In this document: one piece after another, positions 1 through 45,952 of the stretch
How positions within the stretch are numbered: the stretch's first letter is position 1
Layout: each line of letters opens with the position of its first letter
Assembly (NCBI GenBank): GCA_007118565.1
Contig: SKRI01000064.1
Location: forward strand, 1 to 45,952
Length of the DNA stretch: 45,952 bases
Reading direction: 5' to 3'
Origin: Gemmatimonadota bacterium
Lineage (GTDB): Bacteria; Gemmatimonadota; Gemmatimonadetes; Longimicrobiales; Longimicrobiaceae
Program-made: the position numbers and the translations under genes
Notes under the pieces: generated by a model
The model's database searches: none
The model's input: only the letters and a program-made list of their open reading frames with translations
Told to the model about the DNA's origin: nothing

Positions 1-689
1 CCCAGCATCACCGCGATGAAGTAGACGTTCCACGGCGTGGTGACGAGCAGCTCCCAGTTTCGCGGCACCCAGGTCACGATGAGGAAGAGGATCACGAATA
101 TCCCGAAGATTCCCCCCATCAGCTCCATCACCGCGCCGATGTTCGCGTTGTAGCGCCGGACCACCATCGCGATGCCCACCGGCACGAGGAGGATCGCGAG
201 GGTCACGACGATGTTCTCGATCGGGATCTGGGCGTCGGCTGCGCCGAAGGCCCCACCGTAGAGCCATAGCGCGAATGGCGTCATGAGGAGGGCCCAGAGC
301 GTCGAGTTCGTCGTCATCAGGACGCTCAGCGCCAGATTCCCCTTGGAGAAATAGGTGAAGATGTTGGAGGTCGTTCCGCCTGGAACCGAGCCCATGAGGA
401 GCGCGCCCACCGCGATCCAGGGCGGGAGGCCCAGCGTGATCACCATCAGGAAGGCGATGAAGGGCATGATGCCGAACTGCGTCACCCACCCGATGACGAG
501 GCCGGCCGGCCGCTTGATGGCCGATGCGAAGTCGCGCGGCGTGAGAGATGCCCCCATCCCGAACATGATGATGAAGAGGAGGAGGACGAGCATGATCTGC
601 TCGAAGTCCGTGACCACGCCGACAACCTCGTCTGCGGGATCGGCGACCTGGGCTGCGGCCAGGAGCATCGTCGCGAGCGGGGCGGTCAT
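1..689 (-). CDS. BASS-family sodium/carboxylate (bile acid-type) symporter, partial
   Basis: The minus strand reads open from an ATG ending at 689 to the window edge: 229 codons are visible and the C-terminus is missing. The protein is strongly hydrophobic with about six membrane segments in the visible part. It contains FGMGASL (residues ~42-48) and GSVPGGTTSNIFTYF (~95-109), which resemble the conserved core of the bile acid:sodium symporter family (SBF/BASS). Known members import bile acids, pyruvate, pantothenate or other carboxylates with sodium; the substrate here cannot be told. Its ATG overlaps the stop of the upstream acyl-CoA ligase gene in an ATGA, so the two are probably translated together. 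That suggests the imported acid is the ligase's substrate, which is inference. Confidence 0.85.
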   Translation of the reverse strand, partial: MTAPLATMLLAAAQVADPADEVVGVVTDFEQIMLVLLLFIIMFGMGASLTPRDFASAIKRPAGLVIGWVTQFGIMPFIAFLMVITLGLPPWIAVGALLMGSVPGGTTSNIFTYFSKGNLALSVLMTTNSTLWALLMTPFALWLYGGAFGAADAQIPIENIVVTLAILLVPVGIAMVVRRYNANIGAVMELMGGIFGIFVILFLIVTWVPRNWELLVTTPWNVYFIAVML

Positions 690-2443
690 CGGAGGTCCTC
701 CCGGTGGGCGCCGGTCGATTCCGGCGTGAATCCGAAGGTCTCATCCGGCAGCTCGGCCCGCAGATCCTTGCGCAGGATCTTGCCGATCAGGCTCTTGGGA
801 AGGTCCTCGCGAAATTCGACGCCGCGTGGAACCTTGTAGCCGGCCAGGTGCTCGCGGACGTGGCGGATCACCTCCTCCTCGGTGAGCTCGGGCTCCTTCT
901 TCACCACGTACGCCCGCACCGCCTCCCCCATCTTCTCGTCCGGCACCCCGATCACCGCCGCCTCCTGCACCTGCGGGTGCGCCGCGATCACCTCCTCCAC
1001 CTCGTTCGGATAGACGTTGAAGCCGCTCACCAGGATCATGTCCTTCTTCCGGTCCACGATGAAGAAGTACCCCTCCTCGTCCATGCGGGCGATGTCCCCG
1101 GTGTGCAGCCAGCCGCCGGCGAGCGCCTTCTCCGTGTCCTCCGGCCGGTTCCAGTAGCCGAGCATGACCTGCGGACCCCTGGCCACCACCTCGCCCGGCT
1201 CCCCTGGAGGGGCCGGCTTGCCGTCATCGCCGACCAGCCGAAGCTCGGTGGAGGGGACGGGGATGCCGATGCTTCCCTCCTTCGACTGGCCCCCCAGCGG
1301 GTTGAAGGTGAGCACGGGCGCCGTCTCGGTCAGGCCGTACCCCTCCACCACCGGGCTCCCGGTGACTTCCTCCCAGCGCCTCGCCACCGAGGCGTGCAGC
1401 GACATGCCACCGGCGGCGGACATCCTGAGGTGGCGCGGAGGGTGCTCGATGAACCAGCGCTCGTTGAGCAGCGCATTGAAGAGGGTGTTGACGCCGGAAA
1501 GCCAGGTGATCCTGTAGTTCTCGAAGGCCCGCTTCAGGTTGCTGGGCGGCCGGGGGGAGGGGATGAGGATGTTGTGCCCGCCGGCGTTGTAGAACGCCAG
1601 CAGGTTCACCGTGAAGGCGAAGATGTGGTAGAGCGGCAGTGCGGTGAGCACCGTCTCCTTGCCGGGACGGATATGCTGCCCCGCCATCTCCAGCATCTGC
1701 CGCATGTTGGCGAGCAGGTTCCCATGAGAGAGCATTGCCCCCTTGGAGACACCCGTGGTGCCGCCGGTGTACTGCAGCGCGGCCAGCGTGTCGGGGCCCA
1801 CGCCCTCGAGATACGATTCAGCCCGCACCCCCTCCTTCAGCCGCCGCTCTCCCGCGTCCAGCGCCTCCCGGAGGTGAGTGTGCTCCACCTGGATCTCGGG
1901 CAGCGACCTGTCCCAGTACTTCTGCACGATGCGGACGATGCCGGCGATGATCGTGGGAAAGAACTCCGCGATCTTCACCGTGACCACGTGCTCGATGGAC
2001 GTCTTGGGCAGCACCTCCGGCAGGCGGTCGGCGAACATGTCGATGATGACCAGAGCCCGCGCCCCCGAGTCGGCGAACTGGTGCCTCATCTCCGACGCGG
2101 TATAGAGCGGGTTCGTGTTCACCAGCACGCACCCTGCCTTTAGGACGCCCCACGCGACGACCGGGTAGCTGAGGCAGTTGGGCATCTGCACGGCGACCCG
2201 GTCGCCCACGTCCAGCTGCAGCTCCTCGCGCAGGTAGGTGGCGAAGGCATCGGAGAGCCGGTCCACCCGCGCGTAGGTCAGCGAGCCGTTCATGCCGTTC
2301 GGCATGCACTGCGTGAAGGCGGTGCCGTCGGCATAACGACTTGCCGAGGCACGCAGCATCTCCGGCATGCTGGCGTGCTTAGGCTCGCCGATCTCGGGAC
2401 GGGTGCCTTCGGGATAGTGACGGAGCCAGGGGTGCTCGCTCAT
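686..2443 (-). CDS. Long-chain fatty acid--CoA ligase-like AMP-forming enzyme
   Basis: 585 residues from the chosen start. It belongs to the ANL superfamily (acyl-CoA synthetases): it activates a carboxylic acid with ATP to an acyl-adenylate, then to acyl-CoA. Visible motifs are the P-loop-like YTGGTTGVSKGAMLSH, the EGYGLTETAP motif, the GWLHTGDIARMDEEGYF hinge region followed by DRKKDMILVSGFNVYP, and the C-terminal PKSLIGKILRKDLR with the catalytic Lys. Length and motifs fit FadD-type ligases. The frame is open to 2548, but the extra 35 residues are basic and unlike family N-termini, so the ATG at 2443 (MSEHPWLRHYP) is preferred. It overlaps the transporter gene downstream by 4 bp. Substrate chain length is not determinable; aromatic or short-chain acids remain possible. 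Confidence 0.9.
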   Translation of the reverse strand: MSEHPWLRHYPEGTRPEIGEPKHASMPEMLRASASRYADGTAFTQCMPNGMNGSLTYARVDRLSDAFATYLREELQLDVGDRVAVQMPNCLSYPVVAWGVLKAGCVLVNTNPLYTASEMRHQFADSGARALVIIDMFADRLPEVLPKTSIEHVVTVKIAEFFPTIIAGIVRIVQKYWDRSLPEIQVEHTHLREALDAGERRLKEGVRAESYLEGVGPDTLAALQYTGGTTGVSKGAMLSHGNLLANMRQMLEMAGQHIRPGKETVLTALPLYHIFAFTVNLLAFYNAGGHNILIPSPRPPSNLKRAFENYRITWLSGVNTLFNALLNERWFIEHPPRHLRMSAAGGMSLHASVARRWEEVTGSPVVEGYGLTETAPVLTFNPLGGQSKEGSIGIPVPSTELRLVGDDGKPAPPGEPGEVVARGPQVMLGYWNRPEDTEKALAGGWLHTGDIARMDEEGYFFIVDRKKDMILVSGFNVYPNEVEEVIAAHPQVQEAAVIGVPDEKMGEAVRAYVVKKEPELTEEEVIRHVREHLAGYKVPRGVEFREDLPKSLIGKILRKDLRAELPDETFGFTPESTGAHREDLR

Positions 2444-2530
2444 CGGAGGCGCTCGGGGAACGGGGCGGCGGACAGGAAGATCCGGCAGGATAACGAGCGA
2501 ACGCACGTCCGACAACGGGACACCCGCAGC

Positions 2531-2562
2531 AGAACGGCGGCCCCGCATCCGCGAAGCCGCCG
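2531..2562 (-). terminator. Weak hairpin downstream of the repeat lipoprotein gene
   Basis: The arms CGGCGGC (2535-2541) and GCCGCCG (2556-2562) form a 7-bp GC stem with a 14-nt loop, about 45 bp beyond the stop of the minus-strand lipoprotein gene. On the minus strand it is followed by TTCTGC only, so it lacks a proper U-tract. It may be a weak terminator or only an mRNA 3' structure. Confidence 0.25.
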
Positions 2563-2607
2563 CCCTTTCTCCTCGATCACCGGTTCCGCCAGCTCGCCGA
2601 GGGCGTG

Positions 2608-3132
2608 CTACCGGTGATCGTGGTGATTGTCTCCGTGCATTCCCCGCATGTGGTCGATGTGCTGCTGCACCGCCGGATCTCCCCAGGCCTCATCGTACTC
2701 GGGGACCGCGCGGATGCGGCGCTGCACCTCGGGATCGTCGAGCAGCTGGACGACGAGGGACATGGCGCGGTGCATCCCCGGATCATCCCGCATCTCCCCC
2801 ATCCGGTGCTGGGCGTGCTCTCCGCGCTCGTGGGCCGCGTGCTCGCCGTGCATCTCCCGCATGTGGTCGATGTGTCGCTGCACCGCGGGGTCCTCCCACG
2901 CCTCGTGATACTCCGGCACGGCACGGATGCGATGCTGTACCTCCGAGTCGTCCAGGAGCTGAACGACGAGCGACATGGCCCGGTGCATCCCGGGGTCGTC
3001 CCGCATGCCCTCCATCATCTGCGGCTGCGGCTCACCGGGAGCCTCCGCGGGGGCAGGCGCAGCCGCAGGAGCGCAGGCTGCGATGAACAGGACCGGTAAC
3101 ACCGCCGTCAGGATTCGCTGTGATTGTCGCAT
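2608..3132 (-). CDS. Putative lipoprotein with a tandem 71-residue His/Met-rich repeat
   Basis: 174 residues with a type II signal peptide ending in IAAC (lipid Cys at residue 20), then an Ala/Pro linker. The mature part is two near-identical units offset by exactly 71 residues (213 bp). Each starts MRDDPGMHRAMSLVVQLLDD and includes RIRAVPEY.EAW.DPAVQ.HIDHM plus an MHG-type ending; the C-terminus is DNHHDHR. The abundance of His and Met suggests binding of copper or another soft metal at the outer face of a membrane, but this is inference and I recognise no named family. A strong GGAGG lies 5 nt before the ATG. It sits 42 bp downstream of prmA and upstream of the acyl-CoA ligase, probably on the same transcript. 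Confidence 0.75.
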   Translation of the reverse strand: MRQSQRILTAVLPVLFIAACAPAAAPAPAEAPGEPQPQMMEGMRDDPGMHRAMSLVVQLLDDSEVQHRIRAVPEYHEAWEDPAVQRHIDHMREMHGEHAAHERGEHAQHRMGEMRDDPGMHRAMSLVVQLLDDPEVQRRIRAVPEYDEAWGDPAVQQHIDHMRGMHGDNHHDHR

Positions 3133-3174
3133 ACCGCCTCCAGAATGTGAGATAGAATTGAGCCTTGAGACCGC

Positions 3175-4089
3175 TTACGATCTCGCGCGCGGAGTCTCAA
3201 CGGGTAACTCGGAGCGGCGGAACCGGGCGGTCCACCAGCCGTCCTCCACCGACTCAAGCTCCAGATGCAAATCGCTCTCCCGTCCCACCGCGATTACCTG
3301 ACTCCTTTCACCCCTGAAGATTCCCGAGGCGATCAGCCATTTGCCGGGGGAGATTGCCCGCGAGAGCCCCGGAACGAGCGGAAGGAGGATCGAGCTCTGC
3401 AGATTGGCCACGATCCCGTCGAACAAGCCCTCCCTGTCGAGCGTCCCGGGCCTGACCTCCGCCTCGCGGAGCTCCACCCGGTCCCCCACCCCGTTCTCCT
3501 CCACATTCAGCCGCGCCGCGGCGCAGGCATGGGGATCCATCTCGAGCGCCAGGACCCGGCTGGCGCCCAGCAGGGCCGCGGTGATCGCCAGGATGCCCGA
3601 GCCGGCTCCCACATCGGCGATGCGATCTCCCGGCAAGATGGTCTCCTCGAGGAGGCGCAGGCAGCCGCGGGTGGAGCCGTGCTCGGCCGTTCCGAAGCCG
3701 ACCCCCGGCACCAGCGAGATCAAAACATCTCCCTCATCCGAAGGAGGCTCGCTCCCCTTCCCGGCGACCACGATGCGGCGGCCCACCCGGCGCGACTCCA
3801 GCGTCCGACCCCACTCCGCAGCCCATGCCGCGGGGGATTGCCACCGGTACGAGATCCGGGGATCCCGGAGGGAGGTGCTGGCCCGGATCACCGCCTCCGT
3901 TTCGCGTAGGAGGGAGTCGAGATCGCGGGGCGGTGGGAGAATCGCCTCGTAGCGCGAGCCCTCCCGCTCGACGGCCCGTGCCCCCACCCGGCGCATCGCC
4001 TCCACCAGGAGGATCTCCTCCCCGGGAGGGGGCGCTTGCAAGGAAAGGAGCAGCCAGGTGGGCGGTGTGGCAGGCGGGTCGTCGCTCAT
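3175..4089 (-). CDS. prmA: Ribosomal protein L11 methyltransferase (PrmA-like)
   Basis: 304 residues, normal for PrmA. The N-terminal half corresponds to the substrate-recognition domain and ends in a family-typical segment with GFGTAEHGSTRGCL (equivalent to the usual GTGxHxTTxxCL). The SAM-binding domain follows with ADVGAGSGILAI (motif I), ALEMDPHACAAARLN (motif II) and IVANLQSSILLPL, at the position of the usual N-I-L-A motif. The enzyme trimethylates lysines and the N-terminus of ribosomal protein L11 in the cytoplasm. It is the first gene of the minus-strand run and has a tentative promoter 46-74 bp upstream. The start at 4089 has no good ribosome binding site, so the exact N-terminus is less certain than the identity. 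Confidence 0.88.
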   Translation of the reverse strand: MSDDPPATPPTWLLLSLQAPPPGEEILLVEAMRRVGARAVEREGSRYEAILPPPRDLDSLLRETEAVIRASTSLRDPRISYRWQSPAAWAAEWGRTLESRRVGRRIVVAGKGSEPPSDEGDVLISLVPGVGFGTAEHGSTRGCLRLLEETILPGDRIADVGAGSGILAITAALLGASRVLALEMDPHACAAARLNVEENGVGDRVELREAEVRPGTLDREGLFDGIVANLQSSILLPLVPGLSRAISPGKWLIASGIFRGERSQVIAVGRESDLHLELESVEDGWWTARFRRSELPVETPRARS

Positions 4090-4407
4090 GGGCGGCGCAT
4101 CAGGGCTCCGGGATCGAGGGGGAGGATGCTACGTACGACAATAACTTAGCGGGAGACGCTCAACCCGTGCGGGCAGTCGTTGTCCCCTGGCCGTGAGCGG
4201 CCACCGAAGGATAACTCCTGCGGTCCGGAGAAAGAATGTGCTAACGTAGGCTACGGGAGGCCGGCAGCTGCGCACCCCTCCAACTTCCCCGCACGCGGAA
4301 GCGGTCATCCTCCGACAGGCGCTGCCGGCATTCTCCCCACGGCCGTCCCACCCCGGGTGGCCGATCTTTGGACCTTCTCCGCACGCGAATTCCACCGGAA
4401 CGGTTTC
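4090..4407. other. 318-bp divergent intergenic region between prmA and the nitronate-monooxygenase-like gene
   Basis: Non-coding spacer. On the plus strand the frame of the downstream gene stays open back to 4180, but that extension has random, Pro/Gly-rich composition and is not family-like. The only regulatory sign is a tentative minus-strand promoter for prmA. I see no riboswitch, convincing palindrome or small gene. Confidence 0.5.
4135..4163 (-). promoter_or_regulatory. Tentative prmA promoter
   Basis: On the minus strand TTGAGC (4163-4158) is followed after exactly 17 nt by TGTCGT (4140-4135). The -35 box is identical to that of the tRNA-Leu promoter in this window, but the -10 box matches the consensus only 3/6. 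The start site would lie roughly 40 nt before the prmA ATG. Confidence 0.3.
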
Positions 4408-5847
4408 ATGACGGCATCGATCGCACACCCGATGATCATCCAGGGCGGCATGGGGGTCGGAGTCTCCAGCTGGCGGCTTGCACGGGCCGTGGCGCGCCGG
4501 GGGCAGCTCGGCGTGGTCTCCGGCTCGGTGCTCGACACCCTCTTCGTGCGTCGCTTACAGGACGGGGATGCGGGCGGGCACCTGCGCCGGGCGCTCGCGC
4601 AGCTGCCGATCACCGGTGCGGCGGAGGAGATCCTGGAGCGCTACTTCCTCGACGGCGGCCGCGACGAGGGCGCCTCCTACCGAGCCGTTCCCATGTACCG
4701 TCAGGTGGTCGGTCGGGCACGGGAGCAGCTCACCGTGGCGGCCAACTTCTGCGAGGTCTGGCTGGCAAAGGAGGGGCACGAGGGAAAGGTGGGGATCAAC
4801 CTCCTCACCAAGGTCCAGCTCCCGAACCTCGCCTCCCTCTACGGGGCGATGCTCGCCTCGGTCGACTACGTGCTGATGGGCGCGGGGATCCCACGAGAGA
4901 TCCCGGCCGTCCTCGACCGGTTCGCGCGGCACGAGCCCGCCTCGATCCGCTTCGAGGTGGAGGGGATGCCGCGGGGGGAGGAGCCCCTCCTCACCTTCGA
5001 GCCGAGCCGCCACGTCGACCCTGATGCTCCGCCGCTCACGCGGCCCCGCTTCCTCCCCATCATCGCCTCTAACAGCCTGGCCACCATGATGGCCAAAAAG
5101 TCCGCGGGTCGGATCGACGGCTTCGTGGTGGAGGGTCCGACCGCGGGCGGGCACAACGCTCCGCCGCGCGGGAAGACGGTGCTCGACGAGGACGGGGAGC
5201 CGGTGTATGGGGAGAAGGACGCGGTCGATCTCGACCGGATCCGCGAGCTCGGCCTCCCCTTCTGGCTGGCCGGGGGGACCGGGGCTCCGGAGCAGCTCCG
5301 GCGCGCCCTGGACGCTGGCGCGGCCGGCGTGCAGGTCGGGACGCTCTTCGCCTACTGCGACGAGTCCGGCATCGAACGGAGGCACAAGCACGCCGTCCTC
5401 TCCCGCTCACGCGCCGAGCCGCTGGAGGTGACCACCGATCTCAGGGCTTCTCCCACGGGGTTCCCCTTCAAGATCGTCAAGCTCGACGGGAGCCTTTCGA
5501 GCGAGGAGGTCTACCAGGCACGCGAGCGGGAGTGTGATCTCGGTTATCTTCGGACCGCCTACCGCCGTCCGGACGGGCGCATCGACTACCGCTGTCCCGC
5601 CGAGCCGGTGGAGACCTACGTCAAGAAGGGGGGGAAGGCCGAGGACACCGTTGGTCGCAAATGTCTCTGCAACGCGCTCCTCGCCGACGTGGGCCATCCG
5701 CAGGAGCGCAGCGACGGCTACGTCGAGAAGCCCCTCCTGACGAGCGGTGACGATCTCAGGCAGATCGATCGCTTCGCGGCCGGCCGCACCAGCTACACCG
5801 CCGGGGACGTGCTCGATCACCTGCTCGGAGAAGCCGTGCCGGCGTGA
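4408..5847 (+). CDS. Nitronate monooxygenase (2-nitropropane dioxygenase)-like FMN protein with Cys-rich C-terminus
   Basis: 479 residues. The TIM-barrel start HPMIIQGGMGVGVSSWRLA, the FMN-binding VVEGPTAGGHNAPP and the GLPFWLAGGTGAPEQL...GAAGVQVGTLFAYCDESG region place it in the NMO/NPD family, which oxidises nitronates or reduces enoyl compounds using FMN. It is longer than class I NMOs (about 330-360 aa). A C-terminal extension carries four conserved-looking Cys at about 376, 396, 419 and 421 (the last two in KCLC), which could bind a metal or Fe-S cluster (inference). The ATG at 4408 is chosen because MTASIAHPMIIQGG matches family N-termini; the open frame reaches 4180. Its stop overlaps the GTG start of the next gene. 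The physiological substrate is unknown. Confidence 0.82.
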   Translation: MTASIAHPMIIQGGMGVGVSSWRLARAVARRGQLGVVSGSVLDTLFVRRLQDGDAGGHLRRALAQLPITGAAEEILERYFLDGGRDEGASYRAVPMYRQVVGRAREQLTVAANFCEVWLAKEGHEGKVGINLLTKVQLPNLASLYGAMLASVDYVLMGAGIPREIPAVLDRFARHEPASIRFEVEGMPRGEEPLLTFEPSRHVDPDAPPLTRPRFLPIIASNSLATMMAKKSAGRIDGFVVEGPTAGGHNAPPRGKTVLDEDGEPVYGEKDAVDLDRIRELGLPFWLAGGTGAPEQLRRALDAGAAGVQVGTLFAYCDESGIERRHKHAVLSRSRAEPLEVTTDLRASPTGFPFKIVKLDGSLSSEEVYQARERECDLGYLRTAYRRPDGRIDYRCPAEPVETYVKKGGKAEDTVGRKCLCNALLADVGHPQERSDGYVEKPLLTSGDDLRQIDRFAAGRTSYTAGDVLDHLLGEAVPA

Positions 5848-7166
5848 GGTCGGGAGGGGCGGTCCGCACCTACCTGGCGTACGCGGCCGGGCACCTGACC
5901 CTCACCCTGCTGAGCGGGGTCTGGCTGCGCGCCTCCTTCCTTCGGCCCGAGGTGCTGGGAGGGCTGCACTTCGGCGATGTGCTGCACGCGCACTCCCACG
6001 TCGCCTTCTTCGGCTGGACCACGCCGGCCATCTTCGCGCTGATCGCGGCCTGCCTCCCCGCGGCCACCCGGCGGGACCCGTGGCTCGGCGCACACGCCCA
6101 CCTGGTTGGTGTCGGCTCGGGCGCGGCCTTCGTGGGGTTCATGCTGAGCGGGTACGCGCCGCACACCATCGCCCTCTCCACCGTCCATGTGGTGCTCTGG
6201 GTCACCTTCGCCCTTGCGGCCTGGGCCGGCCTCGGCGGAGCCGGGGTCGTCCCGCGCACCTTCTACCGGGCCGCTCTCGCCTTCCTGGTGGTGGCGGGGG
6301 CCGGAGCGATTTTGCCGGGGGTCGTGCTGGCGACGGGGATCACCGATCCGTGGATCAATCAGATCACCCTGCAGGCGTTCCTCACGCCATTCATCTCCGG
6401 GTGGCTACTGCTCGGGGTGATGGGGGGCGCCTACGCCGTGATGAGCGGCGGGAGATATGCCCGGCCGGTGCTCCTCCTCACCGTGATCGGGTCGCTCCCC
6501 TCGGCCTTCCTGCACACCAGCGCGGCGCCCCCGTGGGAGGCGCTTCTCTGGGCGGGACGCGGGGGGACGGTGATGCTTGGTGTTGCCGCGCTCCTCCTCG
6601 GCGCCGACCTCCTGCGCGTGACGCGGCGCTTCTCCCTCCTCCGGCTGGCCGGGGTCGCCGCGCTGACAAAGGGCGTGGCGGACCTCACCGTGGCGCTCGG
6701 CCTGGCTACGGCGCTCCTCGACGTCCGCAACCTCTCGATCGCCTATCTCCACCTCGTCCTCCTCGCAGTGGTGACGCCGCTCCTCCTCTTGCATGCCCTC
6801 CGGGTCGTGCCGACGGGGGGACGGGTGGTTGCCTTCTCCGGGGGTGTGGGGGTGATGCTCGGTGCGCTCCTGCTGCTCGGGTGGCCGGGGGGCGCGAACA
6901 TGTTGACGGGGCTCGGCCTCCCGCCGACCAGCCTCCTCTGGCTCGCGCTCGCGGGCGCGGCGGTCGCCGCCGTGGCCGCCATCACCCTCCTCCCCACCGG
7001 GCGGCTATTCCCGGATGAAGGCACCGGCACGCATCCGGAGCCGGCAGCGCCCCACCGGGCAGCCGGGTCGCGGGTCCGCATCCACGCCGGCATCACCGGA
7101 CGAGCTGGGGACGTGCATTCCGGGGCCCCGGATGAGGGGAAGGCCGGGACGGTGAGGGGGAGATGA
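5844..7166 (+). CDS. Polytopic membrane protein resembling heme-copper oxidase subunit I
   Basis: 440 residues from a GTG that overlaps the previous stop (GTGA). About 12 hydrophobic segments are visible, followed by a hydrophilic ~50-residue tail. An early segment contains HAHSHVAFFGW (~48-58), similar to the helix that carries a heme b ligand in oxidase and nitric-oxide-reductase subunit I families, and other His residues lie in later segments. I do not see the His-Tyr/His-His copper-B site, so it is probably not a functional terminal oxidase. It is followed by heme A synthase with an ATGA overlap, which suggests a role in heme handling or oxidase assembly (inference). The charged C-terminal tail looks low-complexity and may not be conserved. 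It could also be an unrelated multi-spanning protein. Confidence 0.65.
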   Translation: MRSGGAVRTYLAYAAGHLTLTLLSGVWLRASFLRPEVLGGLHFGDVLHAHSHVAFFGWTTPAIFALIAACLPAATRRDPWLGAHAHLVGVGSGAAFVGFMLSGYAPHTIALSTVHVVLWVTFALAAWAGLGGAGVVPRTFYRAALAFLVVAGAGAILPGVVLATGITDPWINQITLQAFLTPFISGWLLLGVMGGAYAVMSGGRYARPVLLLTVIGSLPSAFLHTSAAPPWEALLWAGRGGTVMLGVAALLLGADLLRVTRRFSLLRLAGVAALTKGVADLTVALGLATALLDVRNLSIAYLHLVLLAVVTPLLLLHALRVVPTGGRVVAFSGGVGVMLGALLLLGWPGGANMLTGLGLPPTSLLWLALAGAAVAAVAAITLLPTGRLFPDEGTGTHPEPAAPHRAAGSRVRIHAGITGRAGDVHSGAPDEGKAGTVRGR

Positions 7167-8311
7167 CCCGACCATCATCCACCTCGCGGACGGGCCGGGC
7201 GGCCCCCTCCGACTGGCGGCTCCGGCTCCCCGAGCGCCGGCGGCGCCACCTCGCGATCTGGTTCCTGAGCGGCGCGGCCCTGACTCTCGTCATCCTGATC
7301 ATCGGGGGGATCACGCGGCTCACGCAGTCGGGGCTCTCCATCGTGGACTGGGCCCCGATCATGGGCGCCATTCCCCCGCTCAGTGCGGCAGATTGGCAGG
7401 AGGCCTTCGACGCCTACCGCCAGTCTCCCGAGTATCTCGAGCTTCGGCGGGGGATGACGATGGAGGAGTTCCGCTTCATCTTCTTCTGGGAGTACCTCCA
7501 CCGGATGGCGGCCCGGCTGATCGGGCTGGTCTTCCTCGTCCCCTTCCTCGTCTTCTGGGTGCGCGGATACCTCTCCCGACCGCTGATGAGGCGGGCGCTC
7601 CTCCTCTTCGCCCTCGGGGCGATGCAGGGGGTGATGGGATGGCTCATGGTGAGGAGCGGGCTGGTGGACGTCCCCCGGGTGAGCCACTACCGGCTGGCGG
7701 CCCACCTCGGGCTGGCCTTCCTGATCTTCGGCGCCTGCCTCTGGTTCGCGCTGGACCTGCGGCCCCGGCCGGTCGGGGACACGAGCCGCCGTTCGAGCGG
7801 GGGAATCCGCACCGGCCTGTACGTCGTCGGCGGCCTCCTCGCCGTTCAGGTCTTCTGGGGGGCGCTGGTCGCCGGCCTGAAGGCGGGCCTCTACTTCAAC
7901 ACCTTCCCGCTCATGGGAGGGAGATTGATCCCGCCGAACGCCTTCGGGCTCGAGCCGCTCCTGATCAACTTCCTCGACAACCCCTTCACCGTGCAGTGGA
8001 TGCATCGCGTGCTGGGGACGGTGCTCGGGGTCGGCACGCTCGCCCTCTTCCTCATGGTACGGAAGGTCGAGGACGATCCTCCCTCCCGGCGACTCAACCT
8101 GACCTTCTCCCTGCTGATCCTCTTTCAGTACCTGCTCGGGGTGCTGACGCTCCTCTTCCTCGTGCCGATCACCCTCGGTGTGGCGCATCAGGCCCTCGCG
8201 CTGGTGATCTTCGGGGTCTGGGTCGCCTGGGTGCACCGCCTCCACTGGCTGGAATCGGCCGGACCAGGGGTGACGCGGGCTGCCCCGCTCCGCACGGGCG
8301 GCCCGCACTGA
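7163..8311 (+). CDS. ctaA: Heme A synthase (COX15/CtaA family)
   Basis: 382 residues. It converts heme O to heme A for aa3-type cytochrome oxidase in the cytoplasmic membrane. Family signatures include GGITRLTQSGLSIVDWAPIMG in the first helix region, the conserved EYLHRM (heme ligand His), SHYRLAAHLGLAF, QWMHRVLGT and VAHQALALVIF, so all four expected heme-ligand histidines are present. Eight membrane segments are expected and visible. The Q/L-rich loop and the first-helix form match the long COX15-type enzymes of Proteobacteria and mitochondria more than the short Bacillus type. The ATG at 7163 overlaps the previous stop by 4 bp. No ctaB or oxidase subunit genes lie in the window. Confidence 0.95.
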   Translation: MTRPSSTSRTGRAAPSDWRLRLPERRRRHLAIWFLSGAALTLVILIIGGITRLTQSGLSIVDWAPIMGAIPPLSAADWQEAFDAYRQSPEYLELRRGMTMEEFRFIFFWEYLHRMAARLIGLVFLVPFLVFWVRGYLSRPLMRRALLLFALGAMQGVMGWLMVRSGLVDVPRVSHYRLAAHLGLAFLIFGACLWFALDLRPRPVGDTSRRSSGGIRTGLYVVGGLLAVQVFWGALVAGLKAGLYFNTFPLMGGRLIPPNAFGLEPLLINFLDNPFTVQWMHRVLGTVLGVGTLALFLMVRKVEDDPPSRRLNLTFSLLILFQYLLGVLTLLFLVPITLGVAHQALALVIFGVWVAWVHRLHWLESAGPGVTRAAPLRTGGPH

Positions 8312-8408
8312 GCGACCGGATCCCAAACGGCCGGTATCGCGGCGCGGCTCCGGCAGCGCTATCCTTCACCCGTGATTCCGCTTGGACATACTCCGCAGGA
8401 CATACACG

Positions 8409-9866
8409 ATGACCCCCGTTCGACCGATGATCTTCCTTCCTTTCCTCCTGGCGCTCTCTATCCTTCTCCCCGCCCCGGCCCTGGCCGAGACGGGGGTGGC
8501 ACCGGACGATCCGCACGAGGCCCTCTCCCGGCAGGTCGATGCCCTCTTCCAGCGGTGGCACCGCCCCGACTCTCCCGGCGCGGCCGTGCTGGTGATGCGG
8601 GGCGGCGAGGTGGTTCACGCGAAAGGGTACGGCATGGCCAGCCTGGAGCACGGCGTGCCGATCCGACCCGGCACGGTCTTCGACATTGCCTCCATCTCCA
8701 AGCAGTTCGCGGGCATGGCCATCGCCATGCTGGTGGAGGAGGGCGTGCTCTCCCTGGACGACGATGTGCGCGAATACATCCCGGAGCTGCCCGACTTCGG
8801 GGAGACGATCCGCATCCGCCACCTCGTCCACCACACCAGCGGCCTGCGTGACTGGCCGGGAACGCTCGGCATGGCGGGGTGGGACTGGATGGACGTCATC
8901 TCCTTCGAGCAGATCCTGGAGATGGCCTTCCACCAGCGGGAGCTGAACTTCCGCCCCGGCGAGGAATACGCCTACTCGAACACCGGCTACAACCTGCTGG
9001 CCGAGGTGGTGGCGCGCGTCACCGGGCAATCGTTCCGGGCGTGGACCGAGGAGCACATCTTCGCGCCGCTCGGCATGCACCGCACGCACTTCCACGACGA
9101 CCACACCGAGGTGGTCCCGGACCGGGCGGAGTCGTACCGCCCCGGCGAGAACGGCGACTTCCGGCGGGTGACGTCGAATCTGACCGCCATCGGCTCGAGC
9201 TCCCTCTTCACCACGGTGGAGGACCTGGCGCGCTGGCTCGGGCACCTGGACGATCCCGGCGTCGGCGGCCGCGCGGTGGTGGAGCGGATGCACGAGCGGG
9301 GCGTGCTGAACGGGGGAGATACCATCACCTACGCATACGGGCTCTTCGTCGACGAGCACCGGGGCGCCACCACGGTCGGCCACGGCGGGTCGTGGGCAGG
9401 TTACCGCACCAACCTGCTGCGCTTCCCGGAGCACGAGCTGTCCGTGGTGATCCTGGCCAACGTGAGCGATCTGGGGCCGGGGCCGCTCGGCTATCGCATC
9501 GCCGAGCTGTACTTGGACGGTGTGCTGGACCCGGTCGCGGAGGATGACGCGGAGAGTGCAGGCGCCCAGGCCCTCGGGACCGAAGCGCCCGAGCACCGGC
9601 TGACGCTGGAGAAGCTCAGGGAGTACGAGGGTGAGTACCGCAGCGACGAGATCCTCACCTCGCACCGCCTGCGGGTGGAGGACGGCGTATTGGTGGCCGA
9701 GCACTTCCGCACCGGCCGCCGCACCCTCCGGCCGGTGGAGGAGGACGTCTTCCAGGCCCCGGGATTCGGGCGGATCGAGTTCCTGCGGGACGGGAACGGA
9801 GAGGTCACCGCCTTCACCGCCAACTCTGTGCGCATCCGCGGGCTTCGCTTCGACCGGGTGCCGTAG
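8409..9866 (+). CDS. Secreted serine hydrolase, beta-lactamase/AmpC-like family
   Basis: 485 residues with an Sec signal peptide (hydrophobic core to ~25, cleavage after ALA-E). The serine beta-lactamase-like fold shows SISK (Ser95-Lys98), YSN (Tyr189-Asn191) and GHGG in the third motif, so the catalytic set is complete. A C-terminal domain of ~110 residues (from about 370) is beta-rich and resembles the lipocalin-like tails of many such hydrolases. Family members are D-Ala-D-Ala peptidases, esterases or, as in Bacillus AmiE, muramoyl-alanine amidases. The ATG at 8409 is preferred over an ATG at 8382 because AGGA precedes it by 8 nt and the signal peptide then begins cleanly. It is a clear paralogue of the 11389-13098 gene; NamZ lies between them. 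Confidence 0.85.
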   Translation: MTPVRPMIFLPFLLALSILLPAPALAETGVAPDDPHEALSRQVDALFQRWHRPDSPGAAVLVMRGGEVVHAKGYGMASLEHGVPIRPGTVFDIASISKQFAGMAIAMLVEEGVLSLDDDVREYIPELPDFGETIRIRHLVHHTSGLRDWPGTLGMAGWDWMDVISFEQILEMAFHQRELNFRPGEEYAYSNTGYNLLAEVVARVTGQSFRAWTEEHIFAPLGMHRTHFHDDHTEVVPDRAESYRPGENGDFRRVTSNLTAIGSSSLFTTVEDLARWLGHLDDPGVGGRAVVERMHERGVLNGGDTITYAYGLFVDEHRGATTVGHGGSWAGYRTNLLRFPEHELSVVILANVSDLGPGPLGYRIAELYLDGVLDPVAEDDAESAGAQALGTEAPEHRLTLEKLREYEGEYRSDEILTSHRLRVEDGVLVAEHFRTGRRTLRPVEEDVFQAPGFGRIEFLRDGNGEVTAFTANSVRIRGLRFDRVP

Positions 9867-10124
9867 CAGATCGCTGAACGAGTCGATTTCAGGATCCTTC
9901 GGAGGCGGAAACGCCGTCCGCGGGAGTGCAGGGTCGCTTCGCTCCGCCATCTCCCGCTCCGGCGTCCCAGCCTCCCTCGACGAGCGTGAGCAATCGAATT
10001 CGTCAGCGACCCGTCAGGGGAGCCGGCATGCATCGTGAGGTTCCGGGGAGACGATCTCGCTGAGCGAACGGAGGCCCTGCGGTCCGGTCGCGCGCGGCCC
10101 ATCTCCCATAATCAAAGCGCCCTC
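9867..10124. other. 258-bp intergenic region with a GAAA-loop hairpin
   Basis: Between the serine hydrolase and namZ genes, both on plus. A hairpin CGGAGGCG-GAAA-CGCC(G)TCCG occupies 9900-9920 with one bulged base; no U-tract follows, so it is not a typical intrinsic terminator. The namZ frame is open back to 10035 but reads as random sequence. CATAAT at 10109-10114 resembles a -10 box but has no -35 partner. Confidence 0.35.
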
Positions 10125-11333
10125 ATGATCCGACTCGGCATCGACTCCCTGCTGGCATCCCCTTCCCTCCTGAAGGAGCTCGGCGGCAAGCGCGTGGCGC
10201 TCCTCGGCCACCCGGTCTCGCTGACCGCGGATTTCACGCACAGCCTCGACGCGCTCGCGCGGGTCGAGGAGGTCAGGCTCACCGCGGCCTTTGGACCGCA
10301 GCACGGGATGCGCGGCGAGCTCCAGGACAACATGGAGGAGACGCCGGACGAGGTCGATCCCGTCCACGGGATCCCGGTCTTCTCCCTCTACGGGGAGGTT
10401 CGGAGGCCGACGCCGGAGATGATGGACACCTTCGACGTCCTCCTCGTGGACCTGCAGGACGTCGGCACCCGGATCTACACCTTCCTCACCACCCTGCTCT
10501 ACGTCCTGGAGGAGGGAGCGCGGCACGGGAAATCGGTCTGGGTGCTCGACCGCCCCAATCCAGCGGGGCGGCCTGTCGAGGGATCGACGCTGCGGCCCGG
10601 CTGGGTGAGCTTCGTCGGGGCGGCCGAGGGCCTCCCCATGCGGCACGGGCTGACGCTGGGCGAGGCGGCGCTCTGGTTCCGAAGTACACTGGACATCGAC
10701 GTCGACCTCAGGGTCGTGGAGATGGAGGGGTACGAGCCGGACCGGGGTCCCGGGTACGGGTGGCCGGTCGGCGAGATCTCCTGGGTCAACCCCTCCCCCA
10801 ACGCCGCCACTTACGGCATGGCCCGCTGCTTTCCTGGCACCGTCCTGATCGAGGGGACGAATCTCTCGGAAGGGCGCGGGACCACGCGGCCCCTGGAGAC
10901 GGTGGGGGGTCCGGCTCTGGACATGCCGCGGATCCTGGCGACGATGGAGGAGATGGCGCCGCACTGGATTCAGGGGTGCCGGATCCGCCCCTGCCACTTC
11001 CAGCCGACCTTCCACAAGCACGCGGGGCAGATAATCCCCGGCTTCCAGATCCATGTCGACGACCGCGCCTACGATCACGAGCGGTTCCGCCCCTACCGGC
11101 TGGTGGCGCTCTGGCTGAAGGCCATCCGCACGCACCACCCGGAGTACGAGATCTGGCGCGACTTCCACTACGAATACGAGAAGGACCGCCTGGCCTTCGA
11201 CCTGATCAACGGCGGACCGCAGCTCAGGGAGTGGGTCGACGACCCTTCCGCACAGCCCGGTGATCTGGACGAGATCTGCGAGCCGGACGAAGAGGCGTGG
11301 CGCGAGGAGCGGCGGGAGCACCTCCTCTACTGA
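10125..11333 (+). CDS. namZ: DUF1343 protein, NamZ-type exo-beta-N-acetylmuramidase
   Basis: 402 residues, the usual length for the family. Recognisable family signatures are GKRVALLGHPVSLTADFTHSLD, FGPQHGMRGELQDNMEE, IPVFSLYGEVRRPTPEMM, DVLLVDLQDVGTRIYTF, VLDRPNPAGRPVEG and IEGTNLSEGRGTTRPLE. Characterised NamZ (Bacillus YbbC, family GH171) removes terminal MurNAc from peptidoglycan fragments during cell-wall turnover. No signal peptide is visible, although some homologues are secreted. The ATG at 10125 (MIRLGIDSLL) fits the family; upstream codons back to 10035 do not. It is flanked on both sides by beta-lactamase-fold hydrolases, as in Bacillus where namZ neighbours the amidase amiE of the same fold. 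No clear Shine-Dalgarno is seen. Confidence 0.85.
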   Translation: MIRLGIDSLLASPSLLKELGGKRVALLGHPVSLTADFTHSLDALARVEEVRLTAAFGPQHGMRGELQDNMEETPDEVDPVHGIPVFSLYGEVRRPTPEMMDTFDVLLVDLQDVGTRIYTFLTTLLYVLEEGARHGKSVWVLDRPNPAGRPVEGSTLRPGWVSFVGAAEGLPMRHGLTLGEAALWFRSTLDIDVDLRVVEMEGYEPDRGPGYGWPVGEISWVNPSPNAATYGMARCFPGTVLIEGTNLSEGRGTTRPLETVGGPALDMPRILATMEEMAPHWIQGCRIRPCHFQPTFHKHAGQIIPGFQIHVDDRAYDHERFRPYRLVALWLKAIRTHHPEYEIWRDFHYEYEKDRLAFDLINGGPQLREWVDDPSAQPGDLDEICEPDEEAWREERREHLLY

Positions 11334-11352
11334 GGGGAGGCCGTTTTCCCTC

Positions 11353-11389
11353 GCCGCCGGAGCGGGAGAGTCTCCCCGCGCCCGGCGGC
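11353..11389. terminator. Hairpin between convergent namZ and serine hydrolase genes
   Basis: Arms GCCGCCGG (11353-11360) and CCGGCGGC (11382-11389) pair perfectly, with an inner GCGGGAGA/TCTCCCCGC extension containing one bulge. The hairpin reaches the stop codon of the minus-strand gene. No U-tract follows on either strand, so it would act as a Rho-assisted or bidirectional end at best. Confidence 0.35.
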
Positions 11390-13098
11390 TAGTCCAGCTT
11401 CTCGATCCAGAGGTTCCGGACGCGACCGCTGGAGACGCGCATCCCGGTGACCGCGCCGCGCTCATCGCGCTCGAAGGCGACGTTGCCGAAGAACCACTGG
11501 TCGCTCCCGAAGGCGTCCGGCTCCTCGGGAGTGAGGACGACGTCCCCGTGGCGCCGGTGCCGGGCGATGAGCCGATCGCCCTCCACTACCACGGTGTAGA
11601 CGGTCTCCAGCTCCGGGCTGTAATAGCGCCCGACATACGCCTCCAGCTCGGCGGGACCCGGCGCATGGGGACGCATGCGCCGCATCTCCGAGCGCGCTCC
11701 GTTCTGCAGGAGCACCGCCCGGTCGGCCCTGTCTCCACCCTCACGGTGGAAGGCGATCTCGGCTCCCGTATCGCCCACCCGGAAGGTCGAGTCGGAGAGG
11801 GAGAGCAACTCCACGCGCCCCGTCTGCGCGGCGCGGACGAAGAGGCGGGCTCCCTGGCGCTCGACGCTCATCCTGGTGCCGGCCTCCTCCAGCCGCCAAT
11901 CTCCCGTGTAGGCGGCCAGCACAGCGGGATCCACCGCCTGACCGGCGGCGCTCGCCGGCGCGCGCTCCGCCTCGGCCGGCTCCATCTCCCCGGCGAAGAA
12001 GATCTCCGCGACTTCCCGGGCGGTCCCGCCCGGATTGAAGGATGCGAGGTTGCTCAGCACCACCACCCCGGCATCCAGCTCCGGGTAGTAGAGGACGAAG
12101 CTCCGGTAGCCAGCATCCGCCCCGCCGTGCTGGAGCATCTCCAGCCCGCGGTGGGTCTCCAGCGTCACGCCGAGCGCGTAGGGGATCGTATCTCCCCCTT
12201 CCAGGATGCCGCGCGTCCGCATCATCCGGCCGACCTCCGCACCCCCCACGCGGGTGTGGCCGTAGTTGCGCAGCCAGAGCGCCAGGTCCTCCGTGGTGGT
12301 GAAGAGGCTCGTCGCCCCCGAGTTGGCGTAGCTCAGCACCGCCTTCCTGAACCCGTCGTCGACGCTCCTCCGATACGAGTAGGCGCGGCCCGGCACGAGC
12401 CGCTCGTGGTCGTCGTAGACCTGCGTGTCCTCCATTCCGAGTGGCGCGAGGACGTTGTCGTGCAGCCATTCGCCGAACGGCTGCCCGGTGGCCCGCTTCA
12501 CCACCTCCGCGGCAAGCATGTAGCCGCTGTTGCTGTACAGGTGCTCGGCGCCGGTGGGGAAGTTTAGCTCGCGCTGCTGGCGCACCAGCCGAAAGAGGTC
12601 TTCCTGCCGGATCACGTCGTCCATCCGCCCGCCGGCCAGCACCCAGAGGTTCCACTGGTCACGCAGCCCGCTCGTGTGGTGCAGGAGGTGGCGCAGCGTG
12701 AGCGGCTCTCCGAAATCGGGAAGCTCCGGGATGTGCCGGCGCACATCGTCGTCCAGCGAGAGCCGGCCCTCCGCCGCGAGCTTCGCGATCGCGAAGGCGG
12801 TGAACTGCTTGGAGACGGAGGCAACGTGGAAGATGGTGCGCGGGGTGATCGGCGCGTCGAACTCGAGATCGGCCATGCCGTAGCCTCGGGAGAGGAGCGT
12901 CTCCTCCCCCCGGAAGACGAGCACGGATGCGCCCGGCGAGTCGGTCCGGTCGTACTCCGCCATGAGGGCGTCCACCCGCTCCGCAAGCCCGTCCGAGGGG
13001 ACAGGTGGTGCGTGCGCCGGCCCGTGCGCGGCGGAGGCGCAGCCCGTGAGCAGCAGGGCCAGGGCGAGGAGGGGGAATCCGATTCGAAACGAGCGCAT
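11389..13098 (-). CDS. Serine hydrolase lipoprotein, beta-lactamase/AmpC-like family
   Basis: 569 residues. A type II signal peptide ends in LLTGC (Cys20), so the protein is a membrane-anchored periplasmic or surface lipoprotein. The beta-lactamase-like domain (about 35-390) has SVSK (Ser94-Lys97), LYSNSGY and LQHGG, the full catalytic triad of motifs. Two C-terminal beta-rich segments follow, separated by an alanine-rich linker, each resembling the tail of the paralogue at 8409-9866. Long aligned blocks with that paralogue (for example SLDDDVR and HIPELPDFGE/YIPELPDFGE) show common descent. The start at 13098 gives a normal lipoprotein signal; the open frame runs 15 residues further. It converges on namZ. 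Substrate unknown: peptidase, esterase or amidase on cell-wall peptides are the main options. Confidence 0.85.
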   Translation of the reverse strand: MRSFRIGFPLLALALLLTGCASAAHGPAHAPPVPSDGLAERVDALMAEYDRTDSPGASVLVFRGEETLLSRGYGMADLEFDAPITPRTIFHVASVSKQFTAFAIAKLAAEGRLSLDDDVRRHIPELPDFGEPLTLRHLLHHTSGLRDQWNLWVLAGGRMDDVIRQEDLFRLVRQQRELNFPTGAEHLYSNSGYMLAAEVVKRATGQPFGEWLHDNVLAPLGMEDTQVYDDHERLVPGRAYSYRRSVDDGFRKAVLSYANSGATSLFTTTEDLALWLRNYGHTRVGGAEVGRMMRTRGILEGGDTIPYALGVTLETHRGLEMLQHGGADAGYRSFVLYYPELDAGVVVLSNLASFNPGGTAREVAEIFFAGEMEPAEAERAPASAAGQAVDPAVLAAYTGDWRLEEAGTRMSVERQGARLFVRAAQTGRVELLSLSDSTFRVGDTGAEIAFHREGGDRADRAVLLQNGARSEMRRMRPHAPGPAELEAYVGRYYSPELETVYTVVVEGDRLIARHRRHGDVVLTPEEPDAFGSDQWFFGNVAFERDERGAVTGMRVSSGRVRNLWIEKLD

Positions 13099-13215
13099 CT
13101 TCAAGGTAGAGTAAATGGCGACGGGGTGATCCAGCTCCCGCACTACACCGGAGTCGGGGAGGAGATTCTCTGGGGGCGCGGAAGATAAAGACGCCGAGCG
13201 CCGCTCCGAGCTCGA

Positions 13216-13899
13216 TCAGGACGGGGAAAAAAGCCCGTCCACGATCTCGTCGATTCCGGCGATGGCGGTCACCAGCTCGGAGTGGGACTCCGCATCGGCC
13301 AGCTGCGCCGCCACCTCGAGGAGACCGCCCCGGATCTCGTCCCGGGTGGGCGACTTCCCAGGCCTCCGCGCCCTCGTCGCCTTCTCGGCCCACTGCGGGT
13401 TCTGCTTTCTCCTGATCTGCAGCGGAAAGCGCGCGTAGAACTGGCGAAGGGTGAGGTCGGCGATGGCGGGATCGACCTCGGCCGCCTCCTGCTGCAGCTC
13501 CTGATTGGCCATCTGCGGGTGGCGCTCCATCAGTGATTCGACGAGGTACATCACCCGCTCCTTCAGATCCCGGGAGTCGGGCTGCAGAATCTCGGGGAGC
13601 GGCTCCGCCGACGCAGATCGAGCTCCCGCCCGCGTCGGCGCCTGATCCTTTTGCTTCCGGAGGAAGACGGGGTTGACGACCCGCCTGCGCCGGCGCATCT
13701 CCTTCCTTCCTCCCAAGGCATCGCCACGGGAAATCGCGTCCTCGTAAATCTCCAGGAAACGCTCCATGGAAAGCTGGCGGATCTCCCGGTCCAGCGCTTC
13801 CGCCTTCTGCTTCAAAGCTTCGCGAGAGATTCCCGGATCCCTCGCCACCTCGGACCGAACCACGATGAAGACATCGGGGTTGATCGTGACTTCGTGCAT
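13216..13899 (-). CDS. Uncharacterised protein with a duplicated helical motif
   Basis: 227 residues, charged, no signal peptide or membrane segment, so probably cytoplasmic. I do not recognise the family. A ~33-residue motif occurs twice: RDPGISREALKQKAEALD followed by REIRQLSMERF (about 16-48), and RHPQMANQELQQEAAEVD followed by PAIADLTLRQF (about 124-156). Shared features are R.P, a Leu/Ala-rich helix, a conserved Asp, then I..L[ST]..[RQ]F, which looks like two copies of a small helical (HTH-like) module. A basic patch RKEMRRRRR (~61-69) lies between them, so nucleic-acid binding is possible. The ATG at 13899 has GGAG six nt upstream and is preferred over the upstream ATG at 13944. Confidence 0.65.
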   Translation of the reverse strand: MHEVTINPDVFIVVRSEVARDPGISREALKQKAEALDREIRQLSMERFLEIYEDAISRGDALGGRKEMRRRRRVVNPVFLRKQKDQAPTRAGARSASAEPLPEILQPDSRDLKERVMYLVESLMERHPQMANQELQQEAAEVDPAIADLTLRQFYARFPLQIRRKQNPQWAEKATRARRPGKSPTRDEIRGGLLEVAAQLADAESHSELVTAIAGIDEIVDGLFSPS

Positions 13900-14133
13900 C
13901 GCCTGCTCCACATGTGAGGGCCCTGAATCTATACTGCTCCGCACCTTGCTCGTCCGCTAGCTTAATATGATGCCGGGCTAAGCGCGATAGGTGACGTCGC
14001 TTTGCGGCAGTTGTGAGGAGAGCCGCACCCAGCTCGACCGGTCCTTTGCCCCCTGCGGCTCGCGCACGAACGTTGCTTGCGGGTGACGCCGACATCGAAC
14101 GGAATCCGAGACCAGCGGTTCGCATATGGCGAT

Positions 14134-15594
14134 ATGGTGAGTGGGCGCTCCTCCGGCCGGCCCCGGGGCGGATACGACGCCGTAGTGGTGGGCGCCGGGC
14201 CGAACGGCCTATCGGCCGCCATCGTGCTGGCGCGCGCCGGTCGCCGCGTGCTCGTACGCGAGGCGGCCGAGGTGCCGGGCGGAGGGATGCGGACCGAGGA
14301 GCTCACCCTTCCCGGGTATCTCCACGACGTCTGCTCCATCGTCCACCCGCTGGCCGTCTCGTCTCCCTTCTTCCGGACGCTCCCGCTGGAGGAGCACGGG
14401 CTGGAGTGGGTGCACTCCCCCGCATGTCTCGCCCATCCATTCGACGACGGATCGGTGGCGATGCTCGAGCGCTCCCTCGAAGCGACCGGCGCCACGCTCG
14501 GCCGCGACGCCAAGGCCTGGGCAAAGGTCGTGGGCCGCTGGGTTCCGCGCTGGGAGGAGCTCGCCGAGGACGTGCTCGGTCCCCTCGAGTTCCCGGACCA
14601 CCCCTTCCTCCTGGCGCGGTTCGGCATGCGCGGCGTGCAATCGGCGGAGCGGTTTGCCCGGCGGGGATTTCGGGGACAGCATGCGCGCGCCCTCTTCGCC
14701 GGCAACGCCGGTCATTCGATGGTCCCGCTCGACCGCTCGCCGACCGCCGCCTTCGGGCTGACGCTCGCGGCCGCGGGACATGCGGTGGGGTGGCCCATCG
14801 CCCGGGGCGGGTCCCGGAGCATTACCAATGCGCTCGTCTCCTACCTCCACTCGCTGGGCGGGGAGATCGAGACGGGCGCTCCGGTCGAGAGCATCGAAGA
14901 GCTGTCGGGAGTGCCCATAGTCCTGCTCGACCTTACACCACGCCAGGTGCTGAAGGTGGCCGGCCACCGGCTGGGGCGGCGGTACCGCCGTTCACTCGAA
15001 CGGTTCAAGTACGGTGCCGGGTCGTTCAAGATGGACTGGGCGTTGTCAGAGCCGATCCCCTGGCGCAGCCCCGAGTGCGCCCGCGCAGCGACCGTGCACC
15101 TGGGCGGCACCATGGAGGAGATCGCCGCCTCGGAGGCCGCTCCGCTATCCGGACAGCTTCCGGAGAAGCCCTTCGTCCTCCTGGTGCAGCCGACGCTCTT
15201 CGACCCGTCCCGGGCACCGGAGGGGAAGCACAGCGCCTGGGCCTATTGTCATGTGCCCTTCGGCTGCGACATCGACATGACGGAGGCGATCGAGAACCAG
15301 ATCGAGCGTTACGCGCCTGGCTTCCGCGACATCGTCGAGGCGCGCAGCACGATGCCGCCGTCCGCGCTGGAAAATCACAACCCGAACCTGGTCGGCGGTG
15401 ACATCAGCGCCGGGGCGATGACGCTGCGGCAGGTCTTCTTCCGCCCCGCCGTTCGCCGCGTTCCCTACTCCACTCCCGTCGACGGCCTCTTCCTCTGCTC
15501 CGCCTCCACGCCGCCGGGCGGAGCGGTGCACGGGATGTGCGGCTACTATGCCGCGCGAGCCGCGCTCGGCGGGGAGCTGAGCGCCCCCGACTGA
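14134..15594 (+). CDS. Phytoene desaturase/PYROXD2-like FAD-dependent oxidoreductase
   Basis: 486 residues. The N-terminus has a Rossmann FAD-binding motif YDAVVVGAGPNGLSAAIVLA followed by a VREAAEVPGGGMRTEE segment, and the C-terminus has the second nucleotide-contact region GLFLCSASTPPGGAVHGMCGYYAA. This layout matches the CrtI/PYROXD2 amine-oxidase superfamily. No carotenoid genes are nearby, so carotenoid desaturation is not indicated; PYROXD2-like oxidoreductases of unknown substrate fit better. The ATG at 14134 puts the Rossmann motif about 13 residues in, as is usual; an ATG at 14077 in frame would add 19 residues. The spacing to the next gene is 43 bp, so the two are probably cotranscribed. 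Confidence 0.8.
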   Translation: MVSGRSSGRPRGGYDAVVVGAGPNGLSAAIVLARAGRRVLVREAAEVPGGGMRTEELTLPGYLHDVCSIVHPLAVSSPFFRTLPLEEHGLEWVHSPACLAHPFDDGSVAMLERSLEATGATLGRDAKAWAKVVGRWVPRWEELAEDVLGPLEFPDHPFLLARFGMRGVQSAERFARRGFRGQHARALFAGNAGHSMVPLDRSPTAAFGLTLAAAGHAVGWPIARGGSRSITNALVSYLHSLGGEIETGAPVESIEELSGVPIVLLDLTPRQVLKVAGHRLGRRYRRSLERFKYGAGSFKMDWALSEPIPWRSPECARAATVHLGGTMEEIAASEAAPLSGQLPEKPFVLLVQPTLFDPSRAPEGKHSAWAYCHVPFGCDIDMTEAIENQIERYAPGFRDIVEARSTMPPSALENHNPNLVGGDISAGAMTLRQVFFRPAVRRVPYSTPVDGLFLCSASTPPGGAVHGMCGYYAARAALGGELSAPD

Positions 15595-15637
15595 AGCTCC
15601 AGCTCACGCGTGCGCTTCGGAACTTCAGGGAGATGGA

Positions 15638-16846
15638 ATGACGGCGAAGGAAACGAGCGACCGGCCTGGGACCGGGCGGAGCGAAAGGGGTGGCGACTGG
15701 CTTCTCTACGGAGCCTACGGCTATACCGGCCGTCTGCTCGCGGCCGAGGCGATACGGCGGGGACACCGCCCGATCCTCGCGGGGCGCGATGTGGAGAAGC
15801 TCCACGCGCTCCGCGACTCGCTCCGGGAGGAGCCCGGGTTCTCGAGCGAGGCGGGGTCAGTGCCTTCCGGCGCGCTCCCCCTGCGGGTCTTTCCCCTCGA
15901 CGATTCGCAGGCGCTCCGGGACGGGCTGGTCGGCGTCTCGGCGGTTCTCAACGCAGCGGGACCCTTCGTCGAGACCGGGGCACCCATGATGGAGGGCTGC
16001 CTCGCCGCGGGGGCGCACTACCTCGACATCGGCGGTGAGGTCCCCTCCCTCGAACGGGCCTTTGCCCTGGACGCCGAGGCGCGCGAGCGCGGCGTGATCT
16101 TCATGCCGGCGGTCGGCATGGATGTGATCCCCACCGACGCGGCCGCCGCACTACTTGCGGCGGCCCTTCCCTCCGCCCGCAGCCTCGAGCTCGCGATCCA
16201 CTCCCCCGGCCGGCCGAGCGCCGGCACCCTCCAGTCCATCGTGGAGGGGGTGCCGGGGGGAATCCTGGTACGTCGGGGCGGTCGTCTGGTGAGCGCGAGC
16301 CCCGGCCGCCGGGGATTCCGCCGCACGATCGATTTCGGCCCCGAGACCGGGACCGGTCCGATGGCGGGACGGCTCGGGGGACGACGCCCCGTGGGTCCGT
16401 ACACCTGGGGCGATCTGGCGACGGCCTGGCGCACCACCGGGATCGGCGACATCACCTGCTACCAGACCGCACCGCGGCATCAGCTCCGCCTCCTCCCGGC
16501 AGCTCTCCCGCTCCTCCAGATCCTCTTCCGGAGGGGCCGCGTCCGCCGCTTCCTCCGCTCGCGCATCGCGCGGGGATCCGCCGGGCCGTCGGCCCGGGAG
16601 CGGCGTGAGGGTCGGGTTCGGGTCTGGGGACGGGTGGAGGATGGCGACGGTGCCTCGGCCGAGGTGGTGCTCGAGATCCCGGAGGGCTACCGCTTCACTG
16701 CACTCGCCGGGATCCGCGCGCTCGAATCCGTACTGGAGCTCACCGGGGAGGTGGCAGGCACCCTCACCCCCGCGGGCGCCCTCGGAGTGGAATGGGTCCT
16801 CGGGCTTCCGGAGGTGGAGGTGGTGCGAGAGCCCGACCTCCGCTGA
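15638..16846 (+). CDS. Saccharopine dehydrogenase-like NAD(P)-binding reductase
   Basis: 402 residues. A Rossmann start LLYGAYGYTGRLLAAEAIRRG (residues ~24-44), then AGRDVEKL, LNAAGPFVETGAPMMEGCLAAGAHYLDIGGE and FMPAVGMDVIPTD are typical of the saccharopine-dehydrogenase-like family that includes the mycobacterial trans-acting enoyl reductases. It probably reduces an unsaturated lipid or polyketide-type substrate with NAD(P)H, although members are functionally diverse. An AGGGAG ribosome site precedes the ATG by about 5 nt. It lies just downstream of the FAD oxidoreductase and upstream of an SDR gene; the three together suggest modification of a lipid-like compound (inference). Confidence 0.8.
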   Translation: MTAKETSDRPGTGRSERGGDWLLYGAYGYTGRLLAAEAIRRGHRPILAGRDVEKLHALRDSLREEPGFSSEAGSVPSGALPLRVFPLDDSQALRDGLVGVSAVLNAAGPFVETGAPMMEGCLAAGAHYLDIGGEVPSLERAFALDAEARERGVIFMPAVGMDVIPTDAAAALLAAALPSARSLELAIHSPGRPSAGTLQSIVEGVPGGILVRRGGRLVSASPGRRGFRRTIDFGPETGTGPMAGRLGGRRPVGPYTWGDLATAWRTTGIGDITCYQTAPRHQLRLLPAALPLLQILFRRGRVRRFLRSRIARGSAGPSARERREGRVRVWGRVEDGDGASAEVVLEIPEGYRFTALAGIRALESVLELTGEVAGTLTPAGALGVEWVLGLPEVEVVREPDLR

Positions 16847-17048
16847 GCGCGAGATCTCAGCCCGAGGACTCGCCGCCCAATGGCGATGGTGCATCGCCCG
16901 GCGTGACGCCGTCCGTCATTCCCGACACCCCGAACCGGGTCTTCCCCCACCTCCGGAGCAGCTCCCGCTAGGTAGATTGAATGAGTGGTATGAGCGCGCC
17001 GCCACCGGCGTGCGGACGTTGAACGAAAATCTTCACACAGGAGAAATC

Positions 17049-17807
17049 ATGAAAGACAAAGTCGTGATCGTGACGGGCGGCTCAGCGGGAATCGGCCGCG
17101 CGACCGCTCTGGCCTTCGCCGCGGGCGGAGCGAAGGTGGTCGTTGCCGATGTCGTAGAGGACGAGGGTCAGGAGACCGTGGCGCGCGTGGAGCGCGAGGG
17201 CGGAGAGGCGGTATTCGTGCGCACCGACGTTTCCGAGGAGGACGACGTCGAGCGCATGGTCGCCACCGCCGTGGAGCGTTACGGACGCCTGGACATCGCC
17301 TTCAACAACGCGGGGATCGAGGGTGATCAGGCGGCGCTGGTGGACTACTCCACTGAGACCTGGAACCGCATCATGGGCATCAACCTGACCGGGGTCTGGC
17401 TCTGCATGAAGCACCAGATTCCGGCCATGCTGGAGAATGGCGGCGGGGCCATCGTAAACAATGCCTCCATCCTGGGCACGGTGGGTTTCGCGAACTTCGG
17501 GCCCTACACCGCCACCAAGCACGGAGTGCTCGGCCTCACCAAGGTCGCCGCGCTCGAAAACTCGGAGAAGGGCATTCGGGTGAACGCGGTCTGCCCCGGG
17601 TTCATCGAGACGGCCATGGTGATGGAGCGGGGGGTGCAGGCAGGAAGCGATCGCGAGGCTTACGAGGAGATTGCCGCAATGCATCCGATTGGCCGGCTCG
17701 GCACCTCGGAGGAGATCGCCGATGCCGTGGTATGGCTCTGTTCCGACGGCGCCTCCTTCGTTACCGGACATCCGCTCATGGTGGACGGCGGTTACATCGC
17801 GCGCTGA
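17049..17807 (+). CDS. Short-chain dehydrogenase/reductase (SDR)
   Basis: 252 residues, a classical SDR. Visible are the cofactor motif TGGSAGIG (9-16), NNAG (87-90), and the catalytic Ser140, Tyr153 and Lys157 (YTATK). An Asp at the end of the second strand (VVVADVV) favours NAD(H) over NADP(H). The C-terminal PIGRLGTSEEIADAVVWLCSD...MVDGGY is typical of the FabG/glucose-dehydrogenase-like group. The start is set by a textbook AGGAG seven nt before the ATG; the frame is open to 16605 but that part is antisense-like noise. The 200-bp gap from the upstream reductase and its strong ribosome site suggest separate expression. Substrate unknown. Confidence 0.88.
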   Translation: MKDKVVIVTGGSAGIGRATALAFAAGGAKVVVADVVEDEGQETVARVEREGGEAVFVRTDVSEEDDVERMVATAVERYGRLDIAFNNAGIEGDQAALVDYSTETWNRIMGINLTGVWLCMKHQIPAMLENGGGAIVNNASILGTVGFANFGPYTATKHGVLGLTKVAALENSEKGIRVNAVCPGFIETAMVMERGVQAGSDREAYEEIAAMHPIGRLGTSEEIADAVVWLCSDGASFVTGHPLMVDGGYIAR

Positions 17808-17890
17808 AGGTCTCCCGTTCGAGGCTCTCGAGGAGGCGAAGAGGTGGGTGGCAGCAGCAACCGCGGATGCATCGGCAGAATCGTTCCGGC

Positions 17891-18883
17891 TCAGTGCGTC
17901 CTCGAAAGAAAGAGCGTCAGGGCGAGCACGGTCAGCAGTGAGGCCCAGATAATCATCGCCAACCTCGTGGCACTGCGTGCACGTTCGGTCTCCAGCCAGG
18001 TTCGGGGCCGGACTCCCTGCGCAAGGAAGGTGAGGACACCCGAAAGGTTGACGCATACCACATTCGCGACCAGCAACAGGAAAGCGCCTAGAGCCGGCGC
18101 AACATGCCCACCTCCGACCAGGACGCCGAAGGTGACCAGCGGGGGAAGGAGTGCGACCGCCACCATGACCCCGATCACGGCACTCGGCAGTCCCGTCGTG
18201 AACGCCAGCGCACCGGCGGCTCCGGCAGCAAGTGCCAGCACCAGATCGGTCCAGGTGACCATCGTCCGGGCTTCGATCGCGGCAATCGCCGGATCAACCT
18301 GGAACGCGATCCCGATCACGACCGAGAGCAGCAAGGCGATCGATACGCCGAGGAGGTTCGCCTTCAGAGCGTCGCGGATGAGCTGGATGTCTCCCAGCGT
18401 GGTGCCGAGCGCGAGCGTGACGTTCGGAGCCAACAGCGGCGCGATCATCATGGCTCCGATCACGGCCACGAGATTGTCGTTCAGGAGCCCGATCGATGCG
18501 ACCACGGCCGAGAGCGCGGTCAGAGCGATGAAGATGGGAGAGGTTCGTATGCTGTCGGCCGCCTCGGCATAGAGCTCTTCCCGGCTGGCCCGGAACGGCG
18601 TCGACCGCGGCCCCTGCGCAGCGACATCGGGCTCGCCAGAAGGGCGGGGAATCGTGGCGGTGACGGGCAGGAGCAACACCGCGAATCGGGGATTTTCCGA
18701 AAAGCGCTGCTGCAATCGGTCGAGCAAAGGCTCCGCACCTTCGGCGGAAACGAGCGCCTTGAACAGGAAATCGCCGGATTCCGCGTCCCGCCATGTACCC
18801 ACGATCTGATGACCGTCGAGCATCTCCCGCACCGTGCCCCCCTCAGACTCCGGCACGACGATCTCCATCAATCGTTGGGGCAT
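17891..18883 (-). CDS. DUF389 / TIGR00341 family membrane protein
   Basis: 330 residues. A soluble N-terminal domain (about 1-85) with VPESEGGTVREMLDG is followed by some six membrane helices. The signature VAVIGAMMIAPLLAPNVTLALGTTLGD (about 138-164) is the hallmark of DUF389 proteins, together with GLPSAVIGVMVAVALLPPLVTFG. The biochemical role of the family is not established. The gene converges with the SDR gene, separated by 83 bp with no recognisable terminator. By eye its codon use looks slightly less GC-rich than its neighbours, which might reflect later acquisition. The ATG at 18883 has AAGG about 11 nt upstream; an alternative ATG lies five codons in. Confidence 0.85.
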   Translation of the reverse strand: MPQRLMEIVVPESEGGTVREMLDGHQIVGTWRDAESGDFLFKALVSAEGAEPLLDRLQQRFSENPRFAVLLLPVTATIPRPSGEPDVAAQGPRSTPFRASREELYAEAADSIRTSPIFIALTALSAVVASIGLLNDNLVAVIGAMMIAPLLAPNVTLALGTTLGDIQLIRDALKANLLGVSIALLLSVVIGIAFQVDPAIAAIEARTMVTWTDLVLALAAGAAGALAFTTGLPSAVIGVMVAVALLPPLVTFGVLVGGGHVAPALGAFLLLVANVVCVNLSGVLTFLAQGVRPRTWLETERARSATRLAMIIWASLLTVLALTLFLSRTH

Positions 18884-19086
18884 GCTGAGCGTGCCTTCAC
18901 AGGTTGGTAGGATCTCGCCCGCCAGATGCGCTGCCGCGAGGGAAGAACCAGAATGCGGACGTGTGGTGGCGACCGCCGCAGGAACGCCGGCACATGCCGG
19001 ACCACCTGCTTCCCGCGCCGCTCCGAGAGCAAGCCGCGACGGGCGGGACGGGAGCGTCCCGGCGGCGGATCAACAGCAGGAAACGA

Positions 19087-19118
19087 GAAGAGCCACGATC
19101 CGGAGATCGTGGCTCTTC
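19087..19118 (-). terminator. Intrinsic terminator of the HU gene
   Basis: A perfect 14-bp stem GAAGAGCCACGATC / GATCGTGGCTCTTC with a 4-nt loop, 23 bp after the stop of the minus-strand HU gene. On that strand it is followed by TCGTTTCC, a short U-rich stretch. The stem is bidirectionally symmetrical, but no plus-strand gene ends here. Confidence 0.7.
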
Positions 19119-19140
19119 ATGGTCCTGTTGCCGGATTGGC

Positions 19141-19425
19141 TCAGGAAACCGCGTCCTTCAGCCCCTTGCCCGCCTTGAAGCTGGCGCTCGTGGAGGGACC
19201 GATGTCGATCTCCTGTCCCGTCTGCGGGTTCCGCCCCTTCCGTGCGCCGCGCTTGCGGGTCTCGAAGCTCCCGAAGCCGGTGATCTGCACCTTGTTGCCC
19301 TTCTTGAGCTCGCTCGCGATGATGCCGTCGCTGGGGCCGAAGAGCGCGTCGACGGCGTTCTGCGCGTCCGACCTGCTCAGGTCCGCCCGCTCCTCCAACT
19401 GTTGGATCAGCTCTGTCTTGTTCAC
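19141..19425 (-). CDS. hup: HU-family DNA-binding protein
   Basis: 94 residues, normal for HU. NKTELIQQLEERADLSRSDAQNAVDALF forms the helical dimerisation half. GNKVQITGFGSFETRKRGARKGRNPQTGQEIDI with the invariant RNPQTG is the DNA-binding arm, and ASFKAGKGLKDAV closes the fold. It bends and compacts DNA as a nucleoid protein. The start is GTG (19425), chosen because AGGAG lies seven nt upstream. A good promoter sits about 65-90 bp upstream and a strong hairpin terminator follows, so the gene is a single-gene transcription unit. The insert GPSDGI after the first helices is slightly longer than in E. coli HU. Confidence 0.95.
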   Translation of the reverse strand: MNKTELIQQLEERADLSRSDAQNAVDALFGPSDGIIASELKKGNKVQITGFGSFETRKRGARKGRNPQTGQEIDIGPSTSASFKAGKGLKDAVS

Positions 19426-19487
19426 CGAGTCACTCCTGGAAAAAGGTGGGAATGAAGTAGAAGCCTGCCCGTTCGCAGCGGACGGCC

Positions 19488-19516
19488 ACAGTAGGGGGAT
19501 TGTTCCCGCCCGTCAA
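19488..19516 (-). promoter_or_regulatory. Predicted sigma-70-type promoter of hup
   Basis: On the minus strand TTGACG (19516-19511), exactly 17 nt, then TACTGT (19493-19488). The -35 box matches 5/6 and the -10 box 3/6 including the key TA and final T. The predicted start lies about 55 nt before the GTG. Confidence 0.5.
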
Positions 19517-19670
19517 CCTCCGGGTTCCAAAGACCGGTCGGACGTTCGCACCCCGGCCGGGTCAACTTCGGGACCGATTCGGTTCGCCCCCCCCTGCGTA
19601 CCGTCCGCGCGTCGCCCTCCAGCAAATCCGATGCACGCCCGTGCTGAAGCGATGCTGCCGGCGCAGGTTC

Positions 19671-19699
19671 AGGCGGGGCCTCGTGCCGCGGCTCCGCCT
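19671..19699 (-). terminator. Hairpin at the stop codon of the SdhA-like gene
   Basis: Arms AGGCGGGGCC (19671-19680) and GGCTCCGCCT (19690-19699) pair at 9 of 10 positions around a 9-nt loop. The hairpin begins within the TAG stop of the minus-strand gene. No U-tract follows, so termination would need a factor, or the structure may only protect the 3' end. Confidence 0.3.
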
Positions 19700-21425
19700 A
19701 CTCGAGGTGATGGTAGTCCACCCCCTCCGCCTCCTCGAGCGCCGCGCGCACCTCGTCGGAGGGGTCGGCCACCGGCTCGGTCGTGATCATCATCTCCCCC
19801 TTCCCTCCCTGCGCCAGGACGTTGCGCCGCCACCGTTCATCCTCCTCGGGGCGGTCCTCGCGGTAGTGCGCGCCGCGCGACTCCTCCCGTTCGAGCGCGG
19901 AGCGGAGGATCGCCTCCGCCACGGGGAGCATGTGCCGGAGGTTGGCCGCCAGGGCGAAGTGGGGATCGGCACGATCGGGTACGGCCCGGAGCCTGACGCA
20001 CCGGGCCCGGAGCGCCGCGAGCGCCGTCAACCCCGCGCGCACTCCCTCCCCCGACCGGACGATCCCGGCGTGCTCCGAGAGGAGCGTGCGGAGGTCGGCC
20101 GCCACCTCCGCCGGCTCCTCGTCCCCGCCACCCTCCATGAGCCGCTGGATCCGTTCCTCCGCCCTCGCCAGTGCGCCGGACGCTTCCGGGGGCGGCCGGT
20201 TTCGGCTCGCGGTGCGCGCCAGGTGGATGCCCGCGCGCCGCCCGAAGACGACCGTCTCGGCCAGTGAGTTGCCGCCCAGCCGGTTCGCCCCGTGGACCCC
20301 TGAGGTGACCTCCCCCGCGGCGAACAGCCCTGGAACGTCGGTCCGGCCGGAATCGAAGTCGACGCGCACCCCGCCCATCGCGTAGTGGGCGGTCGGCGCG
20401 ACCTCCATCGGCTCCCGGGTGACGTCCACGCCGAGCTCGTGGAAGCGGTCCACGATGGCCGGGAGCCGCTCCCGGATCCGCTCCGCGTCCACATGGCTGA
20501 TGTCGAGGAGTACGCCGCCTTGCTCGGTCCCCCGTCCGTCCCGGATCTCCCTGTCGATGGCGCGGGCCACCACGTCCCGGGCGTCCAGCTCCATGTGCTC
20601 GGGCGAGTAGCGCTCCATGAAGCGCTCCCCCTCCCGATCGAAGAGCCGTCCCCCCTCGCCCCGCACCGCCTCGGTGACGAGCATGCCCGCCATCTCCCCC
20701 GGTCCGACCATGCCCGTCGGATGGAACTGCACGAACTCCATGTCGCGCAGGGTGGCGCCGGCATGGTAGGCCAGCGCGGGGCCGTCGCCGGTGTTCTCGT
20801 CCGGGCGCGAGGAGCTGCGGTGGTAGAGCGCCGTGCACCCGCCGGCCGCGAGGAGGACTGCTCGGCACCGGATGTGGAGGAGTGCGCCGGTGCGCAGGTC
20901 GACGCCGAACGCACCGACAACGCGCCCGCCCTCCACCAGCAGCTCCGTCACCATGACGTCCTCCCGGTACGGCACCCCTACCTCGGCCGCCCTCCCGACC
21001 AGCGTCTCCAGGATGGCGCGGCCGGTGCGGTCGCCGACGAAGCAGGTGCGCCGGTACGTCTGCGCGCCGAAGTAGCGCTGCTCGATGCCTCCATCCCCGG
21101 CGCGCTGGAAATCGCACCCCCAGCCCGCCAGCTCGCGAACCCGGTCCGGTGCCTCCCGGGCCAGGGTCTCGACGGTATCCGGGCGGCAGACGAAGTGGCC
21201 CTCCTTCAGCGTGTCCGCGGCGTGGACCGGCCACCGGTCGTCGGGATCACGCGTGCCGAGGACGGCGTTGATGCCGCCGGCCGCCCACCGGGTGTGGGCA
21301 TCCCCGTGCCGCCGCTTCCCCAGCACCAGGTGGGGGACGTCGGCCCCGGCTAGCTCGATGGCCGCGCGGAGCCCGGCCGCCCCGGCCCCCACCACGAGCA
21401 CCTCCGTCTGCAGCACCTCTGCCAT
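19698..21425 (-). CDS. Solitary SdhA/FrdA-type FAD flavoprotein (L-aspartate oxidase possible)
   Basis: 575 residues. The FAD-binding start VLVVGAGAAGLRAAIEL, the ARG-type active-site strip FVQFHPTGM, VTEAVRGEGGRLFDREGERFMERY, APTAHYAMGGVRVD, GVHGANRLGGNSLAETVVFG and the C-terminal SRGAHYREDRPEEDERW define the succinate dehydrogenase/fumarate reductase flavoprotein family. QRYFGAQTYRRTCFVGDRTG is closer to SdhA/FrdA than to NadB, which usually has EGGHS..R. No iron-sulfur subunit, membrane anchor or nadA/nadC lies nearby, so it could be a fumarate-dependent L-aspartate oxidase or a dispersed Sdh subunit. The ATG at 21425 is preferred over 21446 because GGGGAGG precedes it by about 5 nt. Confidence 0.82.
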   Translation of the reverse strand: MAEVLQTEVLVVGAGAAGLRAAIELAGADVPHLVLGKRRHGDAHTRWAAGGINAVLGTRDPDDRWPVHAADTLKEGHFVCRPDTVETLAREAPDRVRELAGWGCDFQRAGDGGIEQRYFGAQTYRRTCFVGDRTGRAILETLVGRAAEVGVPYREDVMVTELLVEGGRVVGAFGVDLRTGALLHIRCRAVLLAAGGCTALYHRSSSRPDENTGDGPALAYHAGATLRDMEFVQFHPTGMVGPGEMAGMLVTEAVRGEGGRLFDREGERFMERYSPEHMELDARDVVARAIDREIRDGRGTEQGGVLLDISHVDAERIRERLPAIVDRFHELGVDVTREPMEVAPTAHYAMGGVRVDFDSGRTDVPGLFAAGEVTSGVHGANRLGGNSLAETVVFGRRAGIHLARTASRNRPPPEASGALARAEERIQRLMEGGGDEEPAEVAADLRTLLSEHAGIVRSGEGVRAGLTALAALRARCVRLRAVPDRADPHFALAANLRHMLPVAEAILRSALEREESRGAHYREDRPEEDERWRRNVLAQGGKGEMMITTEPVADPSDEVRAALEEAEGVDYHHLE

Positions 21426-21637
21426 CTTGCCTCCCCCGATCTGCATCTGCCGCCACGCGTCCCTCGCGCGATGCCGCGATGTGCGTGCCGGCCGACTCGC
21501 CCTCCACGTAAGGGCGAAATTCTCCTCCGGCTCGGCGGCGTCGGCACGGTGGAAGGTGCGGATCGGGCGGCGGGTCGTACATTCCTCCCTCCACGATCGA
21601 GGTCGCCCTATCCCGACGATTCGGACCGCACCCGCAG

Positions 21638-23590
21638 ATGAACGACACCGCCTCCATGCCCCATGCCGAGGCCGTCCTCGCCGACCGCTTCGGCTACCCC
21701 GGCTTCCTTCCCGGCCAGCGTGAGGCCATCGGCGCGCTCCTCGAGCACCGGCGGGCGCTCGTGGTGCTCCCCACCGGTGGCGGGAAGAGTCTCGTCTACC
21801 AGCTCGGCGCGCAGCTCTTCGCGGGGGTGACCGTGGTGGTGAGCCCGCTCATCGCCCTCATGAAGGACCAGGTGGACGACCTCCGGGCCCGCGGGATTCC
21901 GGCGGCCCGGCTGGACAGCTCGCTCACCGCGGAGGAGTCGCGGGAGATCATGAGACGGGTGGATGCGGGCGAGCAGATGCTCCTCTACGTGTCCCCCGAG
22001 CGCTTCAAGAACGAGCGCTTTCTGGCGCGCCTTTCCCGCACCCGAATCGGCCTCTTCGCCGTGGACGAGGCGCACTGCGTGAGCGCATGGGGGCACAACT
22101 TCCGACCGGACTACCTCAAGATCGCGGGAATCGCCGAGCGGCTATCGGTCGAGGCTCTGGTGGCGCTCACGGCCACAGCCACACCCGAGGTGGCCATCGA
22201 CATCCGGGAGCGCTTCTCGATCCCGGAGGCCGCCCACATCGCCACCTCATACCACCGGAAGAACCTCTTTCTCCGCGCCCTGCCGACGGTGTGGGCCGAT
22301 CGCCCCCGTCTCCTGACCGAGCGGATCCGGACGCACCCGGCCGGAAGCATGATCGTCTACGTCACCCTGCAACGGACGGCGGAGGAGGTGGCGAGCCACC
22401 TCGCGGAGGAGGGTCTGCCCGCCCGCGCCTACCACGCCGGGATGAGGAGCGAGGATCGCGACGACGTGCAGCACTGGTGGCAGGAGGCACCGGACGGGAT
22501 CGTGGTGGCGACCATCGCCTTTGGCATGGGGATCGACAAGCCGGACGTGCGCGCCATCTGGCACTACGATCTCCCGAAGAGCATGGAGAGCTACGTCCAG
22601 GAGATCGGCCGCGCCGGTCGCGACGGGGCTCCCGCCACGGTGGAGGTGCTGGGGAGCGGGGAGGATCTAGTGATCCTCGAGAACTTCACCTACGGGGACA
22701 CCCCCACGCTCGGGGCGCTGCGGGGGCTGCTCGAGGCGCTCGCTGGACGCTCCGGCGTGCTGGACCTCAACCCGTACCGCACCGCCCGGAACCACGACAT
22801 CCGCCCGCTCGTCCTCTCCACCGCCCTCACCTACCTGGAGCTCGACGGCAGGCTGCGCCAGCTCACCCCCTACTACGCCGGCTACCGCGTTCGGCCCGAG
22901 GCGGAAATGCGCGACGCGGTCGCGGCGATGCCGGCGGAGAAGGCGGCCTTCGTTCGCGCCGCCTTCCGCGCGGCGAAGCAGGGGCGGAGCTGGTTCACCT
23001 TTGATATGGAGACGCTGCCCGAGAAGCTGGGCGAGTCGCGCGAGCGGATCGCCGCAATGATCGACCACCTCGGCACCGCCGGGCTGGCCGAGGTCAGACC
23101 GAGCGACGTGCGCCAGCGCTACGAATGGCTCGACACGATCGATCCGAAAGAGGAGGCGGGCCGGCTGCACGCCCGCTTCCTGGACCGGGAGCGGCGCGAG
23201 GTGGCGCGGGTGCACCGGATGGCGAGCTTCCTGGTCACCGACCGGTGCCAGACAGCCGAGATCCTGGAATATTTCGGGGAGATGCTGGACGGCCCGTGCG
23301 GACACTGCGGCGCTTGCGAGACCGGCCGGGGGGCGGAGATGCCGCCGCCTCCTCCCCTGCCTCCGATGGACCAGGCGGTGGACCTGCAGCGGATGAGAAC
23401 CCTCACCCGGGACGATCCGGACGCCCTCGGTGAGCCGCGCCAGCGGGCGCGCTTCCTCTGCGGACTTTCGAGTCCGGGAGTCGGACGGGATCTCAAACGG
23501 GATCCGCTATACGGGGCGCTCGAGCGGCACCCGTTTCGGACGGTTCTGGAGTGGTGCGGCGATGGGGAGGAAGGGAGGGGGATGGGCTGA
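21638..23590 (+). CDS. recQ: RecQ-family ATP-dependent DNA helicase (first copy)
   Basis: 650 residues. Helicase motifs in order are FLPGQREAI, Walker A LPTGGGKSLVYQ, VVSPLIALMKDQV, the DEAH box VDEAHCVSAWGHNFRPDY, ALTATATPEV, IAFGMGIDKPDVR and QEIGRAGRDG. A RecQ zinc site follows, with RCQTAEILEYF and then CGHCGAC. No HRDC domain is evident in the ~90-residue C-terminal tail. The enzyme unwinds DNA 3' to 5' in recombination and repair. The ATG at 21638 has no good ribosome site and the next ATG (21656) is possible. It converges with the histidine kinase gene with only 19 bp between. A second, longer RecQ lies at 37502-39847. Confidence 0.92.
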   Translation: MNDTASMPHAEAVLADRFGYPGFLPGQREAIGALLEHRRALVVLPTGGGKSLVYQLGAQLFAGVTVVVSPLIALMKDQVDDLRARGIPAARLDSSLTAEESREIMRRVDAGEQMLLYVSPERFKNERFLARLSRTRIGLFAVDEAHCVSAWGHNFRPDYLKIAGIAERLSVEALVALTATATPEVAIDIRERFSIPEAAHIATSYHRKNLFLRALPTVWADRPRLLTERIRTHPAGSMIVYVTLQRTAEEVASHLAEEGLPARAYHAGMRSEDRDDVQHWWQEAPDGIVVATIAFGMGIDKPDVRAIWHYDLPKSMESYVQEIGRAGRDGAPATVEVLGSGEDLVILENFTYGDTPTLGALRGLLEALAGRSGVLDLNPYRTARNHDIRPLVLSTALTYLELDGRLRQLTPYYAGYRVRPEAEMRDAVAAMPAEKAAFVRAAFRAAKQGRSWFTFDMETLPEKLGESRERIAAMIDHLGTAGLAEVRPSDVRQRYEWLDTIDPKEEAGRLHARFLDRERREVARVHRMASFLVTDRCQTAEILEYFGEMLDGPCGHCGACETGRGAEMPPPPPLPPMDQAVDLQRMRTLTRDDPDALGEPRQRARFLCGLSSPGVGRDLKRDPLYGALERHPFRTVLEWCGDGEEGRGMG

Positions 23591-23609
23591 GCGCTCCCGC
23601 GCTCCGCGA

Positions 23610-24833
23610 TCAACCCTCCACCAGCTCCTGTCCGCTTTCCGCGATCTCCGCCTCCACCGCGACGCCGGCCGTTCGCGGAAGGTCGACGGTAAAGGTGGTG
23701 CGCGTCCCGGACTCGACACGGATCTCACCGCCGTGGGCCCGCACGATCTCCGCGGCAATATAGAGGCCGAGCCCGAGCCCGGAGTCAACGGCGGAGTCCG
23801 GGCCGCGGAAGTACGGCTCGAAGAGGCGCGGCAGCGCCTGCTCGGGAATCGGATCCCCCTCGTTGGTGATGCTCACACGACAGCGCTCCGCACTCCCGTC
23901 CACCCGGATGTCGACCGGGGCGGAGGACGGGCTGTGCTCGAGCGCGTTGCCGATCAGGTTCGTCAGCATCTGCACGAAGCGCGCGGGATCCACCGCGGCC
24001 TTCACCCCGTGGCCGTCGGAGAGGCGCAGCTCGCGGCCCGGGTACGCGCTCCGGAGCTCGTCGAGCACCTCGGCCACCAGCTCACCCACGTCGGACTCCT
24101 CCGGCCTGACCGTAAAGCCGCCCCCCAATCTGCCGCGGGCGAAGTCCAGGACGTCGTCGATCAGGGCGTGCATCCGCAGGCCGCTGCTCTCGATGCGCTC
24201 CAGCACCGTGCGCTCCACCTCCCCCGGCTCCAGCTCGAGAAGGAACTCGGAGCCCGCCACGATCGCGGCGAGCGGGCTGCGCAGGTCGTGTCCGAGGACG
24301 GCCACGAACTGCTCCCGGAGCTCCGCACGCTCCCGCTCCCGTGCCAGCGCCTCCCTGTCGCGGGAGGATGCCTCCTCTGCGGTGAGCTGCAGGGAGATCA
24401 GCTCCGCGAGGAGCGCCATCAGGTCCTTGATTTTCCCGTCCCGGAGCTTCAGCGGCTCGGCATCGAGACCGCACAGCGTCCCGAAGTACTTCCCGTCCGT
24501 TCGGTAGATGGGAAAGGAGAAGTAGCTCTCGAACCCGTACATCTTGGGTGTCGGATGATCGCAGAAGGCCGGCTCGGAGCTGGCGTGCTCGATCAGGATG
24601 GGAGTGCGGGAGTCGCGCACCTCACTGCAGATGGTCGTCGCCACCTCGAGCGGATCGCCCGCCCTCAGCCCGAAGTCCGCCCGGTCCTCTACCGCGCAGG
24701 CATGCCAGGTCGACTCCGTCACCCGGGCGACGGCGGCGAAGCGGACGCCGCTGATCTCGGATGCGACCCGGAGGACGGTGGGTACGGCCGCGATGCGGGC
24801 TACGGCCCGGATGTCTTGCTGGAGGTCGTTCAT
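23610..24833 (-). CDS. Soluble GAF-domain sensor histidine kinase
   Basis: 407 residues without membrane segments. Residues ~5-155 form a GAF domain (TPILIEHASSEPAF, YFSFPIYRTDGKYFGTLCGLD), a helical linker follows, and then HisKA with FVAVLGHDLRSPL (phosphorylated His182). The HATPase domain has NLIGNALEHS (N box) and GLGLGLYIAAEIVRAHGG (G box). It should autophosphorylate in response to an unknown cytoplasmic signal and pass phosphate to a partner; no response regulator gene is present in the window, so it is an orphan. The frame is open to 25124, but that part overlaps the tRNA-Leu gene. The ATG at 24833 is the first sensible start and a TTG-18-TATTTT promoter lies upstream. Confidence 0.85.
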   Translation of the reverse strand: MNDLQQDIRAVARIAAVPTVLRVASEISGVRFAAVARVTESTWHACAVEDRADFGLRAGDPLEVATTICSEVRDSRTPILIEHASSEPAFCDHPTPKMYGFESYFSFPIYRTDGKYFGTLCGLDAEPLKLRDGKIKDLMALLAELISLQLTAEEASSRDREALARERERAELREQFVAVLGHDLRSPLAAIVAGSEFLLELEPGEVERTVLERIESSGLRMHALIDDVLDFARGRLGGGFTVRPEESDVGELVAEVLDELRSAYPGRELRLSDGHGVKAAVDPARFVQMLTNLIGNALEHSPSSAPVDIRVDGSAERCRVSITNEGDPIPEQALPRLFEPYFRGPDSAVDSGLGLGLYIAAEIVRAHGGEIRVESGTRTTFTVDLPRTAGVAVEAEIAESGQELVEG

Positions 24834-24890
24834 GGCAGGGGGGCGCCGGCCTCGGCGGCGCACGTTCGGGACGGGAGAAGAAGCGTCCTC

Positions 24891-24920
24891 AAAATAGCTC
24901 CATGTGCAGAGCACGCACAA
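24891..24920 (-). promoter_or_regulatory. Predicted promoter of the histidine kinase gene
   Basis: On the minus strand TTGTGC (24920-24915), 18 nt, then TATTTT (24896-24891; 5/6 to consensus). The start site would lie about 50 nt before the kinase ATG at 24833, and it supports starting the gene there rather than in the tRNA. Confidence 0.45.
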
Positions 24921-25046
24921 GGTTGGGGAGGGGCGCCTCGAAGAAATCTCGCGCAATCGGAAGGAGAAGGAAGCGGCAAGCTGCAGCTGCCCGCCGGTCA
25001 CGAGATGAGCGGCGATCGGCCTTCGGGGAGATCTGCTGCAGGAGAA

Positions 25047-25130
25047 TACCGGGAGGGGGACTCGAACCCCCAAGGCCCGAAGGCCGGCGGATTTTGAGTC
25101 CGCTGCGTCTACCAGTTCCGCCATCCCGGC
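25047..25130 (-). tRNA. tRNA-Leu (anticodon CAA)
   Basis: 84 nt on the minus strand. The acceptor arm is GCCGGGA paired with TCCCGGT plus discriminator A. The anticodon stem GCGGA/TCCGC encloses the loop CTCAAAA, giving anticodon CAA (reads UUG). A long variable arm (CGGCCTTCGGGCC region) and a T arm GGGGGTTCGAGTCCCCC are characteristic of class II tRNA-Leu. The 3' CCA is not encoded (the next bases are TTC). A spurious protein frame through it begins MAELVDAADSKSAG, a well-known artefact of translated tRNA-Leu genes. A promoter with ideal spacing lies just upstream. Confidence 0.97.
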
Positions 25131-25148
25131 CAGCGTGGAGAGATCGGT

Positions 25149-25177
25149 AAGATAACCACCTGCCCTGCCCGGCTCAA
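25149..25177 (-). promoter_or_regulatory. Predicted promoter of tRNA-Leu
   Basis: On the minus strand TTGAGC (25177-25172), exactly 17 nt, then TATCTT (25154-25149). The start site would be roughly 10 nt before the mature 5' end, as is common for tRNA genes. Confidence 0.55.
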
Positions 25178-25200
25178 CCGGGCGCCCCCGCGAATCCCGC

Positions 25201-25229
25201 TTGCCCGGTTCCGGGAAGCCGGATAGCTT
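25201..25229 (+). promoter_or_regulatory. Predicted promoter of the TetR-family regulator gene
   Basis: TTGCCC (25201-25206), 17 nt, TAGCTT (25224-25229). The start site would fall near 25236, inside the palindrome at 25233-25244, which suits autorepression by the encoded regulator. Confidence 0.4.
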
Positions 25230-25232
25230 GCA

Positions 25233-25244
25233 TCGAACGTTCGA
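25233..25244. promoter_or_regulatory. Candidate TetR operator, perfect palindrome
   Basis: TCGAACGTTCGA is a perfect 12-bp palindrome 29 bp before the regulator's ATG and overlapping its predicted transcription start. TetR repressors usually bind such palindromes in their own promoters. I did not find a second full copy upstream of the other genes in the cluster, so control of the rest may be by read-through. Confidence 0.45.
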
Positions 25245-25273
25245 ACTCCCTTCAACGGACCCCGCCGGGGTGC

Positions 25274-25927
25274 ATGACGAAACGAACCGCGTACGACGAA
25301 AAGCTCGAGCGCATTCTGCGCGTTGCGGCCGATATCTTCGCCCGGAAAGGCTACCACCAGGCCAGCATCCGTGACATCGCCCGCGCCACCGAGGTCAGCC
25401 TTTCCGGCCTCTACTACTACTTCGACAGCAAGGAAGAGCTCCTCTTCCTCATCCAGGACCACGCCTTCGGAACGCTCCTCCGCAGGCTGGACCGCGTGCT
25501 GGCGAGGGAGGAGGACCCCCGGCGCAGGCTACATCTCCTGATCGAGAACCATCTCCGGTTCTTCATCGGCAACATGGCGGAGATGAAGGTCCTCTCCCAC
25601 GAGGCGGATTCGCTGAGCGGTGAGTTCCGCCGCATCGTGGACACCAAGAAGCGGCGCCTGACCCTGGCGGCCCGCTCCATTCTCGAGGAGCTGAATCCCG
25701 ACCCGGCCGTCGACCTGCGCACGGCCACCTTTGCCCTGTTCGGGATGATGAACTGGATCTACAACTGGTACCGGGAGGACCGGGACATGCCACCCGAGGA
25801 GCTGGCCGAGCACATGACCCAGCTCTTCCTGGGCGGTTTTCTGCAGGAGGGGAATCTCGACAACGTCCCGAGCGGCGACCCCTCTGCCGAGGGCGATACC
25901 CGCATCTGGAGCAGCGGGCCGGGCTGA
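25274..25927 (+). CDS. TetR/AcrR-family transcriptional regulator
   Basis: 217 residues. The N-terminal HTH covers about residues 8-58: ILRVAADIFARKGYHQASIRDIARATEVSLSGLYYYFDSKEELLF is the standard TetR signature (quoted in parts: AADIFARKGYHQASIRDIA and LSGLYYYFDSKEEL). The C-terminal ligand-binding domain resembles regulators of fatty-acid or aromatic acyl-CoA degradation (FadR, PaaR, KstR2 types). It heads a plus-strand block of acyl-CoA oxidation genes and is 61 bp upstream of the first hydratase gene, so it most likely represses that block and is released by an acyl-CoA (inference). A palindromic candidate operator lies at its own promoter. The ATG at 25274 has only a weak ribosome site. 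Confidence 0.88.
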   Translation: MTKRTAYDEKLERILRVAADIFARKGYHQASIRDIARATEVSLSGLYYYFDSKEELLFLIQDHAFGTLLRRLDRVLAREEDPRRRLHLLIENHLRFFIGNMAEMKVLSHEADSLSGEFRRIVDTKKRRLTLAARSILEELNPDPAVDLRTATFALFGMMNWIYNWYREDRDMPPEELAEHMTQLFLGGFLQEGNLDNVPSGDPSAEGDTRIWSSGPG

Positions 25928-25988
25928 GCATCCGCTCCGGTCCGAGCACAGTCAGTCAAAAACCATCAGACCAACAAGGACGACGAGC

Positions 25989-26789
25989 ATGGCAGACAAG
26001 ACGCTGGTGAAGTACGACGTGCGTGAAGGCGTGGCGGTCCTGACGCTGGACGACCCGCCCGCCAACACCTACACGCACGAGATGATGCGTGACCTCGACG
26101 ACGCGATCCTGAAGGCGCGCTTCGACGAGAATGTGGACGTGATCGTGATCACCGGCGAGGGGGAGAAGTTCTTCTGCGCGGGCGCCAACATCAACATGCT
26201 CAACGAGGCGGACCCGACCTGGAAGTACTACTTCTGCCTGCACGCCAACGAGACGCTCCTCCGTCTCGAGCACACGCCGAAGCTCGTCATCGCCGCGCTC
26301 AACGGGCACACCGTAGGCGGGGGGCTGGAGATCGCCATGGCGGCCGACCTCCGCATCGCGAGGAAGGGCGGGGGCAAGATCGGCCTCCCCGAGGTCAGCC
26401 TCGGCGTCCTCCCCGGCACGGGCGGCACGCAGCGCCTCACCCGGCTTATCGGCCACTCCCGCGCCATCCAGCTGATGACGGAGGGGACCAACACCGATTT
26501 CGACGAGGCCGAGCGCTGGGGGCTGGTCAACCGCGTCATCGACGCCGACGACAACGCCGCCTTCGTCGACGAGGTCCTCGACTACGCACGCCAGTTCTGC
26601 CGCCCGGGCAAGGCGAGCATGGCCGTCGGGAACATCAAGCGCGCCTGCCAGACCGGCGGTCAGCTTCCCCTGGAGCAGGGGCTCGCCATCGAGCGCGAGC
26701 TGCAGGCGCTCCTCTTCAACTCCCAGGACGCCAAGGAAGGTCTCAAGGCGTACACCGAGAAGCGGAAGGCGGAGTTCTCCGGGAAGTAG
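25989..26789 (+). CDS. Enoyl-CoA hydratase/isomerase (crotonase family), copy 1
   Basis: 266 residues. Crotonase-fold motifs include FFCAGANINML (oxyanion hole), GGGLEIAMAADLRIA with a catalytic Glu, and IGLPEVSLGVLPGTGGTQRL with the second catalytic Glu. Both acids are present, so hydration of 2-enoyl-CoA is likely. AAGGA lies 10 nt before the ATG. It follows the TetR gene by 61 bp, without a terminator, and is probably its cotranscribed neighbour. The insert with KYYFCLHANETLLRLEHTPK is longer than in the other two crotonases of this cluster, suggesting a different acyl chain. Gene-level assignment to FadB, PaaF or EchA subtypes is not possible from sequence reading alone. Confidence 0.88.
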   Translation: MADKTLVKYDVREGVAVLTLDDPPANTYTHEMMRDLDDAILKARFDENVDVIVITGEGEKFFCAGANINMLNEADPTWKYYFCLHANETLLRLEHTPKLVIAALNGHTVGGGLEIAMAADLRIARKGGGKIGLPEVSLGVLPGTGGTQRLTRLIGHSRAIQLMTEGTNTDFDEAERWGLVNRVIDADDNAAFVDEVLDYARQFCRPGKASMAVGNIKRACQTGGQLPLEQGLAIERELQALLFNSQDAKEGLKAYTEKRKAEFSGK

Positions 26790-26988
26790 GCCTCACCGAG
26801 GCAGGGCGCCTCCCGGCTCCGCCGGGACCGCGCTCTATCCCGGTGTCCGCGAAACAGCCGCGGCCACCGGGACGGAGCCTCCTCGGCCTGCGGCCTGCGG
26901 GGTCTCCGCCCTTCGGGTCACGATCGCTGGCGCGAGCGCGGACGGATATCGCGTTCGCGACTTCCCCCTCTCGCATACGCGCAGATAC
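26790..26988. other. 199-bp intergenic region with two GC-rich hairpins
   Basis: A short hairpin CCCGGC-TCC-GCCGGG lies at 26812-26826. A larger one, CCCGGTGTCCGCG / CGCGGCCACCGGG (12 of 13 paired, 7-nt loop), lies at 26839-26871. Neither is followed by a U-tract. They may attenuate or stabilise the transcript between the hydratase and aldehyde dehydrogenase genes. No promoter pair is convincing here. Confidence 0.4.
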
Positions 26989-28449
26989 GTGACGCAGACT
27001 GATACTATTCTGGAACCGGGCCGGCTCTTCATCGGCGGCGAATGGCGCGATGCCGCCTCCGGCCGGAGCTTCGAGACGGTCAACCCCAGCAACGGCGAGG
27101 TGCTCACCACCGTGGCCGAGGCCGGCAAGGATGATGTCGACGCCGCGGTGCAGGCGGCCCGCTCAGCCTTCCCCGCCTGGGCGGAGACGGATCCGCGGAA
27201 GCGCGCGAAGCTCCTCTTCCGCATCGCCGACGAGCTCGAGGCACGCAAGGACGAGCTGGGCCGGCTGGAGGCGCTCGACAACGGCAAGCCGTACCGGCAA
27301 GCGCGGAATATCGACGTGGTCGACGCCGCCAAGGCATTCCGCTACTACGCGGGTTGGGCGGACAAGATCGAGGGCGACGTGCTTCCCGCCCCGGGGGCCC
27401 ACCTGGCCTACACGCGCCGGGAGCCAGTCGGGGTCTGCGGGGCCATCATCCCCTGGAACTACCCACTCCTGATGGCCGCCTGGAAGGTGGCCCCGGCGCT
27501 GGCGTGCGGGAACACGGTCGTCCTCAAGCCCGCCGAGCAGACTCCGCTCACCGCGCTCGAGCTCGGGCGTATCATCGCCGAGGTGGGGGTGCCGGCCGGC
27601 GTGGTCAACATCCTCACCGGCTTCGGCGACCCCGCGGGCGCCGCGATCGTGGCCCACCCGGATGTGGACAAGATCGCCTTCACCGGCTCGACCGCCGTGG
27701 GCAAGCTCATCCAGCGGGAGGCGGCCGGAACGCTCAAGCGCATCTCCCTCGAGCTGGGCGGAAAGAGCCCGAACATCGTCTTCGCCGACGCCGACATGGA
27801 GGCGGCGGTGAAGGGCGCGGCCACCGGGATCCTCTACAACACCGGACAGGCCTGCACCGCGGGATCGCGACTCCTGCTGGAGGCGTCCATCCACGACGAG
27901 TTCATGGAGAAGCTGAAGGCGCGGGTCGAGCGCATGACGCCCGGCGACGCCTTCGACGACAAGACCCGCCTCGGTCCCCTCGTCTCGCAGGAGCAGCTGG
28001 ACCAGGTGATGGGGTACGTGGAGAAGGGGAAGGCCGAGGGCGCCGAGCTCGTCACCGGCGGTGACCGGGCAAATGTGAACGGTGGCAAAGGCTTCTTTTT
28101 GAGTCCCACCATCTTCGATCGGGTAACGCCGGAGATGACCATCGCCCGCGAGGAGATCTTCGGACCGGTCCTCGCCGTCTCCACCTTCGAGGACATGGAC
28201 GACGCGGTCGCGCAGGGCAACGCCACCGAGTACGGGCTGGCAGCCGCGGTCTGGACGCGGGACGTGGCCAAGGCGCACCTCGCGGCGCACCGGCTGCACG
28301 CCGGCACGGTCTGGATCAACACCTACCACGTCATGGACACCGGCGCCCCCTTCGGCGGCTACAAGCAGTCCGGCTACGGACGCGAGCTGGGCAAGAACGC
28401 CATCGACCTGTACACGCAGGTGAAGACGGTGTGGGTGAATCTGGGGTGA
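26989..28449 (+). CDS. NAD(P)-dependent aldehyde dehydrogenase
   Basis: 486 residues, normal for the ALDH superfamily. Key sites seen are IIPWNYPLLMAAWKVAPALACGN (catalytic Asn in WNYP), VVLKPAEQTPLTALEL, FTGSTAVGKLI (cofactor loop), LELGGKSPNIV (general-base Glu) and NTGQACTAGSRLLL (nucleophile Cys). The order and spacing match betaine-/hydroxymuconic-semialdehyde-like ALDHs; it lacks the extra hydratase domain of PaaZ. It oxidises an aldehyde to the acid, or in some families to an acyl-CoA. The start is GTG at 26989 with no strong ribosome site. It lies within the acyl-CoA oxidation block, so an aldehyde intermediate or side product is probable (inference). Confidence 0.9.
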   Translation: MTQTDTILEPGRLFIGGEWRDAASGRSFETVNPSNGEVLTTVAEAGKDDVDAAVQAARSAFPAWAETDPRKRAKLLFRIADELEARKDELGRLEALDNGKPYRQARNIDVVDAAKAFRYYAGWADKIEGDVLPAPGAHLAYTRREPVGVCGAIIPWNYPLLMAAWKVAPALACGNTVVLKPAEQTPLTALELGRIIAEVGVPAGVVNILTGFGDPAGAAIVAHPDVDKIAFTGSTAVGKLIQREAAGTLKRISLELGGKSPNIVFADADMEAAVKGAATGILYNTGQACTAGSRLLLEASIHDEFMEKLKARVERMTPGDAFDDKTRLGPLVSQEQLDQVMGYVEKGKAEGAELVTGGDRANVNGGKGFFLSPTIFDRVTPEMTIAREEIFGPVLAVSTFEDMDDAVAQGNATEYGLAAAVWTRDVAKAHLAAHRLHAGTVWINTYHVMDTGAPFGGYKQSGYGRELGKNAIDLYTQVKTVWVNLG

Positions 28450-28458
28450 GGATGAGAA

Positions 28459-28669
28459 CGCGGCTCGCGGCTCGCGGCTCGCGGCTCGCGGGGAACAGCC
28501 GATGGCTCGCAGCTCGTTGCTTGCTGCTCGCAAACTACCCTCGGATGCAAGGAAGTGCGCAGCAGCGCCTCCCTTCAACGGAGCGGGGTGTGGGGAGGCC
28601 GCGGGAACTGCCAGGTCTTGAATCCCCGACGCCGTTTAGCGAGCAGCGAGCAGCGAGCAGCCAGCCGCG
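28459..28669. repeat. 211-bp element with 31-bp imperfect inverted ends made of 7-bp repeats
   Basis: The left end (28459-28489) contains four tandem CGGCTCG units. The right end (28639-28669) contains three tandem GAGCAGC units. The reverse complement of the right end matches the left end at 27 of 31 positions. Between them lies a third, decayed run of GCTCGC-like units (about 28506-28532). The right end abuts the thiolase ATG. No open reading frame is convincing inside. It resembles a small palindromic repeat element (REP/MITE-like), but no other copy is recognised in this window. Confidence 0.6.
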
Positions 28670-29881
28670 ATGAATTTCCCCCTCATCCTGGACGCCTGCC
28701 GCACGCCGGTCGGGCGGCACGGCGGCGCGCTGGCGAGCGTCCGGCCCGACGACCTTGCGGCCGTCGCCATCCGCGCCCTCGTCGCACGCACCGGGATCGA
28801 CCCGGAGACCCTCGACGACGTGATCCTCGGCTGCGCCAACCAGGCGGGAGAGGACAACCGCAACATCGCCCGCATGGCAGCGCTCCTGGCCGACCTCCCG
28901 GTCAGCGTACCCGGCCAGACGGTGAACCGGCTCTGCGGCTCCGGGCTGCAGGCGGTGGTCTCGGCCGCGCAGGCCATCCGTGCCGGGGAGGGAGATGTCT
29001 TCATCGGCGGGGGTGCGGAGAGCATGTCGCGCGCACCCTGGGTCATGCTGAAGCCGGAAAACGGATATCCGCGCGGGGTCCCCGAGACCGCCGACTCCCT
29101 TCTGGGGTGGCGCTTCGTCAATCCGAAGATGCCTGATGAGTGGACGGTGGCCCTCGGGGAGACTGCGGAAATCCTGGCCACCGAGTACGGCATTTCCCGC
29201 GAGGAGCAGGACGATTTCGCCCTGCGCAGCCAGGAGCGGGCCGCACGGGCGATGGAGAGTGGGCGCTTCGACGACGAGATCGTGCCGGTTGAGGTTCCCC
29301 GCCGGAAGCGGGACCCGCTGATCGTGGACCGTGACGAGCACCCCCGCCCGGAAACGGACCGGGAGGCGCTGAGCCGCCTGCGACCGGCATTCCGGCGCGA
29401 CGGGGGGACGGTGACCGCCGGCAACGCCTCCGGGCTCAACGACGGCGCCGCCGCCCTCCTCATCGCCTCCCGCGAGGCGGCCTCCGCCGCCGGGGTTCGC
29501 CCCATCGCCCGCATCCTTGCGAGCGCGGTGGCCGGCGTGGAGCCGAATCGGATGGGGATCGGCCCGGTGCCGGCCGCGCGCCGGGCGCTGCGGCGGGCGG
29601 GGATCACCACCGCCGATGTCGGGCTGGTCGAGCTGAACGAGGCCTTCGCCGCGCAGTCCCTGCCCTGCATCCATGAGCTGGGCCTCGATCCGGAGATCGT
29701 CAACGTCAACGGCGGTGCCATCGCCCTCGGCCACCCGCTCGGCGCCTCCGGGGCCCGCATCCTGACCAGCCTCGTGCACGAGATGAGGCGGCGAAAGGTG
29801 CGTTACGGGCTGGCGGCGCTCTGCATCGGGGTTGGACAGGGGATCGCGACCGTCATCGAGCGGGTCGAGGAGGATGGCTGA
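28670..29881 (+). CDS. Acetyl-CoA acyltransferase (thiolase), PaaJ/PcaF-like
   Basis: 403 residues, full length. The nucleophile is in [12 protein letters not shown] (Cys ~91), the [12 protein letters not shown] motif follows, then the active-site [17 protein letters not shown] (His) and [13 protein letters not shown] (Cys). VNRLCGSG is characteristic of beta-ketoadipyl-/3-oxoadipyl-CoA thiolases and close relatives, so an aromatic-degradation or general beta-oxidation role is possible. It cleaves 3-ketoacyl-CoA with CoA to acetyl-CoA. The ATG directly follows the right end of the inverted-repeat element, leaving GAGCAGC as the only ribosome-site-like sequence. It overlaps the next gene by 8 bp. 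Confidence 0.92.
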
Positions 29882-30686
29882 GGCGCCGGCAGGAGAGATT
29901 CTCCGCGAGACGCGGGACGGGGTGGGCACGGTGACCATCGACCGTCCGGCGCGGATGAACGCTCTCGCCGGGACCATGCGCGACGATCTCGCGGAGGCGA
30001 TCTCGGCGCTGTCTGACGACGACACCGTCCGGGTCATCGTCGTTCGCGGCGCAGGGAGGGCCTTCTGCGCCGGCGCGGACGTGGACGCCATGGCCGAGCT
30101 GCACGACAGGGGCGACGAGGCGGCGTTCGTGGAGAACCTTCGCTCCGGGATGGCGGTGGTCCGCGCAGTCCATGCCGCGCCGAAGCCGGTGATCGCCGCG
30201 GTGAACGGTCCCGCCGCGGGCGCGGGTGCGTCGCTGGCCGTGGCGTGCGACGTCCGCGTCGCCGCGGAGAGCGCGAAGATCGGCTTCACCTTCAACCGGA
30301 TCGGCCTGCACCCGGACTGGGGATCGACCTACCACCTTCCCCGGCTGGTGGGGCCGGGGCGGGCGGCCGAGCTGATGTACTCGGCGCGCATGATATCCGC
30401 CGACGAGGCCGATCGGATCGGCCTCGTCGAGCAGCTCGTCCCGGACGAGGACTTCGACGGAGTCGTCGATCGGCTCGCTGCATCTCTCGCCGCCAAGCCG
30501 CCGCTGGCTCTGGAGACTCTCCGCGCCACCCTCAACCGCGGCACCGAGCGGCCGCTCACGGAGGTGCTGGAGGCGGAGGCCGAGGCGCAGCTCCGCCTCT
30601 TCCGCTCCCCCGATCTCGCCGAAGGGATCCGGGCATTCCGGGAGGGGCGCCCGCCGCGCTTCAGCAGCACCGCTGGCGCCGCATGA
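29874..30686 (+). CDS. PaaG-like enoyl-CoA isomerase/hydratase (crotonase family), copy 2
   Basis: 270 residues. The crotonase motifs are [11 protein letters not shown] and [27 protein letters not shown]...[18 protein letters not shown]. The first catalytic Glu of hydratases is replaced (GAGASLA), while the Asp of LHPDWGST is kept. This is the pattern of PaaG-type isomerases rather than of hydratases, so double-bond isomerisation of an unsaturated acyl-CoA is more likely. The ATG at 29874 overlaps the thiolase stop by 8 bp and follows GAGG. The frame is open from 29832 but only as extra antisense-like residues. It is translationally coupled to the thiolase gene. Confidence 0.85.
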
Positions 30687-30717
30687 CGGCCGGCTTCTCG
30701 CAACCTCTGACCTCGCG

Positions 30718-31587
30718 ATGAGCACCACTGACCCGATCCGCACCGTGGCCGTCCTCGGCGCCGGCACCATGGGCCACGGCATCGCCCAGGTCTCGGCCAT
30801 GGCCGGGATGGACGTCCGGCTCTTCGATGCCGACTCCGAGCGGGTGGAGGCGGGTCTATCGCGGATCCGCGCCAACCTCGAGAAGGGGGTCGAGCGCGGA
30901 AAGGTTGAGGGCGATGTCCGGGACGGGGCGCTGGAGCGGCTGCGGGGGGCGGGCACGCTCGAGGAGGCGTGCGGGGAGGCGGATCTGGTGATCGAGGCGG
31001 TCCCGGAGAGGATGGAGGTCAAGCGCGAGGTCTTCGGCAGCGTGGACCGGGTAGCGCCGGAGCACGCGATCCTGGCCACCAACACCTCCTCGCTGAGCGT
31101 CTCCCGGATCGGCGAGGCGACCGGGCGGCCGGAGCGCGTCCTCGGGCTGCACTTCTTCAACCCGGTGCACATCATGGCGCTCCTCGAGGTCGTGCGCGGA
31201 GAGCGGACATCCACGGATGCGCTCGACGCTGCGCTCGATTATGCCGCCCGCATCGGCAAGGAGCCGATCGTGGTCACCGACACCCCCGGCTTTGCCTCCT
31301 CCCGCCTGGGGGTGGTGCTGGGGCTCGAGGCCATGCGCATGGTGGAGGAGGGGGTGGCATCTCCCGTCGACATCGACCGCGCCATGGAGCTCGGCTACCG
31401 CCACCCCATGGGCCCGCTCCGCCTCACCGACCTCGTCGGGCTCGACGTCCGGCTCGGCATCGCCGAGTACCTCCACCGCGAGCTGGGAGGCGATCAGTAC
31501 AGCCCGCCACGAATCCTGCATGACATGGTCGCGGAGGGCCGGTTGGGGAAGAAGGCCGGCCGCGGATTCTACGACTGGGACGAATGA
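30718..31587 (+). CDS. 3-hydroxyacyl-CoA dehydrogenase
   Basis: 289 residues, the single-domain (HBD/PaaH) size. The NAD-binding start is VAVLGAGTMGHGIAQVSAM; the active site has LGLHFFNPVHIMALLEVV, with catalytic His and Glu, and NTSSLSVSRI upstream. The C-terminal domain has VTDTPGFASSRLG and ends in GRGFYDWDE. It oxidises 3-hydroxyacyl-CoA to 3-ketoacyl-CoA with NAD. It starts 31 bp after the isomerase gene and its stop overlaps the next ATG (ATGA). The local order thiolase, isomerase, dehydrogenase, hydratase resembles the lower phenylacetate pathway, but ring-epoxidase genes are absent here. Confidence 0.93.
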   Translation: MSTTDPIRTVAVLGAGTMGHGIAQVSAMAGMDVRLFDADSERVEAGLSRIRANLEKGVERGKVEGDVRDGALERLRGAGTLEEACGEADLVIEAVPERMEVKREVFGSVDRVAPEHAILATNTSSLSVSRIGEATGRPERVLGLHFFNPVHIMALLEVVRGERTSTDALDAALDYAARIGKEPIVVTDTPGFASSRLGVVLGLEAMRMVEEGVASPVDIDRAMELGYRHPMGPLRLTDLVGLDVRLGIAEYLHRELGGDQYSPPRILHDMVAEGRLGKKAGRGFYDWDE

Positions 31588-32363
31588 GCTACGAGACCAT
31601 CCGGGTGGATCGCGAGGGAGCGATCGCCACCATCACCATCGACAGGCCGGAGAGGCGGAACGCGCTGAACACCAGGGTGCGCACGGAGATGATCGACCTC
31701 CTGGACGAGCTCCGCGAGGACGAGACGCTACGCGTGGTGATCCTCACCGGCGCGGGCGAAAAGGCCTTCGTGGCCGGCGCCGACCTGCAGGAGTTCGCCG
31801 AGCGGAGCGTGGACGAGCAGCGGGAGCAGATGGACGGGCCGCGCGTCTTCGACGAGATCGCGGCCTTTCCCTTCCCCGTGATCGCCATGATAAACGGGTA
31901 CGCGCTGGGCGGCGGCTGCGAGCTGGCGATCGCCTGCGACCTGCGGATCGCCGCGGAATCGGCCCGGCTCGGACAGCCGGAGATCAACCTCGGGATCATC
32001 CCGGGCGGCGGAGGCACGCAGCGCCTCCCCCGGCTGGTCGGGGTCGGTCAGGCCATGCGGCTGATCATCACCGGGGAGGTCGTGGACGCCGAGGAGGCGC
32101 TCCGCATCGGCCTCGTGGACATCGTGGTGCCGGACGACGAGCTGCGTGAGCGGGTCATGGAGATGGCCCGAGGCATCGCCGAGAAGTCACCGGTGGCGCT
32201 CCGCATGGCCAAGTCCGCGGTCCGCGCCTCCCAAGAGATGACCCTCTCCGCCGGGCTGGGGCTGGAGACGGAGCGCTTCCTGACCTGCTTCGGAAGCGCG
32301 GAGAAGGAGGAGGGGATCGCCGCTTTCTTCGAAAAGCGGAAGCCCGACTTCACCCGCGTCTGA
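31584..32363 (+). CDS. Enoyl-CoA hydratase (crotonase family), copy 3
   Basis: 259 residues, the classical size. AFVAGADLQEFAE, GYALGGGCELAIACDLRIAAE (first Glu) and LGQPEINLGIIPGGGGTQRLPRLVG (second Glu) make a complete hydratase site. It adds water to 2-enoyl-CoA. The ATG overlaps the dehydrogenase stop by 4 bp. With copy 1 and the isomerase, this cluster holds three crotonases with different active sites. Its close match to the standard short-chain hydratase consensus suggests a general beta-oxidation function. Confidence 0.92.
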   Translation: MSYETIRVDREGAIATITIDRPERRNALNTRVRTEMIDLLDELREDETLRVVILTGAGEKAFVAGADLQEFAERSVDEQREQMDGPRVFDEIAAFPFPVIAMINGYALGGGCELAIACDLRIAAESARLGQPEINLGIIPGGGGTQRLPRLVGVGQAMRLIITGEVVDAEEALRIGLVDIVVPDDELRERVMEMARGIAEKSPVALRMAKSAVRASQEMTLSAGLGLETERFLTCFGSAEKEEGIAAFFEKRKPDFTRV

Positions 32364-32383
32364 CCCCGTTCGATAGCTCATCG

Positions 32384-32500
32384 ATGATTCCGCCGACGAA
32401 GCGCTCCCGTTTGGCCTTTCTGGGACCCGTGCTGAAGATGACCCTCCTGGCCCTCGTGGCCGCCGGGGCCGGCTTCGCCCTCGGCTACCTCATCGTCTGA
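32384..32500 (+). CDS. Possible 38-residue single-pass membrane peptide
   Basis: An ATG 20 bp after the hydratase stop opens a 38-codon frame: a basic start (MIPPTKRSRLAFLGP), then one hydrophobic helix (MTLLALVAAGAGFALGYLIV) and stop. This is the shape of small membrane proteins. No ribosome site is visible and no family is recognised, so it may be a chance frame. It would be the last gene of the acyl-CoA oxidation block. Confidence 0.4.
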   Translation: MIPPTKRSRLAFLGPVLKMTLLALVAAGAGFALGYLIV

Positions 32501-32539
32501 AGCCCGGGTGCGGCAGCCTCCCCCCGTTTCGCTCGTTCG

Positions 32540-33778
32540 TCAGCGGCCCCTCGAGAGCACCTCGCCGATCCGGTCCGTGGCCTCCAGGAGCCGATCCTCG
32601 CTCTCGATGAGGGCGAAGCGGACGTGGCCCTCCCCGTCCGGCCCGAACCCGATCCCGGGTGACACGACCACCCCTGCCTCCCGTAGCAGGTGCCGGGCGA
32701 AGTCCATCGAGGACATGCCCACGAACGGCTCGGGGAGCGGGGCCCAGGCGAACATCGTGGCCTGCGGCGGAGTGATCGGCCAACCGTTCCGAGCCAGCCC
32801 GGCGCACAGGGCATCGCGCCGGCTCCGGTAGACCTCCCGCGTATCGCTGACGCACGCCTGCTCGGCGCGAAGGGCGTGCGCCGCGGCGATCTGGATCGGC
32901 TGGAAAATCCCGTAGTCCAGGTAGCTCTTGATCTTGGTCAGCGCCTGCACCATCGCGGGATTGCCGACGCAGAACCCCACCCGCCAGCCCGGCATGCAGT
33001 ACGACTTCGACATGGAGAAGAACTCCACGGCGATCTCCTTGGCACCCGGCACCTGCAGGATGCTCGGCGGCTCGAAGTCGAAGCCGAAGTCCGCGTAGGC
33101 GAAGTCGTGGATGAGCAAGATCTCCTGCCGCCGGCAGACCTCGACCGCCTGCTCCATGAACTCCAGCGTCGCCACCGTGGTGGTGGGGTTGTTGGGGAAG
33201 GAGAGGAGGAGGACCTTGGGCCGCGGCCACCCCGAGGTGGCCGCCTCCTCCACCGCGGCCAGGAGGGCATCGCCCGCTAGATGTCCCTCGTCATCGCTCA
33301 CGAGCGGGAGATTGCGCACCTGCCCGCCCGCGAAGATCACCGAGTAGCTGTGGATCGGGTAGGCGGGCGAAGGGACGAGCACCGTATCTCCCCGCTCCAG
33401 CATCGCGAGCATGAGGTGGGAGAGCCCCTCCTTGGCGCCGATCGTGACGACCGTCTCCGTCTCCGCGTCCAGCTCGACTCCGTAGCGCCCCGCGTAGTGC
33501 TCGGTGATGGCATCCCGCAGCCCGTAGATCCCGCGCGAGGCGCTGTAGCGGTGGTGCTTGCCATCGCGCACGTGGTCCATCAGCTCCTGCACGATGTGCT
33601 CGGGCGTCTGCAGATCCGGGTTTCCCATCCCGAGGTCGATGACGTCCTCCCCCGCCTCGATCCGCTCGCGCTTCTCCGCATTGACCTGCGCGAAGACATA
33701 CGCGGGGAGGCGTCCGATGCGAGGGAAGGCCGTGCTGTCCCGCGGCGGCCAGGAAGCGATCGGAGAGGATGGAGTCAT
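32540..33778 (-). CDS. alaC: Pyridoxal-phosphate aminotransferase, AlaC-like
   Basis: 412 residues. It is a class I/II fold-type I aminotransferase with IDLGMGNPDLQTPEHIV, YSASRGIYGLRDAI, SFPNNPTTT, DFAYADFGF and the PLP-lysine site FFSMSKSYCMPGWRVGFCVGN. These features match glutamate-pyruvate aminotransferase AlaC more than aspartate aminotransferases. It would make alanine from pyruvate and glutamate. The ATG at 33778 is preferred to a GTG at 33784 because AAGG lies about 6 nt upstream. It follows rpmA on the same strand but a strong terminator separates them, so it needs its own promoter, which I could not identify. Confidence 0.85.
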   Translation of the reverse strand: MTPSSPIASWPPRDSTAFPRIGRLPAYVFAQVNAEKRERIEAGEDVIDLGMGNPDLQTPEHIVQELMDHVRDGKHHRYSASRGIYGLRDAITEHYAGRYGVELDAETETVVTIGAKEGLSHLMLAMLERGDTVLVPSPAYPIHSYSVIFAGGQVRNLPLVSDDEGHLAGDALLAAVEEAATSGWPRPKVLLLSFPNNPTTTVATLEFMEQAVEVCRRQEILLIHDFAYADFGFDFEPPSILQVPGAKEIAVEFFSMSKSYCMPGWRVGFCVGNPAMVQALTKIKSYLDYGIFQPIQIAAAHALRAEQACVSDTREVYRSRRDALCAGLARNGWPITPPQATMFAWAPLPEPFVGMSSMDFARHLLREAGVVVSPGIGFGPDGEGHVRFALIESEDRLLEATDRIGEVLSRGR

Positions 33779-33856
33779 GATCACCTTGTAGGGGAATGAA
33801 ACGACGGCGCATCCCCCGATCCAGGGGAGGCGCCGGACACATTCTCGACAGGAAGC

Positions 33857-33891
33857 AAAAAAAACGCCTCGACCGGATGGTCGAGGCGTTT
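33857..33891 (-). terminator. Strong intrinsic terminator of rplU-rpmA
   Basis: A perfect 13-bp stem AAACGCCTCGACC / GGTCGAGGCGTTT with loop GGAT (plus-strand view). Read on the minus strand it is followed by a run of eight T. It lies 22 bp after the rpmA stop. Confidence 0.93.
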
Positions 33892-33913
33892 CTACTTCTC
33901 CGGCGCCGCTGCC

Positions 33914-34171
33914 TCAGGAAGCCGGAACCACGGCCACCCGGGTGCGGTTCCGCTTCTGGCGCTGGAACTCGACATGCCCGTCCGTCAGTGCGAACAGCGT
34001 GTCGTCACGACCGCGCCCCACGTTTGCCCCCGGGATGACGGAGGTGCCCCGCTGACGGACGATGATGTGCCCGGTGCGGACCTGCTCGCCGCCGAACTTC
34101 TTCACGCCCAGTCGCTGGGAGTTCGAATCGCGGCCGTTACGGGTCGAGCCGCCACCTTTCTTATGTGCCAT
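33914..34171 (-). CDS. rpmA: 50S ribosomal protein L27
   Basis: 85 residues. The N-terminus [20 protein letters not shown] matches the universal L27 start, followed by [21 protein letters not shown] and [16 protein letters not shown]. It helps place tRNA at the peptidyl-transferase centre. GGAGG lies seven nt before the ATG and overlaps the rplU stop region; the gap to rplU is only 9 bp, so the two are cotranscribed. The N-terminus is not extended by a cleavable leader as it is in Firmicutes. Confidence 0.98.
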
Positions 34172-34180
34172 TGATCCCTC

Positions 34181-34498
34181 CTACTTCAGCGAGATATCCT
34201 GAATCCGAACTTCCGTGAAGCCCTGCCGGTGTCCCTGCTTCCGGCGATAGTTCTTCCGGCGCTTGTGCTTGAAGATCACGATCTTGTCGTCCTTGCCGTG
34301 ACCGACCACCTCGGCGGTGACCTTGGCCCCGTCGAGGAGGGGGCTGCCGACCGACACCTCGTCGTCCGAGGCGCCCATGAGGACCTCGTCGAAGGTGATG
34401 GTGTCACCCGGCTCCGCGGACGCCATGGAAGGAATCCGAATCGTTCTGCCCGCCTCTGCGCGGAACTGACGTCCGCCGGCACGGATGATTGCGTACAT
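34181..34498 (-). CDS. rplU: 50S ribosomal protein L21
   Basis: 105 residues from the ATG at 34498 (MYAIIRAGGRQFRAEAG), which is the normal L21 start; eleven upstream codons in frame are not family-like. The C-terminus has KIVIFKHKRRKNYRRKQGHRQ, the rRNA-binding signature. It is the first gene of the rplU-rpmA unit. A promoter lies 40-68 bp upstream, between the end of rng and this gene. Confidence 0.97.
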   Translation of the reverse strand: MYAIIRAGGRQFRAEAGRTIRIPSMASAEPGDTITFDEVLMGASDDEVSVGSPLLDGAKVTAEVVGHGKDDKIVIFKHKRRKNYRRKQGHRQGFTEVRIQDISLK

Positions 34499-34537
34499 CT
34501 CGTTGGTCTCCACGTGAAAAAACCCGAACAAACCTGG

Positions 34538-34566
34538 AATATGCCCGCGGGTGCTCCCGCTGTCAA
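34538..34566 (-). promoter_or_regulatory. Sigma-70-type promoter of rplU-rpmA
   Basis: On the minus strand TTGACA (34566-34561, perfect -35) is followed after exactly 17 nt by CATATT (34543-34538, 4/6). The leader to the L21 ATG is about 33 nt. The -35 lies inside an inverted repeat with CCCGCGG and CCGCGGG arms (34544-34573), which may also be the 3' structure of the upstream rng transcript or an operator. Confidence 0.7.
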
Positions 34567-34580
34567 CCGCGGGATGATGA

Positions 34581-36128
34581 CTACGTTACAGTGTAGTGGT
34601 GCGTCACATCCGGCCCGGCCCCGCCCGCGGCCACGATCCGGAAGCGGTCCTGCTGCATGAGCGGGTCGTCCCGCAGGTTCACCTGGACCCTGGTCTCCTG
34701 CTCGAGCCGCTTCAGCAGCCCCGGCTCCTGCTCCATGACGTAGAGGGCCACCTCGGGGTGGAGGCGGACGAGGACCTCCTTCTCCTTCCCTTCCGCCGAC
34801 ACCCTGCGCACTGCGCGCTCGATCCTACGCACCACCGTCTCCGGCGTGAAGATCCTCCCGGTCCCGCCGCAGGCCAGACAGGGCGTGGTCTGCAGCTGGT
34901 AGAGCGAGGGCCGCACCCGCTGGCGGGTCATCTCGATCAGCCCCAGATCCGAGACCTCGAAGGCACGGGTCCGTGCCCGGTCCCGACCGAGGTGGGTCCG
35001 CAGCTCCTGGAGGACCCGGTCCCGGTTGCCCTGCGACTCCATGTCGATGAAGTCGCAGACGATGATCCCGCCGATGTCCCGCAGGCGAAGCTGTCGCGCG
35101 ATCTCCTTTGCGGCGTCCACGTTCGTCTTCAGGACCGTCTTCTCCGGATCCTTCTTGCCGGTATAACGGCCGGTGTTGACGTCGATCGAGACCAGCGCCT
35201 CGGTCGGCTCGATGATGATGTGCCCGCCCGAGGGGAGGTCGACCTTCCGCTGGAAGGCGGCGGTGATCTCCGACTCGATCTCGTACTTGTCGAAGAGGGA
35301 GATGGGGCCGTCGTAGAGGTGGACCCGGCTCTTGAGCGAAGGGTCGACCGACTCCAGGTATTGCTCCACCTCGCGGTACACCTCCGCTCCGTCGATGGTC
35401 AGGGAGTCCACCTTCTCGGAGAAGAGGTCCCGGATGATCCCGGCAGTGAGCTTCGCCTCGCGGTGCAGCGCCTTCGGCCCCTTTCCCCGGGAGGAGCGCC
35501 GCTTGACCTGCTTCCAGGTGCTGTGGAGCGAATCGAACTCCCGCTTGAAGGTCTCCTTGGTGAGCTCCTCGCCCACCGTGCGGATGATGACCCCGCCGGA
35601 ATCCTTGGGCATCACCTCGCGGGCCAGCTCTCGCAGCCGGAGGCGCTCGGCGCGGTCCTCGATCTTCCGGGATACGCCGACATGATTCGACATCGGCATG
35701 TAGACCAGGAAGCGTCCCGGGAGCGAGATCTGCGCGGTCAGCCGGGGGCCCTTGGTACTGATCGGCTCCTTGGTGACCTGAACGAGAATCTCCTGCCCCT
35801 TCTGGAGGATATCCTGGATGGGAGGAAGGTCCCTGCGCGAGCGCCGGCGCCCCCCGCCGCCGGAGGAGGAGGGCTCGTCCTCGTCGTCCTCGTCGTCCTC
35901 CTCGGTCGCGGCATCCGAGACGTGCAGGAAGCCGGCCTTGTCCGTGCCGATGTCCACGAAGGCGGCCTGGATCCCGGGGAGGACAGCTTCGACCTTCCCG
36001 AGGTAGATATCGCCCACCAGACGCGTTGCGTCCGGTCGATCCACCATCAGCTCGACCAACGAATCGTCCTCGATGATCGCGACCCGCGTCTCCGACGCCG
36101 TCGTGGTCATCAGGATCTCGCGCTTCAT
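34581..36128 (-). CDS. rng: Ribonuclease G/E family endoribonuclease
   Basis: 515 residues, RNase G size. The S1 domain (residues ~38-125) contains GDIYLGKVEAVLPGIQAAFVDIG and an acidic/Gly/Arg insertion (about 73-101: EEDDEDDEDE, then SSSGGGGRRRSRR). The catalytic part has VSIDVNTGRYTGKKDPEKT and CDFIDMESQGNR (the two metal-binding Asp), then CLACGGTGRI (zinc-link Cys pair), DLGLIEMTRQRVRP and a small C-terminal domain. It processes rRNA 5' ends and mRNAs. The ATG at 36128 matches family starts (MKREIL...TASETRVAI). Its place before rplU-rpmA is a common bacterial arrangement. It lies 37 bp downstream of the acyl-CoA dehydrogenase gene. Confidence 0.93.
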   Translation of the reverse strand: MKREILMTTTASETRVAIIEDDSLVELMVDRPDATRLVGDIYLGKVEAVLPGIQAAFVDIGTDKAGFLHVSDAATEEDDEDDEDEPSSSGGGGRRRSRRDLPPIQDILQKGQEILVQVTKEPISTKGPRLTAQISLPGRFLVYMPMSNHVGVSRKIEDRAERLRLRELAREVMPKDSGGVIIRTVGEELTKETFKREFDSLHSTWKQVKRRSSRGKGPKALHREAKLTAGIIRDLFSEKVDSLTIDGAEVYREVEQYLESVDPSLKSRVHLYDGPISLFDKYEIESEITAAFQRKVDLPSGGHIIIEPTEALVSIDVNTGRYTGKKDPEKTVLKTNVDAAKEIARQLRLRDIGGIIVCDFIDMESQGNRDRVLQELRTHLGRDRARTRAFEVSDLGLIEMTRQRVRPSLYQLQTTPCLACGGTGRIFTPETVVRRIERAVRRVSAEGKEKEVLVRLHPEVALYVMEQEPGLLKRLEQETRVQVNLRDDPLMQQDRFRIVAAGGAGPDVTHHYTVT

Positions 36129-36165
36129 CTCCCCACCCCCGTGCCGATCTCTTCGGTCGCGCCCA

Positions 36166-37377
36166 CTACGAGAGCAGCTCGCGAACGAGATGGCGCGCGA
36201 TCACCATGCGCTGTATCTCGCTCGTACCCTCTCCGATCTCGCAGATCTTGGCGTCCCGCATCATCCGCTCGACCGGGTACTCCTTGATGTAGCCGTAGCC
36301 GCCATGGATCTGAACGGCCTTGGTGGTAGCCCGCATGGCCAGCTCCGAGGCGAACAGCTTGGCAATGGCCGCCTGCTTCGAGAACGGCTCGCCGCGCGAC
36401 TTGAGCCAGGTCGCATGGAAGACCAGGTGCTTGGCGGCCTCGATCTCGGTGGCCATGTCCGCAAGCATGAACTGGATGCCCTGGAACTCGTGCAGCTTCT
36501 GGCCGAACTGCTTCCGCTCGTCCGCGTAGCGGAGCGCCTCCTCCATGGCCCCTTCGGCCAGGCCGAGCGAGAGGGCGGCGATGCCGATCCTGCCGGAGTC
36601 CAGCGTCTTCATGAAGTTGACGAACCCCTTCCCCGGCTCCCCCAGGACGTTCTCGTCCGGGACGAAGGCGTCCTCCATGATCAGCTCGCGCGTGTCCGAC
36701 GCGCGCCACCCCATCTTGTCCTCCTTCTTCCCGGCGCGGACCCCGTCGATGAAGTCCAGATCTTCGGCGTGACCGACCCCGACCTCCCGCGTCTTCTCCA
36801 GATCCGTGGTGGGCTTGGTGACGATGAAGGAGGTGATGCCCTTGGATCCTTTGTCCCGCTCGGTGACCGCGGTGACGACGAACACCTCCCCGACTCCGGC
36901 ATGGGTGATGAAGCGCTTGGTACCGTTCAGGACATAGCCGCCGTCCACCTTGCGGGCCATGGTCTCGGTCCCCGAAGCGTCCGAGCCGGCGCCCGGCTCG
37001 GTGAGCCCGAAGCCGCCGAGCACGCGGCCGGCGGCGAGGAGCGGGAGAAACCGCTCCTTCTGCGCATCCGTGCCGAAGTTGACGATCGGCGAGGTTCCGA
37101 GCGTGGTGTGTGCCGACACGGTGATGGCGTGGGAGGCATCCACCTTGGCCAGCTCGTGGAGGACGATCATGTAGCTCATGTCGTCCATGCCGGCACCGCC
37201 CACCTCCTCGGACCACGGGACGCCGAAGAGCCCCAGCTCCCCCATCTTCCGGACGTTATCCCACGGGAAGATCGCGTCGCGGTCCATCTCCTCGGCCACG
37301 GGCGCGATCTCGTTGCGGGCGAAATCGCGAACCATGTCGCGGATCATATAGTGACTGTCGTCGAAATACCGATCCAT
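36166..37377 (-). CDS. Acyl-CoA dehydrogenase
   Basis: 403 residues. The FAD enzyme catalyses the first step of beta-oxidation. Motifs include GGFGLTEPGAGSDASG (FAD/substrate-binding), GWRASDTRELIMEDAFVP, LDSGRIGIAALSLG, YADERKQFGQKLHEFQGIQF and VQIHGGYGYIKEYPVERMMRDAKI. The catalytic base is the Glu (~383) in GEGTSEIQR, at the place of MCAD Glu376; the preceding residue is Gly where Tyr is usual. It is similar to short/branched-chain acyl-CoA dehydrogenases; the substrate is not certain. It supplies the activity missing from the 25989-32363 cluster, although it lies on the other strand and near rng. Confidence 0.93.
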   Translation of the reverse strand: MDRYFDDSHYMIRDMVRDFARNEIAPVAEEMDRDAIFPWDNVRKMGELGLFGVPWSEEVGGAGMDDMSYMIVLHELAKVDASHAITVSAHTTLGTSPIVNFGTDAQKERFLPLLAAGRVLGGFGLTEPGAGSDASGTETMARKVDGGYVLNGTKRFITHAGVGEVFVVTAVTERDKGSKGITSFIVTKPTTDLEKTREVGVGHAEDLDFIDGVRAGKKEDKMGWRASDTRELIMEDAFVPDENVLGEPGKGFVNFMKTLDSGRIGIAALSLGLAEGAMEEALRYADERKQFGQKLHEFQGIQFMLADMATEIEAAKHLVFHATWLKSRGEPFSKQAAIAKLFASELAMRATTKAVQIHGGYGYIKEYPVERMMRDAKICEIGEGTSEIQRMVIARHLVRELLS

Positions 37378-37501
37378 GGGCTCCGATGCCGGGAGAATGG
37401 GGACGCGTTCCGGGAAAAGACTGCAAGTTACGCCGCGAAACCCTTGCCGGAAACCCCGCTGCGACGTTACGGCGCAGATCGAGCGGCGCTGCGGCGGGTG
37501 A

Positions 37502-39847
37502 TCAGCCCCGGAACCTGCGGATCCGCTCGAGGAGGGCGGCCCCGTACTTCCCGAGCTTGGCGGGCCCCACCCCCGGGATGGTCAGCAGCTCGTCGTCGTC
37601 CGCGGGACGTGCGCGCGAAAGCGCGGCGAGCGTCCGGTCGTGGAAGACGACGAAGGGTGGCACGTCATGCTCCTCGGCCAGCTCCCTGCGGAGCACCTTG
37701 AGGTCGGCGTAGAGCGCGGCCTCCTCTGCGCTGGGGGGAGCGGGCGGCGCCTCGCGCGGGGGCTGCGAAGAAGGGACGGAGGGAGGGGCCGGGAGAGGCG
37801 CGGCCGCCTCGCGGTCTCCGCCGTGGCGGGACACGACATCCAGGATCGCGGCGCCGTAGCGACGGAGCGTGTCCGGGCCCACGCCCCGGATCTCGAGCAG
37901 GGCGGTGCCATCCGTCGGACGCGCCGCCGCGATCCCCCGCAGCACCGCGTCGGTGGCCACCATGAAGGGCGGGACCTCCTGCTTGCGAGCCAGCTTCCGC
38001 CGCAGCGCGCGGAGGTCGTCGAAGAGCGGGCGGTCGCCTGCGGCCACGTCGTCGGGCGCGAGAGGCGCGGCCCGCGCCGCACCCCGGCCGCGGGTCGCGG
38101 CTCCCTTCCGCTCCCGCTTCTCGGCGGTGCCCAGGCAGTTGTCGCAGGCGCCGCAGTCGTCGAAGGAGATACGCTCTCCGAAGTACTCCAGGATGAACCG
38201 GCGGCGGCACCCCTCCGTGTACGCGTATCCCTGCATCTGGCGGAGCTTCTCCTCCTCGGCGCGGCGACGCTTCCCCCGGTCCCCCCAGTCGACGGGAAGC
38301 CGCGCGGGATCGAGGCGGGAGTCGGGGAGGAAGAAGCCGCCGTCGGCCCCCGGGGCGCGCCAATCGAGCATGCCGCGGGCGCGAAGCCCGTCCAACCGGG
38401 CGCGCACCTCCCGCATCTCCACGCCGCGTCCGGCAAGCTTCCGCGCGGGCACCATCACCCCCTGGTAGCTTCCCTTCCCGCCAGTCAGCCAGACCCGGCG
38501 CAGGAGGTCGCGCTCGGCTCCCTCCGGGAGCTCGTCGCGAATCCGCTCCGGGGAGGCGATCAGCTTGACCCAGAGGGCGTCCGCTCCGCCCGGGGGAACG
38601 GCGTGGATCACCCCCTCGGAGACCAGGAGCCGGAGCGCTGCCTCCACCTGCCTGTCGCCGCGAACCCCCTCCAGCGTCCTGGCGAAGTCCCGCGATGGCC
38701 GCTCCATCATCCCGTCCGGGCCGGCATGCTCCCGCAGCCCGCGATAGACGCGTTCCACCACCTCGCGCGGCGGGTGTCGCTGCTCGATGAAGAACTCGTG
38801 CGTGAAGCGGTCCGGGTAGGAGTGCAGCATCACGCACTCGGAGGGGTCTCCATCCCGCCCGGCGCGACCCGCCTCCTGGTAGTACGCCTCCAGCGTCCCC
38901 GGCATGTTGTAGTGCACCACGAGCCGCACGTCCGGCTTGTCGATCCCCATGCCGAAGGCGTTGGTCGCCACCACCACCGCCACCTCGCCGGTCATGAACC
39001 GCTCCTGGATCTCCTTGCGTCGGGGTGCGGCGAGCCCGCCGTGATATCCGACCGCCGGAATTCTCACCCCGTTGAGCAGCGCAGTCAGCGCGTCTACCGT
39101 CTTGCGCGTGGCAGCGTAGACGATGGAGGAGCCTTCGGCCTCGCGCAGGAGGGAGACGACGCGGCGGTCTCGCTCCGAATCGTTCTTCGACGGCACCACG
39201 TGCAGGGAGAGGTTCCGCCGGTCGAAGCCCGCCACCCGCACCTCGGGATCGCGCAGGTCGAGCTGGCGGACGATGTCCTCACGCACCTCCGGGGTGGCCG
39301 TGGCGGTCAGCGCCACCACCGGCGGATTCCCAACGATCTCGCGTGCCCGCGCCAGTCGGGTGTACGCCGGTCGGAAGTCGTGCCCCCACTGGGAGATGCA
39401 GTGGGCCTCGTCGATGGCGAGCAGCGACACGTGGACCCGCTCCGCCCACGCCCGGAAGGTGCGCGTGTCGAAGCGCTCGGGCGCCACGTAGACCATGCGG
39501 TACCCGCCGCTCTCGGCCTCGTCCAGCCGCGCCGTCATCTCCGAGCCGGAGAGGGTGGAGTTGATGAAGGTGGCGGGGAGGCCGCGCTCGCGGAGCCCGT
39601 CGACCTGGTCCTTCATGAGGGAGATGAGGGGCGAGACCACCACCGTCACCCCCTTTCCGAGGAGCGCCGGCACCTGGTAGCAGACGGATTTTCCGCCCCC
39701 GGTCGGCATGACGATGAGCGCGTCGCGCCCGGAGACGACGGCCTCCACCGCGGAGACCTGCGACGGCCGGAAGTCGTCGAACCCCCAGTGCTCGCGCAGG
39801 ACCCTGCGGGCGTCGTCGAGGGTGGGGGGCGCGGCTTCCGTGGTCAC
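37502..39847 (-). CDS. recQ: RecQ-family DNA helicase (second copy) with tandem HRDC domains
   Basis: 781 residues. Motifs in order are FRPSQVSAVEAV, Walker A MPTGGGKSVCYQ, VVSPLISLMKDQV, DEAH box IDEAHCISQWGHDFRP, ALTATATPEV, NAFGMGIDKPDVR, YYQEAGRAGRDG, and a zinc site with EGCRRRFILEYFG then CGACDNC. Two HRDC domains follow, each with an L[RK].[KL]RREL/KLARK..VPPF core and an IRGVGP or IPGVGP motif (about 640-710 and 708-781), separated by a Pro-rich linker. Standard RecQ has one HRDC. It is closer to E. coli RecQ than the 21638-23590 copy. It initiates a minus-strand stretch; a tentative promoter lies at 39887-39915. Confidence 0.93.
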   Translation of the reverse strand: MTTEAAPPTLDDARRVLREHWGFDDFRPSQVSAVEAVVSGRDALIVMPTGGGKSVCYQVPALLGKGVTVVVSPLISLMKDQVDGLRERGLPATFINSTLSGSEMTARLDEAESGGYRMVYVAPERFDTRTFRAWAERVHVSLLAIDEAHCISQWGHDFRPAYTRLARAREIVGNPPVVALTATATPEVREDIVRQLDLRDPEVRVAGFDRRNLSLHVVPSKNDSERDRRVVSLLREAEGSSIVYAATRKTVDALTALLNGVRIPAVGYHGGLAAPRRKEIQERFMTGEVAVVVATNAFGMGIDKPDVRLVVHYNMPGTLEAYYQEAGRAGRDGDPSECVMLHSYPDRFTHEFFIEQRHPPREVVERVYRGLREHAGPDGMMERPSRDFARTLEGVRGDRQVEAALRLLVSEGVIHAVPPGGADALWVKLIASPERIRDELPEGAERDLLRRVWLTGGKGSYQGVMVPARKLAGRGVEMREVRARLDGLRARGMLDWRAPGADGGFFLPDSRLDPARLPVDWGDRGKRRRAEEEKLRQMQGYAYTEGCRRRFILEYFGERISFDDCGACDNCLGTAEKRERKGAATRGRGAARAAPLAPDDVAAGDRPLFDDLRALRRKLARKQEVPPFMVATDAVLRGIAAARPTDGTALLEIRGVGPDTLRRYGAAILDVVSRHGGDREAAAPLPAPPSVPSSQPPREAPPAPPSAEEAALYADLKVLRRELAEEHDVPPFVVFHDRTLAALSRARPADDDELLTIPGVGPAKLGKYGAALLERIRRFRG

Positions 39848-40104
39848 GGATCTCCAGGCGGGTGAGGGGACGTGCGTGCGCCATCGAATCTGGAGGCCAC
39901 CTGCCGGGGGGGCAACCGTCCGGTCGGTCTAGCAGGTCGGCCAGCCGCCGGGAGATGGAGAGCCCGAGTCCCGTGCCCCCCGCCGGCGCTCGGCAGGACG
40001 ATGCGCACCGGCATGGTTCTGGCGCGGATCATCATACGCGCGGGGCGCTGCTCCCCATCTCCGCGCTCCACCCTGCATTCCCCCAGGCTTGCCCCGGAGG
40101 CCGT
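39848..40104. other. 257-bp divergent intergenic region
   Basis: Between the divergent recQ2 and diguanylate-cyclase/phosphodiesterase genes. It holds a tentative minus-strand recQ2 promoter and, at the right end, the GGAGG ribosome site of the plus-strand gene. The plus frame is open back to 39862 but reads as Arg/Ser/Pro-rich noise. No riboswitch fold was recognised. Confidence 0.4.
39887..39915 (-). promoter_or_regulatory. Tentative promoter of the second recQ gene
   Basis: On the minus strand TTGCCC (39915-39910), 17 nt, CAGATT (39892-39887). The -35 is identical to that of the tetR promoter. The -10 is weak (3/6). The start site would lie about 30 nt before the ATG. Confidence 0.3.
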
Positions 40105-43020
40105 ATGCGGCTCGCTCGCGCTGGTAAGCTTCGCTGGCGGCTACTCCTGCTCGTGGGGATGACCGCCGTTCCGGTGCTCGGCCTCATCATTCATACGAAC
40201 CTCGAGCAGCGCGACGCCGCCGCTGCCGAGGCGCATCGGGAGGCGGCGGCCCTCGCCTACATGGCGAGCAGCGACTACCAGCGGATCGTCGCAGAAGCAC
40301 GTCAGCTTCTGATGCTCCTCTCGCGCCTCCCCGATGTTCATGCCGCCTCCCCGGCGGAGTGCGGGCGCTTCCTCAGTCGGCTCCTCACCGATGACGCGCC
40401 GTGGAGGAACCTCGGCCTCATACGCCCTGACGGGCAGCTCGTCTGCAGCGCCCTGCACTTCGAGCCCCCCGTCGACCTCTCCGATCGGTCGTATTTCCGC
40501 CGCGCGCTCGAGAGCGGGGAGTTCTCGATCGGTGACTTCCAGGTGGGGCGCGTGACCGGGGAGGCCGCCGTGAACTTCGGCACCCCCGTGAGGGACGAGG
40601 AGGGAGATGTGGAGGGGGTGGTCTATGCGGCCCTTCCGCTCGTCTGGCTGCAGCAACGGGCGGTGCGCGCAGATCTTCCCGAGGGGTCGATCATCGTGGT
40701 GGTCGATCCGGCCGGCACGCTGCTGGCCCGCTTTCCCGAGCGACCCGACTGGATGGGGCGCGACATCCGCGACACGCCGCTCGGCCGGGCGATCCAGGCC
40801 ACGGGCGGCGTCGGCTCCGCCGAAGAAGAGGCGCTCGACGGGGTCGAGCGGCTCTTCGCCTTCCAGCCGCTGGAGGCCGCCGGCGTCTCCCGAGTGACCA
40901 TCGCGGTGGGGATCCCGAGCCGGGTGGCGTTCGCGGAGGCGCAGCGTGGGCTCGCTCGCAACCTTGCCCTGCTGGCCTTCATCACGCTGTTCGTCCTGGG
41001 GATCGCATGGTGGGGGAGCGACTTCTTCGTGCTCCGTCACGTGCGTGGCCTCGTGGAGGCCACGGGCCGGCTTGCGTCCGGGGACCTGCGAGCACGGGCG
41101 AAAACCGCCGACGACCGGGGCGAGCTGGCGGAGCTGGCCCGCTCCTTCAATACGATGGCCGACGCGCTGGAGAAGCGCGCCCGGGAGGCCGACGGGCACC
41201 TGCATCGGATCTCCCGGTTGAACCGTGTGCAGCGGGTGCTGAGCGGAATCAACAGCACCATCCTCCGCATCCGCGATCGTCAGGCGCTGCTCGACGAGGT
41301 GTGCCGCATCTCCGTGGAGGAAGGTCGATTCCCCGCGGTCTGGATCGCGGAGCCGGACGAGGAGGGCGTGGCGACGGTCACGACCCGGGCCGGGGATGCG
41401 GGAGATCTGGTCGACCACCTCCCCCCTTCCACGGAGGGCGACCCGGTCTCCGACGCCCTCCGGACCGGGAAGGTGATAGTGGCGAACGATGTCGAGAGCG
41501 ATTCCTGCACGGCCGCCTGGCGCGACGTCCTCCGGAACTTCGGGTACCGGTCACTCGCCGCGCTCCCTGTCGGTAAGGACGGCGCCGTGGAAGGCATCCT
41601 GGTCCTCTGCTCGCTCGAGGCCGGGGTCTTCGATCGCGACGAGATGCGGCTCCTGCGCGACGTGGCCGGCGACGCCGCCCTTGGCCTCGAGTCGATCGCC
41701 AACGAGGAGCACATCGAATACATCGCCAACTACGACTCCCTTACCGGTCTCGCCAACCGCACGCTCTTCTCCGAGCGTTTGCGACTCGCCGTGGGAATCG
41801 CACGGACCGGTCGACACACCACCGCCGTCCTGCTTCTCAAGATCGACCGGTTCGGTCAGCTCACCGCCACGGCGGGTCAGCATGTCGGCGATGCCACGCT
41901 GGAGATGCTCGCGAGGTACCTGACCGAGTCGGTGAGCGAGGGGGATACCGTCTCCCGCGTCGGCTCGGGTGAGTTCGGAGTCGTGCTCGCGGAGCTGGAG
42001 GCGCCGGAGGATGCGGCAGGGCTTGCAGGCGCCATCCTGGACGGGGCACCCACCTCCTTCGAAGGGGACGACGAGACCGTTTTCATCACCTACAGCATGG
42101 GGGTGGCGCTCTACCCTCACGATGCGGAGGACGCCGGCGGTCTCGTCCGCAACGCCACCCTCGCGCTCCGCACGGCGACCCAGAGCGCACACAACAGCTA
42201 CGCCTTCTTCTCCTCCGAGCTCGACACGCGCGCCCGACGCCGCCACCTCATCGAGAAGCAGCTTCGGAAGGCGCTCGCCGCGGACGAGCTCACGCTGGCC
42301 TATCAGCCCGTGGTGGACCTCGAGACCCGCCGCGTCATCGGGGTGGAATCGCTCCTCCGCTGGGAGAACGCCGAGTTGGGAACGATCTCTCCGGCGGAGT
42401 TCATCCCGGTAGCGGAGGAGACCGGGCTGATCTCTTCCATCGGGGAGTGGATCCTCCGGACAGCCTGCCTGCAGGGCCGCGAGTGGCACGAGCGCGGATT
42501 CGGTGACATCCACATGAATGTGAACGTTTCCGTCCGGCAGCTGGCCGAGGACGGGTTCGTCGATCGCATCGAGCAGATCCTGGCCGAGGCGCGCTTCGAC
42601 CCCCGGGCGCTGGCGCTCGGGATCGAGATCACCGAGACCGAGCTGATGGAGAACGTGGCCTCGACGGTGCCCTCCATCACTCGCCTGCGGGAGATGGGGC
42701 TCGACGTGTACATCGACGACTTCGGCACCGGCTACTCCTCGCTCAGCTACCTGCGTGAGCTTCCTATCGACACCCTGAAGGTGGACATCTCCTTCATCCG
42801 GGATCTACCCGACAACGCGGACGCGGTAGCGGTCGTGCGCGCGATCATCGCGCTGGCGCGCGGCCTGGAGCTCCGGGTCATCGCGGAAGGGGTGGAGACT
42901 GAGGGCCAGCTGAAGCTGCTGCAGGAGATGGGTTGCGATTCCGTGCAGGGATTCCTCTTCAGCCGGCCCGGCACACCCGAGGAGATCGAGCCGCTCTTCG
43001 AACAGCCGGTCACCGTCTAG
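40105..43020 (+). CDS. Membrane sensor with HAMP, GAF, degenerate GGDEF and EAL domains (c-di-GMP phosphodiesterase)
   Basis: 971 residues. TM1 (~10-28) and TM2 (~288-305) bracket a periplasmic dCache-like sensor domain; HAMP follows (~306-365, ending SFNTMADALE), then GAF (~390-535), GGDEF (~545-710) and EAL (~720-965). The GGDEF signature is GSGEF (620-624), so cyclase activity is doubtful. The EAL site keeps ESL (748-750), NVNVSVRQL, EITETELME, DDFGTGYSS (Asp871-872), LKVDISF and AEGVETEGQL, so hydrolysis of c-di-GMP is likely. It probably links an extracellular signal to the motile/sessile switch. The start at 40105 is set by GGAGG five nt before ATG and by TM1. Divergent from recQ2, convergent with the S10 peptidase. 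Confidence 0.92.
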   Translation: MRLARAGKLRWRLLLLVGMTAVPVLGLIIHTNLEQRDAAAAEAHREAAALAYMASSDYQRIVAEARQLLMLLSRLPDVHAASPAECGRFLSRLLTDDAPWRNLGLIRPDGQLVCSALHFEPPVDLSDRSYFRRALESGEFSIGDFQVGRVTGEAAVNFGTPVRDEEGDVEGVVYAALPLVWLQQRAVRADLPEGSIIVVVDPAGTLLARFPERPDWMGRDIRDTPLGRAIQATGGVGSAEEEALDGVERLFAFQPLEAAGVSRVTIAVGIPSRVAFAEAQRGLARNLALLAFITLFVLGIAWWGSDFFVLRHVRGLVEATGRLASGDLRARAKTADDRGELAELARSFNTMADALEKRAREADGHLHRISRLNRVQRVLSGINSTILRIRDRQALLDEVCRISVEEGRFPAVWIAEPDEEGVATVTTRAGDAGDLVDHLPPSTEGDPVSDALRTGKVIVANDVESDSCTAAWRDVLRNFGYRSLAALPVGKDGAVEGILVLCSLEAGVFDRDEMRLLRDVAGDAALGLESIANEEHIEYIANYDSLTGLANRTLFSERLRLAVGIARTGRHTTAVLLLKIDRFGQLTATAGQHVGDATLEMLARYLTESVSEGDTVSRVGSGEFGVVLAELEAPEDAAGLAGAILDGAPTSFEGDDETVFITYSMGVALYPHDAEDAGGLVRNATLALRTATQSAHNSYAFFSSELDTRARRRHLIEKQLRKALAADELTLAYQPVVDLETRRVIGVESLLRWENAELGTISPAEFIPVAEETGLISSIGEWILRTACLQGREWHERGFGDIHMNVNVSVRQLAEDGFVDRIEQILAEARFDPRALALGIEITETELMENVASTVPSITRLREMGLDVYIDDFGTGYSSLSYLRELPIDTLKVDISFIRDLPDNADAVAVVRAIIALARGLELRVIAEGVETEGQLKLLQEMGCDSVQGFLFSRPGTPEEIEPLFEQPVTV

Positions 43021-43094
43021 CGCCCCCGCTGGTTGAACGAAAAAAGGGCAACGCCGCTGGTCTTCCCATCTTCCCTTCCCCGGCTCGCTCCGCC

Positions 43095-44618
43095 TCAGTA
43101 CCGCGCCGGCATCCCCTCGGCCGGGATCGACTCGCGGATGAACTCGCGGATGTGCCGGTTGGAGGAGGCCAGGTCCTCCTGCCTGAGGTACATCATATGG
43201 CCGCTCCGGTATCCCTCGAAGCGCATCCGGTCGCTGAGCCGGCCGCTGGGGTCCATGTTCCACATGGTGTACTTGGCCGAGAAGTAGTCCGTGGCTCCAT
43301 CGTAGTAGCCCGCCTGCGTCATGACGTGCAGGAAGGGGTTCTGCGCCATGGCGTTCCGCAGGTCCTCCCCGGTGGTGTCCCCGTCCCGGTTCCATGGGTG
43401 GACCGGCCCGAAGATGAAGTAGCGCAGGTCGGTCTCGAAGCCCAGTTCGCCCCGGAGGTAGTGATTGATGGCCGGGGTAAAGGAGTGGTTCCAGGCGGTG
43501 AGGGCGGGATCGAAGTCGTACGCGTCCCCCGCGTCCTCCCGGTCGACGCCGCGGTAACGGGAATCGAGCCGTCCCACCGTGAGCCCCCGGTCGCGAAGCA
43601 GCTCCTTCCAGAACCGGCGGGTGGGTACCGCCAGGTTGCTCTGGCGCACCACCGCCTCGGAGAGGCCGGAGTAGCGCGCCACCTGCCGGGAGATGTCCCG
43701 CCGCCGCTCCGCTTCCAGGAATCCACCGCGCGCGAGCGCCGGAATGAACTCCTCCACGGTGAACTCCTCCACCTCCGGGAGGAGGTCGTCCAGATCCCGC
43801 TGCTGCAGCTCGGGCGGCAGCGCCCGGTGGTACCAGGCGGTGGCCGTCATATAAGGAAGGAAGAGGGCGTCCCCCACCGGGCCGCCGCGCGCGATGCCGA
43901 GCCCGGTCGGGGACACGAGGATCACCCCGTTCAGGTACATCCAGTGGCTGTTCTGCAGCCGCCGGGCGAGCCCTGCCACCCGGGTCGTGCCGTAGCTCTC
44001 CCCCTTGAGGTACTTGGGAGATGTCCAGCGCCCGTGCCGGGAGACGAAGGTGTCGATCCAGCGCGCCAGGTAGGCGATGTCTTCGTTCACTCCGAAAAAC
44101 TGCTCACGGTCCGCATCTCCCACGATCCGGGAGAAGCCGGTGTTGACCGGATCCACGTAGACGATGTCGGCGACGTCGAGGATGGAGTGCTCGTTGTCGA
44201 TGACCCCGTACGGCTGCACCGGGAAGCCTTCGTCGTCGATGGCAAGGAAGCGCGGCCCCGTGTAGCCGATGTGCATCCAGACCGAGGCGGAGCCGGGCCC
44301 GCCGTTGAAGGAGAAGACGAGGGGACGCCGGGAGCGGTCCCGCACGTCGGTCCTCTCGTAGTAGACGTAGAAGACCGAGGCGATGGGCTCCCCGTCGTCG
44401 TCCCAGACCGGCTGGGTGCCGGCGGTGGCTGTGTATGGGACGCGCTGCCCCTGGATGGTGACCGCGTGGCTGGTGGTGACGGCCGTGTCGGCTACCACCT
44501 CGACCCGCGAGGGCTGGGGCGCGCCCGGCTGCTGAGCGGTGACCGCCGGAGCGGCGAGGAGCGAAAACGCGAGCGCGAGCGGGGCCACCCTGCGGGCGGC
44601 GCTGGATGTCGAGGCCAT
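43095..44618 (-). CDS. Secreted S10-family serine carboxypeptidase
   Basis: 507 residues. A signal peptide (residues 1-28, cleavage after VTA-Q) is followed by the alpha/beta-hydrolase core. FSFNGGPGSASVWMH is the oxyanion-hole region, and the nucleophile is Ser208 in GESYGTTR. The Asp is in QAGYYDGATDY and the His in YRSGHMMYL near the C-terminus, completing the S10 triad. It removes C-terminal residues from peptides, probably in the periplasm or outside, for nutrient peptide use. The ATG at 44618 is chosen for the clean signal peptide; the frame is open 21 codons further. A TTGACC-17-CACTTT promoter candidate lies upstream. The downstream gap (43021-43094) to the convergent gene shows no hairpin terminator. 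Confidence 0.9.
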   Translation of the reverse strand: MASTSSAARRVAPLALAFSLLAAPAVTAQQPGAPQPSRVEVVADTAVTTSHAVTIQGQRVPYTATAGTQPVWDDDGEPIASVFYVYYERTDVRDRSRRPLVFSFNGGPGSASVWMHIGYTGPRFLAIDDEGFPVQPYGVIDNEHSILDVADIVYVDPVNTGFSRIVGDADREQFFGVNEDIAYLARWIDTFVSRHGRWTSPKYLKGESYGTTRVAGLARRLQNSHWMYLNGVILVSPTGLGIARGGPVGDALFLPYMTATAWYHRALPPELQQRDLDDLLPEVEEFTVEEFIPALARGGFLEAERRRDISRQVARYSGLSEAVVRQSNLAVPTRRFWKELLRDRGLTVGRLDSRYRGVDREDAGDAYDFDPALTAWNHSFTPAINHYLRGELGFETDLRYFIFGPVHPWNRDGDTTGEDLRNAMAQNPFLHVMTQAGYYDGATDYFSAKYTMWNMDPSGRLSDRMRFEGYRSGHMMYLRQEDLASSNRHIREFIRESIPAEGMPARY

Positions 44619-44652
44619 GGGATGTCGAGCGGGGGACGAACGTCGGGCGGGG

Positions 44653-44681
44653 AAAGTGACTTCCGGATCAGAGCGGGTCAA
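44653..44681 (-). promoter_or_regulatory. Tentative promoter of the S10 peptidase gene
   Basis: On the minus strand TTGACC (44681-44676; 5/6), 17 nt, CACTTT (44658-44653; weak -10, 2/6). The start would lie about 28 nt before the ATG at 44618. Confidence 0.3.
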
Positions 44682-44736
44682 GATCGCCGTTCCGGATACC
44701 TGCCCGGTCTCTTAAGCCTGGCAGCTATGTCTCCCG

Positions 44737-45288
44737 CTACTCCGTGCGAATCTCGATGGTGTGGGAGGCCCGCTCCTCCAGCGGCAACTGCACTCCCCAC
44801 GGCGGCCCGTCGTGATCGTAGTTCCAGTAAGCGGACTCGATCACCAGACGATAGGTGCCGTCGATCTCGTCGACGTTGAACTGCGGGTGCGTGTTGCTAT
44901 CCGGGAAGCCACCGAAGACGGGCATCGTTCGGCTATAGGTGGCACCCGGCTCGATCTCGATCGGCGGGCTGAGGCACATGGGGATGGGCGGGCTCCACGC
45001 GCTCACCCAATCTCCCTCCTCCCACTTCTCCAGCCGGAGCGCGAAGCTACCATTGCAGTTCACGATCGAGATGGTGCGGTCCGTCCGGTTCGTGTACTCG
45101 AAGGAGATCTCCCCCTCCCATCCGTGCGATCCACGCTGCAGGGTGTAGCTCGCCCGATCGGTGACGATCGGCGCGCCACCGGGATCGACCACCGAATCGA
45201 CTGGATCCGGCGCCGTCGGGGCGTGCAGCGCGCAGCCGGAGAGGAGCAGCGCGCCGAGCGCGACCAGGGACAGCGATGAAGGGTGCAT
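44737..45288 (-). CDS. Small putative lipoprotein of unknown function
   Basis: 183 residues from the ATG at 45288. A lipoprotein signal ends in LLSGC (Cys ~19). The mature part is beta-strand rich with GEISFEYTNRTDRTISIVNCNGSF and a later IEPGATYSRTMPVFGG, like the immunoglobulin-like or BsuPI-like domains of extracellular proteins. I know no function for it. It contains three Cys after the lipid Cys. The frame is open 12 codons further upstream, but the lipobox position favours 45288. It is 118 bp upstream of the S10 peptidase start on the same strand, and the two are probably separately transcribed. Confidence 0.72.
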   Translation of the reverse strand: MHPSSLSLVALGALLLSGCALHAPTAPDPVDSVVDPGGAPIVTDRASYTLQRGSHGWEGEISFEYTNRTDRTISIVNCNGSFALRLEKWEEGDWVSAWSPPIPMCLSPPIEIEPGATYSRTMPVFGGFPDSNTHPQFNVDEIDGTYRLVIESAYWNYDHDGPPWGVQLPLEERASHTIEIRTE

Positions 45289-45429
45289 CGGGATTCTCGT
45301 GGCTGGTTCGTGGCGATCACTCACCCATGGAACGCGCGACGCGCGCCGCTCGTGACACCGAGGAGGCGGTACACGACGTGCGAGGCACAGGCGTTTCGCA
45401 CTCGTCTCCCTCGACTCGTGAAGTCAGTC

Positions 45430-45952
45430 ATGGCCACCATCGGGTACCACGCCTCGCACGAACAGTTTCCCCCGAGCGCCCTCCTCCGCTACGCCAAGCT
45501 CGCCGGGGAGGCCGGCTTCCAGGCCGGGATGTGCTCCGACCACTTCGCCCCCTGGAGCGAGCGGCAGAACGAGAGCGGGTTCTCCTTCGCCTGGCTCGGC
45601 GCGGCGCTGAGCACCACCGAGCTCTCCTGGGGAACGGTGTGCGCGCCCGGGCAGCGGTACCACCCCGCGATCGTGGCGCAGGCGGCGGCCACGCTGGCGG
45701 AGATGAACCCGGGTCGGTTCTGGCTGGCGGTGGGGAGTGGCCAGGCGATGAACGAGCACATCACCGGAGAGCGCTGGCCCCCGAAGCACGAGCGCATGGA
45801 CCGGCTGCGCGAGTGCGTGGACGTGATCCGCGCCCTCTGGGACGGGGAGACGGTGACCTACCGCGGGCTCATCCAGGTGGACGAGGCGAAGCTGTGGACG
45901 CGGCCCGAGGAGCCGCCGATGCTGGTCGGCGCCGCCATCTCCCCGGAGACGG
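45430..45952 (+). CDS. LLM-class flavin-dependent oxidoreductase, N-terminal part (TIGR03885-like)
   Basis: The plus strand is open from ATG 45430 to the window edge; 174 codons are visible. The start MATIGYHASHEQFPPSALLRY, then SDHFAPWSE, TVCAPGQRYHPAIVAQAAATLAEMNPGRFWLAVGSGQAMNEHI, match the bacterial-luciferase-like family, and I recall the IGYHASHEQF start as typical of the proteins called probable non-F420 flavinoid oxidoreductases (TIGR03885). It would use FMN or a similar cofactor; F420 use is less likely for that subgroup. GAAG is a weak ribosome site nine nt upstream. It is divergent from the small lipoprotein gene, with 141 bp between. The C-terminus lies outside the window. Confidence 0.82.
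   Translation, partial: MATIGYHASHEQFPPSALLRYAKLAGEAGFQAGMCSDHFAPWSERQNESGFSFAWLGAALSTTELSWGTVCAPGQRYHPAIVAQAAATLAEMNPGRFWLAVGSGQAMNEHITGERWPPKHERMDRLRECVDVIRALWDGETVTYRGLIQVDEAKLWTRPEEPPMLVGAAISPET

Follow-up and report, generated by a model that had tools for sequence, protein, structure and literature searches.

A heptad-array element upstream of a thiolase gene as a probable gene-less copy of a dispersed, IVP-associated repeat

Results

The window analyzed here, a stretch of 45,952 nucleotides from a Gemmatimonadota bacterium, contains a 211-bp repeat element (28459-28669) that is located between two protein genes and not in a 23S rRNA gene. The upstream neighbor is an aldehyde dehydrogenase gene (26989-28449, plus strand; taken from the open reading frame list and from orthologs in relatives), whose stop codon lies 9 bp before the element. 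The downstream neighbor is a thiolase gene (28670-29881, plus strand; open reading frame list and starts in relatives), for which the ATG at 28670 is supported because the starts in relatives align there. A tRNA gene on the minus strand (25047-25130) was the sole Rfam match in the window.

The element opens with an outer left array of 4.7 perfect heptads (GCTCGCG; 28459-28491, plus strand), detected by the array scan and by TRF (period 7, 100%). An inner left array of four decayed heptads in the same orientation (28505-28531, plus strand) was detected by the array scan and is paired in the RNA fold. It is followed by a 107-bp interior (28532-28638), which lacks an IVP gene and is unlike the interiors of the other copies read, and by a right array of 4.7 inverted heptads (28639-28670, minus strand; TRF, 28638-28670, period 7, 4.7 copies, 88%). 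The last scanned base of the right array is the A of the thiolase ATG. An earlier sequence-only reading had described 31-bp inverted ends that agree at 27 of 31 positions, consist of CGGCTCG-type heptads and reach the thiolase start codon. All of this was borne out, and the best ungapped pairing of the ends (28459-28489 with 28639-28669, inverted) gave the same 27/31.

The inverted match between the left and right ends (score 21) was equalled by none of 4,000 random segment pairs from the window, and the score of 19.5 for the inner run against the right end by two of 4,000. Folded as RNA, the element (214 nt) forms a long stem from its terminal inverted repeats, with a predicted energy of -122.4 kcal/mol (z = -4.65; 0 of 200 shuffles equally good). 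In this fold the inner run, together with its AAAC flank, pairs with the right end and its GTTT. Because the two are paired together with their flanks, we take the inner run to have been the right end's first partner; 28505-28670 is then probably the oldest pair of the element, and the perfect outer array is probably a younger, solo array that was added later. The decayed run noticed in the sequence-only reading exists and probably represents the true counterpart of the right end. A double left end is also present in a second copy, on contig C181.

A search of the 2.9-Mb genome for GCTCGCNGCTCGCNGCTCGC at up to two mismatches returned 68 forward and 73 reverse matches (reversed control, 3 and 2), where matches overlap within one array. 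At up to one mismatch the unit gave 45 and 47 matches in this genome, whereas 54 of 60 relatives had none and the other six had 1-3. Across 37 regions, which cover most of the listed matches, a fixed threshold yielded 66 arrays, in which 22 neighboring pairs pointed inward and none outward; the corresponding counts in two other genomes, among the places listed, were 9 and 0, and 4 and 0. Interior lengths ranged from 45 to 186 bp in 21 of the 22 pairs and reached 376 bp in one, with a median of 86.5 bp for the gene-less copies. The window element is one of many dispersed copies and not a product of local slippage. A simple sequence repeat that arose by slippage at this locus only, the single-copy case that the sequence-only reading had considered, is ruled out by the dozens of sites and by an array inside tsaB.

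The aldehyde dehydrogenase-thiolase junction was compared in 15 relatives of the same family in which both genes are adjacent. Empty sites, with a gap of 9-22 bp, were found in four. The remaining junctions hold 88-97-bp hairpins built from other heptads (AAGTGCT and AGTGCCC types) in five relatives, octad arrays around a small ORF in two, HicB-like ORFs without clear arrays in two, and other sequence, of 193 and 256 bp, in two. Elements with other heptads or octads thus occupy this position in 7 of the 15, and the junction is an insertion hotspot. Small HicB-like ORFs lie here in four relatives (L105, L109, L111 and L112), two of them between octad arrays; the L112 ORF resembles HicB below the Pfam cut-off, the L109 ORF, between octad arrays, had no Pfam match, and L111 apparently includes a HicA-like ORF as well, as judged by eye.

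Two solo arrays were also compared with relatives. For one on contig C176, the flank matches are 115-142 bp apart in this genome and -2 to 35 bp apart in eight of nine relatives, the ninth having a longer gap of 478 bp. The other is a 30-bp array located in frame within tsaB, where it adds residues between CYEF and DGG. At this site 12 of 14 relatives have a 3-11-residue gap, variably placed, and the other two (L333 and L338) span it with their own sequence. Two further arrays (L074, 938-971; L071, 257-288) appear by eye to abut, or may replace, the start regions of gltX-like and queA-like genes.

Although the window copy contains no IVP/S23p ORF, one other copy in the same genome does. On contig C267 an array pair encloses a 23S_rRNA_IVP gene (PF05635, E = 2.8e-35), whose product is homologous to XCC0516, a pentameric ring of known structure (2gsc; E = 3e-26). 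The sequence-only reading had suggested looking for a transposase partner of the RAYT/TnpA type; the gene between this array pair is instead a member of PF05635. IVP is not known to contain a nuclease or polymerase motif. A second IVP gene of this genome, on contig C88, lies near a run of the GGGAACAAC type and not of GCTCGCN, and the contig ends within the gene.

The arrangement seen on C267 is common among IVP genes. From a pooled set of 138 loci, 131 remained after deduplication; flanks of equal length were used, and three had flanks that were too short. Inverted arms surrounded 103 of the 128 distinct IVP genes, from many phyla, compared with 7 of 355 shifted windows, and were absent at the threshold from 25. 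The arms were tandem in 98 of the 103 (3 among the shifted windows), with a period of 7 in 80, 8 in 11 and 6 in 7. Among the relatives, arms scoring at least 15 were present at 26 of 28 PF05635 genes and at none of 29 ribosomal S15 genes, two PF05635 genes and one S15 gene having been left out for short flanks. With slightly shorter flanks, arms were found at 50 of 79 named loci drawn from many phyla, one further locus having flanks that were too short. These loci were the best 80 of 580 from a scan of the collection with a narrowed IVP alignment and are hence biased toward close IVPs. Controls with mispaired flanks reached a score of at least 15 in 16 (IVP), 41 (PDDEXK_3) and 87 (S15) of 300 cases, and were not taken as a background, since the flanks of orthologs match when they lie on opposite strands; self-paired S15 genes and the shifted windows were used instead. 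A location of array-less IVP genes in rRNA found no support, as none of 20 IVP loci picked for low arm scores had a match to any Rfam family.

The array unit and its period vary between elements, yet they match at the two ends of any one element. On a tree of 69 IVPs, built from 118 columns and with 29 of 66 inner branches open, array period required 8 changes, compared with 14.3 after shuffling, and none of 200 shuffles was as low; period 8 alone accounted for six changes. Arm similarity was correlated with IVP identity (Mantel r = 0.296; 0 of 2,000 permutations), the mean arm score rising from 4.5 below 25% identity to 17.4 above 70% (10 pairs). Among 47 representatives below 60% IVP identity the correlation was weak (r = 0.165, p = 0.008). 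Shared descent of whole elements accounts for part of this relationship.

Genome-wide abundance provided a further comparison. GGGAATS arrays were abundant in only two of 36 genomes, with 124 and 120 matches. In one, a Dokdonella, a matching IVP was already known. In the other, a planctomycete whose previously known IVP had another unit, a matching IVP was predicted and then found: among its five IVP genes, the arms of L356 are GGAATCGGGAAGCCGGAATC and those of L360 are GGGATTC. A Rhodanobacter carried a related unit, with seven matches only. A high-copy unit is not always accompanied by a matching IVP, since genome G006 has 27 AGTGCCC matches, 11 of them in one long array, and a single IVP with octad arms. 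IVP, a small ring-forming protein, appears to have evolved together with the array word.

Hallmarks of conventional transposition were then sought. A looser hand list contained 25 pairs, of which 24 were used for a test of target-site duplication, L064 being left out as doubtful. A flank match of at least 5 nt occurred in 1 of the 24 elements (L066, 7 nt), compared with 3.1% of mispaired flanks, and target-site duplication beyond chance, for which the sequence-only reading had suggested a search, was therefore not observed. Shared interiors were sought among the copies, and matches ran only through the arrays, except for two of 24-27 nt. Simple deletion derivatives are disfavored because the interiors of gene-less copies are unrelated though similar in length, and cut-and-paste of the DDE type fits poorly because of these interiors, the lack of target duplications and the solo 30-bp insertion. 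A MITE of the DDE type would have target-site duplication and shared internal sequence, neither of which was seen here.

These results amend the REP/MITE-like character that had been proposed for the element. It is dispersed and mostly intergenic, its ends are paired inward, and it is missing at the junction in some relatives, all of which agrees with the proposal. It is not a canonical MITE, however, given the lack of target-site duplication in 24 elements and their unrelated interiors, and the partner gene identified encodes an IVP/S23p four-helix bundle and not RAYT. Heptad-based ends, which had been regarded as unusual, are instead a hallmark of the IVP-associated repeat family.

Discussion

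The closest working model for these repeats is the REPIN/RAYT system, the case for which has drawn on the same three kinds of evidence. As described in the relevant parts of Nunvar 2010 (PMC2817692), a gene lies between two inverted copies of a dispersed repeat, with pairs and singles dispersed elsewhere; repeat and protein co-evolve, and copy number tracks the presence of the gene. The components differ. A REP is a short palindrome headed by GT(A/G)G (e.g., GTAG), whereas the ends here are tandem heptads (GCTCGCN), and RAYT is a tyrosine transposase resembling those of IS200/IS605, whereas the enclosed gene here encodes a four-helix bundle of PF05635.

The anatomy itself is already known from the heptads of Xanthomonas and an rRNA insert of Coxiella. 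According to the sections of Warrier 2016 (PMC4990558) considered here, the Coxiella intervening sequence comprises an S23p ORF between terminal inverted repeats with a 28-bp stem, and three tandem heptamers (GACAGAT) lie just before the ORF; unlike that insert, which is in rRNA and carries an ORF, the window element is intergenic and gene-less. The same sections cite an older proposal that the S23p ORF served mobility, and they do not tie the heptamers to dispersed repeats. In Xanthomonas, GGGAATC repeats mostly comprise four heptads, are mostly intergenic and form convergent inverted pairs (70 in Xcc and 75 in Xac), with no general association with mobile elements and no function reported in the corresponding parts of Rehm 2015 (PMC4692102); this is the four-heptad, convergent anatomy seen here, with another unit. 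The terms "0516" and "23S" are absent from that text. The Beggiatoaceae have dispersed intergenic runs of TAACTGA near start codons, and MacGregor 2015 (PMC4679880) raised the possibility that some repeat-binding protein may be the mobile part. In contrast to the paired arrays here, TAACTGA was described as a direct repeat, apart from a single inverted case, and the text of that paper contains no mention of four-helix proteins, S23 or intervening sequences. The IVP fold has a structural homolog in Avd of diversity-generating retroelements, which acts with a reverse transcriptase (PMC10053308, in part). Our literature search, the coverage of which excluded most subscription papers and bioRxiv, found heptad repeats nowhere joined to IVP genes, and the link may be in print elsewhere.

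Given these observations, we consider it likely that the window element belongs, as a copy without the gene, to a dispersed, IVP-associated mobile repeat, and that this repeat operates in a REPIN/RAYT-like manner with an unrelated protein. IVP would recognize arrays built from its own unit, in duplex form or as a hairpin in single-stranded DNA or RNA, and would promote their spread in trans, much as RAYT does for its REPs. Gene-less copies and single 30-bp arrays would then still be able to spread, and the intervening sequences of 23S rRNA would represent such elements residing within an rRNA gene. The finding that rRNA-borne S23p of Coxiella is thought not to be expressed (PMC4990558, in the sections considered) counts against this explanation. 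So do the lack of target-site duplications, the unrelated interiors, the 25 IVP genes without arms, the unmatched unit of G006, the relatives that depart from the pattern at the C176 and tsaB arrays, the many open branches of the IVP tree and the weak correlation below 60% identity. The copy described here would be tolerated for its position, which follows the stop codon of one gene and precedes the start codon of the next, both genes being read in the same direction. More generally, the data suggest a widespread, little-noticed family of selfish DNA across many bacterial phyla.

Other explanations of the arrays were also considered. They might be hairpins useful to the host as mRNA stabilizers, terminators or regulators, with IVP as an RNA-binding user and copy number set by selection. 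Such a role would agree with the strong hairpin of the window element (z = -4.65), with the location of arrays at operon junctions and with the transcription and conserved location reported for Xanthomonas in the parts of Rehm 2015 considered (PMC4692102), yet we judge it unlikely, as the junction is empty or filled by unrelated elements in relatives, the unit is nearly private to this genome among 61 and one array lies in frame inside tsaB. A conventional transposon family, in which a DDE or HUH transposase moves the arrays and the IVP gene is mere cargo, seems quite improbable. The 24 elements lack target-site duplications, and unit and period track IVP relationship, which would not be required of cargo, although the small ORFs of other kinds between octad arrays at L109 and L112 speak for this explanation.

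Finally, heptad runs might arise in place by local slippage and hairpin-templated correction, the ends copying each other without any mobility. The arms of one element are indeed alike, and in many bacteria the most frequent long simple repeats are described as heptads (PMC4679880 and PMC4692102, in the parts considered). However, this explanation is largely contradicted already by the presence of one unit at dozens of loci in this genome and at almost none in relatives, by the solo array in tsaB and by pairing that is inward only, and we regard it as very improbable.

Beyond the IVP-associated, REPIN/RAYT-like repeat favored above, a broader proposal can be put forward tentatively, as one that may well prove too inclusive: that IVP/S23p proteins are the mobility factors of bacteria-wide selfish elements without a recognizable transposase, in which a ring reads the array, a 30-bp array can be the mobile unit, and heptad repeats and rRNA inserts form one system. 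The ring protein would read both the period and the sequence of the array, and a bare 30-bp array would insert without target duplication. Such a system would unite the Xanthomonas GGGAATC, Beggiatoa TAACTGA and other heptads with the rRNA intervening sequences. The association of IVP with heptad arrays would provide a cause for two long-standing puzzles, why heptamers outnumber other long simple repeats in so many bacterial genomes and what role the S23p/IVP gene of rRNA intervening sequences has. IVP proteins would be expected to bind arrays made of their own unit, and the number of arrays to track the presence of IVP between strains.

Two other repeat types were encountered during this analysis. 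A palindrome of the type CCCCTCTCCCA...TGGGAGAGGGG, a second dispersed repeat, adjoins several of the single arrays (L065, L070, L071 and L083). In addition, PDDEXK_3/GxxExxY genes of the relatives (L241-L268) are flanked by inverted arms in 15 of 25 cases, with 9-mer units such as CACAGAGGA or CGCGGAGAA, and such loci may form a second class with this architecture; the copy in this genome (L241) has an arm score of 14.5, just below the threshold.
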